64,000 nucleotides of DNA from an uncultured Gammaproteobacteria bacterium (GTDB lineage Bacteria; Pseudomonadota; Gammaproteobacteria; HK1): assembly GCA_958295835.1 (NCBI GenBank), contig OY282378.1, positions 2,125,001-2,189,000 of the forward strand. The letters are read 5' to 3'. A program made the position numbers and the translations under genes. The notes under the pieces are model-generated. The model was not told the DNA's origin and searched no databases. It was given only the letters and a program-made list of their open reading frames with translations. Of the stretch, positions 1-64,000 are shown piece by piece. Position 1 is the first letter of the stretch. Every line of letters starts with the position of its first letter.

Positions 1-2270
1 CGCCGAAATGGCATCAGGTCGGAAGGGTCTGCTTCCATCTGGCCGAGAACCGGGGTGACGACGCGCGTCCCTTCGCGTTCATGGCGACCTATGCCTCCGG
101 CTTCGGCGCGGCGGGACGGCTGAAGCATCTGCCGCTGCGCAAGGCGCTGGAGCAGTACGCGGGGGCGAAGAATCGCGCCGCGCTCATCAAGCTGCTCTCG
201 CCGGTGCAGCAGGCGGCCGAGGTCTGCGACTGGGTGAAGGAGCTGGTGGACTCCGGCGAGATCTACCAGCCCATGGCCTGGCCGCCGGAACGCGCCTACA
301 GGCTGTTGCAGAGTACGTCGGCGCTGGAGGAGAGCGGGTTGTCCGTGCGGCTGCCGAACTGGTGGCGCAAGCGGCCCCGGCCCCAGGTGTCGGTGACGGT
401 CGGCGCCCGGGCGCCGTCGATACTCGGCGTCGATGCGCTACTGGACTTCGACGTGAAGGTCGCCCTGGGCGACGCGCCCCTGTCGCCCGAAGAGCTGAGA
501 TCGCTGCTCGACGGCGAGGACGGCCTGGTGCTGCTCAAGGGCCAGTGGGTGGAGGTGGACCGCGACCGGCTGCGCCAGGCCATCGAGCACTGGGACACGC
601 TGCAACGCCAAGCCGAAGGCGGTGAGGTGTCGTTCGTCGAAGGGATGCGCCTGCTCGCCGGCGCATCGGCGGACCTCCGGCACGAGGAGCAGGCGGAAGA
701 CGAACGCCATTGGGTGCACGTGGCGCCCGGCGACGCCATGCGCGAGATCCTCGCGGGCTTGCGCCAGCCGGGCGCCCTGGACTTCGTTCCGGTCGGCGAC
801 GCCTTGCGGGGGACGCTCAGGCCCTATCAGCGCGAGGGGCTGAGCTGGCTGCGCTTCCTGACCGCACTGGGCCTTGGCGCCTGCCTCGCCGACGACATGG
901 GCCTGGGCAAGACCATCCAGGTGCTGGCGCTGCTGCTGTGCGACCGCCGCGACGCCGCGGACCGGCAGGGAAGGGCGCCGTCCCTGCTGGTGGTCCCCGC
1001 GTCGCTGCTCGGGAACTGGCGGAGCGAGGCGGCGCGCTTTGCGCCGTCGCTGAAGCTGTGCTTCCTGCACCCGGCCGAAACGGACCGGCAGACCCTGGCG
1101 GACATTGCGGAGGCGCCCGAAGCGCATCTGGCCGATACCGATCTGGTGGTCACGACGTACGCCATGCTGGTGCGGCAAACCTGGCTGGCGGATCTGTCCT
1201 GGCGGCTGGTCATCCTGGACGAGGCCCAGGCCGTCAAGAACCCGTCGACGCGGCAGAGCCGAGCGGTGCGCAAGCTCCCGGCCCATGCCCGCATCGCCCT
1301 GACCGGTACCCCGGTGGAGAATCGCCTGGGCGACCTGTGGGCGCTGTTCGATTTTCTCAATCCCGGTCTGCTCGGATCGCTCAAGGTGTTTCAGGCCTTC
1401 GTGAAACGCCTCCAGTCGCACGAGGAGAACCCCTTTGCGCCCTTGCGCCGTCTGGTCGGCCCTTACATTCTGCGCCGCCTGAAGACCGACCGCGACATCA
1501 TCACCGACCTGCCGGAGAAGACAGAGACGGCCCGCTACTGCCATCTGACCCGGCCACAGGTCAGGCTCTACGAGCAGGTGGTGCGGGCCATGAAGCGGGA
1601 GATGGAGACGGAGTCCGACGGCGGCATCGCCCGGCGCGGCGTGGTGCTGCGCTCGCTCCTGCGCCTGAAGCAGGTATGCAACCATCCCAGCCAGCTTTCC
1701 GGCGACGGCGGGTACCAGCCCGCCGACAGCGGCAAGTTCCTGCGCCTGGCGGAGATCTGCGAAGAGCTCGCCGAACGCCAGGAGAGGGTGCTGGTCTTTA
1801 CCCAGTTCCGCGAGATCATCGATCCGCTGGCCGAGCATCTGGCGACGGTGTTCGGCCGGACCGGGCTGGTGCTGCACGGCGCCACCGGCGTCGGGCAGCG
1901 CCGTGTCCTGGTGGACCGCTTCCAGGACGACGACGGGCCACCGTTCTTCATCCTGTCGCTGAAGGCGGGGGGCACCGGCCTGAACCTGACCGCCGCGTCA
2001 CACGTCATCCACTTCGATCGGTGGTGGAACCCGGCGGTCGAGAACCAGGCCACCGACCGCGCCTTTCGCATCGGCCAGCGGCGCAACGTGCTGGTGCACA
2101 AGTTCATGACCACCGGCACGGTCGAAGAACGCATCGATCGGATGATCGCGGAGAAACAGGCGCTGGCGGACGACGTCCTGGCCGGCGACGGCGAGATCAA
2201 CCTCACCGAGCTGTCCGACGATGCGCTGCTCGATCTGGTCCGCCTGGACGTGACGCGGGCGTCGCCCTGA
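1..2270 (+). CDS. SNF2-family DEAD/DEAH-box ATPase (5' end outside window)
   Basis: This is a SWI2/SNF2-type ATPase. Such proteins move along double-stranded DNA and, in bacteria, often sit next to SWIM zinc-finger proteins. The reading frame is open from base 3, and the residues before the first ATG at 81 (WHQVGRVCFHLAEN...PFAF) look like family sequence, so the true start is upstream of the window. Visible motifs, in order, are Walker A DDMGLGKT (about residue 272 counted from 81), the Walker B box DEAQ, LTGTPVEN, and the helicase C-terminal signatures GGTGLNL, DRWWNPA and QATDRAFRIGQ. The next gene, a SWIM protein on the same strand, fits the family's usual partner. Family assignment is secure; the cellular role is inferred. 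Confidence 0.93.
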   Translation, partial: PKWHQVGRVCFHLAENRGDDARPFAFMATYASGFGAAGRLKHLPLRKALEQYAGAKNRAALIKLLSPVQQAAEVCDWVKELVDSGEIYQPMAWPPERAYRLLQSTSALEESGLSVRLPNWWRKRPRPQVSVTVGARAPSILGVDALLDFDVKVALGDAPLSPEELRSLLDGEDGLVLLKGQWVEVDRDRLRQAIEHWDTLQRQAEGGEVSFVEGMRLLAGASADLRHEEQAEDERHWVHVAPGDAMREILAGLRQPGALDFVPVGDALRGTLRPYQREGLSWLRFLTALGLGACLADDMGLGKTIQVLALLLCDRRDAADRQGRAPSLLVVPASLLGNWRSEAARFAPSLKLCFLHPAETDRQTLADIAEAPEAHLADTDLVVTTYAMLVRQTWLADLSWRLVILDEAQAVKNPSTRQSRAVRKLPAHARIALTGTPVENRLGDLWALFDFLNPGLLGSLKVFQAFVKRLQSHEENPFAPLRRLVGPYILRRLKTDRDIITDLPEKTETARYCHLTRPQVRLYEQVVRAMKREMETESDGGIARRGVVLRSLLRLKQVCNHPSQLSGDGGYQPADSGKFLRLAEICEELAERQERVLVFTQFREIIDPLAEHLATVFGRTGLVLHGATGVGQRRVLVDRFQDDDGPPFFILSLKAGGTGLNLTAASHVIHFDRWWNPAVENQATDRAFRIGQRRNVLVHKFMTTGTVEERIDRMIAEKQALADDVLAGDGEINLTELSDDALLDLVRLDVTRASP

Positions 2271-2587
2271 GCGGCGACCGCTGGCGTGGTCGCATGGCGA
2301 TTCCGCCCGGGCACGTCGATCACGACCGCGAGTATGAGCGCCCACGCCCGCGGGGAACGGCTTCCCGGGCGCTGGCTCATCTGCGCGGAATCGCGGGCGC
2401 CGCAGGGCCAGCGCCGTAGACGGGCGGGGAACAGTCGTGTCCATACAGGCACGTGGGCCGATGTTTCCCGTTCCGCGGAACGGGCCGGACCGGGGCCGTG
2501 CCTGCCCCGGCGCCGCCCGCGCCACGAGCACGCATGAGCAGACATACTGTATGGGGATACCCGTCCGGAAACACGAGGATCCGCGTC
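2271..2587. repeat. intergenic region with a REP-like palindromic element
   Basis: No gene is supported in this 317-bp gap. At 2274-2308 it holds the GCGACCG/GGTCGC palindrome followed by the CGATTCCG half-site. The matching CGGAATCGC half lies at 2385-2395, so the element appears stretched or interrupted. Better-preserved copies of the same two palindromes occur near 28.6, 30.1, 33.1, 49.0 and 59.9 kb. A further short palindrome (GTTCCGCGGAAC) lies near 2468-2479. Confidence 0.6.
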
Positions 2588-3835
2588 ATGGAATGGAGGC
2601 CGTACGTTCCGGTCGCCGTGCGCCACGCCAGGGCTCGCCGGGAGATGGACCGGCTCCGCAAGAAGGGCAAGAGCATCCAGCCGGTTGAAATCGAGGGGCG
2701 CACCATCGCCCGGAGCTTCTGGGGCAAACGCTGGTGCGATCACCTGGAATCGTTCTCCGACTACGCCAACCGCCTGCCCCGCGGCCGCACCTACGTGCGC
2801 AACGGCTCCGTCTGCCACCTGGAAATCCATCCGGGCCGCATCGGCGCCATCGTCATGGGGTCGGAGCTCTACGACGTCACCATCCGGATCGGCAAGCTGA
2901 AAGCGGCCGTCTGGAAGTCCATCAAACACAGGTGTTCCGGGCAGATCGGCTCGGTGCTGGAGCTGCTCCAGGGCAAGCTGTCCAAGCAGGTGATGGGCGT
3001 CGTGACCGATCGTCAGCACGGCCTGTTCCCGAAACCGGGCGAGATCCGGTTCGATTGCAGTTGCCCCGACTGGGCGGCGATGTGCAAGCACGTCGCGTCG
3101 GTGCTCTACGGCGTGGGCAGCCGGCTCGACGACCGCCCCGAATCGCTCTTTCTCCTGCGCGGTGTCGATACCGCGGAGCTGATCGCCACCGGGATGGCCC
3201 TGCCCGGCGACGCGGCCACGGACGATGCCTTGGCCGACGACGCCCTCGCCGGCATCTTCGGCATCGATCTCGACACGGGGGATGCGCCTCCGCCGGCGCC
3301 GAAAGCACCGGCGAAGCCGCGGAGACCGGCGCGACGGCGTGCCGCCGCCCCCGGACGGCAGGCGTCGCCTGCCGCGAAGGCTCGGGACGTCGCCGCGTCC
3401 GCGGGGAACGCCCGGAAGGCAGCGTCGAGCGTGACCCGCAAGGCGAAGACCTCTCCGGCCGCCACGCCTCGGAAACGCACCGCCGCCAAGACTCAGGACG
3501 TCCCTGCCTCCAAGGCGTCCGCGGGACGTGCCCGCAAAGCGGCTTCAAGCGTCGCCCGCGGGACGAACACCCCTCCAACCGCCACGCCTGGAAAACGCGC
3601 CGCCGCCAGGAAGGTCGCCGGCGCTTCACCGCCCGATATCCGCCCCACCGGAAAATGGGTGGCCCGGCTGCGCCGGCGGTGCGGCCTCACCGTGGCCCAA
3701 TTCGCCGCACGGCTCGGCGTGTCGGCGGTGACGGTGTATCGCTGGGAAGCCACGCCCGGGCGGCTCAACCTGCAAGCGCGCCCGCTGAATGCCTTGATGA
3801 TCTTGTACCGGCGGTCCGGGAAGCTGGCGAGGTGA
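2588..3835 (+). CDS. SWIM zinc-finger protein with C-terminal XRE-type helix-turn-helix
   Basis: This is a predicted DNA-binding partner of the upstream SNF2 ATPase. Starting at the ATG at 2588 (MEWRPYVP) gives 415 residues; the frame is open further upstream but that part does not look like protein. A SWIM motif (CSCPDW...CKH, about residues 157-168) should bind zinc. It is followed by an Ala/Lys/Arg-rich linker with two imperfect copies of a roughly 40-residue repeat (ARKAASSV...TP.KR.AA). The last 60 residues (TVAQFAARLGVSAVTVYRWE) form an XRE-like helix-turn-helix. The basic repeats resemble histone-H1-like tails, which suggests non-specific DNA binding. SNF2-SWIM pairing is an established bacterial arrangement; the added HTH is less usual. 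Confidence 0.85.
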   Translation: MEWRPYVPVAVRHARARREMDRLRKKGKSIQPVEIEGRTIARSFWGKRWCDHLESFSDYANRLPRGRTYVRNGSVCHLEIHPGRIGAIVMGSELYDVTIRIGKLKAAVWKSIKHRCSGQIGSVLELLQGKLSKQVMGVVTDRQHGLFPKPGEIRFDCSCPDWAAMCKHVASVLYGVGSRLDDRPESLFLLRGVDTAELIATGMALPGDAATDDALADDALAGIFGIDLDTGDAPPPAPKAPAKPRRPARRRAAAPGRQASPAAKARDVAASAGNARKAASSVTRKAKTSPAATPRKRTAAKTQDVPASKASAGRARKAASSVARGTNTPPTATPGKRAAARKVAGASPPDIRPTGKWVARLRRRCGLTVAQFAARLGVSAVTVYRWEATPGRLNLQARPLNALMILYRRSGKLAR

Positions 3836-3879
3836 TTCCGAAGTCAGGCCAAGGGGGGCCGGGGAAACGTTGAACTGAA

Positions 3880-4045
3880 TCCACTCGATTGCAGCACCCA
3901 CCCCCGGTGCGCCGACGAGCCTCCGGTCACCGGTGACGAGCACCGTGGACAATGCCTCCGCCAACGCTGCGTAGATGGCGTCATACACGGTGACGTTGTC
4001 CCGGAGTTGCCAGACTCGACCAGGGAACGATTCATGGGGGTAGCG
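3880..4045 (-). pseudogene. remnant of a VapC-type PIN-domain toxin
   Basis: Read on the minus strand from about 4043, the frame encodes GRVWQLRDNVTVYDAIYAAL followed by AEALSTVLVTGDRRL. This is the C-terminal third of a VapC PIN domain, including the conserved YDA.Y..LAE helix and the TGDRRL strand. An in-frame stop lies just upstream and no N-terminal half or antitoxin is present, so this is a fragment. It lies between the SWIM gene and the AAA gene, which are both on the plus strand. Confidence 0.65.
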
Positions 4046-4110
4046 TTGCTCGCGAACTCAGGCACCGTTCCGCGGGCGCGACGATGCGCGGCCAGTGCCA
4101 TAATCGGCCC

Positions 4111-5754
4111 ATGCGCTTCTTCAACACCGAAGGGCCGGTGCGCCCGAACAACCACTACGCCATCCCGCCGTTGGATCGCGTGAACGCTGACGAATTCCTG
4201 ACCCTGATTCGGGCGGAACGCTACTTCGTGCTACACGCGCCGCGCCAGACCGGCAAGACCTCCGCGCTCATCGCCCTGCGCGATCTGCTCAACCGCGGCG
4301 AAGCGGGCAACTTCCGCTGCGTGAACGTGAACGTCGAAGTCGGCCAGGTGGCGCGTGACGACACCGCACGCGGTATCCGCGCCATTCTGAGCAGTCTGGC
4401 CACGAGCGCGCAGCTTCTGGGCGACGACTACCCGGATGGCATTTGGCCGGACATCCTTGCGAAGGTGGGGCCTGAAGATGCGCTCAAGAGGCTGCTCACC
4501 CGCTGGTGCGTGGCGAACCCGACGCCGCTGGTGCTGCTGGTGGACGAGATCGACTCGCTGGTCGGCGACACCCTGCTCTCGGTGCTGCGCCAGCTCCGCG
4601 CCGGCTACGAACAGCGCCCCGAGGGCTTCCCGCAGAGCGTGGTGCTGTGCGGGGTGCGCGACATCCGCGACTACCGCATCCGGTCCAGTGCCGGCGAGGT
4701 CATCGCCGGCGGCAGCCCCTTCAACGTGGCGGCGAAGTCGCTACGCATGGGCGACTTCACCGAAGCGGAGACGCGGGCGCTGATGGCGCAGCACACGGAG
4801 GAGACCGGCCAGCGCTTCTCGCCGTCGGCGCTGGATTCGGTGTGGATGCAGACGCGGGGCCAGCCGTGGCTGGTGAACGCGCTGTGCGCGGGGGCGTGCT
4901 TCGACAACAAAGCCGGGCGGGACCGCTCGCGGACCATCGAAGTGGACGACATCTACGCGGCGCGGGAGGAGTTGATTCTCTCGCGGCGCACGCATCTGGA
5001 CCAGTTGGCGCACAAGCTGGAGGAGGCGCGGGTGCGGCGGGTGGTCGAGCCGATTCTAAGCGGCGGGGAGGCGCGGCACGAAATTCGGGACCTGGAGTAC
5101 GTGCGCGACCTGGGCCTGATTGACGGAAACCAGCCGCCGCGCATCGCGAACCCGATTTACCGTGAGGTGGTGCCGCGGGAGCTGGGCTACGTATTGCAGG
5201 ACAGCCTGGACGTGCAGGTGGCGTGGTACGTGGACGACGACGGCCGGCTGGACATGACCAGGCTGCTGACGGCGTTCGGCACGTTCTTCGGGGAGCACGC
5301 GGAGCACTGGCTCGACCGTCTGGGGGACTACCGGGAGGCCGGACCGCAGCTCATCTTGCAGTCGTACCTGCAGCGGGTGGTGAACGATGGCGGTCGCATC
5401 GAGCGGGAGTACGGGCTTGGGCGAGACCGGACGGACCTGCTGGTGCTGTGGCCTCGGGAGGCGGGTCAGCCGTCGGACCTGTGGGAGCGGTTCGTGGTCG
5501 AGTGCAAGGTGCTGCGGGACTCGGACCGCAAGAGCCTCGCGTGGACCATCAAGCGGGGCGTGAAGCAGACGTTGGGGTACATGGCGAAGTGCAGGGCGGA
5601 GGAAGGGCATCTGGTGGTGATCGACCGCCGGGCCGGTGAGGAGGGGCGCAGGCGTAGCGGGGGCACGGAGGAGCGCCGGCGCGGCGACGTCGAGGCGGAT
5701 GGAAGCGGACGCCGGCGGCAGGACGGACGCGGGGTGGTGGTCTGGACGCTGTAG
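4111..5754 (+). CDS. AAA ATPase fused to a PD-(D/E)XK-like nuclease domain (paralogue 1)
   Basis: This protein of about 547 aa starts at the ATG at 4111 (MRFFNTEGPVRP), where its paralogue at 31402-32982 also starts. It has Walker A PRQTGKTS (about residues 45-52), Walker B LVLLVDEID, and a winged-helix-like middle section. The C-terminal block GRDRTDLLVLW...FVVECKVLR, followed by a conserved Q (KQTLGYMAKC), matches a PD-(D/E)XK nuclease core (D...ExK...Q). Such AAA/PDDEXK proteins are common in accessory DNA and are suspected of roles in defence or transposon biology; no function is proven. The last 35 residues are Arg/Gly-rich and differ from the paralogue's ending, suggesting an altered C-terminus. 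Confidence 0.85.
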   Translation: MRFFNTEGPVRPNNHYAIPPLDRVNADEFLTLIRAERYFVLHAPRQTGKTSALIALRDLLNRGEAGNFRCVNVNVEVGQVARDDTARGIRAILSSLATSAQLLGDDYPDGIWPDILAKVGPEDALKRLLTRWCVANPTPLVLLVDEIDSLVGDTLLSVLRQLRAGYEQRPEGFPQSVVLCGVRDIRDYRIRSSAGEVIAGGSPFNVAAKSLRMGDFTEAETRALMAQHTEETGQRFSPSALDSVWMQTRGQPWLVNALCAGACFDNKAGRDRSRTIEVDDIYAAREELILSRRTHLDQLAHKLEEARVRRVVEPILSGGEARHEIRDLEYVRDLGLIDGNQPPRIANPIYREVVPRELGYVLQDSLDVQVAWYVDDDGRLDMTRLLTAFGTFFGEHAEHWLDRLGDYREAGPQLILQSYLQRVVNDGGRIEREYGLGRDRTDLLVLWPREAGQPSDLWERFVVECKVLRDSDRKSLAWTIKRGVKQTLGYMAKCRAEEGHLVVIDRRAGEEGRRRSGGTEERRRGDVEADGSGRRRQDGRGVVVWTL

Positions 5755-5799
5755 GGCTTGCGCGCGTGCACCGGCGCGTTACGGTCCGTGGGCTGATGC

Positions 5800-6151
5800 T
5801 TGGCCTGTTGCCGGCCGCCGGCGCAGCGCCTCGACGGGAAGTTCGTCGTGCACAGCAACGACGACAGCTTGAGCGCTGTGGATATGGCCTTGGGCTACAA
5901 ACAGTTGCAGCGCGTCGAACAGGCATGGCGTGAACTCGAAAGTGGCCTGCGTCTGCGCCCGGTGTCGCACCGGGTGGCGCACCGCATCCACGCCCATATC
6001 GCGGGGTGGTTGCTCGAACGCATGGCCGAGCAGGCGTGTGGGGACACGTGGCGCAATATCCGAGACGACCTGAAGCAGATTCAACTGGTGCAATTGTCAG
6101 GGCCGAACGGGAAGCTATGGCAGGTGACGGAGCCGCGCGAAGGTGCCCGTA
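5800..6151 (+). pseudogene. C-terminal remnant of an IS1634-family transposase
   Basis: The frame encodes LDGKFVVHSNDDSLSAVDMA, GYKQLQRVEQAW and NIRDDLKQIQLVQLSGPNG, which resemble the conserved C-terminal region of IS1634/IS4-like transposases. The N-terminal catalytic part is missing, and the alpha-helical stretch around HRIHAHIAGWLLERMAE looks shortened. The fragment stops where the 127-bp inverted-repeat arm begins (6152). Confidence 0.7.
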
Positions 6152-6264
6152 AGGAGGGTGACGAAAATAGAGTTTCCAGGTGACGGCGGTTTCTGCACCG
6201 AAGCGCGTATCACGGTAACCGGATCGGTGAATTGCACCCGCAATGAAGTTGGAAACCTTAATTC

Positions 6265-8044
6265 GTGTCTGCCAGAAAACCCCCACTTCCACACGAGCTC
6301 TGCGACGCTCCGCCATACTGTCGGCGAGGTTTCAGCCACGGAGCCGGCCGCACCGACACCACTGAAGGGCGCTCGGCGTCAAACCGGACCCCATCCCCGA
6401 TGTCCGGGCACCGAAGGCCGTGCCCGTCTCCGTGTGCCGGACCGGGGGGCGACATCCGCAGGTGAAGGCCGCGGTCAGGCAGCGCGGCGCCTTCGCCGTC
6501 GTTCGGCGTCACGCACGCGCTGTCGCACAAGCACACCGATGCGGTGCACGTTGGCGGCCAGTATCGACAATGCAACGGTGTGTGCAAACCCATCGGCGCC
6601 GCGGGAGCGAACCCGGTCGAGACCACGATGCTCAAGGTGGTTGATGGCCGATTCGACCGCCGGGTGCTGGCGCCTGGCCTCGGCGAATGCTTGTGCTTCC
6701 TCGCGCTCGCGCTCGGCCACACAAAGCCGACCCTTGCGCGGCAGTGCATTGAGGTCGAGCATCGCGTCGAGCCGCACCCGGTTGTCGGGACTGTGGAACC
6801 CACGGTCGAAGCTGCACACCCGCAGGTCGGGATACAGTGCCTGCGTCTCCTCGATGATCGGCACTGCACTCTCCGTGTCGCTCCCCTCCCACATTATCTT
6901 GTGGTGAAGGATGAACTGGAATTGGTCTTCCACCACGCACACGGGCACTCCGAGCTCCACCGCACAGCCAGCCTTGCCCTTCGAGACCCAGCGGGTGTGT
7001 TCCTCGAAGATCGAAAACACCTTCTCATCGTGCGCGACCGTCTCGCCTTTGAGAAGACGCCGGTCGACCTGGTCGATTTGCCGCCGAGCATGGGCAATCA
7101 GTGACTGGACCATGCCCGATTGCGCCACATCTGCCTGTTCCAGCTCCTTGAGACTCTCCTCGGCTCGGTCGGCCAAGTGACGGCAACGTTCGATATACGC
7201 TTCGACCCGGTCCGGTCGGCTCTTCGCGCGACGTGTCGAGCGCACCTTGTTGAAACACCTCTTCACCTCTTTGGTGAGATGGCGCCACTGGCGCCAGCCC
7301 ACGATGTTGGACTTCTTCGCCGCATGGCCCAACTCCCGGAGCAAACACCGCATCGCGTCCCACAGCAGGTTGACATCGGTCGGGTAGTGCACATCGGTCT
7401 CGACCACAAACGAATCACAGCGCCCGCGCAACGGCTCGCCAGGCTTTTTTCTTGCGACCGCGTGGCCGCTCTCCACAACCAACCGCCCAATCTCTGACAG
7501 AAGCTCAGGGGTCAACAGATACACATTGTCGATGATCGTCTGCAACTCGTAGGTATCGCCTTGCGAGAACGCACCGTGGCCCAGGAACTCGCGGACCGTT
7601 CGATGTTGGTTCACAAGCTCATGGAGACGGTCGAAGTCACAACCAAGACCCTGTTTGAGGACACCCATCACCAGGACCCGCCACAACTCCATCCCCGGAC
7701 GACCCACGTTGCGATTGGTGCCCGGCAGAATATGTTCCTCCAACAGCGAGAAGAGCTTGTCGCGGGTCTGCTTGTGCGAATACAGATGCTGGAGACCCAG
7801 GAGGACCGCTGGAATGTCATCGCGGGATTTGTGGTCCAGCTTGATATCCTCGATCCGTGCTTCACCGAGCGCGAGCTGCGATTTCCGTGTCTGTCTCATT
7901 GATGTCCGTCGTGCGAAGATTGCCGACAATGGGCGGATTGGGGAGGAAATTCCTGCATAACCTACCTGACATGGAAAATCTTCGCAACCTCGAATCGCCA
8001 TTTATTCTTTGTATTCAAGTAGATATCTATTTTCTGGCAAACAC
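6265..8044 (-). mobile_element. intact insertion sequence, ISNCY/IS1202-like, with 6-bp target duplication
   Basis: The element is 1780 bp. Its ends are 15-bp imperfect inverted repeats: GTGTCTGCCAGAAAA at 6265 and, on the other strand, GTGTTTGCCAGAAAA ending at 8044. The sequence TAATTC flanks both ends (6259-6264 and 8045-8050), a clear 6-bp target-site duplication that suggests a fairly recent insertion. It carries a single transposase gene on the minus strand. A truncated second copy lies at 11205-11943. Confidence 0.88.
6475..7899 (-). CDS. ISNCY (IS1202-like) family transposase
   Basis: This 474-residue DDE transposase should cut and join the ends of its own IS. The ATG at 7899 (MRQTRKSQLALGEARIED) is preferred over the longer open frame, whose upstream part falls in the IS end. 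Candidate catalytic acidic residues lie in ETDVHYPTD (first Asp), CSFDRGFHSPDN (second Asp) and NHLEHRGLDRVR (Glu). The tail is very basic (DAERRRRRRAA). It is complete and undisturbed, so probably functional. The family name is given from recognisable blocks such as VHYPTDVNLLWDAMR. Confidence 0.88.
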   Translation of the reverse strand: MRQTRKSQLALGEARIEDIKLDHKSRDDIPAVLLGLQHLYSHKQTRDKLFSLLEEHILPGTNRNVGRPGMELWRVLVMGVLKQGLGCDFDRLHELVNQHRTVREFLGHGAFSQGDTYELQTIIDNVYLLTPELLSEIGRLVVESGHAVARKKPGEPLRGRCDSFVVETDVHYPTDVNLLWDAMRCLLRELGHAAKKSNIVGWRQWRHLTKEVKRCFNKVRSTRRAKSRPDRVEAYIERCRHLADRAEESLKELEQADVAQSGMVQSLIAHARRQIDQVDRRLLKGETVAHDEKVFSIFEEHTRWVSKGKAGCAVELGVPVCVVEDQFQFILHHKIMWEGSDTESAVPIIEETQALYPDLRVCSFDRGFHSPDNRVRLDAMLDLNALPRKGRLCVAEREREEAQAFAEARRQHPAVESAINHLEHRGLDRVRSRGADGFAHTVALSILAANVHRIGVLVRQRVRDAERRRRRRAA

Positions 8045-8061
8045 TAATTCGATCAATCTCC

Positions 8062-8343
8062 TTAGCCTTTTCCCTTCTTGCACTGCGCTTCGCTTCGATA
8101 CAGCGTAAATCCGCCTGTCTTCGTTCGGAACCGGATTGCGTGGCGCACCGCGCCGTCGGCGCGCCACGCGACGTAGGCGGGACATCCTGCGATTTCACCT
8201 GCAGGGACCATCCAGAGGTCGTTCCCTGCAGGTACCGCCCCCTCCGGTGGTTCGACCGCCGGAGGGGGCCCTGGTTGTTGTGCGCAGCCCTGGAGGGCTG
8301 TCAGCAACGCGATGCACGGACCCATGGCTGCTTTGCGCGTCAC
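8062..8343 (-). CDS. small predicted lipoprotein, translationally coupled to the S8 peptidase gene
   Basis: This short gene encodes about 93 residues from a GTG at 8343 that overlaps the stop of the upstream peptidase gene in a GTGA. A second start, ATG at 8325, gives 87 residues. The N-terminus (MGPCIALLTALQGCAQQ) has a hydrophobic stretch and a lipobox (LQGC), so export and lipid attachment are likely. The mature part is Pro-rich at first and then compact with two further cysteines (IAGCPAY, EAQCKK). I do not recognise the family. The overlap suggests it works with the peptidase, perhaps as an inhibitor, chaperone or co-anchored partner; that is inference. Confidence 0.6.
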   Translation of the reverse strand: MTRKAAMGPCIALLTALQGCAQQPGPPPAVEPPEGAVPAGNDLWMVPAGEIAGCPAYVAWRADGAVRHAIRFRTKTGGFTLYRSEAQCKKGKG

Positions 8344-10694
8344 CACGACAGCCGGTAGGCGAGACCGATGCGGTAGTCGCTCTCTCCTTGTACGTGTCCC
8401 GCGTCGTGGCTGTAGCCCACCTGCGCAGAGAGGTCCCCCGAAAGCATCGGTTCGTCGTGGCGGACGTTGAACGCGAGCTCCCGTCCCGCAGGAGCGAGCC
8501 CGAACGTCCGGGTCTCGTACACGCGTGCTCCGCCCGGTTTCCGGCTGCTCGGATACTGGAGCTTCCCCCGTCCCGATTCCGCCCGCCATGGTTGGGCGAT
8601 CGAGATCTCCGTGCTTCCTCCCGAGTCGTTGATCCGGGTCAGGCTGGCCTTGGCCGATGAGAACAGCCCTGCGCCTGGTGTGAACATCGCGTTCCTCCGC
8701 GTGTTCGGGTTCGCGTTCCCCATTACCAACTCGGTTTCTCCGTGCCAGTTCTCCATCCCTGCAGGCATGTCCCACTCGTCCTTGCGCTTGACCCACATCG
8801 TGGTCGTGCGTGTGTCGCTGCTGAACGCGCCCTGGGCCCGCCCGCCCTGGATCCCGTCGCCCTCATAGAGGAACCCGGCGCCGAACCCACCCTTCTTCGG
8901 GCTGAAGTCGATCCCGGTTGCTTGTGACCGGCCTGCCAAGACGGTTTCTCCCGATGTCGGCACCACCAGTCGCAGGGAGTGGTGATCGAATGTCTCCTCC
9001 GCGACCAGCGGCCTCCACGAGAGCCCTGCCGGCAGTGCGTTGTCGACCTGCGCCGACTGCTTCGCCGGGATGGGGTTGCCCAGCGGCGATGCGGGTTGGG
9101 TCACGAAGCTCGACAGTGGGAACCAGAACGGCGCGTCGAGCGTGTCGAACGTGGCGATTTCCTGCCCTCGCACCGCGCGGCTCATGCTGTCCCCGTAGCT
9201 CGCTCCGACGGTGATGCTGCTGTCCGATGCCTTACCGGGGTTGCTCGGCAAGCCGGTGCTCACGGACCCTACCGGACTGGTCGCTGCAGCGATGTCGAGC
9301 ACGCCTGCCCCGATCTTGGCCGCGTCGTATCCCGCCGGTTCGTATGCCGTGTCCACCACCCGTCGGCCGACTTCGCGAGGTGTCATCGTGCCCCTGAACC
9401 TCTCCATCACCAGTGCCATTCCTCCCGCCACCATCGGGGACGAGAAGGACGTTCCCCCAGCTGGTCCGTGGCTGGCGGTTGTTCCTGGTATTGCGACATT
9501 CATGACGTACGGTGCGCCCAGGCAGTAATGCTTCCCATGGGTGGCCGGGTTCCAGTTGCTCGGTAGCGTCCCGCATGGGACCGATCCACTATGGAGGCGA
9601 CCGTTGGAGTCGATCCCCACCGCGGCGAAGTGCAACCCGCGAAGTTCCGGGAACCACCACGCCATGCTGGCCGTTGCGCCGGGGAATTGTGGTGGATCGC
9701 TCAGTCCGGCGGGAAGGTTTCCGCCCGCGGTCACGTAGATCACCTTGTCCCCTTCTACTACGTCTGTCTGTAGCATCCTGTCGAAGGACTTCGGCAGGCT
9801 TCTGTTCAGCCAGTCCCACTCTGTGCGGTTCCTCCGGTCGTTGAAGTCACGCCCGGACTCGCTCAGGATGCTGGGCCCGTAGGAACGGTTCACGATGTCT
9901 ACGCTGCCTGCGTACAGCCGCTCCAGATTCGCGTACGCTTCGTCGAAGTCCGTCACGACTTGGGCGTCTGCTCCCAGCACCTCGATGTTTCGGTACAGCG
10001 CTATCCAATTATTCCTTTGCGCTCTCTGCACGTCGACGTCGTCGTCGAGCGGGAAGGCCCAGGGTACGATGGTGGCCTTTGGAGCCACCCCCGTCGTCTT
10101 CCCTGCGATGACGGAAGCCACTCCCGTTCCGTGCGCACGCTTCGTCTTGCTGACGCCCGGGATCCGGTACCACGCTAGGTGCTCGGGACTGCTGGTCACC
10201 TTGATGTAGCGTGGCCGTGCGTCCGTCGGGTACCCGTCCTCGCGGATGGAGCGCAGCACCCGTGGCCGCACCTCGCTCAGGCTGCTGACCTCCAGCACCG
10301 TGCACGGGCTCGTGCAGGGCGATACCGGATTGCTGAAGTCCAGCGGGTGCTCGTAGAGCAGTCGCAACCCGTTGCTCGTGTCCACCTGATCCCTGAGCTC
10401 CGGGGACCGGAAGTCCACGAAGTCGTCTTCCACAGCGATTCGTACTCCTTGCCCCGAGAGTCTTCGTTCGGTGAGTGCTGGTTCTGCTCTCACTTGTGCG
10501 AGGACCGGTTGGGCGCGCAGTCGGTCTTCCCATCGACCTGCAGGTGGTGGTTCCGGCGTCGGCGTTGGCGTCGGCGTTGGCGTCGGCGTTGGCGTTGGCT
10601 CCGATCTCACTCCTGGTCCGCCTCCACCCCCGCATCCTCCGACTAGCATCAATGCCGTGAGTGTCACGGCCGTGGCGATGGTCTTCCTGTTCAT
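8340..10694 (-). CDS. S8 (subtilisin-like) serine peptidase lipoprotein with autotransporter-like C-terminal region
   Basis: This is a 784-residue secreted peptidase. ATG 10694 gives a signal sequence (MNRKTIATAVTLTALMLVGG) ending in a lipobox Cys, followed by a (TP)n spacer that probably extends the enzyme from the membrane. The subtilisin triad appears as Asp in VRIAVEDDFVDF, His in AHGTGVASVIAG and Ser in GGTSFSSPMVAGG. After the peptidase domain (about residues 50-490) a long beta-rich region ends in YRIGLAYRLSW, which resembles the last strand of an autotransporter-type barrel. GGAG precedes the start. The gene and the small lipoprotein fill the space between the 127-bp inverted repeats. 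Likely role: cell-surface proteolysis in host or competitor interaction (inference). Confidence 0.85.
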   Translation of the reverse strand: MNRKTIATAVTLTALMLVGGCGGGGGPGVRSEPTPTPTPTPTPTPTPEPPPAGRWEDRLRAQPVLAQVRAEPALTERRLSGQGVRIAVEDDFVDFRSPELRDQVDTSNGLRLLYEHPLDFSNPVSPCTSPCTVLEVSSLSEVRPRVLRSIREDGYPTDARPRYIKVTSSPEHLAWYRIPGVSKTKRAHGTGVASVIAGKTTGVAPKATIVPWAFPLDDDVDVQRAQRNNWIALYRNIEVLGADAQVVTDFDEAYANLERLYAGSVDIVNRSYGPSILSESGRDFNDRRNRTEWDWLNRSLPKSFDRMLQTDVVEGDKVIYVTAGGNLPAGLSDPPQFPGATASMAWWFPELRGLHFAAVGIDSNGRLHSGSVPCGTLPSNWNPATHGKHYCLGAPYVMNVAIPGTTASHGPAGGTSFSSPMVAGGMALVMERFRGTMTPREVGRRVVDTAYEPAGYDAAKIGAGVLDIAAATSPVGSVSTGLPSNPGKASDSSITVGASYGDSMSRAVRGQEIATFDTLDAPFWFPLSSFVTQPASPLGNPIPAKQSAQVDNALPAGLSWRPLVAEETFDHHSLRLVVPTSGETVLAGRSQATGIDFSPKKGGFGAGFLYEGDGIQGGRAQGAFSSDTRTTTMWVKRKDEWDMPAGMENWHGETELVMGNANPNTRRNAMFTPGAGLFSSAKASLTRINDSGGSTEISIAQPWRAESGRGKLQYPSSRKPGGARVYETRTFGLAPAGRELAFNVRHDEPMLSGDLSAQVGYSHDAGHVQGESDYRIGLAYRLSW
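10550..10602. repeat. hexanucleotide tandem repeat encoding a Thr-Pro spacer
   Basis: A run of alternating GGCGTC/GGCGTT hexamers inside the S8 peptidase gene codes for the (TP)n spacer just after the lipidated cysteine. Hexamer gain or loss would change spacer length without shifting the frame. Confidence 0.8.
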
Positions 10695-11028
10695 TCTCTG
10701 TCTCCGTTGTCCGTTGGATTCACACCCTCCCTTCAGGCTCATCTCTCGTTGGACAAGACTGTTGGTGGTTTTCGTCTCTGCCTTTGTCCATCCTCCCGCG
10801 AGGGAGGACCTGTGGCGGGTTCCCTGCATTCCCGTCTTCGCTTCTTCCCCGTCCCTTTCCCTGTCGACGGGAGTTGTACCGCGCCCGGCTGCGGGAATGC
10901 CTGAGCGAAGACCTCGATCTCGGCATGGCTCGGCCAATTTCATCGGGCATGCCGACAATGGGAATTCAGAGGAGATATCTGCGATGCCAGAAGTGGACCC
11001 CATCGGTTGGACAGGGATCGCGATCCAG

Positions 11029-11155
11029 TAAGGAGATTGATCGAATTAAGGTTTCCAACTTCATTGCGGGTGCAATTCACCGATCCGGTTACCGTGACAC
11101 GCGCTTCGGTGCAGAAACCGCCGTTACCTGGAAACTCTATTTTCGTCACCCTCCT
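11029..11155. repeat. right arm of the 127-bp inverted repeat
   Basis: This is the reverse complement of 6152-6264 joined to 8051-8064. Only a few mismatches were seen by eye. Together the arms enclose the S8 peptidase and the small lipoprotein. No matching direct repeats were found outside the arms, and no third copy was seen in the window. Confidence 0.8.
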
Positions 11156-11177
11156 AAGCGTCTGAAAGCTCTCCGGA

Positions 11178-11798
11178 TCAAGGCCCCACATCCATACCTT
11201 CGATGTTGGACTTCTTCGCCGCATGGCCCAACTCCCGGAGCAAACACCGCATCGCGTCCCACAGCAGGTTGACATCGGTCGGGTAGTGCACATCGGTCTC
11301 GACCACAAACGAATCACAGCGCCCGCGCAACGGCTCGCCAGGCTTTTTTCTTGCGACCGCGTGGCCGCTCTCCACAACCAACCGCCCAATCTCTGACAGA
11401 AGCTCAGGGGTCAACAGATATACATTGTCGATGATCGTCTGCAACTCGTAGGTATCGCCTTGCGAGAACGCACCGTGGCCCAGGAACTCGCGGACCGTTC
11501 GATGTTGGTTCACAAGCTCATGGAGACGGTCGAAGTCACAACCAAGACCCTGTTTGAGGACACCCATCACCAGGACCCGCCACAACTCCATCCCCGGGCG
11601 TCCCACGTTGCGATTGGTGCCCGGCAGAATGTGTTCCTCCAACAGCGAGAAGAGCTTGTCGCGGGTCTGCTTGTGCGAATACAGATGCTGGAGACCCAGG
11701 AGAACCGCTGGAATGTCATCGCGGGATTTGTGGTCAAGCTTGATATCCTCGATCCGTGCTTCACCGAGTGCGAGCTGCGATTTCCGTGTCTGTCTCAT
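11178..11798 (-). pseudogene. truncated ISNCY transposase (N-terminal 200 residues)
   Basis: From ATG 11798 the frame matches the intact transposase at 6475-7899 almost residue for residue up to HAAKKSNI, then runs into unrelated codons (EGMDVGP) and stops. The second and third catalytic acidic residues are lost, so it cannot be active. The homologous DNA runs from about 11205 to the IS end at 11943. Confidence 0.85.
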
Positions 11799-11943
11799 GG
11801 ATGTCCGTCGTGCGAAGATTGCTGACAATGGGCGGATTGGGGAGGAAATTCCTGCATAAGCTACCTGACATGGAAAATCTTCGCAACCTCGAATCGCCAT
11901 TTATTCTTTGGATTCAAGTAGATATCTATTTTCTGGCAAGCAC
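11205..11943 (-). mobile_element. partial second copy of the ISNCY element
   Basis: This copy corresponds to about 7306-8044 of the intact copy, with a handful of base differences. Its outer end is intact (GTGCTTGCCAGAAAA read on the minus strand), while the other end is missing at about 11205. Its terminal base supplies part of the stop codon of the neighbouring AlbA_2 gene (11943-11945). Confidence 0.82.
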
Positions 11944-13196
11944 TAGCTAACGTAATTATTTGAATTAAAGTTACTTCTTCTCCACAACGTCAGCCGAAGT
12001 TCGTCGCCGAACAAGGCATACTCGGGGCGACGGCCGGAGTGGGCCTCTCCCTCCCGCAGGATCTTCCGCACGCCTTCTCCCCTCGATTCCAGGAACACCT
12101 GCCCGGTGCGCTTGCTCCGAATCCTCGACAGGAAGTTTACCAGAAGCTGGTTGCGGGTGAAGGTGCGGTAGGGCATGTCGTCGAGGGTCAGGGTGTTGGG
12201 GAGCTTGCCGGGGCTGTAGAGCTCCAGGCGGTCGGCGAACAGGAAGAGGCGGATCTTCGAGCCGGAGATGGCGTAGTCGCGGTGGGCGACGGCGTTGACG
12301 ATGGCTTCGTCGACGACATCGAGATCGTAGAGGGCGCCATCGTCGCCGCTTGGCTGGTGACCCGACGGCGTCTGCATGAAGCGGGCGACGAAGCCGATGC
12401 CGGCGTCGATCTGGTCGGAGACGGGGCCGGCGAGCCGTTCCGCGTGGATGAGATCGTCGGAGGACAAGCGGGTTCCCCGGTAGCACGCGGCTTCGATGGA
12501 CCCGGAGGGAAGGAACTCGGTCGGCTCCGTTCCGAAGACCAGCAGGCCGGCGACGGTCGGGCGGTCCTCTCCATCTTCGTCCCTGTACGTCACCCGGGTG
12601 TTCCGTAACAGGTCGAGCCAGGGGATGGTCGGCGATCGTCCGAAGAACGCTTCGAGTCGGTGGCGGTTGAGGTCATCCACGGCCGCGGCGAGGACGGGCT
12701 GTTCGTCGAATACGTACTCGCGGCCTCGCTGCTGGAACAGCCGGACAAGTTCCGGGGGCGTGAGGTCCCGTTTCGTGGACCCGAGCCGCGCGTAGTAACG
12801 CCCCCCGGACGTGCGATGCACATACAGTCCACGCGGAACCTCCGCCATGAGAACACGTCGATCGTCTCCACCATCGCCCGGGAGAAGTGCCTTGCGGACG
12901 ATCGGCCGAATCGGCGGATCGCAGTTGTGGGTTGCGACGTTGAGCACCCAATGTTCGACCGCATCGATTCGTGCAGGCGGGATGCCGCGCACCACGCCCG
13001 AATCGTCAACGCCGAGGAATACGACGCCGCCCTCGGCATTCGCGAACGCAACCAGCTCACCGGCCATCTCCTCGGTGTTGGGGGAGACTACGCCTCGATT
13101 CCCGAAGCGCACTTCCTTGAACTCGGCGCGGCCGTCTTCTCCGGCTCGGAGTTGATCCAGTATCTGATCTCTGCTCTCGAACATCGTTCTGTTCAC
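11943..13196 (-). CDS. Schlafen AlbA_2 / HATPase_c_4-type ATP-binding protein
   Basis: A protein of about 417 residues. The N-terminal part (AEFKEVRFGNRG...ELVAFANAEGGVVFLGVDD) is the Schlafen AlbA_2 nucleic-acid-binding fold. The second half (DEAIVNAVAHRDYAISGSKI followed by FADRLELYSPGKLP) is the C-terminal ATPase-like domain common in this family. Start is GTG 13196, or ATG 13184 if four codons shorter. It follows res and the 55-aa ORF on the same strand with almost no gap, so it probably belongs to the restriction operon. The last residues (SNFNSNNYVS) and the stop run into the end of the truncated IS, so the original C-terminus has been replaced. Family members are often regulators or defence proteins. 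Confidence 0.85.
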   Translation of the reverse strand: MNRTMFESRDQILDQLRAGEDGRAEFKEVRFGNRGVVSPNTEEMAGELVAFANAEGGVVFLGVDDSGVVRGIPPARIDAVEHWVLNVATHNCDPPIRPIVRKALLPGDGGDDRRVLMAEVPRGLYVHRTSGGRYYARLGSTKRDLTPPELVRLFQQRGREYVFDEQPVLAAAVDDLNRHRLEAFFGRSPTIPWLDLLRNTRVTYRDEDGEDRPTVAGLLVFGTEPTEFLPSGSIEAACYRGTRLSSDDLIHAERLAGPVSDQIDAGIGFVARFMQTPSGHQPSGDDGALYDLDVVDEAIVNAVAHRDYAISGSKIRLFLFADRLELYSPGKLPNTLTLDDMPYRTFTRNQLLVNFLSRIRSKRTGQVFLESRGEGVRKILREGEAHSGRRPEYALFGDELRLTLWRRSNFNSNNYVS

Positions 13197-13209
13197 CGAC
13201 GAAGGATGT

Positions 13210-13377
13210 TCAGCCTTCCGGGCCAGGGCGGACGGCCGGCTTGGCGTCCACGCTTCGGGTCGTGGCCATATGTTCCGTCATCCCGGCACTCTGCGCATCG
13301 GCTCTCGGCCCCGACATTGAACCGGGGCCGGGGCCGTCCGCCGCCGCAAGAATGTCGTGGATGTCGTTCGGTTTCAT
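13210..13377 (-). CDS. 55-residue ORF overlapping the res stop, partial repeat of the res C-terminus
   Basis: An ATG at 13377 overlaps the res stop codon in an ATGA. The encoded N-terminus (MKPNDIHDILAAADGPGPGS) resembles the end of Res (KPSDVHDVLAAAAAGTNG), and the DNA shows the same imperfect duplication (13350-13377 against about 13466-13494). It could be a small coupled protein or an untranslated leftover of a tandem duplication of the 3' end of res. No domain is recognised. Confidence 0.35.
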   Translation of the reverse strand: MKPNDIHDILAAADGPGPGSMSGPRADAQSAGMTEHMATTRSVDAKPAVRPGPEG

Positions 13378-16300
13378 CGACATGTCCCGGTGCCTTGCGT
13401 ATCGGCTCCCCGCCCGACCGCCGGACCAACGCCAGCACCACGGCCGTTCGTCCCCGCTGCCGCCGCCGCAAGAACGTCATGCACGTCGCTCGGCTTCCTC
13501 GACACCGCCCACCTCCAGCGGCCGAAGCCGCCGTGGGCGTTGACGGCGGCGGCCCATTCATCGAGGAAGCGCCGCTTGGTGTGGTCCCGATCGCGTTCCC
13601 TTCCCTTGACCTCCAGGACCAGCATGTCGCCGCAGCCAAGCCGGATGAGGAAGTCCGGGCGGTACTTGTGGACGACGCCGGCGTGGACGTAGAAGACCTC
13701 GAAGCCGAGATGGTCGTTCTTCACCCAGGCATCCACCAGGGGGCTGTGGTCCAGGGCATGGGCTTCCGATGCCTCCCAGGTGCTGTCGTGGACGCAGAAG
13801 TTGATGTGGCTACGCGCGGTGCGGTCGCACGGGCGGCCGGTGTACCAGGTCACCATGTCGCCGGTGGAGCGGATGGGGCGGTCGCGGTCGAAGACGGGCG
13901 TGAGTCTTTCGGTGTTCTCGAAGCGGATCGCTTGCCAGATGTGCTGCACCACCCTGGTCATGTTCAGCGCCAGCATGAGCCGCCGCTTCAGGTCGTCCTG
14001 CGCGAACAGGCGCGGCTCGATGACGATCCGGTCGGAGCGGACGAACTGTTCGACCAGCCGGACGAGCTGGGCGAGCAGAACCTCGCGGCTTCCGCTTCCG
14101 CTCCCGTCCCCGCCCCAATCCGTCTGCATCCCGTCGTACACGTCCCGCGCGGTCTCGAAGACGATGCGCTGGGTGCGGAACTCCCGCGCCAAGCGTTCCA
14201 GGTCGATGGCCGCCAGCATGGTCATGTCCGGCTTGCCCTCCACGACGGGCGCCAGCTCAGCGATCCGGGCGGTCTGGCCGGCGTCGAGGATCAGCGGCTC
14301 CACCTTCTCCCAATCGAGGGTCAGGCGCGGGCGGAACACGCGGTCGATGCGGATGACGTTCGGCCAGCGGATTTCGAACGCGGCCTTGTCTCTGTCGGGT
14401 TCGACGGCGGTCTTCGGCTCGGGCGGCGGTGGCGGGCCGTTCTCTCCCCCTTCGTGCGGCAGAAAGGTGAAGGGCACGCCGAAGACGTTGACGTATTCCG
14501 GCTCGAACAGGCCGGTGTCCGGGGCCACTTCGTAGGCGGTGCGCCGCAGGCCGCGGCCGACCACCTGCTCGCACAGCAACTGGCTGGCGAAGGCGCGCAG
14601 GCCCATGATGTGGGTCACGGTCTTGGCGTCCCATCCTTCGGAGAGCATGCCGACCGAGATCACGTTCCGGATCCGTCCGCCGGGCTGGCCGGGGCGGCCC
14701 ACGGTGTCCACCTGCCGGCGCAGGAGCTCGGCCCGCTGCTTCGCGTTGAGCTTGCGGGGCCGGGCGCCGGTCCCGCCGCCGGTTTCGGCTCCGGCTCCCA
14801 TTCCGGCTCTGCCACCAGCTCCGGCTACGGCTCCCGCTCCGGCTACGGCACCAGTTCCGGTCCCGCCGCTGGCTCCGATTTCGACTCCCGCTCCGGTTCC
14901 GACTCCGCCGCCAACTCCGATTCCGGTCCCGACTCCGCCGCCGTCGTCCCCGCCCCCGCCCGTGACGATGGGCTCCACCGCGTCCTGGGCCTCGGCCTCG
15001 CTCAGCACCTTGGAGTCGATGTGCAGCGTCCGCGCCGGGTCGCAAAGCTCGTCGATATGCACCCGCCGGGTGTCGAAGGCGTGCTTGACGCGCGCCGCGG
15101 TCTCGGTGCGGTTGGCCACGGTGATCATCGCCGGCGGGGTCTCGAACCCCGCGGCGGCCCATCGCCTGGCGGTCTCGCGCCAGTCGTATCCGAGCAGGTA
15201 GTAGCCGTTCAGCACCAGATCGGGGAGCGGCTCCTCGGCTCCGGCCCGGCGGTTCAGGTCGTCCTTGACCTCCGGGTCGTTGTAGATGTGGTACAGGCGC
15301 GACTTCCAGGTTCCGGCATCGGGCATGGCGTCGTCCCGGACCACCACCCGCGGCGTCTTGACGAGGCCGGCCTCGATGGCGTCGTTCAGGCCGAAGTCGC
15401 TCACGATCCAGTCGAACAGCGTCTCCTCCGAGCTCCTCCGGCCGGACGGGGTGAAGGGCGTCGCGGAGAAGTCGTAGCAGCGGAGGATGCCGCGCGCCCG
15501 GTCGATGCGGTCGAGCCCGCCCACCCACTTGGTCGCCTCCTCGACCTCGGCCTTGTCGATGCCCGCGACGCCGGATTGCTCCTGAACACGCCAAGCGTGA
15601 TGCGCTTCGTCGTTGATGACCAGGAGGTCGCGGGCCTTCGCCATGTCGCCGAGCACGTCGCGGACGTAGGCTTCGTCGCTCCGGGCGCCGCGCTTGTCCA
15701 CGCTCCGCCGGCGGGCCACCTTTTCCTCTCCCTCCCAGTTGAGCGCGTGCCAGTTGCGGACGACCACCCTGCCGCGCCGGAGCCTGTCCAGCATCGCCGA
15801 GGGCACGACGTGGAACGCCTCGTAGTAATTCTCCGGGTGCGAGGGTTCGAGCACCGCCAGACGGCTCTTGACGGTGAGGCCGGGGGCGACGACCAGGACG
15901 TTCCGGGAAAAGCGGCGGTCCCGCGGATGGGCGACCTTGTTCAGGACGTGCCAGGCGACGACCATCGCCATGACGACGGTCTTGCCGGCCCCCGTCGCCA
16001 TCTTGGCGCAGACGCGCTCGAAGCCGCCCCCGTCGGAGGGGATCTCGACGCCCGTCTTCTCGGCGGCGGGCGCCTCGCTCAGCCAGATCAGCGTTTCGAC
16101 CGCTTCGATCTGGCAGAAGAAGAAGCGCCGGGTCTCGAATTCCTCCGGGTCGTTCCAGTATTGGAGCAGGCGCCGGGTGACTGCGGAGGCGCCGGGCCAG
16201 CCGGCCTCGCGCCACGCCTTGACCCGCGGGCGGATGCCGTTGACCAGAAGGATTTCGACGAAGACGCCAGGGTCGTCGAAGGCGCGGGAGTCTTCGGAAG

Positions 16301-16433
16301 CGACGACGTATCCGGCGGGGCGGCGGCCCGGCACGAGGTCGAACAGGCGCGTCGTGCGGTCGTAGCGCCAGTGGTGCGCCGGCTCCTCGTAGGGCGAGTT
16401 GACGATGAGCCGGTCGATGGTGGACTGCGCCAT
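13374..16433 (-). CDS. res: type III-like restriction enzyme Res subunit (SF2 helicase plus PD-(D/E)XK nuclease)
   Basis: This 1019-residue protein is a DEAD-type motor joined to a nuclease and would cut unmodified DNA together with the methyltransferase at 25691-28288. Motifs in order are Walker A MATGAGKTVV (about residue 145), INDEAHHAW (DEAH box), DFSATPF (motif III), VISVGMLSEGWD, and QVVGRGLRR (motif VI). Near the C-terminus RPDFLIR...MLVLEVKG is a PD-ExK nuclease site. A Gly/Ala/Thr-rich insert of about 70 residues, made of hexamer repeats, lies between the helicase halves. ATG 16433 overlaps the stop of the HEPN remnant (TGATG), pointing to translational coupling in an MNT-HEPN-res operon. 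A GTG one codon earlier is possible. The family is related to BPTD_3080-like restriction enzymes. Confidence 0.88.
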   Translation of the reverse strand: MAQSTIDRLIVNSPYEEPAHHWRYDRTTRLFDLVPGRRPAGYVVASEDSRAFDDPGVFVEILLVNGIRPRVKAWREAGWPGASAVTRRLLQYWNDPEEFETRRFFFCQIEAVETLIWLSEAPAAEKTGVEIPSDGGGFERVCAKMATGAGKTVVMAMVVAWHVLNKVAHPRDRRFSRNVLVVAPGLTVKSRLAVLEPSHPENYYEAFHVVPSAMLDRLRRGRVVVRNWHALNWEGEEKVARRRSVDKRGARSDEAYVRDVLGDMAKARDLLVINDEAHHAWRVQEQSGVAGIDKAEVEEATKWVGGLDRIDRARGILRCYDFSATPFTPSGRRSSEETLFDWIVSDFGLNDAIEAGLVKTPRVVVRDDAMPDAGTWKSRLYHIYNDPEVKDDLNRRAGAEEPLPDLVLNGYYLLGYDWRETARRWAAAGFETPPAMITVANRTETAARVKHAFDTRRVHIDELCDPARTLHIDSKVLSEAEAQDAVEPIVTGGGGDDGGGVGTGIGVGGGVGTGAGVEIGASGGTGTGAVAGAGAVAGAGGRAGMGAGAETGGGTGARPRKLNAKQRAELLRRQVDTVGRPGQPGGRIRNVISVGMLSEGWDAKTVTHIMGLRAFASQLLCEQVVGRGLRRTAYEVAPDTGLFEPEYVNVFGVPFTFLPHEGGENGPPPPPEPKTAVEPDRDKAAFEIRWPNVIRIDRVFRPRLTLDWEKVEPLILDAGQTARIAELAPVVEGKPDMTMLAAIDLERLAREFRTQRIVFETARDVYDGMQTDWGGDGSGSGSREVLLAQLVRLVEQFVRSDRIVIEPRLFAQDDLKRRLMLALNMTRVVQHIWQAIRFENTERLTPVFDRDRPIRSTGDMVTWYTGRPCDRTARSHINFCVHDSTWEASEAHALDHSPLVDAWVKNDHLGFEVFYVHAGVVHKYRPDFLIRLGCGDMLVLEVKGRERDRDHTKRRFLDEWAAAVNAHGGFGRWRWAVSRKPSDVHDVLAAAAAGTNGRGAGVGPAVGRGADTQGTGTCR
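14755..14965. repeat. hexamer-rich low-complexity tract inside res
   Basis: Irregular GGCTCC/GGCTAC/GGTTCC-type hexamers on the plus strand encode, on the minus strand, a Gly/Ala/Thr/Val-rich stretch of about 70 residues between helicase lobes. The frame stays open throughout. It looks like an expanded linker rather than a folded domain. Confidence 0.7.
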
Positions 16434-16725
16434 CACTCGGGCTCCGGGGGAACCGCCGGTTCGAGCTGCGCGATCAGTGGGGGCAGGTCGTTCTGCACGG
16501 TCTGCCGGACCCTATCGAGCCGGATGGCAAAATAGCCGTGAACGAGACGGTTGCGCATTCCGACGACCTCCGTTCCAGGGGATGTCCGGATGCCCAGATT
16601 TTGTCTCCTCGCCGACCCGTGACGCCGCCTCCCCGATGGTTTCGACGGACTTCGGAATGGCCAACCGATGCAGGTCCCGTCGCAGGTCAGGCCAGGGGCG
16701 TAGCTCCGAAACTGACACGTCACCC
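16433..16725 (-). pseudogene. decayed HEPN (DUF86) RNase gene, frameshifted duplicate
   Basis: Two minus-strand frames together resemble the intact HEPN gene at 17587-17928. One encodes KSVETIGEAASRVGEETK and HPDIPW, then the match moves to another frame with VGMRNRLVHGYFAIRL and NDLPPLIAQLEPAVPPEPE. The N-terminal third is gone. The RNxxxH motif survives, but the frameshift separates it from the rest. The stop overlaps the res ATG as in the intact copy, so this is the left copy of a segmental duplication. Confidence 0.82.
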
Positions 16726-16785
16726 GCTCCCCGTGCAACACCTTGGTCCCGACAACGTTTTGTTTCTCTTTGAGTTAATTGAACG

Positions 16786-16814
16786 TTGACACCTTCTTCT
16801 CATAGTGAAAAATA
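16786..16814 (+). promoter_or_regulatory. possible promoter of the RelE/XRE pair
   Basis: A perfect TTGACA (16786-16791) is followed 17 bp later by an A-rich AAAATA. Transcription would begin very near the GTG at 16821. The region is markedly more AT-rich than its surroundings, as expected for a self-regulated toxin-antitoxin promoter. Confidence 0.3.
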
Positions 16815-16820
16815 ACCTCC

Positions 16821-17093
16821 GTGAGCTACTCGATCAACTACTCGATTTCAGCGGCGCGGCGGGTTAATCGGCTTGACGCGAAGACGCGCGGCCGTATCCG
16901 CGCCAAGGTCGCATTGGTTGCCGAAGATCCAACGGCGCCGAATCGCAACCTCGACCATCTGACCGGCATGGACGGCTACAGGCTGCGTGTCGGCGATTGG
17001 CGAGTGATCTTCGAGTTGGACCACGAAACCCGGGCGTTGAACGTGCGGGCGGTCCGGGAACGGGGCAGTGCGTACCAGAGGAGAGACAAGTGA
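16821..17093 (+). CDS. RelE/ParE-family toxin
   Basis: This 90-residue protein fits the RelE fold: SAARRVNRLDAKTRGRI, then the core GYRLRVGDWRVIFELDHE and LNVRAVRERG. RelE toxins generally cut mRNA on the ribosome; the subfamily here is uncertain. Start is GTG 16821. Its stop overlaps the antitoxin start (GTGA), so the order is toxin first, as in HigBA-type pairs. It is the only transcription unit on the plus strand inside the minus-strand defence island and lies between two copies of a duplicated segment. Confidence 0.85.
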   Translation: MSYSINYSISAARRVNRLDAKTRGRIRAKVALVAEDPTAPNRNLDHLTGMDGYRLRVGDWRVIFELDHETRALNVRAVRERGSAYQRRDK

Positions 17094-17470
17094 AGCTGCA
17101 AACGATCGAGATCAACGGGGCACCATGCGCCATCGTGCCGATCCGGGACTACGACGAGTTGCGCGACGCCCTCGAAGATGCCGCCGACCGCGAGGCGCTA
17201 CGCCAAAGCCGCGCCAGCGGCGAGGAGCTCGTGCCGGACGCACTTGTGGACCGTCTCGGCGGCGGCAATCCGGTTCGGGTCTGGCGCGAGTACCGCGGGC
17301 TGACCGCCACTGCACTGGCTCGCCGGGTGAAGGTGTCCAACGCCCAACTATCCGCGATAGAAAACGGTGCCACCACCGGATCCGTGCAGACGCTGCGCAA
17401 CCTCGCCGATGCCCTCGGCGTCACAGTGGACGATCTGCTGCCTGCCGCCGGCCAGGAGTCCGCGCCGTAG
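17090..17470 (+). CDS. XRE-family antitoxin
   Basis: A 126-residue protein read from GTG 17090, preceded by GAGGAGAG and overlapping the toxin stop by four bases. The N-terminal part (QTIEINGAPCAIVPIRDYDE) should bind the toxin. The C-terminal part (LTATALARRVKVSNAQLSAIENG followed by LRNLADALGVTVDDLL) is a Cro/C1-type helix-turn-helix that would repress its own promoter. The reverse order and the shared overlap are typical of HigBA-like modules. Confidence 0.85.
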   Translation: MKLQTIEINGAPCAIVPIRDYDELRDALEDAADREALRQSRASGEELVPDALVDRLGGGNPVRVWREYRGLTATALARRVKVSNAQLSAIENGATTGSVQTLRNLADALGVTVDDLLPAAGQESAP

Positions 17471-17590
17471 AGGCGACGGCCCGGCACGAGGTCGAAGCAG
17501 GCGCGTCGTGCGGTCGCAACGTCAGTGGTGCGCGGGCTCCTCCTTGGGCGAGTTGACGATGAGCCGGTCGATGGCGGGCTGCGCCATCAC
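17466..17590 (-). pseudogene. duplicated 5' fragment of res
   Basis: The minus strand from 17587 reads MAQPAIDRLIVNSPKEEPAHH and then a stop; the intact Res starts MAQSTIDRLIVNSPYEEPAHHW. The downstream DNA stays similar (RLFDLVPGR equivalents) until the XRE gene. The ATG overlaps the stop of the intact HEPN gene, as at 16433. It is the right-hand copy of the HEPN-res junction. Confidence 0.85.
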
Positions 17591-17928
17591 CCGGGCTCCG
17601 GGGGAACCAGGGGTTCGAGTTGGGCGATCAGTGGGGGCAGGTCGTCCTGCACGACCTTCCATACGATGTCGAGTTGGATCGCGAAGTAGGCGTGCACGAG
17701 CCGGTTGCGCATTCCGATGATCTGGGTCCAGGGGATATCCGGGTGCTTGGCCTTCGTCTCCTCGCTGACTCGTGACGCCGCCTCCCCGATAATTTCGACG
17801 GATTTCAGAATGGCCAGTTGACGCAGGTGATCGTCCTCGAATTCGGGGAATGTAAGCGGCGCAGCGAATTCCACCGCTTCACGGGCCGCCAACAGCATGT
17901 CGAGCAACCAGGCGTCGTCACGCCGCAT
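17587..17928 (-). CDS. HEPN-domain RNase toxin (HepT/DUF86 family)
   Basis: This 113-residue protein has the HEPN catalytic motif RNRLVH (about residues 74-79) and the family block LKSVEIIGEAASRV. HepT proteins are RNases silenced by the partner MNT nucleotidyltransferase, which in studied pairs adds AMP near the HEPN motif. ATG 17928 overlaps the end of the MNT gene by 11 bp. Its stop overlaps the start of a res fragment in a TGATG, so the ancestral order was MNT-HEPN-res in one transcript. Confidence 0.88.
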   Translation of the reverse strand: MRRDDAWLLDMLLAAREAVEFAAPLTFPEFEDDHLRQLAILKSVEIIGEAASRVSEETKAKHPDIPWTQIIGMRNRLVHAYFAIQLDIVWKVVQDDLPPLIAQLEPLVPPEPG

Positions 17929-18229
17929 AGATCGTCTCCGCTGATCCGAGAATCTCCGCACGGCGGATGTAATTCCGGCTTCGTTCGATGCCGATGCGAC
18001 TGACCAGATCAACTTTCCTGCCGAAGAGATCGGCAAACTCCTGTTCAATACGGGCAAAATCGAAAAAGCCGGGGGTTCGGTCCGGCTCGAACTCCACCAG
18101 GAGATCGAGGTCGCTTTCGGGTCCGAAGTCTGCGCGGAGCGCAGAGCCGAAGACGTCGAGCCGCCTGATTCCATTGGCCCGGCAGTATTCCGATAGATGG
18201 GCCATTGGAATGGATACGTTTGGATTCAT
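17918..18229 (-). CDS. MNT-type minimal nucleotidyltransferase antitoxin (MntA-like)
   Basis: A 103-residue protein with the nucleotidyltransferase signature VFGSALRADFGPESDLDLLVEF (GSx10 DxD core). By analogy with MntA-HepT it would AMPylate and inactivate the HEPN RNase encoded immediately downstream. ATG 18229 lies 55 bp after the end of the 2063-aa gene, on the same strand, so co-transcription with that gene is plausible. Confidence 0.88.
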   Translation of the reverse strand: MNPNVSIPMAHLSEYCRANGIRRLDVFGSALRADFGPESDLDLLVEFEPDRTPGFFDFARIEQEFADLFGRKVDLVSRIGIERSRNYIRRAEILGSAETIYAA

Positions 18230-18284
18230 GGGACGAAATCACGACCGAGAAGTGCTCGGATTGGGGCAATGTGCAGTTCGCGAC

Positions 18285-21200
18285 TCACGGCCGAAGCTCC
18301 GCTCCGGCCGACGCCACAGATCTCGCGCGGCGATGAAACCATGAGTCGATTGGCAAGACCGTCTCCATGGCATCGAGATGTTCCAGGAATATTCGCACGG
18401 CCTGATTGGGAGGTCCTGAAAGGCGGGAAGCAATGCTTGCAAATCGCTCTTCAAGCCAACCCCGCCATGCATCGTGTTCTTCGAAGGCCGCCGCCGCTTG
18501 CAGGTAGATCGAAATAATCATGAATATCCCGTTTTCGTTGGAAATCTTCCCACAGATCCGGGTAACCATATCTGCAACTGCATCCGCCAGCAAGGCGTCC
18601 CGATTGGTCTTGGCGACGATGCTCGCAAGCTCACACGCATGAATATAGTTCTGGATCTCCGCTTCATCGACAGAATACGGTATCCTCGTTGCCGCGTCCC
18701 GCGCATTGGCAAGTTCAGGCTCGCCCAGCGCGTGCAGATGGGAGGCGCTCGTAATAAGATGCCAGGATCCGGGAACGGCGATATCCGGTTCCGCTTCCTT
18801 CAAGATCTTCGTTAGATCCTCCGGTGTGGGAACGACGGGTCGCAGATGGCCTTCAAGGGGTCCGGGAAAGAAACACTTGATCCAATTGCCGCTTTCCTGC
18901 GCCCGCTCCAATGCCCGGTCGATCTCCTCCGTTCGTGGGACACTTCGCCCCTCCTTCGAGTGGCGCGCTCTGAGAGAGACAAGACGACCAAGCACTTCCC
19001 ATCGCAAATCGACCGGCGGCAACCGTTCCGTAAGCAACAGCATCGGCTCTTCCCGAGCATCGACAAGTTCGGCATAGGTTCCTACGAGCGCCATCCCGGA
19101 CATGGACCATTCCTCCACGCGATCCACGTCGATTGCCGCGGACACCGTCAGCAAGGCACGAGCAACGAATTGTGCCTGCATCCAGGCACACATGCGTTTC
19201 CAGAATCCTGGCTGCCTGGCGCCGTTCTCGATGAGATTGATACGATTGAATGAAAATCGCGTAAAGGTCCACAGGAGCCGGTAGGTGTCCATACCTTCCT
19301 GCCGGCTGAATTCCTCGTCGCACAGCTTTGCGACCGCCTTCTCCGCATAAGTTCGGAATCGCTCGTCGTGTTGCCGGTAAAGCGCCACGTCGAGAGCACC
19401 TAACAGGGCGATCGGAACTCCGTCCGCCCCACACTCGGATAGAGCCTCCCACACTACGTCATCGTCGAAGTCCAACATCCATCGCCCTGGGCAGAGGTCG
19501 TCACGCAAAGCCCCAAGACAGCAAATGTCGAGTCCGCGTTTCAGGTCCCGGCCCAACAGCGCTGTGCGGTATGGAATCAAGACCTCGCGGATGTACAGAT
19601 CCGGATCCCTTGTCTGGGGTCTCGGTCCTGCAAACTTCTCGAAGTAACCGATGTCCCGAGGGAGGATGTCTTCATCGCCGAAATACAGACCGAATCTGAA
19701 TTTGTTCAGCAACGAATCCTGAGCCGCTACGACGCCGCGAGATGCTTCATGGAACACCGGGAATAACTCATGTTCTTCCGGTTCACGCAATTCGATTTCA
19801 TGACCAAGATGGTCGAAATCCGGCGCGGTCGGACCGAATCGCTCCATCATGGAACGAAGGGTGGTCGTCCGGGCGCTCGGATCGGAGGAAAGAAGTGCAA
19901 GCTGTGGCATCATGGTCCTGGTGCTTGATTCGGCCGCGGGGTACTCTAGAACAATGCTTCCGGTTTCCGCGTCAAGGTTTACCGTGACCTCATTTCCCGA
20001 AATAGACCTTATGGACACTGCCTCTACCCCGGAAAACACATCCTTCGCGGCACCGAATAGATCATGGTCGGTAATTGAAATGCCGGTATCCAGGGTGAAG
20101 ACTCTTCGAGCCATGAAACCCCACAATTGCGCGCGCTCAGGATATCGCGCCAGCAAATACTGGCGTAGAGCCTCCGGCAGTTGCCCCAGGAACAAGTGCC
20201 CGTAATGCACAGCCTCGTCGCCCAGATCGGGAATCATGTCACACAAGGAGATCAGCGCTTCCTCGATCAGATCCGAATTGGCCTGCCGGAGAGGTTGGAG
20301 AGCCGATGCATCCAACCAGTCGGCATAGGCGGCACGGCGATCTTTCGAATCGATAGAGAACGGAAGAAGAGCGAGTTTCACCAGCTCGAGCACCGACGTC
20401 CGAAGTTTCTCCCTTTCGGTATGGCCGCCGTCTCCGAGCATCGCAACGGCCTGATGGCGCCATATCCAATCCGACAGGACTGCCGCTGTCTCCATGGCCA
20501 GGGTTTCATCGTTCCACAGGGAGCGGATAACGGACATGCACGTTTCCGGCATCCCGATCTGCAATGCGAATATCTCCGCTGGTTTGGCCAAGCCCAAGTT
20601 GTGAGATCGAACTAGTGACTGCCGGATTGCGCGAATCTCCGCGCCCTCCGCCAGCCGGCCGCTTTCGACGGACGCCGCCTTCAACCAATAAGTGAGTTCA
20701 TCCTCGTCGAACGGGATGAAGACGAATCCGCCTGCCCGCAACTTGTGCCGTGCCGCCCAATGGCGTTCGTGATTGATGTACCCTTTCCTGACGAGATATT
20801 GCAAAACGTCGAGGATGCAGACAATGGGCACTGCTGAATCGGATTTCTCGGTTACTACATCGTCGATACAGAGAGCATCACAATCGGCAGCGGACATTAT
20901 CAACGATTTGAAAGTGGGTTTATGACCATGGACTTGTGCCGGATCTTCCGGATCGGGCCTTCGAGGCAGATAGCGTGCTTTCCCCGATTCTACCGCACTT
21001 CTCAGCGCATGGCGGACCTCATCGATCTTTAAATCGAGCTCCTCTCCTAGCTCACCTGCCTTGACGAGCCCATCCATTTTACCGAGGACGTCGGGATGGA
21101 TGCGAAGGTCGAGGCCGGCGGCGGCTATCGATTCCAGCACTTGGGCATTCTGGAGGTAGGATAATACGAGACCATCCAGATAAATGATCCGATCGAGAAT

Positions 21201-24200
21201 CGAAGCTTCAAGACGGCCACGTTCTGATTGGCCCTGGCTTCGGAGAAACAGTTGGGCGCGTTCGTGCGCTTCCCTACTGATGATGCCCTTCCGGTGCAAC
21301 AGATTGCAGAAATCGGGGACCGAAACGATGAGATCATCCCAAACGGACGTATCGGCTTCCTCTTTCATGAGGGAATCGGGTCGGTGAATTGGAAGAACGC
21401 AAACGACCCTGCCGTCATCTTGCCTCGCGGCTTGGAGTAATGCGCCAAGCATTCGCCCTACCTCCTTCGTGGTCGCTTCAGGAGGCATCCCAAGATGATC
21501 GGCGACGCGAAGTCGCTGCAGATTGCACAGTGTCCGCACCTGTTGTCCGGCTCGGACTTGCGAGGGTTGGTGGAAGCGGCTCCTGCCCTGCTCCTCGAAC
21601 AGGCACAGCATGACGTCGGGGGCGAGCCTTATTCGCGGAAAGGCATCGAGGACAAAAGCCAGCAGGTCCAGATAATGCAGTACCAGGATCGACGTGAGGT
21701 CCAGCCCGATTATCCAATCCTCGTGCAACTCCGTTGGTGGCCGGCCGCCGGAAATCACCGGTACGACTGCGCTCATGCGACGATCGACCAAATCTGCGTT
21801 GGCTTCCGGGATCTGAACCAGTAAACGGGTCAACGGGACGTTCAGCATGGATGCGGCAATTCCCGCGGGAATCTTGCCGGCTAGCCAATGTTGTTCAATC
21901 TCGGCAAGCTGTTCCCGCTGTTTCGGCATCCACTCGGTGACGACCGCCTGCAAGTCCACGGACCAAACGGGACCGGCGTCGGTGGAAGAGTGCTGAACCG
22001 CGCGCTTCAACCAGTCAGGATCAGCTTCCTCTTCACGGTCGAACCGAAAGTGCAGATGAAACGCAGCCGACAACACGTGCGGGTTGTTGGTCGCCTTGTC
22101 TGCGGCCAGTCTGGCAAGCGCCAGTGCCTTAGCGGGGCTATGGCTCTGGTGGCCTGCGATCCGGGCTAAGCGGATCAGTGTTTCGGCGTCGTGTGTATCC
22201 CTCTTTGGCCATTCGCGTTCCACGATCTCCGGTAGGAGTTCCCAGTCACCGGACGCTACTGCGATGTTGATATCGAGAGCAAGCACGTTCCGCGCCTGCT
22301 GGCCGGTGTTCTTGAGGGATTCATTCAGCTCTCTCGCATCCGACAGTCGGCCGGTGTCAAAGAGCGCCTGCGCCTTGCCGTACTGGAGGTCGGGGCTTTG
22401 TACGACCAAGTCCGGATTGGCTTCCAGAAATTTGACCACGCGATCATGATCGAAGAAAGGAGGGCCATTCAGACAAACCACCAAGTTCCGTGCATTTGCA
22501 ACGGTCCTTTGCAGCTCCACCATCTTCTCGAGAAGAGGCAACAGGGACTCCCTGTCGTCCGCCCGTTGCAGGCACCCGATTAGATTGCGAAGATCAATGA
22601 TGTTCCCTGTCTCGCGATATGCTTGTTCCAACTTCTTCCTGGGATCGACTTCGGCATGGACGTCGATCATGGCGGAAAGACGCATTGCTTCCGCCTTGTG
22701 GATATCTCCACTCACTTCCTTAAGAAGCGTGCGAGCCCTTTCGATCTGATTGTCTTCTATCAGGGCGCCGATTTTCATGGCCATCAAAAAATTATCTGGG
22801 ATTATCGTATCCAGACGGCTATGATGTCTCTCGAAATAAACGAGGAAGTCGCGACATTTCATTTCTCCGGAATGCAGATCGAGCAAAAAAAGAATACATT
22901 CCGCCCGAAGCTCGTCGTCGTCCAATCCACCGAGTTTTCTCCGTCCGTCGAGATGTCGGTGTAATGAATCTCGATCGAACATGACTCCAAAGACGAAAGC
23001 GAATGGCATCAGGTGGACGTCCGGGTGGCTACTCTCGAGATTTTCCCGAATCTCATCAAAAGCATCGTCTCGTACGTTGCCTTCCCTCGGATCCATGAGC
23101 CGAAGCCAATGTTGCCAATCAGCGATGGTTCTGGTTCGTTCTAGGTCGCTCCTTCCGATGTCATGGAGTCCTGATTGAGCGAGTTCGAAACACGTCTTCG
23201 CACGCTCGTGGGCGCCTTCCGCCTGCTCTCCCTGATTTGGGGTGATCCCCACAAACAGCGGAGGTCCGTCGGTCAGATGTCTACTTTCCTCGGGCAGCAA
23301 TAGCTGAGCGTTGACGACGCCCTCGATGAATGCCAGTGCAGGCATATCCGACCAGACTCCATCGAATCCGGCGAGACGTCGTGCGGCTTCCTCCCACCTG
23401 CCGGCCTCGGCCATGCAGCAGGCCCAATTCTTCCAGCCCAATACGGTGAAGTAATGGGCGTCGGAGTCACCTATCTTGTCGTCAAACATAGCCAATGCGG
23501 TCTCGGCACCCTGCGATCGTACGAACAAAGTGAACAGGACCGATCTGGAATCGGGATCGTCACGATCACGAAGAACTCGAATACCTCGATCCGGATCTCC
23601 GTCCATCAGGAGAATCAGCGCATCGACGATGGACAAATCGGTGTCGGGATCGTTGTTCCTGATCTGCAATTGATATTTTTTCGCGATGTCGAGTGTTTCG
23701 GCATCACCCGCGCATAACCTTGCCAGCCAGTATCGAACGTTATTTCTGACTTCATCGTTGGCTGAGGAAAGGTCGCCGGTGTCAAGTCGATCATGCAATT
23801 TCTGAATATCCACCCGCGCCGTCGTGAGATCGAATGCGCGAAGCGCAAGGATTCGTGCAAGCTCTTGGGCTGCGTATTCCGTCTGCATCAGGCGGGAGAT
23901 CGGATCGTTGGCCGGGGATGTGGATTGATTCAAGTGGCCAAGGCGATCATCGAGCTGGGAAAATCCGGTTTGAATTATCCCCGCGAGCGCGCGTTGATCA
24001 CGAGGTATCTCTTCGATATACCCGGCCACCAGGATGGCTACCACGACGTCGATGGGTCCGGCAGCAAGATGGAGGGCTTCGCCAGTTCGGTGCGAGTAGC
24101 TCTGTGCGAGGAGGTCGCGAAGCTCGGCCTCATCCCGGTCGGTCCCCGTGATCCGCCATGTCGCAATCATCTTCAGATCATTCGTAACCGTATCGTCTTT

Positions 24201-24476
24201 GAGCCATTCCTGGAGAGAGGGCTTCTCGAGAAAGTCAGGGGAGACGTATTGTTGGCTGAATCGATACAGCAGGTTCCGCCACCAGGGGGAGTCGATGTTC
24301 CCTCCGCGAATCCTGTTCAGCGTCTCGTTCAGGGGTTCATCCATGATGGAGGACCGTTGCGTAAACGGTGCTTGGCCAGCCCGACGTTCTGCGAACAAGC
24401 GGCGCGCGCGTCCGAAGACGCTCGTGACGAACGGACGAAGAAGGGAAGCCGCAGCAGGCAGGGACGGCTCAGTCAT
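18285..24476 (-). CDS. giant TPR-like protein with two tandem PIN-like modules
   Basis: A 2063-residue protein with no visible Walker A, signal peptide or membrane segment. Residues 46-180 form an N-terminal domain (PWWRNLLYRFS, HLAAGPIDVVVAILVAGYI). Residues 190-870 look like helical TPR-type repeats. Two PIN-like modules follow. The first (about 920-1080) begins IIGLDLTSILVLHYLDLLAF. The second (about 1098-1270) has YLDGLVLSYLQNAQVLESI, the acidic core AADCDALCIDD, and a closing strand AGGFVFIPFDEDEL. The second keeps more acidic residues, so it is the likelier nuclease. The rest is helical. It resembles the TPR/PIN proteins discussed for TPR-GreAB-C-PIN conflict systems. It lies between a PIN toxin and the MNT-HEPN pair inside the mod-res island. 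ATG 24476 is used; ATG 24344 is an alternative. Confidence 0.72.
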   Translation of the reverse strand: MTEPSLPAAASLLRPFVTSVFGRARRLFAERRAGQAPFTQRSSIMDEPLNETLNRIRGGNIDSPWWRNLLYRFSQQYVSPDFLEKPSLQEWLKDDTVTNDLKMIATWRITGTDRDEAELRDLLAQSYSHRTGEALHLAAGPIDVVVAILVAGYIEEIPRDQRALAGIIQTGFSQLDDRLGHLNQSTSPANDPISRLMQTEYAAQELARILALRAFDLTTARVDIQKLHDRLDTGDLSSANDEVRNNVRYWLARLCAGDAETLDIAKKYQLQIRNNDPDTDLSIVDALILLMDGDPDRGIRVLRDRDDPDSRSVLFTLFVRSQGAETALAMFDDKIGDSDAHYFTVLGWKNWACCMAEAGRWEEAARRLAGFDGVWSDMPALAFIEGVVNAQLLLPEESRHLTDGPPLFVGITPNQGEQAEGAHERAKTCFELAQSGLHDIGRSDLERTRTIADWQHWLRLMDPREGNVRDDAFDEIRENLESSHPDVHLMPFAFVFGVMFDRDSLHRHLDGRRKLGGLDDDELRAECILFLLDLHSGEMKCRDFLVYFERHHSRLDTIIPDNFLMAMKIGALIEDNQIERARTLLKEVSGDIHKAEAMRLSAMIDVHAEVDPRKKLEQAYRETGNIIDLRNLIGCLQRADDRESLLPLLEKMVELQRTVANARNLVVCLNGPPFFDHDRVVKFLEANPDLVVQSPDLQYGKAQALFDTGRLSDARELNESLKNTGQQARNVLALDINIAVASGDWELLPEIVEREWPKRDTHDAETLIRLARIAGHQSHSPAKALALARLAADKATNNPHVLSAAFHLHFRFDREEEADPDWLKRAVQHSSTDAGPVWSVDLQAVVTEWMPKQREQLAEIEQHWLAGKIPAGIAASMLNVPLTRLLVQIPEANADLVDRRMSAVVPVISGGRPPTELHEDWIIGLDLTSILVLHYLDLLAFVLDAFPRIRLAPDVMLCLFEEQGRSRFHQPSQVRAGQQVRTLCNLQRLRVADHLGMPPEATTKEVGRMLGALLQAARQDDGRVVCVLPIHRPDSLMKEEADTSVWDDLIVSVPDFCNLLHRKGIISREAHERAQLFLRSQGQSERGRLEASILDRIIYLDGLVLSYLQNAQVLESIAAAGLDLRIHPDVLGKMDGLVKAGELGEELDLKIDEVRHALRSAVESGKARYLPRRPDPEDPAQVHGHKPTFKSLIMSAADCDALCIDDVVTEKSDSAVPIVCILDVLQYLVRKGYINHERHWAARHKLRAGGFVFIPFDEDELTYWLKAASVESGRLAEGAEIRAIRQSLVRSHNLGLAKPAEIFALQIGMPETCMSVIRSLWNDETLAMETAAVLSDWIWRHQAVAMLGDGGHTEREKLRTSVLELVKLALLPFSIDSKDRRAAYADWLDASALQPLRQANSDLIEEALISLCDMIPDLGDEAVHYGHLFLGQLPEALRQYLLARYPERAQLWGFMARRVFTLDTGISITDHDLFGAAKDVFSGVEAVSIRSISGNEVTVNLDAETGSIVLEYPAAESSTRTMMPQLALLSSDPSARTTTLRSMMERFGPTAPDFDHLGHEIELREPEEHELFPVFHEASRGVVAAQDSLLNKFRFGLYFGDEDILPRDIGYFEKFAGPRPQTRDPDLYIREVLIPYRTALLGRDLKRGLDICCLGALRDDLCPGRWMLDFDDDVVWEALSECGADGVPIALLGALDVALYRQHDERFRTYAEKAVAKLCDEEFSRQEGMDTYRLLWTFTRFSFNRINLIENGARQPGFWKRMCAWMQAQFVARALLTVSAAIDVDRVEEWSMSGMALVGTYAELVDAREEPMLLLTERLPPVDLRWEVLGRLVSLRARHSKEGRSVPRTEEIDRALERAQESGNWIKCFFPGPLEGHLRPVVPTPEDLTKILKEAEPDIAVPGSWHLITSASHLHALGEPELANARDAATRIPYSVDEAEIQNYIHACELASIVAKTNRDALLADAVADMVTRICGKISNENGIFMIISIYLQAAAAFEEHDAWRGWLEERFASIASRLSGPPNQAVRIFLEHLDAMETVLPIDSWFHRRARSVASAGAELRP

Positions 24477-24740
24477 CGCGATGATTCGCTCCGTGGATTC
24501 GGCAACTTCCTGGCACCATCGGCCTGCACAGGCAGGCGCTCAACTGGATAGGCATGGTGCATCCGGACGGAAGGCATGTTCAATGACACCGGCACCCGGC
24601 CGACAGGGGCTGGCACAGCCCGTTCAAACGGCTTGAGTCCCGGCGTACATGAGACAGAGCCCGAAGGCGTTGCGGCTCAGGGTCCTGTTCGACCTGCTGC
24701 CTGGCCGCGAGGACTCCCTCTGGTGCATCGGTCTTCACGC

Positions 24741-25175
24741 TCACGCTGCCGCCTCCAGCTCCACCAACTCGATCCGTCCTCCGAAGCGCCGGAAATCCTT
24801 GGCGTTGAGCGTGAGCAGACGTCGTTCGCCATGCGCGAGCATGGTCGCTGCGATGTTGGCATCGTGGATCTGCTTTCCCGCGAGGGGAACCTCACGGCAC
24901 AACGCGATCAACACCGCCATGACATTCGGACCGTCCTCCAGGACGGTGAACGACGAGATCAGCCTCGTTGCGTCCTTCAGCGCATCATCCATGACGAGCG
25001 GTTCCGACCAGATCTGCGACCGCGTGACCACAACAAGATACTCGCGGACGATCTGGTGGCTGATGAGCAAGGGTTCTTCGCTGTTGCCGGCGCGATCGAG
25101 GCATCGACAGGCGGCCACATGCGCGGTGGCAGTCATGAAACGGGCCGCAACGAGAACGTTGGTGTCGATGAACAT
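24741..25175 (-). CDS. vapC: PIN-domain toxin (VapC family)
   Basis: A 144-residue PIN protein. Acidic site residues appear in MFIDTNVLVAA (first Asp), the SHQIVREYL helix (Glu), and GKQIHDANIAATML (Asp pair). VapC proteins are metal-dependent RNases. The start is only 5 bp after the stop of the DUF7662/VapB-like gene, which is the expected antitoxin. The 264 bp between this gene and the giant gene show no coding signal. Confidence 0.88.
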   Translation of the reverse strand: MFIDTNVLVAARFMTATAHVAACRCLDRAGNSEEPLLISHQIVREYLVVVTRSQIWSEPLVMDDALKDATRLISSFTVLEDGPNVMAVLIALCREVPLAGKQIHDANIAATMLAHGERRLLTLNAKDFRRFGGRIELVELEAAA

Positions 25176-25180
25176 GCCGG

Positions 25181-25654
25181 TCAGCGGCCATCGCCGAACA
25201 TGTCCCCGGATCTCCCGGTCAGACGGCCCATGTCGTCATAGATCTGCTCGCGGCTCACCGTAAAGTCCTGCGGCCAGGAGCCTGGATCGTGTGGGGGCAG
25301 AATCTCCCGGATGGAGAATCTCCGCCGCCGCGCGGGCGTCTCGGCCGACTTCGGGGACACCTCCCGGCGCACGAACTCCGTCGTCTCCTCTTCGACGTCC
25401 ATCTCTTGAATACGCCATCCCGCCGCCTGCCAAGCGAGAGTGTAGCCGTGGCCGATGCTCGCCTTCGAACCTGGCCACAATGGTCGGCGCATTCGTGCCG
25501 CACCGGGCAGGCGGTAACCGAGAATCGCCTCCAGCTCGCCGAAGGTCGTCCGCCATTCCGGCTCCGGGAGAACGGAAAGAAGATGGCGGTGAAGCGACGA
25601 GTAACCGTCTCGGGCCATTACTTCGCTCACAAACCCTTCTCGTATGGCAGCCAT
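25181..25654 (-). CDS. DUF7662-like domain fused to a VapB-like antitoxin tail
   Basis: A 157-residue protein (or 145 from the ATG at 25618, MARDGYSSLHRHL). Residues 13-95 (TTFGELEAILGYRLP, WQAAGWRIQEMDVEEETTEF) resemble DUF7662, a small domain usually found alone. The C-terminal part (RFSIREILPPHDPGSWPQDF, SREQIYDDMGRLTG) looks like the toxin-binding tail of VapB-type antitoxins. It lies directly between mod (36 bp away) and the PIN toxin (5 bp), which suits an antitoxin read in the mod transcript. The fusion is my reading. Confidence 0.65.
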   Translation of the reverse strand: MAAIREGFVSEVMARDGYSSLHRHLLSVLPEPEWRTTFGELEAILGYRLPGAARMRRPLWPGSKASIGHGYTLAWQAAGWRIQEMDVEEETTEFVRREVSPKSAETPARRRRFSIREILPPHDPGSWPQDFTVSREQIYDDMGRLTGRSGDMFGDGR

Positions 25655-25690
25655 GAACCGTACCTCGTCTTCGGATTGGGGAAGAAAAAT

Positions 25691-28288
25691 TCACGTCTTC
25701 ACTTCCACGATCTTCAAGCTCTCGATCCCCCGGTCGTCCACGATCTTGACGGCGGCGCGGCCGTGATCGCCGAGCTCGAAGGGGAGGGAGACCGTGCCGC
25801 GGTAGGCTTCGATCAGGTCCTGGTCGATTTCGGCCTTGAGGTTACGGGCGAGCCGGGACCAGCCGTCCCGGGTGCCGGCCATCGGGAAGAAGACCTGGCG
25901 CGGGAACAGGCTGCGGCCGTCGTAGTCCGGGTCCAGCATCCACAGCGCGATGTGTTCCCTGCCGCCGGATTCCACGCCGCCGGTCTTGGTGTTGTAGTAG
26001 TCGAACCCCTGGACCGAGACGCGGTGCCGGCCAGTGTGTTCGCCGTCGGCGATTTGCTCGATTTCGACGTCCGGTTGGCCGATCAGCCAGAAGCTCTCGT
26101 TGCTGGCGCGCTTTCTCTTGAGATCTTCGGTGAGCAGGTCGGCGTTCATCTGCGCCTTGAGAAGCGTGACACCGGGCCACCTGGTTTCGTCGATGTCCTT
26201 GGCGGCCTCGGGGTCGAACTGGAAGGCGGCGAAGACGATGACCCTGGGGCGGGGCACGAGGGTCTGCGCCTCCTCGATGGCCAGCGCGACCTGGCGTTGC
26301 TCGAGCGGTGTGTGATCCGGGCCGAAGGAGATGACGACACGCTCGGCGTTCCAGGCGGTTCCCTCGTCCCGGACGCCGTCCGCGCCGGCGTCGTCGGGGT
26401 AGGTTTCGCCCTCGACGTGCAGCCAGGCAGTACCCGGCAACGGCTCCAGCCGTGCGAAGGAGATATGCTGACCGGCCTTGCCGCGAATGCCTGTCTTCAG
26501 CAACTCGTCGCGCCAATCGCTCTGCCGTAGCGTTTCGCCGGAGCGTGCGACGGATTCGTCGGCGGGCGGCGCACCGGCAGATTCAACGTCGTCAAGGGAC
26601 TTCACCACCGGCGCGGGAACCGCTTCCACGGTGAACGGCCCGGTGACGCGGGCCTTGGCGCGATCGATGTTCGGCTGGTCGTAAAGCGTGACTTCGTTGG
26701 ACGGCTCGTCATACCCCAGGGTTCTCGGTGATACGTCGCCGACGCTTCGGTATCGGAACCCGGACCCGACACCTTCATCGGGATAGGCCAGCTCGTAGTA
26801 GTCGAAGTTCGCCGTCATCAGCCGCTGACGCGCGATCGCCACCGCCACCCGCGAGGTGTCGCAGGCAACCCACCGTCGTCCCCATTGCTCGGCGACGTGG
26901 GCGGTCGTACCGGAACCGCAGGTGGGATCGAGCACCAGATCGCCTGGGTCGGTGCTCATCAGGATGCAGCGCTGAATGGCCTTCGTGTCCGTTTGTACTA
27001 CGTATCGCTTGTCTTTCGCCGACATCGGAGCGGGCCAGAGATTGTTGATTCTGCGGCCCGGCACTTCGTCTTCGTATTTCTTCCACATCAGCGAAGACTG
27101 TCCCTCGCGCGCCTCCAGCCTGTTCAGTTCGGAGAGTCTGTCCAATCCCTCTTTGGAAACCGCCCAATGCCGATCTCGGCCGCAACGAAAGAGGCGGCCG
27201 TTCCATTCATAAGGATCGGAACGTCCGGTCGTGGAAACACCCTGAGAATCGAGAGGCATACGCCGATAAATGCGCGCACCCTCCGGTAGCTGTCCGCCTG
27301 GATCGAAGCATTCCTCGGGGGTCGGCTTGCGGCATTGGCCGTCGGGCAGTTCGACCATGACGTGCCAACTGAAGGACTCGATCACCTCGGCCCGCGTCAG
27401 CGGCTCGTACAACTGCCGATACTTCACACGCTGCCGATCCTTGGCATACCACAGCAGATAGTCGGCAACCTCCGGCAAGGTACTGGCCGCACTGCCCCCG
27501 GTGGTCGCGTAGGAGATGGTCGCAACCCGGTTCCCCGCACCGAAGATCTCGTCCATCACCACGCCCGCGCGATGGAAGTTTTCCTTGCCGATCTGCACGA
27601 AGCAGCTTCCGCTCTCGTGCAGCAGCTCGCGCGCGAGCAGCAGGCGGTCGCGCAGGTAGGTCAGGTAGGAGTGGATGCCGAGCTCCCAGGTGTCCCGGAA
27701 GGCACGGATCGTCTCCGGCTCGCTGGTCAGGTCCTCGTCCCGTCCGTCGGTCACGTCCTGCCGGTTGACGAAGGGCTGGAAGTTGGAGCCGTAGCGGATG
27801 CCGTAGGGCGGATCGACGTAGACCATCTGCACCTGCCCGCCGAGGCCCTCCTTCTCCAGAAGGCTGTTCATCACCAGCAGGCTGTCGCCGGCGACCAGGC
27901 GGTTGGTCCAGTTGTGCCGGTGCCGGTAGAAGTCGATGGCCTGCCGGATCGGCGGGTTCTCCTCCGGAGCGTCGAACAGGGAACCCTGGAAGCCCTGGCT
28001 CTGGAGTGACGTGCCGTTGCGCTTCCTCACCGCCTCCACGACCGTGCGCGGGTCGATGCGCTCGTGGACGTGCAGGGAGACGGTCGGCACCTCGAACGCG
28101 GTATGTTCGGCCTTGCCCGCCCAGGAGAGTTGCGGGTCGATGTGGGGATCGTGGGCGTAGGTCTTGCGCCCCGCGTCCTTGTCGGTCTCCGGCGTGACCA
28201 GGCCGACGGGCGGGTTGTTCGCGCGCTCCTTGTCCCTGTGCGCGTAGTTCTCGATGTTCCGCTTGCGCTTCTTCGGTGCTTTCGCCAT
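25691..28288 (-). CDS. mod: type III-like site-specific DNA methyltransferase (Mod)
   Basis: An 865-residue amino-methyltransferase. The catalytic motif DPPYGIRYGSNF (about residue 165) comes before the AdoMet-binding motif LDPTCGSGTTAHVAEQWG (about 450), the beta-class order used by type III Mod proteins. The region between should hold part of the target recognition domain. A long C-terminal extension (about 500-865) matches Mod proteins paired with Res helicases. Its partner, res, lies about 9 kb downstream on the same strand. The separation by toxin and giant-protein genes is unusual, since mod and res are normally adjacent. Start ATG 28288 (MAKAPKKRKRNIENYAH). Confidence 0.9.
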   Translation of the reverse strand: MAKAPKKRKRNIENYAHRDKERANNPPVGLVTPETDKDAGRKTYAHDPHIDPQLSWAGKAEHTAFEVPTVSLHVHERIDPRTVVEAVRKRNGTSLQSQGFQGSLFDAPEENPPIRQAIDFYRHRHNWTNRLVAGDSLLVMNSLLEKEGLGGQVQMVYVDPPYGIRYGSNFQPFVNRQDVTDGRDEDLTSEPETIRAFRDTWELGIHSYLTYLRDRLLLARELLHESGSCFVQIGKENFHRAGVVMDEIFGAGNRVATISYATTGGSAASTLPEVADYLLWYAKDRQRVKYRQLYEPLTRAEVIESFSWHVMVELPDGQCRKPTPEECFDPGGQLPEGARIYRRMPLDSQGVSTTGRSDPYEWNGRLFRCGRDRHWAVSKEGLDRLSELNRLEAREGQSSLMWKKYEDEVPGRRINNLWPAPMSAKDKRYVVQTDTKAIQRCILMSTDPGDLVLDPTCGSGTTAHVAEQWGRRWVACDTSRVAVAIARQRLMTANFDYYELAYPDEGVGSGFRYRSVGDVSPRTLGYDEPSNEVTLYDQPNIDRAKARVTGPFTVEAVPAPVVKSLDDVESAGAPPADESVARSGETLRQSDWRDELLKTGIRGKAGQHISFARLEPLPGTAWLHVEGETYPDDAGADGVRDEGTAWNAERVVISFGPDHTPLEQRQVALAIEEAQTLVPRPRVIVFAAFQFDPEAAKDIDETRWPGVTLLKAQMNADLLTEDLKRKRASNESFWLIGQPDVEIEQIADGEHTGRHRVSVQGFDYYNTKTGGVESGGREHIALWMLDPDYDGRSLFPRQVFFPMAGTRDGWSRLARNLKAEIDQDLIEAYRGTVSLPFELGDHGRAAVKIVDDRGIESLKIVEVKT

Positions 28289-28786
28289 GACCCGGCCCCA
28301 ATCCCGCCTTCGTCAGCGCCCTTGCCGAACGGTGGACATGCCGCTTCTCCGCAGCCTGTCCGTCGCGAGGAAAGGAATACACGCCCGGTGCGATGGAATG
28401 GGCGCGTGTTCTGCCGAGTCTGATTCACCCGATTGCTGCATAAACTCATATGCATTTAGTATGCATTTAGTGCGCGACTGGCTCTCGGTCACTCTCGGCT
28501 CATCAGACCGGTTCAACCGTATCCACCCGATACTCCGTCGTCCACCCGGAAAGGATATTCGTTCGCCCGGTGCAATGGTACAGACGTGTACCCTTCCAGG
28601 GCGAGCGGCGACCGTTTCACGGCCGCTCACGATTCCGCGTACGCGGAATCGCCAATCAATGTCGGGCGAAGTGTCACTGGCTACGAGGAACAAGGCGTTC
28701 CAAGCGACCCGCTCCCGTCCGGCAAGCAGCCACCGTGGCGCAGCACAGGCGCTCCCAACCCGGCAGGCCCTGGGACATGGCCGCCA
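28289..28786. repeat. intergenic region with REP-like palindromes and a longer direct repeat
   Basis: No gene is supported in this 498-bp gap. At 28608-28651 both REP-like palindromes occur. The stretch 28556-28745 is similar to 30031-30235, so the vapBC pair and the IS1182 remnant between them are bracketed by direct repeats of about 190 bp. A shorter echo (CGCCCGGTGCGATGGAATGG) occurs near 28383-28402. Confidence 0.6.
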
Positions 28787-29191
28787 TCAAGCGATCAGAG
28801 CGGCCATTCCGACCGCGATGCCGGGAAAATCGCGCCGGATGCCCTTGTCTTCGGTGACCAGAGGGATACCCATCGATCTGGCCAAGGCGACGAACTCGCA
28901 GTCGTAAGCGGAGCAGTCGGATCCGGAGACGAGTTCCATGACCGCGACCGAATCGATCTCGCATTCGAAGTCGGCCAGCTCGGCTTCCGCGGCTCGGACC
29001 AAAGCCTTCGCCGCGGCCGGACCCATGACCTTCCGGCGCAGGAACCCGGCAAGGATGTTGCGGAACTCGGACCGCCAGAGCTTCGGCACGTACCAGTGGT
29101 CCGTCGATCGTCGCAACGCCACGGCTTCCTCCGTGCGGGCACCCGGAAGCCAGTAGTACGCCAGGATGTTCGTATCGACGACCACGTTCAC
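28787..29191 (-). CDS. vapC: PIN-domain toxin (VapC/FitB-like)
   Basis: A 134-residue PIN protein from GTG 29191 (VNVVVDTNILAYYWLPG). Acidic residues are seen in VVVDTNIL, WRSEFRNIL and SAYDCEFVALA, with a fourth in LVTEDKGIRRDFP, so the active site looks complete. It lies 3 bp after the antitoxin stop. Predicted RNase silenced by that antitoxin. Confidence 0.88.
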   Translation of the reverse strand: MNVVVDTNILAYYWLPGARTEEAVALRRSTDHWYVPKLWRSEFRNILAGFLRRKVMGPAAAKALVRAAEAELADFECEIDSVAVMELVSGSDCSAYDCEFVALARSMGIPLVTEDKGIRRDFPGIAVGMAALIA

Positions 29192-29194
29192 CGC

Positions 29195-29431
29195 TCACGC
29201 CCTCCCGGCGCGCTTGTATTCGTCCACCAAGGCGTGATCGAAACGGGGAAGCCTCTCGCGGAGCGACGCCGCCTCGGCCAGAAGCTCCGCCCTCCGGCGC
29301 GGAAGCCCCTCAACGTGACGCTCCAGACAGGCGATGATTTCGCCCTGCAGGCTCCGGTGATTGCGCCGGGCAGCCTCCTTCAGCCCCTCGTGGAGCGCTG
29401 GCGGCAGGCTCTTGATCGTGATTGAAGCCAT
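29195..29431 (-). CDS. vapB: FitA/Arc-type antitoxin
   Basis: A 78-residue protein with the ribbon-helix-helix start MASITIKSLPPALHEGLKEA and RNHRSLQGEIIACLERHV. It would bind DNA as a dimer and cover the active site of the VapC encoded just downstream. ATG 29431 is chosen because family members begin right at this beta-strand. About 205 bp of the gene is duplicated at 31141-31345. Confidence 0.88.
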   Translation of the reverse strand: MASITIKSLPPALHEGLKEAARRNHRSLQGEIIACLERHVEGLPRRRAELLAEAASLRERLPRFDHALVDEYKRAGRA

Positions 29432-29675
29432 CGTGACGGCATCCATTCTGAAACCGGAATGCAAGTCTCCGATGCCGGCGTATCGGAATCAATCCATCCG
29501 GCGTCCGGGCAACGGCTCGGTTCGAGCGGAACAGCGCCTCTCACGCGGAGTGAGTATGCCGCCGGGATTCGTCGAGACACGAGGCGAGAGTTCATACGAT
29601 TTCTGCGCATTCATCCAGAATTCCGGGGCCTGCCCGAAGTACGTCCCCAGCGCGATCGCGGTCTCCGCCTCCGCG

Positions 29676-30015
29676 CCCGCTTCAGTTGATTGTCGCGACG
29701 GAGTTGACCTCGAACGCGAGCGACCAGGGCGCGATGGTGGGGCTGCTCGATCAGGTGAATGAGACCTTCGACGCGCAGCCTGGGCGGGTGCTCGCTGACG
29801 CCGGGTACTGCAACCAGCGGGACTTGTCGGTCTCCGCGTACGCGGAGATTGAAGCGTGGGGCATCGACGGGTATGTGGTGCCGGGGCGCGAGGGCGAGCA
29901 GGTGGTGGACAAGGACGCCAAGACGCACCCGGCGACGCATCGCATGGTCGAGAAGCTGCTGACACCAGCGGGCCGGGAGCGGTACGCACAACGCAAGTGG
30001 CTGTCCGAACTTCGC
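29676..30015 (+). pseudogene. C-terminal fragment of an IS1182-family transposase
   Basis: The frame reads QLIVATELTSNASDQGAM, RVLADAGYCNQRDL and RERYAQRKWLSEL, which match the catalytic second half of IS1182 transposases (the Asp in LADAGY is one of the DDE triad). The N-terminal half and the last helices are missing. It runs in frame into the repeat and antitoxin sequence downstream only by chance. Confidence 0.78.
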
Positions 30016-30030
30016 TGTTCACCCGAAAAG

Positions 30031-30235
30031 GTGATTCGTTCGCCCGGCGTGATGGTTACGTGTCCGCGCTATTCCAAGGCGAGCGGCGACCGCTGGCGCG
30101 GTCGCTTGGCGATTCCGTGTACGCGGAATCGCCAATCAGTCTCGGGCAAAGCGCCGTCGACTGCCGGGGAACGAGTCGTTCCAGACGACCCGTCCCCGTC
30201 TCCGACGGCCGCCCGCCGCCCCTCAGCAAGCGAAG
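30031..30235. repeat. second copy of a ~190-bp direct repeat with REP-like palindromes
   Basis: The sequence aligns by eye with 28556-28745: shared start ATTCGTTCGCCCGG, then both palindromes (30086-30131), then a GTTCCA.ACGACCCG segment. The copies have diverged considerably. The element ends shortly before the TacA-like antitoxin. Confidence 0.6.
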
Positions 30236-30315
30236 TCCGGTTGTCAGTCAGTCTTGCGCAATCTATCTATTGTCTTTACATTCCGACGGAAACCCGCTTC
30301 CTTGAGGAAGGCGCC

Positions 30316-30609
30316 ATGGCGCAACGGCAAACGACGACCGAAGGTGCCCGCAAATCGCTCGTCAACCTGCGGGTCAGCGCCCGCGATCGGGACTTGATCG
30401 ACCGGGCGGCGGCGGCGCTCGGCAAGAACCGCTCCGAGTTCATGCTGGATGCGACGCGGCAGGCGGCGGAAGACGCCTTGCTCGATCGCGTCCTGTTCCG
30501 CCTCGGCTCCGATCGCCATGAAGCCTTCGTCACGCTTCTCGATGGACCGCCGAGTCCGAACAAGGAACTCGCCAGACTCCTTTCGACCCCGGCGCCGTGG
30601 GAAGAGTGA
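30316..30609 (+). CDS. tacA: DUF1778 (TacA-like) antitoxin
   Basis: A 97-residue ribbon-helix-helix protein from ATG 30316 with GAGGAAG upstream. LVNLRVSARDRDLIDRAA and LGKNRSEFMLDATRQAAEDA are classic DUF1778. The C-terminal tail should occupy the acetyl-CoA pocket of the partner GNAT. Its stop overlaps the toxin GTG at 30606 by four bases. Confidence 0.9.
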   Translation: MAQRQTTTEGARKSLVNLRVSARDRDLIDRAAAALGKNRSEFMLDATRQAAEDALLDRVLFRLGSDRHEAFVTLLDGPPSPNKELARLLSTPAPWEE

Positions 30610-31157
30610 CCGGCGCCGGGAAGGCTCGTCCTCCCCTCCGCGTCCCAGAACCCCTTCACGAGGGGCACCGGGTCGATGCCTTTCAATGCGGCGTGCCGAG
30701 CCTGGATGCCTGGATCAAGCGACGCGCCGGGACGAACCAGAAATCCGGCGCCTCCCGGACCTTCGTCGTCTGCCGCGGCGAGCAGGTAAAGGGGTATTAC
30801 GCACTCGCGGCGGGAGCCGTCGATCACCATCAGGCGCCGAGCCGGGTCCGCCGCAACATGCCCGATCCGATCCCCGTCGTCGTCCTCGCCCGCTTGGCCG
30901 TAGCCACCTGCGAACAAGGTTCGGGAATCGGCCGAGCGCTCGTTCGAGACGCCCTTTTCCGGATCCGCGCGGCGGCAGGCGAAATCGGGGTCGCCGCCGT
31001 GCTCGTCCACGCTCTGAACGACGCTGCGAAGCGGTTCTATCTCACCTGCGGCTTCGTCGAATCCCCCATCGACCCGTTGATCCTGGCCGCCCGACTGAAG
31101 GACGTCGGGGTGGCGCTCGGCACCCCGGCGCGCTTTTCTTCCTCCACCAAGGCGTGA
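30606..31157 (+). CDS. tacT: GNAT acetyltransferase toxin (TacT-like)
   Basis: A 183-residue GNAT. TacT proteins acetylate charged tRNA and block translation. Visible features are FQCGVPSLDAWIKRRA at the N-terminus, GYYALAAGAVDH, VVVLARLAVATCEQGSGIGRALV (acetyl-CoA loop, here Q..G.G.G) and NDAAKRFYLTCGFVESP. GTG 30606 overlaps the antitoxin stop. The last 15 residues (TPARFSSSTKA) are encoded by duplicated antitoxin DNA that begins about 31133, so the native C-terminus was probably replaced. Confidence 0.87.
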   Translation: MTGAGKARPPLRVPEPLHEGHRVDAFQCGVPSLDAWIKRRAGTNQKSGASRTFVVCRGEQVKGYYALAAGAVDHHQAPSRVRRNMPDPIPVVVLARLAVATCEQGSGIGRALVRDALFRIRAAAGEIGVAAVLVHALNDAAKRFYLTCGFVESPIDPLILAARLKDVGVALGTPARFSSSTKA

Positions 31158-31345
31158 TCGAAACGGGGAAGCCTCTCGCGGAGCGCCGCCGCCTCGGCCA
31201 GAAGCTCCGCCCTCCGGCGCGGAAGCCCCTCAACGTGACGCTCCGGACAGGCGATGATTTCGCCCTGCAGGCTCCGGTGATTGCGCCGGGCAGCCTCCTT
31301 CAGCCCCTCGTGGAGCGCTGGCGGCAGGCTCTTGATCGTGATTGA
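31141..31345 (-). pseudogene. duplicated fragment of the FitA-like antitoxin gene
   Basis: About 95% identical by eye to 29217-29425: SITIKSLPPALHEGLKEAAR then AEAAALRERLPRFDHALV. The start codon region is different (no MA before SITIK) and there is no toxin next to it, so it is an orphan piece of the 29195-29431 gene. Confidence 0.8.
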
Positions 31346-31401
31346 TGAGCGGGCTGTTCCGGCGGCGGGCGATCTTGAAAAAACGGCCGAAAGCGGTCGC
31401 G

Positions 31402-32982
31402 TCACATGCCCCAGACGTCCACCGGCACGTCGTCTTGCGAGCGCCGCTGGCGGTGGAACACCTTCTCCTCCCAGCTCCGGCCCTCGCGCCGGTCGATCAC
31501 CACCAGATGCCCCGCCTCCGCCGCGCAGCGGGCCATGTACCCCGCCGTCTGCTCCACACCGTCACGAACCGTGCTCTCCAACCCGTCTCCCACCCGCACC
31601 ACCTTGCACTCCACCACGTACTCCCGCACCCGCACGCCCCCCGATTCCTCCGGGGGCAGGCTCTGCGGCCAGACAAGCAGCAGGTCCACCCGACCTCGAC
31701 CCAACCCATACTCGCGCTCGATGCGCCCGCCCCCGTTCACCACCCGGTGCAGGTACGCCTGCAACAGAATCTGCGGCCACGCCTCCTCGTACTCGAACCG
31801 GTTCTTCCAATGCTCCGAGTGCCGGCGGAAGAAGTCCTGGAACGCCTCCATCAGCTTGTCCACGTTCAATCCGCCGTCCGCGTCCACGTACCACGTCGTG
31901 CTCAGGTCCAGCTCCTCCTGCAGAATCCAGCCCAGCTCGCGCGGCACCACCTCGGCGTAGATGGGGTTGGCGATGCGCACCGGCTTGTCCCGGGCAATGA
32001 GGCCGAGGTCGCGCACGTACTCGATGTCGTGGTTGGTCGCGCGCCGTTCGTCCACCCCGCTGAGCATCGGCTCGACCACCCGGCGCACGCGGTCCTCCCG
32101 GAGCTTGTCCGCCAACTGGTCCAGATGCGTCACCCGGCGCACGATGAGCTGCTCGCGGGCCTCGGCGACGTCGTCCGCGCTCACCGCACGGGTGCGGTCG
32201 CGCCCGGCCTTGCTCTTGAAGCAGGTCTCGTAGGCCAGCGCGTTCACCAGCCACGGCTGGCCCAGGGTCTGGGTCCATATCGCCTCGCGGGCGTCGTCCG
32301 TGAACGCCTGTCCCGTCTCCGCGGTGTGCTGGTCGAGGAGGGTCAGCGTCTCCTCCTGCGTGAAGTCCCCCAGCCGTAGCGACTCCGCCACGATATTGAA
32401 CGGGCTGCTGGTGGACCGGATGCGGTAGTCGCGCACGTCGCGCAACCCGCACAGCACCACGCACTGCGGAAAGGTCCCCGGGCGCATGGGGTAGCCGGCG
32501 CGCAACTGCTGCAGCGTCGAGAGCAGCGGGTCGCCCTGGAGGGTGTCGATCTCGTCGATGAGCAGCACCAGCGGCTTCGGCGACGCCTCCGACCAGCGTT
32601 TCAGCGCTTCGCGAAATGCACTGTCCGGGCCGAACTCGGCAAGAATGCGCGCCCACTCCGTGGCCAGGAAGTCGTCGCCCAACGCCGACCGCGCGTCCGA
32701 GCCCAGTCCGGAGAGCACCGTGCGCATCACCCGCTCCATGTCGTCGCGGGCCGTGCGCGCGGTCTCGACGGTGGTGTATACGCAGCCATAGCCCTGCCCG
32801 TTGAGCAGGTCGCACAGCGCCAGGAGGGAGGAGGTCTTGCCCGTCTGGCGCGGCGCGTGCAGCACGAAGTACTTCTTCATCCGGACGAGCGCCAGCACTT
32901 CCTCCAGGTCGAAGCGCTCAAGCGGCGGAATGCAGTAATGGTCCTCGGGTTTGACGGGGCCGGTGGTGTTGAAGAAGCGCAT
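31402..32982 (-). CDS. AAA ATPase fused to a PD-(D/E)XK-like nuclease domain (paralogue 2)
   Basis: A 526-residue paralogue of the gene at 4111-5754, in the opposite orientation. ATG 32982 (MRFFNTTGPVKPEDHYCIPP) matches the paralogue's start. It shows Walker A PRQTGKTS, Walker B LVLLIDEIDTL, arginine-rich sensor region CGLRDVRDYRIRS, and C-terminal nuclease block GRGRVDLLLVW...YVVECKVVR followed by EQTAGYMARC. The end (DVPVDVWGM) looks like a normal family ending, so this copy appears the less altered. It may be mobile or part of a defence module. It lies at the border between accessory DNA and the ruv locus. Confidence 0.86.
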   Translation of the reverse strand: MRFFNTTGPVKPEDHYCIPPLERFDLEEVLALVRMKKYFVLHAPRQTGKTSSLLALCDLLNGQGYGCVYTTVETARTARDDMERVMRTVLSGLGSDARSALGDDFLATEWARILAEFGPDSAFREALKRWSEASPKPLVLLIDEIDTLQGDPLLSTLQQLRAGYPMRPGTFPQCVVLCGLRDVRDYRIRSTSSPFNIVAESLRLGDFTQEETLTLLDQHTAETGQAFTDDAREAIWTQTLGQPWLVNALAYETCFKSKAGRDRTRAVSADDVAEAREQLIVRRVTHLDQLADKLREDRVRRVVEPMLSGVDERRATNHDIEYVRDLGLIARDKPVRIANPIYAEVVPRELGWILQEELDLSTTWYVDADGGLNVDKLMEAFQDFFRRHSEHWKNRFEYEEAWPQILLQAYLHRVVNGGGRIEREYGLGRGRVDLLLVWPQSLPPEESGGVRVREYVVECKVVRVGDGLESTVRDGVEQTAGYMARCAAEAGHLVVIDRREGRSWEEKVFHRQRRSQDDVPVDVWGM

Positions 32983-33095
32983 GGCTCGGTTCCTCGCTTT
33001 CATCGGCAGGACCTTCCCGACTCTGCCGATGGACTCGTTGCAGGCCGTCATGAGCATGACCGTCGCCGCACGCCGGCGCCGACGGCAGGAGCGCC

Positions 33096-33144
33096 CGCGA
33101 TTCGGCGCAGCGGAATCGCCAAGCGACCGCCCCAGCGGTCGCCG
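33096..33144. repeat. REP-like double palindrome downstream of ruvA
   Basis: CGATTCGGCGCAGCGGAATCG (33098-33118) is followed by GCGACCGCCCCAGCGGTCGC (33123-33142). It lies just after the ruvA stop, in the gap to the AAA gene. A further half-site (GCGATTCAGCGC) follows at 33168-33179. Confidence 0.75.
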
Positions 33145-33172
33145 CTCGGCGCATCATCGAAGCACCCGCGAT

Positions 33173-33775
33173 TCAGCGCACCATCGACTGGAGCGCGAGC
33201 CGCACGATCTCTTCACATGCGAGGCCCTCGGCCTCCACCGCATGTACCCGGCGGCTCGCCTCCGGCGGCTTGAGCCCGAGCGCGATCAGCGCGCTCACCG
33301 CCTCGGCCACCGGATCGTCCCGGCGCGGCGCGGGTCCGGTCCCGCCGCGCGCGACGGCCACGCCGGCCGATGCGTCATCGACCTTGTCGCGCATCTCCAT
33401 CACGAGACGCTGCGCCGTCTTCTTGCCGATGCCGGGCAGCCTGGCGAGGCTCGCGGTGTCGCCTTCGAGCACGCAACGGGCGAATCCGCCCGCGTCCAGC
33501 CCGGAGAGGATCGCCAATCCGAGCTTCGCCCCGACACCGCTCACGCGAAGGAGCTGGCGGAACACGTCCCGCTCGGCACGGCGTGCGAACGCATACAGGT
33601 GCTGGGCATCCTCGCGGACGATGTGATGCAGATAGAGCGTCACCGGCTCGCCGGTCGCGGGAAGGTCGTAGAAGGTCGTCATCGGCGCTTCCATCTCGTA
33701 GCCGACGCCGCCGGTGTCCACGAGCAGCACGGGAGGGTGCTTCTCGCGCAGGATTCCGTGTATCCAGCCGATCAT
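33173..33775 (-). CDS. ruvA: Holliday junction branch migration protein RuvA
   Basis: A 200-residue protein. RuvA holds the four-way junction and loads the RuvB motor. The start MIGWIHGIL, the OB-fold GGVGYEM and two helix-hairpin-helix motifs (VSGVGAKLGLAILSGL and LPGIGKKTAQRLVMEM) are standard, with a C-terminal RuvB-binding domain (AVSALIALGLKPPEA). Its ATG overlaps the ruvC stop. No ruvB follows; accessory DNA begins immediately, so ruvB must be elsewhere. Confidence 0.96.
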   Translation of the reverse strand: MIGWIHGILREKHPPVLLVDTGGVGYEMEAPMTTFYDLPATGEPVTLYLHHIVREDAQHLYAFARRAERDVFRQLLRVSGVGAKLGLAILSGLDAGGFARCVLEGDTASLARLPGIGKKTAQRLVMEMRDKVDDASAGVAVARGGTGPAPRRDDPVAEAVSALIALGLKPPEASRRVHAVEAEGLACEEIVRLALQSMVR

Positions 33776-34317
33776 CGGAGACCGCCCGCGACACCCGCGG
33801 CGTTCGCGAGCGCGCGCTCATGCCGCGCGACCGTCGCCCGCACGTGCGCGTGGCAGATGGCGACGGCCAGGGCATCCGCCTGGTCCGCCTGGGACGGCTC
33901 CCGTAGCGCGAGCAGCACCCTGGTCATGTGCTGGATCTGCTCCTTCGAGGCATGTCCCCGGCCGGTGACCGACTGCTTCACCTCGTTGGGCGAATACTCG
34001 TAGACGGGCAGGGAGCGCGTGGCCCCGGCGAGGATCGCGACGCCGCGCGCCTGCCCGAGCTTCAGGGCGGAGGAGACGTTGCGGTGCACGAACACCTTCT
34101 CGATCACGAACTCGCCGGGGGCGTGGGTGTCGATGATCGCGCCGAGGTCCTCGAAGATCCTGCGCAGCCGATCGGACCATTCTCCATCGCCGGTGCGCAC
34201 GAACCCGCTCGCGACGTGGACGAGGCGGGTCCCGTCGGTATCGACCACGCCGTACCCGGTGGACCGGGAGCCCGGATCGACCCCGATGATGCGCGCAGTG
34301 TCCGACCGGGCCGACAT
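33772..34317 (-). CDS. ruvC: crossover junction endodeoxyribonuclease RuvC
   Basis: A 181-residue resolvase that cuts Holliday junctions. Starting at ATG 34317 (MSARSDTARIIGVDPGSRST) fits family length; the frame is open 14 codons further. Catalytic acidic residues are visible in IIGVDPGSR, VIEKVFVHRN and ADQADALAVA. It overlaps ruvA by 4 bp. A degenerate copy of its first codons lies upstream at about 34364-34440. Confidence 0.95.
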   Translation of the reverse strand: MSARSDTARIIGVDPGSRSTGYGVVDTDGTRLVHVASGFVRTGDGEWSDRLRRIFEDLGAIIDTHAPGEFVIEKVFVHRNVSSALKLGQARGVAILAGATRSLPVYEYSPNEVKQSVTGRGHASKEQIQHMTRVLLALREPSQADQADALAVAICHAHVRATVARHERALANAAGVAGGLR

Positions 34318-34498
34318 GCCGAGTCGAGCCCGCTGATCCGGATGGGCCTGCGGACTCATTCGCCGGTGGGTCGGGGGTCCGGATCGGCGCCGATGACGCG
34401 CGGCGCGTACAACCGGGTCCGTGTGTCCGATCGAGCCCGCGGATCCGGTTGAGCCCGAAAGCCCGGTTGAGCCCGCTGGCTCACACGCACGGGCGGGC

Positions 34499-35245
34499 TC
34501 ATTCGAGCCCGGCCAGGACCTCGTCCGGGATGTCCGCGTTGGAGTACACCTGCTGCACGTCGTCGAGGTCTTCGAGCGTGTCGAGCAGCTTGACGATCCG
34601 CTGGGCGCTCCCGGCGTCGAGGGTGACGCTGGTGGACGGGCGCATCGTGACCTCCGCCTGTTCCGGCGCGATCCCGCCGGCGACGATCCCGTCGCGAACG
34701 TCGCCGAACTCCTCCGGGCCGGTGATCACGTCGAGCGAACCGTCGTCGTTCGCGACCACGTCCTCGGCGCCGGCATCGAGCGCGGCTTCCATCAGCCGGT
34801 CCTCGTCGGTGCCGGGGGGAAACGAGAGCTGACCGACCCGGGTGAACAGGTACGCCACCGAGCCGCCGGTGCCGAGGTTGCCGCCGCATTTGGTGAATGC
34901 GTAGCGGATCTCCGAGACGGTCCGGTTGCGGTTGTCGGTGACGCAGTCCACCATCACCGCGGCGCCGCCCGGGCCGTACCCCTCGTAACGCACCTCTTCG
35001 AGGCTGTCGGCGCCGGCTTCACCGGTCGCGCGCTTGATGGCCCGGTCGAGGGTGTCCTTGGGCACGTTGCCCGCGAACGCCTTGTCCATCGCGAGCCGGA
35101 GCCGGGCGTTGGCGCCGGGGTCGCCGCCGCCCTCGCGCGCGGCGATCGTGACTTCACGGATGAGCTTGGTGAACAGCTTGCCCCGCCTGGCGTCCTGGGC
35201 CTTCTTGCGGTGCTGGATGTTCGCCCACTTGGAATGGCCGGCCAT
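34499..35245 (-). CDS. yebC: YebC/PmpR-family protein
   Basis: A 248-residue protein starting [21 protein letters not shown], the standard YebC start. YebC family members act as regulators and, more recently, as translation factors relieving stalls at proline runs. Position upstream of ruvC-ruvA is the usual gammaproteobacterial order. The frame is open far upstream, but the MAGHSKW start is unmistakable. Confidence 0.96.
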
Positions 35246-35302
35246 GGGGTGGTGCGCGGAGTCGGGCCAGAGCCGGATTCTACCATTATCATAAGGAGTG
35301 CC

Positions 35303-35830
35303 ATGGCTGCCCGAACCGTCATCAGAATGGGTCACCCGGTGCTGCGCCGCGTGGCCGAACCCGTCACCCGATTCGACACCCCCGAGCTGCACGCGCTCGT
35401 CGAGGATCTCTGGGAGACGATGCACGCGAGCGGGGGCATCGGCATCGCGGCGCCCCAGATCGCGGTCGCGAAGCGGGTCGTGGTCTTCGGTCTCGGCGGG
35501 CGCGACGACACCTCGGGATGCGGGGAGGTGGTGCGGATCGATCCGACGGTGCTCGTCAATCCGGTGATCGAGCCGCTGGCGGAGACGATGGCCGAGGGCT
35601 GGGAGGCGTGTCTCAGCGTCCCCGGCCTGCGCGGCATCGTGCCCCGCTACACCCGGATCCGTTACACGGGTTTCGATGCGTTCGGGAACCGCATCGAACG
35701 CGAGGTCGAGGACTACCACGCCCGGGTGGTGCAGCACGAATGCGATCACCTCGACGGCGTGCTCTATCCGTCACGCATCCGGGACATGTCCACGTTCGGA
35801 TTCGACGAGGAGCTGGCCATCGAGACCTGA
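35303..35830 (+). CDS. def: peptide deformylase
   Basis: A 175-residue metalloenzyme that removes the formyl group from new proteins. Motif 1 GIGIAAPQI, motif 2 EACLSVPG (the metal Cys; usual form EGCLS) and motif 3 QHECDHLDG are all present. TAAGGAG stands before ATG 35303. It is divergent from yebC. The next gene, on the other strand, is formyltransferase-like, a related chemistry. Confidence 0.95.
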
Positions 35831-35913
35831 ACGGCACGGACCGGGACCGCTCCCCCGAAGCGGGTCAGGTCTTCACCATCCCGCCGGATCGGGATTCGGC
35901 CGCGAATCGACCG

Positions 35914-36801
35914 TCAATCCCGGCTCGACGGCGCAGGGACCGCCAGGAGCGACCCGTGGGCGAAGCGGATCGTCACGGTCCCTCCGGATCGTTCGATCGC
36001 CGGGCCGGGCCGCGTCGGCGCATCGAACCCGATCGCCCGTTCGACCTCGATCTCGCCCTCGTCGCCGAGGACCGTGAAGGTCGTCCCCGGCCCGCGCACC
36101 CCCTCGATGAAGCGATACGCGCGTTCCGCCGTCCACGACGTGGCGATCCGGAAATCCTCGCCGCACGGCCGGGGTTGGCGGGTGGCCACCGACTCGTCCT
36201 GCGGAACCGCCTCCCGGATGCGGCGCTCGATCCCGGGGAGTGCGTCCACCAGGGCGTGGACCCCGCATCGAACCAGGGCCGCGGTGAGTCCGTCCACGCT
36301 GATCCCCGGCTCGACGCGGATCCGTCGCTGCACGACGACCGGACCGGCATCGAGGACCCCGGTGGCCACGTGCAAGGTGACACCGGCGCGGTCAACCCCC
36401 GCGCGCAACTGCCAGAACACCGGGTCCGGGCCGCGGAAGCGAGGCAGGGCCGACGGGTGGAGGTTCAGCGCTCCGAGACGCGCGGCCCGCCGCGTCTCGC
36501 GGCCCACGACGTACGGCAGACAGGCGAGGAGAAGAAGGTCCGGCTCGACCCGTTCCAGCGCGGCAATGGCGTCGGGATGGTTCGGGTCCGGCTCCCGGAT
36601 CAACGCAATGCCATGTGCGGCGGCAATGCGGGCGGCGGGGGTGCGGACCTCGACCGGAATCTCGCCGCGAGCACGGGGCGCCGGATCCGCGTCACCCATC
36701 AGCGCCACCGGAGGGACGCCCCGCGCGCACAGCGTGCTCACCGCGTGAGCGGTGAACGTGCTGCGGGAGCCAAGCACCGCGATGCGAGGATGGTCCGGCA
36801 C
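35914..36801 (-). CDS. formyltransferase-family protein (Fmt-like)
   Basis: A 295-residue protein of the methionyl-tRNA formyltransferase/GART fold. The N-terminus IAVLGSRSTFTAHAV is a dinucleotide-like fold start. The catalytic segment LNLHPSALPRFRGPDPVFWQL carries the N-H-S pattern, with the Asp in TGVLDAGPVV. The C-terminal domain is divergent from true Fmt (no clear tRNA-binding OB fold seen), so it may act on another substrate such as a sugar nucleotide or small metabolite. Confidence 0.78.
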   Translation of the reverse strand: MPDHPRIAVLGSRSTFTAHAVSTLCARGVPPVALMGDADPAPRARGEIPVEVRTPAARIAAAHGIALIREPDPNHPDAIAALERVEPDLLLLACLPYVVGRETRRAARLGALNLHPSALPRFRGPDPVFWQLRAGVDRAGVTLHVATGVLDAGPVVVQRRIRVEPGISVDGLTAALVRCGVHALVDALPGIERRIREAVPQDESVATRQPRPCGEDFRIATSWTAERAYRFIEGVRGPGTTFTVLGDEGEIEVERAIGFDAPTRPGPAIERSGGTVTIRFAHGSLLAVPAPSSRD

Positions 36802-36937
36802 GAATGCCCTCCCGATGACCTTCGGCCCCGGCGGTCACCCGGCGCCGCGAGACGGATCGTTCACCGGAGCCCATCTCCCCGCTCCGGCGTTGCGCGATAG
36901 AGTACCGATCCCGAAGCCTTACCGGAGGGCCGCTCCG

Positions 36938-37366
36938 ATGCCCGGTGCCGGCTACGAATCGCCCGAAGCGGCGGAAGCCGCGTTCTACGATGCGTTCGAA
37001 CGCAGGGACCTCGACGCGATGACGAATGTCTGGGACCACGAGACCGAGGTTTCCTGCATCCATCCCGGCGGCCCGCGGCTCGACGACATCGACACGATCC
37101 TCGAAAGCTGGCGCGCGATCTTCGAGGGCCGCCAGCGACTGCGCTTCGAGCGGGCGGGGGTCGCGCCGACCACCGGCGCCGATGTCGCGGTGCGCTGTCT
37201 CTACGAGGTGATCCGTTTCGGCGAGCGGTTCGAGCAGCAGGGCACGGTGGTCGCCACCAACGTCTACCGGCGCACGGAGCAGGGATGGCGGATGGTCATC
37301 CACCACGCATCCCCCGACCCGAACGGCATCGTCCGGTCGGCGCCGCGGCGGGAGTCGATGCACTGA
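36938..37366 (+). CDS. SnoaL-like/DUF4440 nuclear-transport-factor-2 fold protein
   Basis: A 142-residue protein from ATG 36938, with CCGGAGG upstream. AAFYDAFERRDLDAMTNVWD, the loop VSCIHPGGPRL and the ending GWRMVIHHASPDP fit the SnoaL/ketosteroid-isomerase-like fold seen in small stress or metabolic proteins. The substrate is unknown. Confidence 0.82.
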   Translation: MPGAGYESPEAAEAAFYDAFERRDLDAMTNVWDHETEVSCIHPGGPRLDDIDTILESWRAIFEGRQRLRFERAGVAPTTGADVAVRCLYEVIRFGERFEQQGTVVATNVYRRTEQGWRMVIHHASPDPNGIVRSAPRRESMH

Positions 37367-37390
37367 TCGCCGACGGCTCCCACGCTGCAC

Positions 37391-38113
37391 TCAGGAGGCC
37401 CCGCCACGCCTGCGGCGCCTCTGCAGGATCCGGACCGCCACGATGCCGGCCACCATCAGCGCGGCGCCCACCGCGATGCCCGCGGGCCCCACGCCGGTGC
37501 GGGCGAACGTGGCGCGCATCACCCGTGGCTCGGCGACGAGATCTCCCAGATTGAACCGCCAGCGCACGAGCTTCACGTCACCCTCACCGCCGGCGGGCTC
37601 TCCGTTCGACTCCAGCACCTTCGCCGGGAATCGCACCTCGTAGCTCCAGGAATAGCCACTGAACATCGGCGCGATGAGCGACGGCAGAAAGGACTTCCCG
37701 ATCTTCTCCGGGAGACGGGCGTGGATGGTGCGGGTGAGCACTCGCTGACCGGCGGCGTTCTCGGACAGCACGACGGTTCCGAACAGCCCCCGGTATTGCT
37801 CGATCCGGTCGATCCCGTTCAGAGCCGCAAGCGACTCGAACGTGAGCACGAGGTGCAGCCAGCGCGTCCCTTCCCGCGTCTCGGTGCGGCTCTCGACGAT
37901 CTGCAAGCCCGGCTGCGCCCGCAACGCGCTGAGCGCGGACGCGGGGTCGTACGTTCCGGATTCGGCGACTTCGGCCGCGCGCAGCAACGCTTCCTTCACC
38001 CCGATAGCCATCACCACGGTGCCGTATCCATCACGTTCGAGCACCAGCGATTCGCGATACTCGACGCAGCCACCGAGGATCAGGACGGAGAGAGCGAGAA
38101 CGAACGGACGCAT
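37391..38113 (-). CDS. predicted lipoprotein with C-terminal membrane helix
   Basis: A 240-residue protein from ATG 38113 (MRPFVLALSVLILGGCVEYR) with a clear lipobox (LGGC). The middle part is mixed beta/alpha with no recognised domain. Near the end GIAVGAALMVAGIVAVRIL is a membrane helix, followed by an Arg-rich cytoplasmic tail (QRRRRRGGAS). An N-terminal lipid plus a C-terminal helix is an inner-membrane layout. Function unknown. Confidence 0.72.
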   Translation of the reverse strand: MRPFVLALSVLILGGCVEYRESLVLERDGYGTVVMAIGVKEALLRAAEVAESGTYDPASALSALRAQPGLQIVESRTETREGTRWLHLVLTFESLAALNGIDRIEQYRGLFGTVVLSENAAGQRVLTRTIHARLPEKIGKSFLPSLIAPMFSGYSWSYEVRFPAKVLESNGEPAGGEGDVKLVRWRFNLGDLVAEPRVMRATFARTGVGPAGIAVGAALMVAGIVAVRILQRRRRRGGAS

Positions 38114-38487
38114 GCCGCGAAGTCTAGCCCGCATTCCACTGCCAGGGTGATTTCACGCTGGCCGGACCTCCGACTTCGGCGCGAACGACATCGACCGGGA
38201 TGAATTCCCGCTCCCCGCGTTCGCGAGGACGAGCTTCGCAGGAATGACGTGATCCCCGGTCGAAGCCGCCGTCATTCCCGCGCAAGCGGGAATCCAGGCG
38301 TCACGGATCCCGAAACTCGAGTCATGCCATAGCGTGAAACGGCCCTGATTCCACTACTTCCGCGCATTGAGCACGGCACCGATTCCGAATAGCATCGCCA
38401 TCTTCGTCCGCGAGGGCCGGCGCGCGCAGCCGGCATCTTCGCCCGGAGAGTCGCCGGCCCCATCAGGAATCCACCAGGAGGAACCTC
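38114..38487. repeat. intergenic region with a GTCATTCCCGC..GCGGGAAT palindrome
   Basis: No gene is supported here. The palindrome at 38271-38295 (GTCATTCCCGCGCAAGCGGG plus AATCC) belongs to a repeat type widespread in proteobacterial genomes. A related copy lies at 45449-45475. A weaker inverted pair (CGACCGGGAT and GATCCCCGGTCG) lies at 38191-38262. The ABC transporter promoter is probably in the right-hand part. Confidence 0.6.
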
Positions 38488-39504
38488 ATGAAAATGCGAA
38501 ACATCACCGGCGCGATTGCCGCCGCCGTGCTTGTCGGTGGAAGCGTCGCCGTTTCGGCGGAAGCGGATCAGGTCCGCTTCGCCCAGCAGTTCGGCCTGCT
38601 CTACCTGCCGATGCACGTGGTCGTCGACCAGAAGCTCGTCGAGGCGTGCGCGAAGGACACAGGGCTCGGGGACGTCAAGGTCTCGATGCACCGCTTCAGC
38701 GGCGGCGCCGCGGTCAACCAGGCGCTGCTCTCGGGCAACGTGGACTTCGCGGCCGGCGGCATCGGCCCGCTGCTCACCATCTGGGACAAGACGAAGGGCA
38801 AGCTGAACGTGCGGGCGATGACCAACCTCGCCGCGATGCCGCTCAAGCTCAACACCAACGATCCGGGCGTGAAGACGCTCCCCGACTACCTGAACGCGGA
38901 GGATCACAAGATCGCGACGCCCTCGGTGAAGGTGTCGATCCAGGCCCGGGTGCTGCAGATGGCGGCGGCGAAGCAGTGGGGGCAGGACAGCTTCGACAAG
39001 CTCGACGACATGACCGTGTCGATGAAGCACCCCTCGGCGGTCGCGGCCCTGCTCGCGGGCGGCCAGGCGGTGAAGAGCCACTTCGCGACCCTCCCGACCT
39101 CGTGGCAGGAGCTCCAGAGCGGCAAGGCCCACAACGTCATCACCTCCTACGACGTGCTCGGCGGGCGTCACTCCACCGTCGCGATGTACAACACCGAGAA
39201 GTGGAAGACCGGGAACCCCGGCCTCTACGAATGCGTGTGGAAGTCGTTCCGCACCGCGATCGACTGGATCAACGAGGACAAGAAGCGCGGGGCCGAGCTC
39301 TACCACCGGTTCACCAGGTCCAAGCTCGACAAGGACGACGTGATCAGGATGCTCACCACCCCCGGCGAGATGGACTACTCGGTGCAGCCCGAGCGCACCA
39401 TGCAGTTCGCCGAATTCCTCCACAGCGTGGGGGCGGTCAAGAACAAGGCCGGGAGCTGGAAGGACTACTACTGGGAAAACAACTACGACCAGGACGGTAG
39501 CTGA
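38488..39504 (+). CDS. ABC transporter substrate-binding protein (nitrate/sulfonate/taurine class)
   Basis: A 338-residue periplasmic protein from ATG 38488 with AGGAGG upstream. The signal peptide is MKMRNITGAIAAAVLVGGSVAVSA. The mature part (QVRFAQQFGLLYLPMHVVVD, HRFSGGAAVNQALLSGNVDF) is the NMT1/SsuA-type fold for small oxyanions or sulfonates. It starts a five-gene co-directional run: ATPase, two permeases and YheU follow. The ligand cannot be read from sequence; a sulfonate would fit the nearby phosphosulfolactate synthase. Confidence 0.88.
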   Translation: MKMRNITGAIAAAVLVGGSVAVSAEADQVRFAQQFGLLYLPMHVVVDQKLVEACAKDTGLGDVKVSMHRFSGGAAVNQALLSGNVDFAAGGIGPLLTIWDKTKGKLNVRAMTNLAAMPLKLNTNDPGVKTLPDYLNAEDHKIATPSVKVSIQARVLQMAAAKQWGQDSFDKLDDMTVSMKHPSAVAALLAGGQAVKSHFATLPTSWQELQSGKAHNVITSYDVLGGRHSTVAMYNTEKWKTGNPGLYECVWKSFRTAIDWINEDKKRGAELYHRFTRSKLDKDDVIRMLTTPGEMDYSVQPERTMQFAEFLHSVGAVKNKAGSWKDYYWENNYDQDGS

Positions 39505-39508
39505 ATCC

Positions 39509-40348
39509 ATGGCCGAAGCCGCCAGAGCCACGGCGGGACCCGCTCCCGCCGCGGCCCCCGCTCCGCTCCTCGACGTCGACGGGGTCACCCTGCAGTACAA
39601 GACCAAGGAGCATCTGATCACCGCGACGTACCGGGTCGGATTCCAGGTCTACCCCTCCGATCGCTTCGTCCTGCTCGGCCCCTCCGGATGCGGCAAGTCC
39701 ACCCTGCTCAAGGGGGTCGCGGGATACATGAAGCCGGTGGAGGGGGAGATGCGGCTCAAGGGCCGCGGGATCTCGGAGCCGGGTCCCGATCGGGTCATGG
39801 TCTTCCAGGAGTTCGATCAGCTCCTGCCCTGGAAGACCGTCAGGCAGAACATCACCTTCGCGCTGATCAACGGTGGGCGGTGCGCCACCGGCGCGGAGGC
39901 CGACGACATCGCACGGCAGTACATCCGCAAGGTGAAGCTCGACCGCTTCGAGGACACCTATCCCCACATGCTCTCCGGGGGCATGAAGCAGCGGGTGGCG
40001 ATCGCCCGCGGGATGGCCATGGAGCCCGACGTCCTGCTGATGGACGAGCCCTTCGCAGCGCTCGACGCCCTCACCCGGCGCCAGATGCAGGAAGAGTTGC
40101 TCCAGTTATGGGAGGACACTCACTTCACGGTGCTCTTCGTCACCCATTCCATCGAGGAGGCGTGCATCGTCGGCAGCCGCATCCTCGTGCTCTCGCCGCA
40201 CCCCGGCCAGGTGAAGGCGGAATTGAACGCCCACCACCTCGGCCACGAAGACGTCGGCGGCGAGCCGTTCTCGGCGCTGCAGAAGCGCATCCACGACATG
40301 CTGTTCGCGGATCGCATCCTGGAGGAAGAGGCCGCGCCGCATGCCTGA
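39509..40348 (+). CDS. ABC transporter ATP-binding protein (SsuB/TauB class)
   Basis: A 279-residue ATPase that powers the adjacent permeases. Walker A GPSGCGKST, Q-loop FQEFDQLLPW, signature LSGGMKQRVAIARGMA, Walker B DVLLMDEPFAALD and H-loop FVTHSIEEA are all present. It starts 5 bp after the substrate-binding gene stops. The Pro/Ala-rich first 20 residues are an unusual leader. Confidence 0.94.
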   Translation: MAEAARATAGPAPAAAPAPLLDVDGVTLQYKTKEHLITATYRVGFQVYPSDRFVLLGPSGCGKSTLLKGVAGYMKPVEGEMRLKGRGISEPGPDRVMVFQEFDQLLPWKTVRQNITFALINGGRCATGAEADDIARQYIRKVKLDRFEDTYPHMLSGGMKQRVAIARGMAMEPDVLLMDEPFAALDALTRRQMQEELLQLWEDTHFTVLFVTHSIEEACIVGSRILVLSPHPGQVKAELNAHHLGHEDVGGEPFSALQKRIHDMLFADRILEEEAAPHA

Positions 40349-40480
40349 ACGCGCGCCTCTTCTTCCGGGCCGGGACGCTGCCGAAGCAGGAGTGGCCCCG
40401 CATGCCTGAGCGTGCCCCTCCTCTTCCGGGCCGGGATGCCGCGGCCGAAACGGGAGCGGTCCCTCATGCCTGAACACGCC
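40339..40480. repeat. imperfect ~63-bp tandem duplication across the ATPase-permease junction
   Basis: CATGCCTGAACGCGC...CCGGGCCGGGA recurs with offsets of about 61-64 bp (40340, 40401), and a third ATGCCTGAACACGCC at 40466 is the start of the permease. The array repeats the ATG-containing permease start, leaving two abortive starts upstream of the real one. Confidence 0.75.
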
Positions 40481-41368
40481 CCCGCGGTCCACCTGCGTGA
40501 CGAGTACGAGACCACCGGGCTCGGGGCTGCCGACACCGGCGACGTCGCCCGCCGGCTCTCTCCCTGGGAGCGCTTCTCGAACCTCAACTCGGTGCGCAAG
40601 CTCACCATCCTGGTATCCCTGGTCGTCGTCTGGGAGCTGTACACGCGCTTCGGCGGCATCTCCGAGTACCTGCTCCCGACGTTCTCCGACACCGGCGCGG
40701 CGCTGTTCACCGCGTTGTGGGGCGAGCACCTGCTCTACATGATCTGGAACTCGGTGAAGATCCTGCTCGCCGGCTACGTCATCGGCATCGGAATCGCCAC
40801 CGTGCTCACGACGCTGGCCGTGGCCACCCGCTTCGGCAGCGACCTGCTGAGCACCCTGACCGCGATGCTCAACCCGCTGCCGGCCATCGCGCTCCTCCCG
40901 ATGGCGATGCTGTGGTTCGGCCTCGGGGCCGACGCCATCGTGTTCACCCTGCTCCATTCGGTGGTATGGCCGGTCGCGCTCAACATGCACACGGGGTTCA
41001 TGGGGGTGAGCGAGACCCAGCGCATGGTCGGGCGCAACTACGGGCTGCGCGGCATCCGGTACGTGGTGAAGCTCCTGATCCCCGCCGCGTTCCCGTCCAT
41101 CCTCACCGGCATGAAGATCGGCTGGGCGTACGCGTGGCGCACCCTGATCGCGGCGGAGCTGGTGTTCGGCGGGGCGGTGGTGGATACCGAGGGCACCGGC
41201 GAGGGCGGCCTCGGCTGGTTCATCTTCGCCAACCAGATGGACCTTCAGATCCCGTTCGTGTTCGCCGGCCTGTTCACCGTGATCCTGGTCGGGATCACGG
41301 TCGAGAACGTGGTGTTCCGGAACCTGGAGCTGCGCACCGTCGGCCGCTGGGGGATGCAGACGATATGA
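40466..41368 (+). CDS. ABC transporter permease 1 (SsuC/TauC class)
   Basis: A 300-residue inner-membrane permease from ATG 40466 (MPEHAPAVHL). About six membrane helices are visible, starting LTILVSLVVVWELYTRF. The ATPase-coupling EAA-like loop is RMVGRNYGLRGIRYVVKLLIPAAFPSILTGMKIG. Its last four bases overlap permease 2 (ATGA). The cytoplasmic N-terminus includes a segment (TGDVARRLSPWERFSNLNSVRK) shared with permease 2. Confidence 0.92.
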   Translation: MPEHAPAVHLRDEYETTGLGAADTGDVARRLSPWERFSNLNSVRKLTILVSLVVVWELYTRFGGISEYLLPTFSDTGAALFTALWGEHLLYMIWNSVKILLAGYVIGIGIATVLTTLAVATRFGSDLLSTLTAMLNPLPAIALLPMAMLWFGLGADAIVFTLLHSVVWPVALNMHTGFMGVSETQRMVGRNYGLRGIRYVVKLLIPAAFPSILTGMKIGWAYAWRTLIAAELVFGGAVVDTEGTGEGGLGWFIFANQMDLQIPFVFAGLFTVILVGITVENVVFRNLELRTVGRWGMQTI

Positions 41369-42264
41369 GCGAAGCGGCGGCGAGCGGTGGGAAGGGTCCG
41401 GACGTGTACGTCCGCCCGGAATTCGTGGTCGAGACGCTCGGCGAAGCGGAGATCGGCGACGTCGAGCGCAAGCTGTCCGGGCTCGAGCGCGCCTGGAACG
41501 TCAACGGGGTGCGCAAGGCCACGATCCTCATCGGCCTGGTGGTCGCCTGGCAGGTGTACACGGTGGCCCTGGACGTCGAGCCGCTCATGTTTCCGCGGTT
41601 CTCCACCTCGGCCGAGGCGCTGTGGCTGTCCCTGATCGACAGCGATCTGCTCCGCAAGATCTGGTTCTCGGTGAGTACCCTGCTCATCGGCTACACGGCC
41701 GGACTCGCGCTCTCCGCCGCCCTGGTGCTGTGGGCCAGCGCGCAGCGCATCGGCGCGGACTTCCTCTCCACCTGCACCGCGATGTTCAACCCCCTGCCGG
41801 CCATCGCGCTGCTGCCGCTGGCGATGCTGTGGTTCGGGCTCGGCACCGCGAGCATCGTCTTCGTCACCATCCATTCCGTGCTCTGGGCGGTGGCGCTGAG
41901 CACCCACACCGGCTTCCAGTCGGTGAGCGAGACGTTGCGGATGATCGGGCAGAACTACGGACTGCGGAACATCCGCTACGTGATGAAGATCCTGATCCCC
42001 GCGGCGCTGCCGTCGATCCTGTCGGGGATGAAGATCGGCTGGGCGTTCTCCTGGCGCACCCTGATCGGCGCCGAGCTGGTCTTCGGCGCCTCCTCCGGCA
42101 GCGGCGGCCTCGGCTGGTTCATCTACGAGAACAGCCAGAACCTCGAGACCGCGCACGTCTTCGCGGGCCTGTTCACCGTGATCCTCATCGGGATCACGGT
42201 CGAGAACGTCATCTTCAGGAACGTCGAGCTGCGCACCGTGTACCGCTGGGGGATGCAGCGCTGA
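41365..42264 (+). CDS. ABC transporter permease 2 (SsuC/TauC class)
   Basis: A 299-residue paralogue of permease 1, overlapping it by 4 bp. It shares AMFNPLPAIALLPLAMLWFG, the coupling loop LRMIGQNYGLRNIRYVMKIL and the ending NVELRTVYRWGMQ. Most sulfonate/taurine importers have a single permease that forms a homodimer; here the pair may form a heterodimer. Confidence 0.92.
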   Translation: MSEAAASGGKGPDVYVRPEFVVETLGEAEIGDVERKLSGLERAWNVNGVRKATILIGLVVAWQVYTVALDVEPLMFPRFSTSAEALWLSLIDSDLLRKIWFSVSTLLIGYTAGLALSAALVLWASAQRIGADFLSTCTAMFNPLPAIALLPLAMLWFGLGTASIVFVTIHSVLWAVALSTHTGFQSVSETLRMIGQNYGLRNIRYVMKILIPAALPSILSGMKIGWAFSWRTLIGAELVFGASSGSGGLGWFIYENSQNLETAHVFAGLFTVILIGITVENVIFRNVELRTVYRWGMQR

Positions 42265-42286
42265 CGCCCGATTGAAGAAGCGCCAC

Positions 42287-42541
42287 GTGGAGATCCCCTA
42301 TCGCGAGCTCAGTGAAGCGGCGCTTCGCGGGGTGGTCGAGTCGTTCGTGCTGCGCGAGGGCACCGACTACGGCGACCGCGAATTCTCGTTCGAGGAGAAG
42401 ATCGACGCGGTGAAGCGCCAGCTCGACCGCGGCGAGGCCGCGATCGTGTTCGACCCGGACACCGAGACCGTGAGCATCGTCGTCGCATCGCCGCCGAGCC
42501 GTCGCCCGATCCGGGAATCGCGCCGCCACCGATTCCGGTAG
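42287..42541 (+). CDS. yheU: YheU/UPF0270 family protein
   Basis: An 84-residue protein, conserved in gammaproteobacteria but of unknown function. VEIPYRELSEAALRGVVESF and LREGTDYG match YheU closely (E. coli begins MIIPWQDLS). GTG 42287 fits this start; a TTG at 42272 would add five residues. It is 22 bp downstream of permease 2 and co-directional. Confidence 0.85.
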   Translation: MEIPYRELSEAALRGVVESFVLREGTDYGDREFSFEEKIDAVKRQLDRGEAAIVFDPDTETVSIVVASPPSRRPIRESRRHRFR

Positions 42542-42582
42542 ACTCGGCCCCGATTCAACGCCGAGAGGCATTCGAACCAGCG

Positions 42583-43386
42583 ATGGCGACCCCTTTCTCG
42601 CAAGTCCCGCTGCCCGCGGAACGTTCGACGACGAAGCCGCGGCGCAAGGGTCTGACCATGATGATGGACTGGGGCCTGCCGCTCGGGCAGCAGGGGGACT
42701 GGCTGGATCTCCTGGCCCCGGTGGTGGATCTGGCGAAGCTCGTGGTCGGCACCGCAAGGCTCTACGAGGAAGACTATCTCCGCCGCAAGCTCGATCTCTA
42801 CGCATCGCACGGAGTACGGCCGTTTCTCGGTGGGCAGTTCCTGGAGTACGTGTTCGCCACCCAGGGCATGGACGGCGTGAAGCCGTTCTGTGACGAGGCG
42901 GTCCGGCTCGGGATCCACGCGATCGAGGTCTCCGACAATGTGGTCGCGCTCGACGACGACGAGCGGCGCGCGATAATCGGGACCGCCGTCGAGAGCGGTC
43001 TCGAGGTCCACGGTGAAGTTGGTTCGAAGAGCGAGGATTCGGGCGCCGAAACGCTGGTCGCGCAGGCGCGCGCGTGCTTCGACGCGGGGGCGGACGTGGT
43101 GCTCGTGGAAGGGGCGGAGCTGCTGCGCGGCGGGATTCCGAACGAGGCTCTCGCCGACGGCCTGCGCGCGGGTCTCGACACCGATCGCGTGATTTTCGAG
43201 CTGAGCGGGCCTTGGGTGCCGGGCACGCACCACACCGACAACTACCGGCTCAAGGTGTTTCTCGTGCGCACGTTCGGCCCCGACGTGAATCTCGCCAACG
43301 TGATGCCGGCCGACGTCTGGGAGACCGAGGCCCTGCGTTGCGGCTTGAGCGTCCCCGGGCCGATGCGGCCGGGGGTGCGCGACTGA
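42583..43386 (+). CDS. comA: phosphosulfolactate synthase-like protein (ComA family)
   Basis: A 267-residue TIM-barrel enzyme. ComA joins phosphoenolpyruvate and sulfite to give phosphosulfolactate, known from coenzyme M synthesis in methanogens and from sulfolactate synthesis in some bacteria. KPRRKGLTMMMDWGLPLG, the strand HAIEVSDNVVAL and GADVVLVEGAELLRGGIP fit the family. It follows an ABC importer of the sulfonate class. In a sulfur oxidiser, sulfite is available as a substrate; the pathway is inferred. Confidence 0.85.
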   Translation: MATPFSQVPLPAERSTTKPRRKGLTMMMDWGLPLGQQGDWLDLLAPVVDLAKLVVGTARLYEEDYLRRKLDLYASHGVRPFLGGQFLEYVFATQGMDGVKPFCDEAVRLGIHAIEVSDNVVALDDDERRAIIGTAVESGLEVHGEVGSKSEDSGAETLVAQARACFDAGADVVLVEGAELLRGGIPNEALADGLRAGLDTDRVIFELSGPWVPGTHHTDNYRLKVFLVRTFGPDVNLANVMPADVWETEALRCGLSVPGPMRPGVRD

Positions 43387-43465
43387 CCCGTCGTTCCCGT
43401 CTCGCGCCCGATGCACCGATGGCGCCTCGAGCGCGCGGCCTGCCATCCACCCCGAGGATTCCACG

Positions 43466-44164
43466 ATGAACGAGACATACCATCTGATCAGCTCCGTGAC
43501 CTGACCCTGGGTACAGCGCGCCGTGATCGTGTTGCGTGCCAAGGACGTCGAGTTCGAAGTGACCTACATCGACCTGCGCGAGAAGCCCGACTGGTTTCTC
43601 GAGATCTCTCCCCACGGCAAGGTGCCGGTACTCTCCGTCGGCGGGCGGCCCTTGTTCGAGTCGAACGCGATCGCGGAATTCCTCGACGAGATGGTTCCCC
43701 CGCGGCTGCATCCCGAAGACCCGTTCAAGCGCGCGCGAAACCGGGCCTGGACCGATTTCGTCCCCGACTTCTCGACAAGCCTCGGCGGCGTGTACTACGC
43801 CGGCGACGACACCGCTCTCGCCAATGGGATCGAGGTCGCGCGCGGCCGGCTTGCCAGGCTCGAAGAGGCGCTCGCCAGGGAGCGGGGCAATGACGGGCCG
43901 TACTTCAACGGTGCGGAGCTCTGTCTCGTGGACGCCGCCTACGCGCCGTTCCTCCGGCGCTACGCCTTCGTCGAGACCCGGCTCGGCTGCGGGTTGCTGG
44001 ACGAATTCCCGCTGGTGCAGGCGTGGTCGGATGCGCTGGCCGCGGACGAGCGGGTCATCGGCTCGGTCGCGGACACCTTCGAGCACGAGTTCGTCGTTGC
44101 CCTGCACCGGCGCGGGGCGATGGCCGCGCCGCGGTTCGGGCCGGTGTCGGACGCGGCTGACTGA
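43466..44164 (+). CDS. glutathione S-transferase-like protein with in-frame TGA at the redox Cys (candidate selenoprotein)
   Basis: Reading from ATG 43466 (GAGGA 8 bp upstream) gives MNETYHLISSVT, then TGA at 43502-43504, then PWVQRAVIVLRAKDVEFEV and on to 44164 without further interruption. GST and glutaredoxin-like proteins have CPxxQR at exactly this place, so TGA replaces the redox cysteine. If read as selenocysteine the protein has 232 residues with Sec at 13. A hairpin can form 11 nt after the TGA: GCGCGC (43516-43521) with GCGTGC (43534-43539), loop of 12 nt. The rest matches GST: HGKVPVLSVGG, FESNAIAEFLDE, and C-terminal helices. If TGA is a true stop, a GTG at 43523 would give a 213-residue version lacking the active site. 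Confidence 0.78.
43505..43545 (+). promoter_or_regulatory. possible bacterial SECIS hairpin within the GST-like gene
   Basis: Immediately after the in-frame TGA the RNA can form a 6-bp stem (one G-U pair) between 43516-43521 and 43534-43539 with the loop CGUGAUCGUGUU. The stem begins 11 nt after the TGA, the distance reported for the minimal upper stem-loop bound by SelB in E. coli fdhF. Bacterial SECIS elements are variable, so this is suggestive only. Confidence 0.4.
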
Positions 44165-44176
44165 ACCGACCCTCCA

Positions 44177-44198
44177 CCCGGGCCGCGGCCGGCCCGGG
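44177..44198 (+). terminator. GC-rich hairpin after the GST-like gene
   Basis: CCCGGGCC and GGCCCGGG form a perfect 8-bp stem with a 6-nt loop, 13 bp after the GST stop. There is no T-tract, so termination is uncertain. The 238-bp gap to the transaminase gene holds no supported gene. Confidence 0.35.
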
Positions 44199-44402
44199 CG
44201 GAGACGATGGACCCGAACACCGGAAGCCCGAGCCGCCGGCGCCGCGGCACCCTGCTCGCGGGACCGTGCCGAGGGGGATGGCTGTTCCTCCGGATCCGAG
44301 CGGGCGGGCAGGACTGCCGGAGCGCGATCCGGCACAGGACGCTTTGCCCCTTCGAATCCCTGCCGTCGGTCACGCTTCCCGAGCCCCGGATTGCCGGCAA
44401 GG

Positions 44403-45260
44403 CTATCGATCGACGCTCGCCCGCGCCGATTCGATGTAGATCTCACGCAGCCGGCGCGTGATCGCGCCCGGTCGGCCGTCCCCGATCGTCTCCCCGTCGA
44501 TACGCACCACCGGGATCACGAAGGAGGAGGCGCTGGTGATGAGTGCTTCCGCTGCGCTCTTCGCCTCCTCCACGGTGAACGCCCGCTCCTCGACCGCGAT
44601 CCGATGCTCGCGCGAGAGCCGCAGCACCGCGGCACGGGTGATGCCGTGCAGGATCTCGTTGCCGAGATGCCGCGTCACCACCACCCCGCCGCCGGTGACG
44701 ATGTACGCATTGTTCGAGCTGCCCTCGGTCACGAAGCCGTCCTCGACCATCCACGCATCGCCGGCGCCGGCATCGAGGGCCGCCTGCTTCGCCATCGACG
44801 CCGCGAGCAGCCCCACGGTCTTGACGTCGCGCCGCTTCCAGCGCAGATCGGGCACGGTGACGACCGCGATCCCGTGTGCCGCGAGCGGATTGTCCACGAG
44901 CGGCTTCTCCTGCGTGAACATCACCAGCGTCGGCTCGGGCTCGGCGGGATATGCGAAGTCGCGGTCGGCGGGTCCGCGTGTGATCTGCAGATAGACGACG
45001 CCCTCGTCGAGGTCGTTGCGCGCGATGAGCTCCTTCTGCGCACGCACGATCTCCTCCGGGCCGGCCGGCGAGGCCATCCCCAGCTCGCCGAGCGAGCGTT
45101 CGAGCCGGGCGAGGTGCGCCGCGTTGTCGACGAGGCCCCGGTCGAGCACCGACGACACCTCGTACACTCCGTCCCCGAACAGGAACCCGCGGTCGAAGAC
45201 CGACACGCGCGCTTCGGATTCGGGAACGAACCGGCCGTTGACGTAGACGATACGGCTCAT
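44403..45260 (-). CDS. dat: D-amino-acid transaminase (class IV aminotransferase)
   Basis: A 285-residue PLP enzyme that interconverts D-alanine and D-glutamate with their keto acids. The fold-type IV pattern is clear: RVSVFDRGFLFGDGVYEV, the Schiff-base Lys in RRDVKTVGLLAASMAKQ, and the phosphate loop FVTEGSSNNAYIV. Alanine racemase is encoded divergently next to it, and both supply D-amino acids for peptidoglycan. Other class IV members (branched-chain, aminodeoxychorismate lyase) are less likely given the Dat-like start VYVNGRFVPESEA. Confidence 0.88.
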   Translation of the reverse strand: MSRIVYVNGRFVPESEARVSVFDRGFLFGDGVYEVSSVLDRGLVDNAAHLARLERSLGELGMASPAGPEEIVRAQKELIARNDLDEGVVYLQITRGPADRDFAYPAEPEPTLVMFTQEKPLVDNPLAAHGIAVVTVPDLRWKRRDVKTVGLLAASMAKQAALDAGAGDAWMVEDGFVTEGSSNNAYIVTGGGVVVTRHLGNEILHGITRAAVLRLSREHRIAVEERAFTVEEAKSAAEALITSASSFVIPVVRIDGETIGDGRPGAITRRLREIYIESARASVDR

Positions 45261-45519
45261 GACAGGCTCCGGACGGTGGACGCGGACGCGCGGCGGCGAT
45301 GCGCCGGCGCGGGAAGGGTATTCTAATGCGCCGGCTCGCGGTTGGGCTTGTTGTTCGACGTGACGCCCGGGCCGATGAGGCATGGCGGGCCTTGGCAAGT
45401 ACCTCCACCCCGCAGCCCGATACGGAGCGATCCGCGCCCGCGGCCGATGGATTCCCGCCTTCGCGGGGACGACGGGCATGTGGGGATGAGGGCGGGTCCG
45501 GGCTGGGAGACTGCGAACC
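45261..45519. repeat. dat-alr intergenic region with an ATTCCCGC palindromic repeat
   Basis: This 259-bp divergent promoter region contains ATTCCCGCCTTCGCGGGGAC (45451-45470), a degenerate copy of the element at 38271-38295. No gene is supported. Confidence 0.55.
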
Positions 45520-46680
45520 GTGAACGGTGGGACACATGGCCTGGGCATGGAACGTCCGCACTCGGATGCGCCCGGCCGTCATGGCGAAGGCCGCACCGCG
45601 GCCCGGGTGCTCGTCGATCTCGCCGCCCTGACCGGGAACTACCGCGCCATCGGCTCGGCGACGGCTGCCGAGGTCGCCGGGGTGGTCAAGGCGGACGGCT
45701 ACGGGCTCGGGGTCTCGGATATCGCTCGCGCCTTGTACGAGGCGGGGTGCCGGACCTTCTTCACCGCCTTCGGTCACGAGGCGGTCGAGCTCCGGCGGAT
45801 GCTCGACGACGTGGAGATCTTCGTGCTCATGCCGCGCACCGGCGGCGAGGCGCACCTTCTGCACGAGCACCGCCTGATCCCGTGTCTGTTCGATCTGGAT
45901 GGTGTGGATCGGTGGATCGGGAGCGCGGCGGCGCATGGCGCGCCGGGACGCGCGGCGCTCCACGTCGAGACCGGGATCCACCGGCTCGGTCTCGGCCGCG
46001 AAGAGCTGGACACCCTGATCGGCGACCGTTCCCGGCGGCCCCGTCTCGACGTGGCCCTGTTGATGAGCCATCTCGCCTGCGCGGACGAGCCGAGCGCGCC
46101 GGCCAACCGCCGCCAGCTCAATCGATTCCGGGCGGTGAGGGGCGCGTTTCCGGCCGCGCGCGCCAGTCTTGCGAATTCCGCGGGGACGTTTCTCGGATCG
46201 GACTACCACTTCGATCTGGTACGGCCCGGAATTGCGCTGTACGGCCACGACCCCCATTACGCGCACACCACGCCGCGGGTGCGACCGGTCGCGACGCTCG
46301 AAGCACGGCTGGGACAGATTGCGACGGTGGAGCCCGGCGAGAGCGTCGGCTACGGGGGCGTGGCGACCTGTGACACCGAGCGGCGGATCGGCGTGGTGCT
46401 CGCGGGCTACGCCGACGGCATCCCGCGTGCGCTCTACCGGCCCGGACGGCGGTTCGAGGTCGTGGTCGCCGAGTACCGGGCGCCGCTGTTCGGGACCGTC
46501 TCGATGGATATGGTCACCATCGATCTGAGCAGCGTTCCCGAGGATGCGGTCGGAGTCGGCGCGTGGGTGGAGATCTTCGGCCCGAACGCCCCCATCGAAC
46601 GGGTCGCGGAGCAGGCGGGGACGATCCCCTACGAGATCCTCACCGGCATCGGACCGAGGGTCGAGCGCATCTACCTCTGA
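45520..46680 (+). CDS. alr: alanine racemase
   Basis: A 386-residue PLP enzyme (GTG 45520; ATG 45547 would give 377) making D-alanine for the cell wall. The PLP lysine lies in AGVVKADGYGLG, the second catalytic Tyr in GESVGYGGVAT, and other family blocks are HVETGIHRLGL, LVRPGIALYG and GTVSMDMVTID. It is divergent from dat. Confidence 0.94.
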   Translation: MNGGTHGLGMERPHSDAPGRHGEGRTAARVLVDLAALTGNYRAIGSATAAEVAGVVKADGYGLGVSDIARALYEAGCRTFFTAFGHEAVELRRMLDDVEIFVLMPRTGGEAHLLHEHRLIPCLFDLDGVDRWIGSAAAHGAPGRAALHVETGIHRLGLGREELDTLIGDRSRRPRLDVALLMSHLACADEPSAPANRRQLNRFRAVRGAFPAARASLANSAGTFLGSDYHFDLVRPGIALYGHDPHYAHTTPRVRPVATLEARLGQIATVEPGESVGYGGVATCDTERRIGVVLAGYADGIPRALYRPGRRFEVVVAEYRAPLFGTVSMDMVTIDLSSVPEDAVGVGAWVEIFGPNAPIERVAEQAGTIPYEILTGIGPRVERIYL

Positions 46681-46798
46681 GCGCGGCGCCCCGGGTTTGC
46701 AGGGGCGAAGCGTCTCGCCCCGTGAGCGATCGAGCTTTCCGGGCTATAGTCGCGGCGCTTCGTGATTCGAACTCCCTCCCACCAGGAAGAGGACCCCG

Positions 46799-47713
46799 AT
46801 GAAATATGGCTGCTCCCTGATCGTGCGTGGCGAGGACGCCACCCCGGACACCTTTCTCAAGATGGCCGAGCGCGCCGAGGCGCTCGAACTGGACTCGTTG
46901 TGGCTCAGCGCGCACGTGGTGCTGCCGCCGCAGGTGAAGTCGGGATACATCCTCATTCCCGGGCGGATGCATCCGCCGCACTGGCGCGAATGCTACTGGG
47001 AACCCTTCACGATCCTTTCCTTTCTCGCCGCGCACACCAGGCGCATCACCCTGGGCACGAGCGTCGTGGTGCTCCCGATGCACAACCCCTTCGAGGTCGC
47101 GAAGCAGGTCGCGGAGGTGGACCAGCTTTCCAACGGCCGGTTCATCTTCGGCATCGGCGTGGGCTGGTTCGAGGAGGAGTTCGAGGTCCTCGGACAGAAC
47201 TTCAGGAACCGGGGCGCGCGCACCGACGACGCCATCGAGCTCATGAAGAAGCTCTGGGCGGACGACCCCGTCACCTACCAGGGCCGGTTCTACTCCTGCG
47301 AAGACGCATCGTTCGCACCGAAGCCCGTGCAGCGCCCGCATCCGCCGATCTGGGTGGCCGGCGCGAGCCGGCCCGCCTGCCGCCGCGCGGCACAGTACGC
47401 CGAAGCGTTTCACCCGGTGCGGATGTCGCTGGAGAAGGTCGTCGAGATGCGCAAGGAACTGGATGTCCAGTGCGAGAAGTTCGGCCGCGCTCCGGGCTCG
47501 GTCAAGCTCTGCGTCAAGCTGCCGATGGTCTTCCAGGACGAACCGGGGGAGTTCCTGACCCAGGGCACGCCCCGGCAGATCGCGGACGGCATCAAGCGCT
47601 ACATGGAGATCGGAGCCGAGCACCTCACGTTCGACTTCGTTCCGGAGAAGGTGGACGTCGCGCTCGACGTGATGGAGCGCTTCGCCCAGGAGGTACGGCC
47701 GCGGCTCGATTGA
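46799..47713 (+). CDS. LLM-class flavin-dependent oxidoreductase
   Basis: A 304-residue luciferase-like TIM-barrel protein of the F420/FMN-dependent type. AERAEALELDSLWLSAHVVL, ITLGTSVVVLPMHNPFEVAK, GRFIFGIGVGWFEEEFE and HPPIWVAGAS are family hallmarks. The substrate is unknown. Its 5' region (46681-46798) probably holds its own promoter. Confidence 0.9.
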   Translation: MKYGCSLIVRGEDATPDTFLKMAERAEALELDSLWLSAHVVLPPQVKSGYILIPGRMHPPHWRECYWEPFTILSFLAAHTRRITLGTSVVVLPMHNPFEVAKQVAEVDQLSNGRFIFGIGVGWFEEEFEVLGQNFRNRGARTDDAIELMKKLWADDPVTYQGRFYSCEDASFAPKPVQRPHPPIWVAGASRPACRRAAQYAEAFHPVRMSLEKVVEMRKELDVQCEKFGRAPGSVKLCVKLPMVFQDEPGEFLTQGTPRQIADGIKRYMEIGAEHLTFDFVPEKVDVALDVMERFAQEVRPRLD

Positions 47714-47764
47714 TCGGTCGGGGCTCCGCGCGCACGAGCGGGCCCCTGTTTCCGGACTCCATCC

Positions 47765-48910
47765 TCACGTCAGCGCGTCGGCCGTGAAGAGTCGCCGATA
47801 CTCCGCGATCGCGAACCGGTCCGTCATGCCGGCAACGTAGTCGGCGACGAGGCGAGCCCGCTCGGATTCACCCCCGCCCCGTTCCTCGATCCGTCGTTGG
47901 GTATCGTGAGGGAGGGCGCGGGGGGTGTTGAAGAAGGCGTCGAACAGATCCTTGACGATCCGTTGCGCCTTCATCGACATCCGGAACACCCGGTAGTGAC
48001 GATAGAGCTTTTGCCGCAGAAGCTGCTTGAGCGCTCGATGCTGCTCCAGCATGGGTGCGCTGAAGCGGATCAGCGCCATGCGATGTCCACGCACGTCGTC
48101 GACACTTTCCGGACCCACGGCGTCGATGGCGGCGCGGCTCGTATCCAGCAGGTCCGTCGCCTGGCGGTTGATCATCGCCCGGATCGTTTCGTGGACGATT
48201 CTCCGCCCGACCAGGGCCGGCCAGCGGGCGCGCACCGTCTCGTACTGCTCCCGGAAGAACTCCGCTGCGGTCAGGGTGTCGATCTCGAGCAGCCCGGCGC
48301 GCAGACCGTCGTCGACGTCATGGTTGTTGTACGCGATCTCGTCTGCGAGGTTCGCGACCTGCGCTTCGAGAGAAGGCTGGCTGCCGTTGAGAAAGCGCTC
48401 GCCGAGCGGGCCGAGCCCGCGTGCGTTGGCCCGCGAGCAGTGCTTGAGGATGCCTTCCCGGGTCTCGTAGGTCAGGTTCAGGCCCGGGAAGCTCGCGTAG
48501 CGCACCTCGAGCAGATCGACGACCCGCAACGATTGCAGGTTGTGCTCGAAGCCGCCGTAATCGTGCATGCAGGCGTTGAGAGCGTTCTGCCCGGCGTGGC
48601 CGAACGGCGTGTGGCCGAGGTCGTGGGCCAGCGCGATCGCCTCGACGAGATCCTCGTTCAACCCCAGCGCGCGGGCGATGGTGCGCGAGATCTGTGCGAC
48701 TTCGATCGAGTGGGTGAGGCGGGTGCGGAACATGTCGCCTTCGTGGTTGACGAAGACCTGCGTCTTGTACTCGAGGCGGCGGAAGGCGGCGCTGTGGATG
48801 ATCCGGTCGCGGTCGCGCTGGAATGCGCTCCGGTAGGCGGGTCCGTCCTCGTCGTGCGTCCGTCCGCGCGACGTCGCTTCACTGACGGCATAGGGCGCGA
48901 GCGGGGTCAT
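47765..48910 (-). CDS. deoxyguanosinetriphosphate triphosphohydrolase-like protein
   Basis: A 381-residue HD-domain enzyme that hydrolyses dNTPs to nucleoside and tripolyphosphate. [35 protein letters not shown], the metal site [16 protein letters not shown] and [13 protein letters not shown] are conserved dGTPase blocks. Length fits the short dGTPase-like subfamily. It is probably co-transcribed after aroK, with a REP-like element in between. Confidence 0.93.
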
Positions 48911-48950
48911 GCTGCTTCGCGACCCGTCTCCGGCGCTGGCCGAAGCGCAC

Positions 48951-49018
48951 CCGCGATTCCGTGCAGCGGAATCGCCAAGCGACCGCTGTGCGGTCGCCGA
49001 CCGCTGGTGCGGTCGCCG
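48951..49018. repeat. REP-like element with three palindromes between aroK and the dGTPase gene
   Basis: CGATTCCGTGCAGCGGAATCG (48953-48973) is followed by GCGACCGCTGTGCGGTCGC and then CGACCGCTGGTGCGGTCGC (to 49016). It lies in the 109-bp gap after the aroK stop. Best-preserved copy of the family in this window. Confidence 0.8.
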
Positions 49019-49019
49019 C

Positions 49020-49538
49020 TCACAATGCCTCGATGCGCTGGAGGATTTCCCTGACCACGAAACGGCTGGATCGATGCGTCGATCTTACGACGATGGCGGC
49101 GCTTTCACGATAGAGGGGATCGCGGATGCGCATGATCTCGCGCATCGTCGCTTCCGGATCGACGGTTTGCATCAACGGCCGATGACGATCGCGCGCCACC
49201 CGCGCCACCAGCAGGTCGATGGGCGCGTCGAGATAGATCACGAAGCCACGTTCAGCCAAGTGCGCCCGGTTCTGCGCCGACAACACCACGCCGCCCCCGG
49301 TGGCGAGGACGACACCCTCGCGCATCACGAGCCTGGCCAGCATCTCGCTCTCGCGCTTGCGGAATCCGGCCTCGCCTTCGAGCTCGAAGATGAGCGGGAT
49401 TTCGACCCCGGTCCGTTCCTCGAGTGCCTGGTCGGCGTCTAAGAACACCTTGCCGAGCGCCGTTGCGAGCCGTCGGCCGATCGTGCTCTTGCCCGCCCCC
49501 ATCGGGCCGATCAGGAAGATGTTGGAAGGAACGTCCAT
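49020..49538 (-). CDS. aroK: shikimate kinase
   Basis: A 172-residue P-loop kinase for shikimate in aromatic amino-acid synthesis. Walker [26 protein letters not shown], the shikimate-binding FRKRE and ATGGGVVL, and lid DRHRPLM are present. In many gammaproteobacteria aroB follows; here a REP-like element and the dGTPase-like gene follow. mrcA is divergent, as in many relatives. Confidence 0.95.
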
Positions 49539-49812
49539 CGCTGCAACCTTCGTGTGATCCGTCTTCGTGCCGTTGCCCGAATGCTCTGTCCTGCCGGTGT
49601 TTCCGGCGAGCCGGCCGCCGGCGCCGCCAAGGATCCTGCTCCCCCTGGCGACACGCCCCGCGGCACCGGGCCCGACCGGCCGCGTGCCGAGCCCGCGGAT
49701 CGTCGTCGATGGTGGAGCGGCAGCGTATACTCTACCGGCTGACGGTCGAACCCCCGAAAGTGGTGCGCGGCTGGCGGTCGGTCGGCCACGGGGACGCTCA
49801 GAGCATCAGGTC

Positions 49813-52251
49813 ATGATTCGATTCGCCGGCGTATTCCGGGCTCTCGGCATCCTCGTGCTGCTGGCGGTGCTCGTCGTGGCGTTTGGCGTCGGCGGTGTCT
49901 ACTGGTATCTGACCCCGAAGCTCCCCTCTGCGGAGATCCTCCGCGACGTACGGCTGCAGGTACCGTTGCGGGTCTACACCCGTGACCGCAAGCTGATAGC
50001 CGAGTTCGGCGAGAAGCGTCGTACGCCGTTGCGCCTCGATCAGGTTCCCGAGCGATTGATCCAGGCATTTCTCGCGGGTGAGGACGACCGATTCTTCGAG
50101 CACCCCGGGGTCGACTGGCAAGGCCTCACGCGCGCCGCGCTGCACCTGATCCGTACCGGGGAAAAGGGGCCGGGGGGCAGTACCATCACCATGCAGGTGG
50201 CCAGGAATTTCTTTCTCAGCCGTGAGAAGACGTATATCCGCAAGCTCATCGAGATCCTGCTCGCGCTGAAGATCGAGCGTGAAATCACCAAGGACGAGAT
50301 TCTCGAGCTCTACGTCAACAAGATTTTTCTGGGCCAGCGCGCCTACGGCGTCGGCGCCGCGGCGCAGGTGTACTACGGGCGTCCCATCGAGGAGCTCACG
50401 CTCGCCCAGCTCGCGATGATCGCAGGTCTGCCGAAGGCGCCGTCCCGGTTCAACCCGATCACCGATCCGGAGCAGGCGGTGGTACGCCGCAACTACGTGC
50501 TCCGGCGCATGCTCGATCTCGGGTACATCGAGAAGGCCGAGCACGACGAGGCACGGGACGCACCGGTGACCGCGCGGATCCATGGGCTCGCGATCGAGGC
50601 TGAAGCGCCCTACGTCGCGGAAATGGTGCGGGCCCACATGGAGGCGATCTACGGGGACGACACCTACATCGCAGGATTCAAGGTCCATACCACCCTCGAC
50701 AGCAGGCTGCAGCACGCTGCCAACGCGGCGCTGAGGCAGGCGCTGATCGACTATGACGCCCGTCACGGCTACCGCGGGTCCGAGCGGCACGTCGCGTCGG
50801 GAGAGGGTGCGCGTCCGCCGCGGGAGGTACTCCAGGACACCCCGGTCTTCGGTGGGTTGCTGCCGGCTCTCGTCACGTCGGTTGACGAGCACGTAGTCAC
50901 CGCCCATGCCCGGAACGTCGGTCCCGTCGAGCTCGGGTTCGAGAGCATGGAGTGGGCGCGCCCTTACATCGACGAGAACCGCCGGGGCAAGAAGCCCGAA
51001 TCGGCTGCCGCGGTCGTGAAGACCGGCGACGTCATCCGCGTGCGACGCGCCGGGAACGGCTGGCGTTTCTCCCAGCTACCCGAGGTCGAGGGGGCGCTGG
51101 TATCGCTCGATCCGAACGACGGCGCGATCGTTGCGCTCACCGGCGGCTTCGACTTCTATCGCAGCAAGTTCAACCGAGTGACGCAGGCCGAGCGCCAGCC
51201 CGGATCGAGCTTCAAGCCGTTCATCTACTCCGCCGCGCTCGATCACGGTTATACCGCCGCCAGTATCATCAACGACGCGCCGGTGGTCTTCGAGGATCCC
51301 AGTCTCAAGAGCGCGTGGCGGCCCGAGAACTACGGCGGGAAGTTCTTCGGCCCCACCAGTCTGCGAACCGCACTGTACAAGTCGCGCAATCTCGTCTCGA
51401 TCCGGCTCCTGCGCGATATCGGCATCGACTTCGCCCTCGCCCACATCGCCAAGTTCGGGTTCGATGTGGAGCGTTTGCCCCGGGGGCTGTCACTCGCGCT
51501 CGGCAGCGGGGCGTTGACGCCGCTGGAGGTCGCGGCGGGATACTCCGTGCTCGCCAATGGCGGATATGCCGTCGAGCCGTACTTCATCGAGCGCATACTC
51601 GATTGGAAGGACACGAACCTGTTCACGGCCGACCCGTTCGTCGTGTGCCGGGACTGCGACGAGGAAGAAGCGACGACCGCCTCCGGGTCCGCGGCGTCGG
51701 CCGCGGGGACAAGCCCGGGGGGGTCGGTCGAGCCCGGGGCCGGCGCCGAGCCGTCCCGTCCCGCGCGCCGCGCGCCGCGCGTCATCGACGCACGTAATGC
51801 GTGGCTGATGTATTCCCTGATGCGCGACGTCATTCGCCGCGGCACCGGGCGCCGGGCCCGGGTGCTCGAACGTGACGACCTCGCCGGCAAGACGGGTACC
51901 ACGAACGATCTGTACGATGCGTGGTTCTCGGGGTTCAGCCCCGACCTCGTCGCCACCGCCTGGATCGGGTTCGACCAGCTCCGTCCGCTCGGCCGGCGTG
52001 AGACGGGCGCCAGCGCCGCGCTGCCGATGTGGATTGGGTACATGAAGGAAGCGCTCGAGGATATCCGGGCGAGAAACGTGCCGCCGCCCAGGGGTATCGT
52101 GAGGGTGCGCATCGATCCTGCAACCGGCGGGCGGGCGGGCGCATCGATCGAGGGAGCGGTATTCGAGAGCTTTCGAAGGGAGCGGGTCCCGTCAAGACTC
52201 GCGGAAGCCGCATCGGGCAGCGCGGCGGCGGTGACCGAGAGGCTGTTCTGA
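49813..52251 (+). CDS. mrcA: penicillin-binding protein 1A
   Basis: An 812-residue bifunctional cell-wall synthase from ATG 49813 (MIRFAGVFRALGILVLLAVL), with an N-terminal membrane anchor. The glycosyltransferase motifs are EDDRFFEHPGVDW and GGSTITMQVARN. The transpeptidase motifs are SxxK in PGSSFKPFIY, SxN in YKSRNLVSIR and KTG in LAGKTGTTND. It is shorter than usual in the region between domains but otherwise complete. A Ser/Gly/Ala-rich insert (about residues 625-655) precedes the KTG motif. Confidence 0.95.
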   Translation: MIRFAGVFRALGILVLLAVLVVAFGVGGVYWYLTPKLPSAEILRDVRLQVPLRVYTRDRKLIAEFGEKRRTPLRLDQVPERLIQAFLAGEDDRFFEHPGVDWQGLTRAALHLIRTGEKGPGGSTITMQVARNFFLSREKTYIRKLIEILLALKIEREITKDEILELYVNKIFLGQRAYGVGAAAQVYYGRPIEELTLAQLAMIAGLPKAPSRFNPITDPEQAVVRRNYVLRRMLDLGYIEKAEHDEARDAPVTARIHGLAIEAEAPYVAEMVRAHMEAIYGDDTYIAGFKVHTTLDSRLQHAANAALRQALIDYDARHGYRGSERHVASGEGARPPREVLQDTPVFGGLLPALVTSVDEHVVTAHARNVGPVELGFESMEWARPYIDENRRGKKPESAAAVVKTGDVIRVRRAGNGWRFSQLPEVEGALVSLDPNDGAIVALTGGFDFYRSKFNRVTQAERQPGSSFKPFIYSAALDHGYTAASIINDAPVVFEDPSLKSAWRPENYGGKFFGPTSLRTALYKSRNLVSIRLLRDIGIDFALAHIAKFGFDVERLPRGLSLALGSGALTPLEVAAGYSVLANGGYAVEPYFIERILDWKDTNLFTADPFVVCRDCDEEEATTASGSAASAAGTSPGGSVEPGAGAEPSRPARRAPRVIDARNAWLMYSLMRDVIRRGTGRRARVLERDDLAGKTGTTNDLYDAWFSGFSPDLVATAWIGFDQLRPLGRRETGASAALPMWIGYMKEALEDIRARNVPPPRGIVRVRIDPATGGRAGASIEGAVFESFRRERVPSRLAEAASGSAAAVTERLF

Positions 52252-52322
52252 CGGCCGCGGCGGCGCCCGGCGGTGGGACATCGGGCCATGAACGCCAAAC
52301 GGGCTCCGGTCCGGGCGTACAT

Positions 52323-54545
52323 GTGATTGAAGGCGCGGGCGGCCCGACATCGGTGACGGAGCCGGTCCTCCAGGTTGCGGTCCCGGTGCCGATCCGGCGC
52401 CGATTCGACTACCTGCCCCCGCGGCCGGGGTGGACGCCTCCACTGCGCCCCGGGGTGCGCGTCCGAGTGCCGTTCGGTCGCACCTCCACCATCGGGGTCG
52501 TCGTCGGCATTGCCTCCACAAGCGCGGTCGACGCGCCGCGGCTCAAGCGGGTATGTGACGTCATCGACGCCGAACCCCTGCTCGATCCGGCGACGCTGAA
52601 GCTGCTCACCTGGGCCAGCGACTACTTCCAGCATCCCATCGGCGAGGTCGTCGCCGGTACGCTGCCCAAGCTGTTGCGGCTCGGGCGTGCGCCGAAGTCC
52701 GAGCGCAGAATGCGGTACGCGGCAAGCCCCGCCGGTGCGCGCGTCTTCGCCGAGGGGATTGCCGGCGCCCCGGTTCAGGCCCGCCTGCTCGGCCTCATGC
52801 TCGACAAGGGGGGTATCTCGGAAGCGGCGCTCGCGGCCGAGCATCGCGGCTGGCGTCGGCCGCTGCGGGCGCTGATCGCGAAGGGCTGGGCCGAGCCGGT
52901 GCAGGACTCGCCGTGCCGGGCCCGCCGGTTCGATCGGCCGATCCTGAACGCCGAGCAACAACGTGCGGTGGATGCGGTGGAGGCACGCCTCGAAGCGTTC
53001 AGCCCCTACGTGCTCGAAGGCGTGACGAGCAGCGGAAAGACGGAGGTGTACCTGCGGGTGATCGAGGAAGTCGTCGCGCGGGGGCGCCAGGCGCTCGTGC
53101 TCATTCCCGAGATCGGCCTCACACCGCAGTTGCTCGCCCGCTTCCAGGCGCGGTTGTCCTGCCGCGTGGAGGCGCTGCACTCCGGGCTCTCCGACGGCGA
53201 GCGGCTCTCGGCGTGGACGCACGCGCGCAACGGCACCGCGGACGTGCTCGTCGGCACCCGCTCCGCGGTCTTCGCGCCGCTGGCGCGGCCGGGGCTCTTC
53301 ATCGTGGATGAAGAGCACGATCTCTCCTTCAAGCAGCAGGACGGGTTCCGCTACTCCGCGCGCGACCTCGCGGTGGTGCGCGCCCGGGACGCCGGGGCGC
53401 CGATCGTCCTCGGCAGCGCGACCCCGTCGCTGGAGGCGATCGACAACGTCCGGCGCGGCCGATACCACCACCTCGTGCTGCCGCGCCGCGCCGGCGGCGC
53501 CTCGCCGCCGCGCATCGACGTCGTCGACCTGCGCTCGCGGCCCTTCGACAACGGCCTGTGCGACGTGCTCATCGAAGCGCTCGAAGAGGTGACAGCCCGC
53601 TCGGAGCAGGCGCTCCTGTTCATCAACCGGCGCGGCTACGCGCCCCGGCTGCTGTGCCATGCCTGCGGCTGGGTCGCGGACTGCGGACGCTGCGACGCGC
53701 ATCTCGTGCTCCACCACGCCGACGGGCGGCTGCGCTGCCACCACTGCGGGGCGGAGCGGGCGTTGATCGCCGAATGCCCCGAATGCGGGTCGGGCGACGT
53801 GCGCCGCCTCGGGCTCGGCACCGAGCGGGTCGCGGGCGCCCTCGAATCGAGGATCGAAGGGCTGCGCGTCGCCCGGATGGATCGGGACGCGACGCGCCGG
53901 CGCGGCGCGCTCGAAGCGGTGCTCGACCGCGTGCACGCCGGCGACGTCGACGTCGTCGTCGGTACCCAGATGCTCGCGAAGGGGCACCACTTCCCGAACG
54001 TCACCCTCGTCGCGATCCTCGACGCCGACGGGGGGCTGTTCGGCATCGACTTCCGCGCCACCGAACGCATGGCCCAGTTGCTGCTTCAGGTCGCGGGCCG
54101 CGCCGGACGCGGCGATCGTCCCGGCCGGGTGCTGCTCCAGACCCACCATCCGAACCATCCACTGCTGCGCACCCTGGTGCTCGACGGCTACCGGAAGTTC
54201 TGCGAGGACACCCTCGACGAGCGCCGCCGCGCCCGCTTGCCACCGTTCGCGAGCTTCGCCCTCGTGCGGGCCGAGGCATTGCAACGTGATGCACCGCAGT
54301 CGTTCCTTCGCGACGCCGGGGCCTGCGCGAGCGCGCGCTCGCACCCTCGCGTCTCGGTGCTCGGGCCGGCGCCGTCCCCCATGGAGCGCCGCGCCGGACG
54401 CTACCGCGCCCAGCTCCTCGTCGACGCCGCATCGCGGGTCGCGCTCCAGCGGTTTCTGCCGGGGTGGATCGCGGAGCTGGAAGCCTTGCCATCGGCGCGC
54501 AAGGTTCGGTGGTCCGTCGACGTCGATCCACAGGAGATGGTCTGA
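52323..54545 (+). CDS. priA: primosomal protein N' (replication restart helicase PriA)
   Basis: A 740-residue helicase that reloads the replication machinery at stalled forks. VAVPVPIRRRFDYLPP starts the 3'-end-binding domain. Walker A is GVTSSGKTEVY, the DEAH box is IVDEEHDLSF, and eight cysteines (LLCHACGWVADCGRC ... RCHHCGAE ... CPECGS) bind two zincs. Start is uncertain: GTG 52323 or GTG 52353; the longer open frame overlaps mrcA and is unlikely. Confidence 0.93.
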   Translation: MIEGAGGPTSVTEPVLQVAVPVPIRRRFDYLPPRPGWTPPLRPGVRVRVPFGRTSTIGVVVGIASTSAVDAPRLKRVCDVIDAEPLLDPATLKLLTWASDYFQHPIGEVVAGTLPKLLRLGRAPKSERRMRYAASPAGARVFAEGIAGAPVQARLLGLMLDKGGISEAALAAEHRGWRRPLRALIAKGWAEPVQDSPCRARRFDRPILNAEQQRAVDAVEARLEAFSPYVLEGVTSSGKTEVYLRVIEEVVARGRQALVLIPEIGLTPQLLARFQARLSCRVEALHSGLSDGERLSAWTHARNGTADVLVGTRSAVFAPLARPGLFIVDEEHDLSFKQQDGFRYSARDLAVVRARDAGAPIVLGSATPSLEAIDNVRRGRYHHLVLPRRAGGASPPRIDVVDLRSRPFDNGLCDVLIEALEEVTARSEQALLFINRRGYAPRLLCHACGWVADCGRCDAHLVLHHADGRLRCHHCGAERALIAECPECGSGDVRRLGLGTERVAGALESRIEGLRVARMDRDATRRRGALEAVLDRVHAGDVDVVVGTQMLAKGHHFPNVTLVAILDADGGLFGIDFRATERMAQLLLQVAGRAGRGDRPGRVLLQTHHPNHPLLRTLVLDGYRKFCEDTLDERRRARLPPFASFALVRAEALQRDAPQSFLRDAGACASARSHPRVSVLGPAPSPMERRAGRYRAQLLVDAASRVALQRFLPGWIAELEALPSARKVRWSVDVDPQEMV

Positions 54546-54651
54546 TTCGGCCTTGACGGCGGCCGGCTCGTGTCGCGGCCGGGGCGGGCGTCCGGTGTCC
54601 CTTGATCGAGCGAAGCCAGGTCGTCGTCACGGGCGAGGCTGGATGCGCGCC

Positions 54652-55659
54652 TCAGTCGAGTGAATCGGTCTTCACCCGCCCCTCGGGAACTCCGCCTTCG
54701 AGCAACAGGCGCCGGCAGGCATCGGTGAACCCGGCCGGTCCGGCAACGTACGCATCCACCGCGTCTACTCCGCCGAGGCCCGGTGCCGGACGGGACGCCG
54801 CCTGGAGAACCCGCGTCGCGAGGGTGTGCCACGACTCGCCACCACTCGGCGTCTCGACGACCCGGTAGTGGAAGTCATCGAGAGCGTCGGCCCACGCGCG
54901 GCAGTAGTTGTGGCGATACGGCAAACCCCGTCCCCGCACCGCCCGGATCAATCGGATCGGCACTTCGAGCTCGAGGTTGACGGCGTGCTCGATCAGGCTT
55001 TCGACGGGCGCGAACCCGGTGTCGCAGGCAAGGAAGAGGAGATCGCGCGGAGACTCGTCGTCGAGCACGAAGCGCCCCGTTGGCCCCTCGACGATCGCCC
55101 TGATACCACGACGCAGCGTGCCGAACACGAAGCCTGCGAATGGATCCGCGGCGTCGCGGCGCACGTGGAACCTCATGTTCACCGCGTCGCACGGGCAGCT
55201 CGCGAGCCATGACTCGCGGGGCGGAACGTTCTCGAATCGCACCGTCGCGCGCTGGCCGGACAGGTAGCGCATCACCCGCGCACGCTGGACCTTGAGATGC
55301 ACCACCGCGTAGTCGTCCGAGGCGGTCTCGATCCGCGTCACCCTCGTGCGCACGCGCTGCGGCGCGATGTCCTCGACTCCCGACGCCTCGGTGGATTCCA
55401 CCACCAGATCGCCGCGGGGAGCGACCGAGCAAAGTAACGCGTATCCAGCCTGTTTTTCGGCTTCCGTGATGAAGTAGTCGTGGAAACGGACCCGATCGAC
55501 CTCTCCGGCGATCACCCGCGCCCGACACTCCCCGCAGCTCCCGTTGGCACAGCCGAACGCGGGCGATCGTCCCGCCCGCAGCGCGGCTTCCAGAACCGTC
55601 TCCCCGGGCTCGGCCTCGAACCGATGAGCGGAGGGATAGAGCTCGACGGTGAAGGACAT
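54652..55659 (-). CDS. 2Fe-2S ferredoxin/flavin reductase (AscD/oxygenase-reductase type)
   Basis: A 335-residue electron-transfer protein. The N-terminal plant-type ferredoxin has CANGSCGECRA and a later LLC, giving CX4CX2CXnC. A reductase with an FAD-binding beta-barrel and an NAD-binding domain follows (LFLACDTGFAPVESLIEHA; YVAGPAGFTDACRRLL). This is the layout of reductases that feed oxygenases or deoxysugar dehydrases; the partner is not visible here. Confidence 0.86.
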   Translation of the reverse strand: MSFTVELYPSAHRFEAEPGETVLEAALRAGRSPAFGCANGSCGECRARVIAGEVDRVRFHDYFITEAEKQAGYALLCSVAPRGDLVVESTEASGVEDIAPQRVRTRVTRIETASDDYAVVHLKVQRARVMRYLSGQRATVRFENVPPRESWLASCPCDAVNMRFHVRRDAADPFAGFVFGTLRRGIRAIVEGPTGRFVLDDESPRDLLFLACDTGFAPVESLIEHAVNLELEVPIRLIRAVRGRGLPYRHNYCRAWADALDDFHYRVVETPSGGESWHTLATRVLQAASRPAPGLGGVDAVDAYVAGPAGFTDACRRLLLEGGVPEGRVKTDSLD

Positions 55660-55968
55660 TCGAAAGTAGCCTCGTCGCGGGACCGCACCGTGTGCCGTCG
55701 ATTTCGGGTCGATCCTCGCCGCACCACGACGCGGACTTCAAACGCATCGCTCGCGTCCCTCCGGCCTTGAACGAGAAGGACGTTCCCGGCCGGTGCGGGC
55801 CCGCGGCCGCATCCAGCCGTGGACGGCATCAGGGCGGCAGCCATATCCGAACGGGAATATTGCCGGGCGCTGTTCCAGGCTCCTAGACTTGTCGCGTGGC
55901 GAGTGCACATCTGCCACCGAACCGGCTGCGTTGCCGATGGTGGCCGAATCCGTGGACGGGAGGGACGA
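55660..55968. other. 309-bp divergent intergenic region
   Basis: It separates the reductase gene (minus) from the small gene upstream of soxX (plus), so it should hold promoters for both. The open frames across it have no family resemblance. No clear sigma-70 boxes or repeats were seen. Confidence 0.4.
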
Positions 55969-56172
55969 GTGGATCACAAGCTCTACTACGACACCGTGGA
56001 TCGCATGCAGAAGGCGAACGTCGATCCGGAGTACATCCAGGGATGGGTCGGCGGGTTCATGGGGAATCCCAAACGCGAGGAGCAGCGCCTCACCGAAGCC
56101 TACGAGGCAGGATACGCGGCCGGTGAAGGCGGGGATACGGACGGGTTCGAATCCTGGCGAACCGGCTCGTGA
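55969..56172 (+). CDS. small conserved-looking acidic protein upstream of sox genes
   Basis: A 67-residue protein from GTG 55969, preceded by GGGAGGG. It reads DHKLYYDTVDRMQKANVDPE, YIQGWVGGFMGNPKREEQRL, TEAYEAGYAAGEGGDTDGFE. It is soluble and helical, with no signal peptide. Similar small proteins are, to my recollection, found in other sulfur oxidisers, but I cannot name a function. It shares strand with soxX, 355 bp upstream. Confidence 0.65.
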   Translation: MDHKLYYDTVDRMQKANVDPEYIQGWVGGFMGNPKREEQRLTEAYEAGYAAGEGGDTDGFESWRTGS

Positions 56173-56291
56173 GCGACATCGTGCAGCCCTGCGATCAGTG
56201 CGGCGCCGAGGAGTCGGTCCATGATCGCGCCCGCGGGGCAATCGAGACGATGCGCGAGCGTGCCCTGCGGACTGCCCATGCTGTACGCTGA
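56169..56291 (+). CDS. possible 40-residue CxxC ORF coupled to the small upstream gene
   Basis: A GTG at 56169 overlaps the previous stop (GTGA), and 40 codons follow: VSDIVQPCDQCGAEESVHDR then ARGAIETMRERALRTAHAVR. The CDQC pair could bind a metal. No family is known to me; coding status rests on the overlap alone. Confidence 0.3.
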   Translation: MSDIVQPCDQCGAEESVHDRARGAIETMRERALRTAHAVR

Positions 56292-56429
56292 TCAGGGACG
56301 AGGTGCTGAACCCGATGCTACGGGACTGACCCGGGGCGCATTCCTCGATGAAGATCGTCGCCTCCCTCCCGGTTTACAATGATTCCGTCCCGCTTGGGAT
56401 GCGCTCGCCGGGTGCAACGCCATATCATT

Positions 56430-56445
56430 CGCCCGGTACCGGGCG
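56430..56445. promoter_or_regulatory. perfect 16-bp palindrome upstream of soxX
   Basis: CGCCCGGTACCGGGCG lies about 80 bp before soxX in a 236-bp stretch without genes. It could be an operator for a sox regulator or a hairpin. The half-site TTCGCCCGGT also appears in the accessory repeat near 28.56 and 30.03 kb, so a repeat origin is possible. Confidence 0.35.
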
Positions 56446-56527
56446 AGGAGGCCACTCGGTCCGGGGACATCTCTGCCGGCAGGAAGGTGAGGCCCGTCGA
56501 TGACAATGACCCACGGAGACGATCATC

Positions 56528-56890
56528 ATGGCTAGAGTCGCAACGCCGGTGCTTGCCGCCGCACTCGTCGCGACGTTCGGCGGAGGGCCGGGGGCGGTGC
56601 AGGACGCGACCGCGGCATCGATGATCGAGGAAGGGCGGAAGATTGCGTTCGACCGCCGCAAGGGCAACTGCATCGCGTGTCACATCATGGCCGGGGCCAC
56701 GCTGGCAGGCACCGTCGGGCCGCCGCTCGTCGGGATGAAGGCGCGTTTCCCCGACAGGATCGAGCTGCGCCTCCAAATCCGGGATGCGACGAAAATCAAC
56801 CCGCAATCGCTCATGCCGCCCTTCGGGAGGCACGAGATCCTCACCGAAGACGAAATCGACAAGGTCGTCGAGTATGTCCATTCGCTCTGA
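56528..56890 (+). CDS. soxX: sulfur oxidation c-type cytochrome SoxX
   Basis: A 120-residue periplasmic cytochrome. SoxXA joins thiosulfate to the SoxY cysteine. There is an N-terminal export signal (MARVATPVLAAALVATFGGG), the haem site GNCIACH and a distal Met region (LMPPFGRHEILTEDEID). GGAG is upstream. First gene of soxXYZA. Confidence 0.93.
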   Translation: MARVATPVLAAALVATFGGGPGAVQDATAASMIEEGRKIAFDRRKGNCIACHIMAGATLAGTVGPPLVGMKARFPDRIELRLQIRDATKINPQSLMPPFGRHEILTEDEIDKVVEYVHSL

Positions 56891-56935
56891 GCCGCCAACG
56901 GACCGGCGACGACAGGGGATGAGAGGTACGGAGCC

Positions 56936-57379
56936 ATGAATCGCAGATTCTTCATTCGATGCCTGGGTGTCGCGGCCGGATTCCTCCTGCTGCCGCTACG
57001 GGCGTTCGCAGCCCGACCCAGGTCCGCGTTCGAATCGACCTCGAAGGACGATGCCCTGACCGAGCTCTACGGCACGTCCACTACAACCGAGTCGGGGCAG
57101 ATCCGGATCAAGGCGCCCGACATCGCCGAGAACGGCGCCGTCGTTCCCATCACCGTGAAATTCGATATCGCGAACGCCGAGTCCGTGAGCATCATCGCGG
57201 AGCACAATCCCGCTCCCCTCGCCGTGTCGTTCGAGCTGTCCGAAAGTTCCGGCGGACTCGTCTCGACCCGGATCAAGATGGGCAAGACCTCTCCGGTGCA
57301 TGCGATCGTCAAGGCCGACGGCAAGCTCTACCGCGCCAGCAAGGAGGTCAAGGTCACGATCGGCGGATGTGGCGGCTGA
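56936..57379 (+). CDS. soxY: thiosulfate oxidation carrier protein SoxY
   Basis: A 147-residue carrier ending in the swinging-arm motif IGGCGG, whose Cys holds sulfur intermediates. The N-terminus has a twin-arginine signal (NRRFFIRCLGVAAGFLLLPL), as expected since SoxYZ is exported folded. AEHNPAPLAVSFEL is a family block. Confidence 0.96.
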   Translation: MNRRFFIRCLGVAAGFLLLPLRAFAARPRSAFESTSKDDALTELYGTSTTTESGQIRIKAPDIAENGAVVPITVKFDIANAESVSIIAEHNPAPLAVSFELSESSGGLVSTRIKMGKTSPVHAIVKADGKLYRASKEVKVTIGGCGG

Positions 57380-57413
57380 ACCCGCGCAGCCACGACAACG
57401 GGAGGATCGAACA

Positions 57414-57728
57414 ATGGCACGCAAGATCAAGATTCGCGCGAGGGAAAAGGGCGGCGTGACGACCGTCAAGTTCCTGATGAAGCACCCGATGGAGACCGGG
57501 TTGCGCAAGGACCGGAAGACCGGGAAGAAGATCCCGGCGCACTACATCAGCGACGTGACCGTCTCGCTCGACGGATCGATGGTCATGACCGCATATCTCG
57601 GGCCGGGCGTATCGAAAGACCCCTACCTTTCCACCGAGGTCAAGGGTGCGAACAAGGGCGACACCATCACCGTGGCCTGGGTCGACAACATGGGCGAGCA
57701 GGCGAGCGCGGACGCGACGATCAAATAG
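57414..57728 (+). CDS. soxZ: thiosulfate oxidation carrier complex protein SoxZ
   Basis: A 104-residue partner of SoxY, without its own signal, so it is co-exported. KIKIRAREKGGVTTVKFLMK, HPMETGLRKD and IPAHYISDVTVSLDG are typical. GGAGGA precedes ATG 57414. Confidence 0.95.
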   Translation: MARKIKIRAREKGGVTTVKFLMKHPMETGLRKDRKTGKKIPAHYISDVTVSLDGSMVMTAYLGPGVSKDPYLSTEVKGANKGDTITVAWVDNMGEQASADATIK

Positions 57729-57807
57729 GGTTCGTGACCACCGCGGACCGACGAGCATGCGTTGAACAAGCACCGCATGCAACGAGGGGCAAGGGAGGAA
57801 CGACAGG

Positions 57808-58644
57808 ATGCGATTCGCACCCATCGCGTTACTCGGCGCGAGCCTGGTTCTTGGCCTCGGGGGAGCCCGGGCGGCGCCGGAAGACGACCTGATGGCATTC
57901 CGGAACTTCTACGAGCAACGCTTCCCCGACACGCCGTTCGAGGATTTCGCGAACGGCATCTACTCCATCGACAAGAGCCGCCGGGAAGAGTGGGAGCAGA
58001 TGGAGGAGTTCCCGCAATACGAGTTCGACATCGACGCCGGGGAGGAGCTGTTTCACGAGCCGTTCGCCAACGGCAAGAGCCTCGCGGACTGTTTTCCGGA
58101 CTACGAGTCCGGCGTCCGCCAGAACTATCCGCACTGGGACCGGGAGCTTGGAGAGGTCGTCACGATGGAGTGGGCGATCAACCGGTGCCGCGAGCAGCAC
58201 GACGAGAAGCCGCTCAAGTACTACAAGGGTCCGCTCGCGCAGATCTCCGCCTACCTGGCGTTTCTGTCACGCGGCGAGATCATCGACGTGAAGATCCCCA
58301 CCGACGACCCGCGCGCCCTCGCCGCCTACGAGGACGGCAAGAGGTTCTATTATTCGAGGCGCGGACAGCTCAACTTCTCCTGCGCGTCATGCCACGTCGG
58401 CGCCCCCGGTATGCTCCTTCGGGCCGAGCTCCTCGGCCCCGCCCTCGGTCAGGTGAGCCACTTCCCGGTCTACCGGAAGACCTGGGGGGAGATCACCACG
58501 CTGCACCGCAGCTATGCGGCATGCAGTCGGCAGTTGCGGGCCGCGGCATTCAAGGCGCAGAGCCGGGAGTATCGCAACCTCGAGTTCTTCCACACCTACA
58601 TGAGCAACGGGATCCCGTTCAACGGACCCGGGAGCCGCCACTGA
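57808..58644 (+). CDS. soxA: sulfur oxidation c-type cytochrome SoxA
   Basis: A 278-residue periplasmic cytochrome with signal peptide MRFAPIALLGASLVLGLGGARA. One full haem motif (CASCH) is seen, as in mono-haem SoxA. The catalytic Cys that carries a persulfide is probably in AACSRQLRA. Together with SoxX it forms the enzyme that loads thiosulfate onto SoxYZ. Its stop overlaps the next ATG. Confidence 0.95.
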   Translation: MRFAPIALLGASLVLGLGGARAAPEDDLMAFRNFYEQRFPDTPFEDFANGIYSIDKSRREEWEQMEEFPQYEFDIDAGEELFHEPFANGKSLADCFPDYESGVRQNYPHWDRELGEVVTMEWAINRCREQHDEKPLKYYKGPLAQISAYLAFLSRGEIIDVKIPTDDPRALAAYEDGKRFYYSRRGQLNFSCASCHVGAPGMLLRAELLGPALGQVSHFPVYRKTWGEITTLHRSYAACSRQLRAAAFKAQSREYRNLEFFHTYMSNGIPFNGPGSRH

Positions 58645-59003
58645 TGAAGGGCGCAACCACGAGGTCCGATCGCGAACATCGGCGCTTTGCCGCCGCCGCG
58701 GTGGCGGCTGCCGCGCTTGCGGTCGGCGCCTGGAGCTGGGCACCCCCCGTTCCGGCAAGCGACGAGGCGACGTACAGGGCCGCCTACGAGGCCGCGGTAG
58801 CGGCGCGAAAGGCGGCTGCAGAGGTCGGCTTCGAGTGGCGCGACATCAAGAAGACGCTCCGCCGGGCCAGGAAGCTCGCCAAGAATGGCGGCGAGTACAC
58901 GAAGGCGGTCGAGCTCGCCAACCAGGCGAGACGTCAGGGCGAGCTCGGGCAGATTCAGGCCGAAGAGCAGGAAGCGGCCTGGAGAGCGGCGGTGCTGAAA
59001 TAG
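58644..59003 (+). CDS. soxK: SoxXA-binding protein (SoxK-like)
   Basis: A 119-residue protein overlapping soxA by one base (TGATG). An N-terminal hydrophobic segment (FAAAAVAAAALAVGAWSWA) should act as a signal or anchor. The mature part is a helical, Ala/Lys/Glu-rich domain (EWRDIKKTLRRARKLAKNGG) matching the SoxXA-binding (SoxK) family. Confidence 0.83.
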   Translation: MKGATTRSDREHRRFAAAAVAAAALAVGAWSWAPPVPASDEATYRAAYEAAVAARKAAAEVGFEWRDIKKTLRRARKLAKNGGEYTKAVELANQARRQGELGQIQAEEQEAAWRAAVLK

Positions 59004-59162
59004 TCCTTGCGTCTCTGCCGGCGCAGACGACGGTGCGTCCTCGTCGTGTCCTGTCCGATTTCCGTTCCTTCGCTTCGCACAAGGGCGGGGACGTGGGTGG
59101 AAGCCGCCTGCATCCCCGTGCGGACAGCGCCTCCGGCGCAAGGGACAGGAGGCGCGATGCGT

Positions 59163-59834
59163 TCAGCGGACCTCGGCGAGGATCTCGCGCATCCGGGCGA
59201 TGACCGCGGCGTAGTCGCCGGCGCCGAAGATGGCCGAGCCGGCGACGAAGGTATCCGCCCCGGCGACGGCGATTTCCCGAAGGTTGTCGGTGTTCACCCC
59301 TCCGTCGACCTCCAGCCGGATCGGCTTGCCCAGGTCGTCGATCCGTGCGCGCACCGCCCGCAGCTTGTCCAGGACGTAGGGGATGAAGGACTGCCCGCCG
59401 AAGCCCGGGTTCACCGACATGAGGAGCACCATGTCGAGCTGGTCGAGGACGTGGTCGAGCACACTGATCGGGGTCGCCGGATTCAACACCAGCCCGCACT
59501 TGCAGCCGTGGTCACGCACGAGCTCGAGCGAGCGGTCGACGTGCTCGGTCGCCTCGGGGTGGAACGTGATGAAGGTGGCCCCCGCGGCCGCGAAATCCGG
59601 GATGATCCGATCGACCGGCTTCACCATCAGGTGCACGTCGATGCCGGCGCTCACCCCGTGACGGCGAAGCGCTTCGCACACCAGCGGACCGATCGTCAGG
59701 TTCGGGACGTAGTGGTTGTCCATCACGTCGACGTGAATGAAGTCGGCGCCGGCCGCGAGCACCGCGTCGACCTCTTCGCCGAGGCGGGCGAAGTCCGCCG
59801 ACAGGATCGATGGTGCGATCCGGAAGTCGTTCAA
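59163..59834 (-). CDS. rpe: ribulose-phosphate 3-epimerase
   Basis: A 223-residue TIM-barrel enzyme of the pentose phosphate/Calvin pathways. [55 protein letters not shown] and [12 protein letters not shown] are the classic blocks. Family length and the E. coli start point to TTG 59834 ([11 protein letters not shown]); the longer frame to 59918 crosses a REP-like palindrome. A plausible Calvin-cycle link fits an autotrophic sulfur oxidiser. Confidence 0.94.
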
Positions 59835-59867
59835 CGTATCGCTCGTTGGGCGGGAGACTTCATTGCG

Positions 59868-59892
59868 AATGGCGACCGCCGGTGCGGTCGTG
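59868..59892. repeat. REP-like palindrome between rpe and the DUF255 gene
   Basis: GGCGACCGCCGGTGCGGTCG (59871-59890), preceded by a degenerate GCGAAT half-site. It lies upstream of the rpe start and just before the end of the next gene. Confidence 0.65.
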
Positions 59893-59914
59893 CCCCGACC
59901 AGCGCCGCGTACGG

Positions 59915-61525
59915 TCAATCATCCGTCGTCGGTCCGAGGGCGAGAAAGACGTCGATCGCCCGGAGATACGGCACATAGGCCTCCATGACCTCCCAGTCGC
60001 TCGACTCCCACAGCCGCTCGTCGAGCAGCGCACCGATACCCGAGAAATACGTCATCAGCGATTCCACCACGTCCCATCTCTGCCGGTATCCATCATCATC
60101 CAACCGCATCATCGTGAGCCCAAGCAGCGCGTTCAGCTCCATCAGATACTCGATGCTGTCATCTCCTGCAAAACCGGGATCGACGAATATCCCTCGTTCG
60201 GCGTCGTAGAACCGCTCGATGGACGATTCGACCAACGCCTGGCTGATACGCGCGTAGCGCGGCTCGGAGAAACGCCGCGACGCTTTCTGGAACACCAGCG
60301 CCACCAGCGCGTGGTCGCGCGGGAGGCCGTCGTTCTCCCATTTGCCGCCGGCCAGTCGATAGTAGCGCCGAAGCCCCATCCCTTCGATCATCGAGGCAAG
60401 AAACTCCAGGGACCGTACCACCCGGCGCTCGAGGGTTTCGTCGGCCGCATGAGGAAGCACGTCGATCAGGTGGTCCAGGGTGCCGGCGAGCCGGTCGGTA
60501 AAGATCTTGCCGGCCACCTCCGGCGGTGGTGTTGCCGCACGGTCGCCGGCATCGAGCCGGAAATAGCGCGTGTCCGCTTCCTGAAAGCTGAGAAACGCGC
60601 CCAGCCCCGGCTCGTACAGCGTCGACAGGAGGTACCCGGTGGTATGCCTTCCGGCCCGCGCCAGGGCGGGTGACGATGACAACCCGTCGAGCCGGTGCAA
60701 CACCACCACCGCCCCGGCATTCAGATCGGCCATCTTCTCGTAGTGGGGAACCTGCCAGTCCCGGGTCTCGGCGTAACGAAAGAAGCCTCCGTCGACAGGA
60801 TCGTAGATGGCGTCGATCGCCCGCTCCATGGTCCTTCCCACGCCACTGATGACGTCCTGGCGTTCCTCGCCGGCGGTGTGCTCCAGGAGATACAGAAAGG
60901 TGCGGGGCAGGATGGCCTTCTCGCCCCGGCCCAACCCGTGCTCCACCGGATCGAAGTTCTCGAGGATGCCGTCGCTGAAATCCCGCGAAAGCGCGACGAG
61001 ATCCGAAACGTCCAGGGTCTCCGGCGGGACGTAGGGCTCGTCGAAGCCGACGTCCTGGCCGGGGATCGATACCCCCTGTTCGATGGTCTTCCTGATGTCG
61101 CGCAGCACGTCGATGAACTGCTCGCCGTAGAGCGTGCCCGAGTACCTGAAGTGGATCGAGCCGTCCGGATTGAGAAACGCGATGAACGGAAGGCCGCTGG
61201 CCCGGTACTTCACGTAGGCGGCGTTGTGGATGTCCGCGTCGATGAAGACGTTGACGAAGTGTTCGTTGAGGTAGGCGTAGACCTCTTCCCGGCTGAGGGT
61301 GCGCTCGGCGAACTCGTGGCACCAGTGGCACCACTCGGCCGAGAACAGCAGGAAGAACGGCCGCTGCTCTCCCCGGTTGCGCTCGACCACGTCGTCGGCG
61401 TAGTCGAGAAAGGCCACCCGGGAGTCGCCGTGCTCGTAGGCAAGGGCCGGAATCGCCGTGGCCAGCCACAGGACGGCGCTTCGACAGAGAAGCGCGCAGA
61501 CGCCGGAGCCGTCCGGATTCGCCAT
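59915..61525 (-). CDS. thioredoxin-domain DUF255 protein (YyaL-like), exported
   Basis: A 536-residue protein from ATG 61525, overlapping the SCO1 stop (TGATG); GTG 61528 is an alternative. A signal peptide ([12 protein letters not shown]) precedes a thioredoxin-like domain with the redox site EWCHWCHEF (about residues 65-73). A long helical region follows, like the alpha/alpha toroid of YyaL/spermatogenesis-associated-20 proteins. In a sulfur-oxidation operon it may reduce or repair protein disulfides or cytochromes (inference). Confidence 0.85.
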
Positions 61526-62115
61526 CACTCTCGACGCGCCAGGAGTGCCAGTACCTTTCTGCGAAGCGTCTCTTTCCCTTCCTCGCCCCTGACCTCGTCC
61601 ACCAGCACTCCATCGGTGTCGACCAGAAGGATGGCATCGGGATGGGAGATCGTGTAGCCGAGTGCCGACCCGGGCGCCGGTTTCCGCTCGTAGGTGACCC
61701 CGTACCGGGAGGTCACTTCATCGATCGCTTCCATCCCACCGGTGAGACCGATGATTCCGGGGTGAAAGAATCCCGCGTACCGGTGCATTCGCTCGGCCGT
61801 GTCCCGCCCGGGATCCAGGGTGATGAACAGCGCACGCACATGCTGCGCCTGCTCAGCCTCGAGGGACGAGAGACAGGCGCCGATTCTTGCAAGGGACAAC
61901 GGGCAGATATCGGGGCATGAGGTGTAGCCGAAGAACAGCATGACCACCTTTCCCCTGAGATCGCCGAGATCGAGCGGCCCCTGCACCGAGCTGAGGGTCG
62001 GCTCCCCACCGGCAGGCACGGGCTGGCCGTCCGCGCTGGCCGTCGGCATCCCGGCCGACATCGCCACGATCGCCAGTCCCGGGATGAGGCTAGAACGCCA
62101 TTTCTTCGAGAACAT
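61525..62115 (-). CDS. SCO1/SenC family copper chaperone
   Basis: A 196-residue exported protein (signal MFSKKWRSSLIPGLAIVAMS). The Cu site is TSCPDICP plus the His in ISHPDAILLVD. SCO proteins deliver copper to cytochrome oxidase or act as thiol reductases. It overlaps the DUF302 gene by 26 bp. Confidence 0.92.
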   Translation of the reverse strand: MFSKKWRSSLIPGLAIVAMSAGMPTASADGQPVPAGGEPTLSSVQGPLDLGDLRGKVVMLFFGYTSCPDICPLSLARIGACLSSLEAEQAQHVRALFITLDPGRDTAERMHRYAGFFHPGIIGLTGGMEAIDEVTSRYGVTYERKPAPGSALGYTISHPDAILLVDTDGVLVDEVRGEEGKETLRRKVLALLARRE

Positions 62116-62521
62116 CGATCATGTCCCCCTCCAGCGCCAACGCCACCGCGGTCAGCGGCGGGGAATCGAACTGGCGGGCAAACGCGCTCGGCTTGAGGAA
62201 AGAGATGAAAGCGAGGTCCGCGCCCGGTTTCCGGTAGACGATGAAGCGAAGCGGCATGAAGACTCCCGCCAGCAGCTCCTTCGATATCAGCTCGACACAG
62301 CTCCCCAGGTTGCAGAACTCGACGATCTTGTAACGTTCGAACGGAATGGCGTGGGTGATGGCTCTCTCGGCCTGTCCGAAGATGTTGTCGATGTCGTAGA
62401 TCCGGGTTACCCGGTAGTTGTGTACCTCGATCTCCTTGGTGAGGTCGTCGAGCAGCGTGTCGAAGCTCTCGGGCTCGTAGGACCTGGTGGTGATGTCTTC
62501 GCCGACGTTGATGGTTCGCAC
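62090..62521 (-). CDS. DUF302 family protein
   Basis: A 143-residue protein from GTG 62521; a GAGGAG lies directly upstream, close to the start. FDTLLDDLTKEIEVHNYRVT, RYKIVEFCNLGSCVELISKE and MPLRFIVYRKPG are DUF302 blocks. DUF302 genes are common beside sulfur-oxidation genes, with unknown function. It carries a CNLGSC cysteine pair. Confidence 0.85.
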   Translation of the reverse strand: MRTINVGEDITTRSYEPESFDTLLDDLTKEIEVHNYRVTRIYDIDNIFGQAERAITHAIPFERYKIVEFCNLGSCVELISKELLAGVFMPLRFIVYRKPGADLAFISFLKPSAFARQFDSPPLTAVALALEGDMIDVLEEMAF

Positions 62522-62565
62522 CTCCTCAGGGTCCTGAAGCGCTCGGAATCCCGGCAGTCCGGGCG

Positions 62566-63261
62566 CTACCGGGGGGGCTCGAGGGTCTTGATGTAATTCA
62601 CGAGATCCCAGCGTTCGTTCTCGGAAAGCACCAGACCCCAGGGCGGCATGTCCGTGCGTCCATTGGAGATGATCCAGAACAGGTATCCGTCGGCCGCGTC
62701 GCCGGCGCGGCCCCAGACCCAGAGCTTGCGAGGGTCGGCGTTGATGCCGTGGGTCGAAGGCCCGGTGCCGTTTCCGTCCGCTCCGTGGCACTTGGCACAC
62801 TTCCCTCCATAGAGCTCCTTGCCCCGCGCCAGCGAGTCGTCGGTGGCCTCGAGCGGATTGGCGAGCTCGGGCGACTGGCCTGGGGGATCGCCCAGCATCC
62901 CGTCGGCCGCGGTTTCTTCCGCCAGCAATGCAACACCGAGCACGGGCGGACCGGCGTGGACCTTGAACGTTCTCCCGGTCGGGTCCTCGGTCGAATCGAT
63001 GACCGCGGCGATCTCCTCCCGGGTCAGCGCGCCGTCCTCGAACTCGACCCGCACCTCCGGCCAGCCGCTCTCGGTGTCGCGGATCCGATACCCGGCCACC
63101 TTGACGGCCAGCTTCTCCTCCAGGGCGGCGGTCAGGGCCTTGGGGCTCGCCGGGGAGACCAGACCTTCGACCTGAAACACCTCGGTGGCGGCGTACGAGA
63201 CACCGCCGGTCGCAATCCACAGCCCCAGTGCCAACGCACTGGTCGATACTGCCTTGCCCAT
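62566..63261 (-). CDS. exported protein with HMA-like domain and C-terminal cytochrome c
   Basis: A 231-residue protein with signal MGKAVSTSALALGLWIATGG. Residues 27-100 (VFQVEGLVSPASPKALTAAL, VKVAGYRIRD, VRVEFEDGALTREEI) resemble a heavy-metal-associated (HMA) fold but without its CxxC. The C-terminal part is a class I cytochrome c: haem site CAKCHGADGNGTG, axial Met probably in TDMPPWG. It may accept electrons from the SoxB/SoxZ-like proteins encoded upstream. Confidence 0.85.
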   Translation of the reverse strand: MGKAVSTSALALGLWIATGGVSYAATEVFQVEGLVSPASPKALTAALEEKLAVKVAGYRIRDTESGWPEVRVEFEDGALTREEIAAVIDSTEDPTGRTFKVHAGPPVLGVALLAEETAADGMLGDPPGQSPELANPLEATDDSLARGKELYGGKCAKCHGADGNGTGPSTHGINADPRKLWVWGRAGDAADGYLFWIISNGRTDMPPWGLVLSENERWDLVNYIKTLEPPR

Positions 63262-63274
63262 TGCCGTCCTCTCG

Positions 63275-63625
63275 CTATGTCTTGAACTTCACGTCGGCCG
63301 AGGATTCCCACCGCTCGCCCTCGTTGTCGACGAACACGATCCTGACCGGCGCTTCCTTCACCGCCTTCAGCTTGAAGGTGAACAGCGGGTCGTCGGCAAT
63401 GGCCGAGGACATGCGAAACCGGCTCACGAGATCGTCGCCGTAGTAGACCAGCATGTTTCTGATGAAACGGCTGGGGGTGGCGCGGTTGAACTGCTCTCCG
63501 TCCGGATCCGCCATGCCGAGACCGGTGAACGAAGGATGGTCGAAACGCACCTTCACCTTGAAGACGCCATCCTGCTCGACCTTCCTCGGCAACCGCATTC
63601 GCGGTGGCTTGATTTTCTCCGCCAT
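63275..63625 (-). CDS. second SoxZ-like protein
   Basis: A 116-residue protein (MAEKIKPPRMRLPRKVEQDG) with SoxZ-like blocks KVKVRFDHPSFTGLGM, FIRNMLVYYGDDLVSRFRM and IVFVDNEGERWESSADVKFK. It differs much from the soxZ at 57414, so it is not a recent duplicate. GGAG is upstream. It lies between the SoxB-like gene and the cytochrome gene. Confidence 0.82.
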   Translation of the reverse strand: MAEKIKPPRMRLPRKVEQDGVFKVKVRFDHPSFTGLGMADPDGEQFNRATPSRFIRNMLVYYGDDLVSRFRMSSAIADDPLFTFKLKAVKEAPVRIVFVDNEGERWESSADVKFKT

Positions 63626-63652
63626 GTTCTTCTCCTGTTGATGTCCGGGCGA

Positions 63653-64000
63653 TCAGGAATCCGCGCCGCGAGACCCTCTCGCCATGATCCGCCGGTCGGT
63701 CGTCGGCTTCAGGGGTGAGTGGGCGCGGATGTATTCGATGAGCGCCTCGACGAAGACCGGTCCGTTCCCATCGATCCGTTGGGCGCCGAACAGCGGGTTG
63801 TTCTGAAACCGGGTGTGCACCGAGGCCACGGAGTACAGCCGGTCCGGCTTGATGGGCTGTCCGTCGACCGACAGCGACGCCACCCGCCGGCCGTCGGGGT
63901 TGTGCAGGTCGAAGACCAGCTCCATCCCGGAGAACTGGATCATGTCGCCGCCCACCCTGGCGTAGGGGTCCGCGTCGACAACTCCATCGAGGATGTTCTC
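63653..64000 (-). CDS. SoxB-like 5'-nucleotidase C-terminal fragment (5' end outside window)
   Basis: The open frame runs to the window edge. The last 116 residues (DADPYARVGGDMIQFSGMEL, SVASVHTRFQNNPLFG) resemble the C-terminal domain of 5'-nucleotidase/SoxB proteins. SoxB frees sulfate from SoxY; alternatively this is a related metallophosphatase. Position before a SoxZ-like gene favours SoxB. The N-terminal metal site is not in view. Confidence 0.65.
   Translation of the reverse strand, partial: ENILDGVVDADPYARVGGDMIQFSGMELVFDLHNPDGRRVASLSVDGQPIKPDRLYSVASVHTRFQNNPLFGAQRIDGNGPVFVEALIEYIRAHSPLKPTTDRRIMARGSRGADS

Follow-up and report, generated by a model that had tools for sequence, protein, structure and literature searches.

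We describe a gene for a glutathione S-transferase (GST)-like protein in which a single in-frame UGA very probably specifies selenocysteine (Sec) at the catalytic position. The gene lies in a 64,000 nucleotide stretch of DNA, which we refer to as the window, from an uncultured Gammaproteobacteria bacterium whose genome consists of one contig of 5.73 Mb. We assign a probability of about 0.96 to the reading that the gene specifies a full-length, omega-like GST with a catalytic Sec13, that the UGA would be decoded through a SelB-bound stem-loop, and that the enzyme probably follows a catalytic cycle of the omega/beta type, where we infer Sec insertion, cycle and substrate. The observation behind the first-pass annotation, which had proposed a candidate selenoprotein at this site, was right and its Sec interpretation is strongly supported, with Sec insertion itself being predicted from sequence.

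An in-frame TGA at the catalytic position of a GST gene

The GST frame (43466..44164, + strand) opens with an ATG at 43466, ends with a TGA stop codon at 44162–44164, and encodes 232 aa plus the stop. Its only interruption is the TGA at 43502–43504 (+ strand), which is codon 13 and is followed by 219 sense codons. A putative ribosome-binding site read from the sequence, GAGGA (43454–43458, + strand), is located 7 nt 5′ of the ATG. The read-through product is MNETYHLISSVT-U-PWVQRAVIVLRAKDVEF..., with Sec as residue 13 in the motif SSVTUPWVQR. Pfam matches to GST N- and C-terminal domains (GST_N_2, GST_N_3 and GST_C_2) span the TGA, and the best of them, PF13409 (GST_N_2, E 8.5e-19), begins at residue 12. 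In relatives, the position of the internal TGA is occupied by the Cys of a CPxVQR motif (CPWVQR), and residue 13 is in register with the catalytic Cys32 of human GSTO1. Thus the main features claimed in the first-pass annotation, namely a GST-like frame broken solely by one TGA, its placement at the redox Cys of relatives, an ATG with an upstream GAGGA and a clean downstream frame of about 220 codons, were all borne out. An in-frame GTG at 43523 opens a 213-aa ORF, and a gene finder would probably report this truncated frame.

The gene shows dN/dS values of 0.24, 0.22 and 0.26 against the genus loci L053, L051 and L052, respectively, and of 0.26–0.32 against more distant members. When close relatives were searched for scattered further mutations, which the earlier annotation had said would refute its reading, no decay was seen, and the frame has no further stop. 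With dN/dS of 0.22–0.32 and no additional stop, the gene is under purifying selection and a pseudogene is excluded.

An AlphaFold2 model of the protein has a GST fold (pLDDT 93.8, pTM 0.91). Tau-class GSTs are its best structural matches (VIA Z as high as 25.7) and omega-class GSTs follow closely at about 22.8–22.9, while a sequence profile search is led by Leishmania TDR1 followed by omega-class GSTs. Human GSTO1 (PDB 1eem, 4is0) shares with the protein the GST fold, a catalytic CP[FW] motif where helix 1 begins, with Cys32 in the Sec register, 25–26% identity and a VIA Z of about 22.8, although tau-class structures are at least as similar (Z 25.7), which makes the omega assignment by fold non-exclusive. 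Unlike GSTO1, the protein is bacterial and has Sec in place of Cys.

Sec machinery and a candidate bSECIS element

The first-pass annotation had suggested a search for selA, selB, selC and selD, and all four Sec components were found in the genome. selA (C1:1625512–1626852, E 3e-173) is followed directly by selB (C1:1626888–1628933) and then by the tRNA-Sec gene (C1:1628979–1629070, 73.6 bits), such that these three lie adjacent at C1:1625512–1629070, with selD located apart at 735566–736495. ARAGORN reports the tRNA as tRNA-SeC with anticodon TCA, i.e. tRNA-Sec(UCA). A second gene with an in-frame TGA encodes a SelW-like Rdx protein with a CGVU motif (MKLRIEYCGVUGYEP..., C1:322641–322835, − strand) and is likely a second selenoprotein gene. 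Given selA, selB, tRNA-Sec, selD and the SelW-like gene, the organism very probably makes selenoproteins. Formate dehydrogenase was also examined as a further selenoprotein, and none of its 20 matches has an internal stop. As a separate observation on SelB, the proteins of this genus match TIGR00475 in two pieces (model positions 1–344 and 385–581 in the window genome), whereas a match in a single piece is what most SelB proteins in the wider set give.

The stem-loop that had been proposed to start 11 nt past the TGA was recovered as a conserved 6-bp helix beginning at 43516. The candidate bSECIS core (43516..43539, + strand) consists of a helix, 43516–43521 paired with 43534–43539, and a loop at 43522–43533 that opens with C-G-U. 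It is supported by wobble conservation, pairing, compensatory changes and RNAalifold. Specifically, the wobble bases of codons 17–20 (CAG CGC GCC GTG) are each kept in 54 of 56 Sec sequences; variation is seen at the wobble bases of the flanking codons 16 and 21 in this set, and at those of codons 17–20 in the Cys genes. No other codons of the gene show as little synonymous variability as these QRAV codons, the fourth to seventh after the TGA, and this is so in the Sec set only. Their relative synonymous entropy of 0.10–0.22 makes them the gene's lowest four-codon stretch, as compared with a minimum of 0.32 and a mean of 0.73 for the 98 conserved codons that lie elsewhere in the gene.

RNAalifold independently places the helix at columns 15–20 with 33–38 of the Sec set, where 99.0% of cells are paired. 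Two loci, L106 and L115, carry compensatory changes in which A-U replaces G-C with both sides altered, and one pair of the helix shows a G-U/G-C exchange. Sequences of the Cys set pair at this helix in 82% of cells and break it in 18%, and for them RNAalifold selects a different fold. Covariation is thin, amounting to two double changes, and the case for a bSECIS element draws more strength from the wobble constraint.

The published bSECIS model calls for a G in the first two loop positions, 16–37 nt from the UGA to the loop, an upper stem of 4–16 bp, an apical loop of 3–9 nt and an MFE of ≤ −7.5 kcal/mol (PMC13188914). In the window the loop begins 17 nt past the UGA with C-G-U, in agreement with both the G rule and the 16–37 nt spacing. 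The conserved 6-bp helix leaves a 12-nt loop, as opposed to the 3–9 nt of the model, while folding the window's own sequence to minimum energy closes the loop to 7 nt. The MFE of −7.9 kcal/mol (43516–43539) or −10.1 kcal/mol (43510–43540) lies below the model's cut-off but is no lower than that of shuffled sequences, being ordinary for its composition (z = −0.05), and median folding energies of Sec and Cys genes are much alike (−7.9 and −7.6 kcal/mol). We therefore dropped folding energy as evidence for a SECIS, and the case for a bSECIS rests on conservation and not on stability. The comparison with bSECIS models that the earlier annotation had advised came out in its favor, in that a bSECIS-like stem-loop is conserved in the TGA set only, with an ordinary energy and a conserved loop of 12 nt. 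Rfam at gathering thresholds gave no match anywhere in the window.

Conservation of the TGA and its rival readings

All other genus members in which the GST gene was found (G002, G003 and G004, 81–95% identity) carry the TGA, as does G006, the nearest other genus with a close copy (62% identity). We fetched 80 GST loci from the genome collection and found TGA at codon 13 in 55 and TGC or TGT in 24, with one locus cut off before the codon. Loci L051–L053 and L111 appear to come from the genomes G002, G004, G003 and G006, so 51 of the 55 TGA loci are further ones; these belong to Alpha- and Gammaproteobacteria. The nearest other relatives have TGC or TGT. Alignment of close homologues, which had been recommended as a check, thus yields either TGA or a Cys codon at this position. 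The TGA is retained at the homologous codon across synonymous distances up to about 1.2, and its conservation is far from chance.

We aligned 56 Sec rows (the 55 loci plus the window) with 49 Cys rows and built a maximum-likelihood tree, on which the Sec and Cys states require five changes. With the outer groups all being Cys, the tree suggests one gain of Sec and about four reversions to Cys, although many of its inner branches are weakly supported.

The codon also tracks the Sec machinery. Of the host genomes whose GST locus has 57% identity or more, 50 of the 53 with TGA yielded SelB, versus 3 of the 14 with Cys (Fisher p = 9e-8, a value that is too strong as the test treats related genomes as independent, but the direction is clear). 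Regarding the TGA exceptions, the genome of L085 contains selA, and its selB is truncated where the contig ends, whereas the draft genomes of L095 and L098 yielded neither SelA nor a full SelB, which may be due to draft incompleteness. On the Cys side, L063, which was scored as being without SelB, does have selA. Two Cys groups have members that retain SelB (L077 and L117) beside neighbors in which no full SelB was detected (L082–L108 and L063), and these two cases would fit a replacement of Sec by Cys that precedes loss of the Sec machinery.

An in-frame stop is present in the gene, as would be expected if the TGA were a sequencing error or a recent nonsense mutation in a pseudogene or in an ordinary Cys-GST. 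We regard this as extremely improbable given that the identical TGA was recovered from dozens of species and, within the genus, from independent assemblies, that the gene has no other lesions and a dN/dS of 0.22–0.32, and that wobble conservation beside the TGA is confined to the Sec set. Indeed, this reading is refuted by the 55 other loci that share the TGA, with synonymous distances reaching about 1.2. The existence of the 213-aa ORF raises the alternative that the TGA is a true stop and that the functional protein starts at GTG 43523. Such a product would be without strand β1 and the catalytic residue, even though codons 4–12 ahead of the TGA are conserved at the protein level (YHLISSxT) across relatives and Cys relatives read straight through codon 13. 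A GTG start also provides no reason for the TGA to track SelB, and we consider it very unlikely. Finally, the TGA could be translated as Trp or as some other of the standard amino acids, through either a reassigned code or suppression; no support for this was found. TGA terminates both the GST gene itself and the ComA-like gene upstream, the aligned residue in relatives is Cys and not Trp, and the genome contains a complete Sec system including tRNA-Sec(UCA), all of which leaves reassignment hardly credible.

Proposed catalytic cycle, known relatives and gene neighborhood

In the proposed mechanism, Sec-tRNA(UCA) would be made by SelA using selenophosphate from SelD and delivered by SelB. As SelB would bind the stem-loop at 43516–43539, the UGA at 43502–43504 would be decoded as Sec. 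In omega GSTs the catalytic Cys forms a mixed disulfide with GSH that is resolved by a second GSH (PMC3621891). By analogy, Sec13 may attack an oxidized substrate, which could be a glutathionylated protein or small molecule, dehydroascorbate or a hydroperoxide, leading to an enzyme-Se-S-glutathione intermediate from which a second GSH would restore the selenol and release GSSG. Such a cycle would probably resemble that of omega/beta GSTs and monothiol glutaredoxins. With a U-P-W-V motif that offers no resolving Cys at +3, the most likely cycle is a monothiol one that depends on GSH and passes through a selenenylsulfide.

The protein is thus probably an omega-like GSH-dependent monothiol reductase with a selenol nucleophile, and possibly a peroxidase. 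Peroxidase activity is plausible here since GSTs engineered to contain selenium become good glutathione peroxidases; Se-GSTU Sh14, for example, has high glutathione peroxidase activity (PMC10812501). In both cases selenium would be situated at a GST active site beside bound GSH, but in the engineered enzyme it is artificial and replaces Ser, whereas the present gene is natural and has Sec in place of Cys. A bolder proposal, which we offer tentatively and consider rather doubtful as a whole, is that this natural selenium GST serves chiefly as a GSH-dependent peroxidase or deglutathionylase, and that Sec was gained once and has repeatedly given way to Cys while the Sec machinery is being lost from lineages. 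If true, a peroxidase or deglutathionylase activity otherwise described for engineered GSTs would occur in a natural one.

The first-pass annotation pointed to Sec-containing GSTs in marine metagenome surveys, and the literature agrees: they were first reported from the Sargasso Sea in 2005 (4 sequences, PMC1088965) and then from GOS in 2008 (12 sequences, PMC2398784). Reviews from 2022 and 2026 list them (PMC9312934, PMC13188914), the latter giving PF13409 and stating that the functions of such selenoproteins remain largely uncharacterized. Since these reports concern the same Pfam family, the gene is a new, well-supported member of a little-studied family known since 2005 and not a new kind of protein. 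As likened by family and description, it shares with the published Sec-GSTs (COG0625/PF13409) an N-terminal PF13409 domain and Sec in place of the catalytic Cys; the published entry likewise lists no second redox residue and follows the same Cys/Sec-pair prediction logic. Beyond what was published, a Sec-GST is placed here in a genome that is assembled as one contig and contains every sel gene, a conserved bSECIS candidate is described, and 56 Sec and 49 Cys sequences are joined in one tree. The family is large enough for studying Sec/Cys exchange, and a natural Sec-GST provides a direct test of why selenium is kept.

Directly 5′ of the GST gene is a ComA-like (phosphosulfolactate synthase) gene (42583–43386, + strand; PF02679, E 4e-52) that scores below the NCBIfam arch_ComA cut-off and is itself preceded by a taurine/nitrate-type ABC transporter (39509–42264). 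Within the genus the ComA-like gene lies beside the GST gene only in the window and in L051/L023, and it is absent there in the 95%-identical L053. No neighbor gene common to the wider Sec-GST loci was found. As adjacency is not conserved even within the genus and no common neighbor exists, we dropped an operon role for the ComA-like gene. Downstream of the GST gene, a D-amino-acid transaminase is conserved within the genus only.
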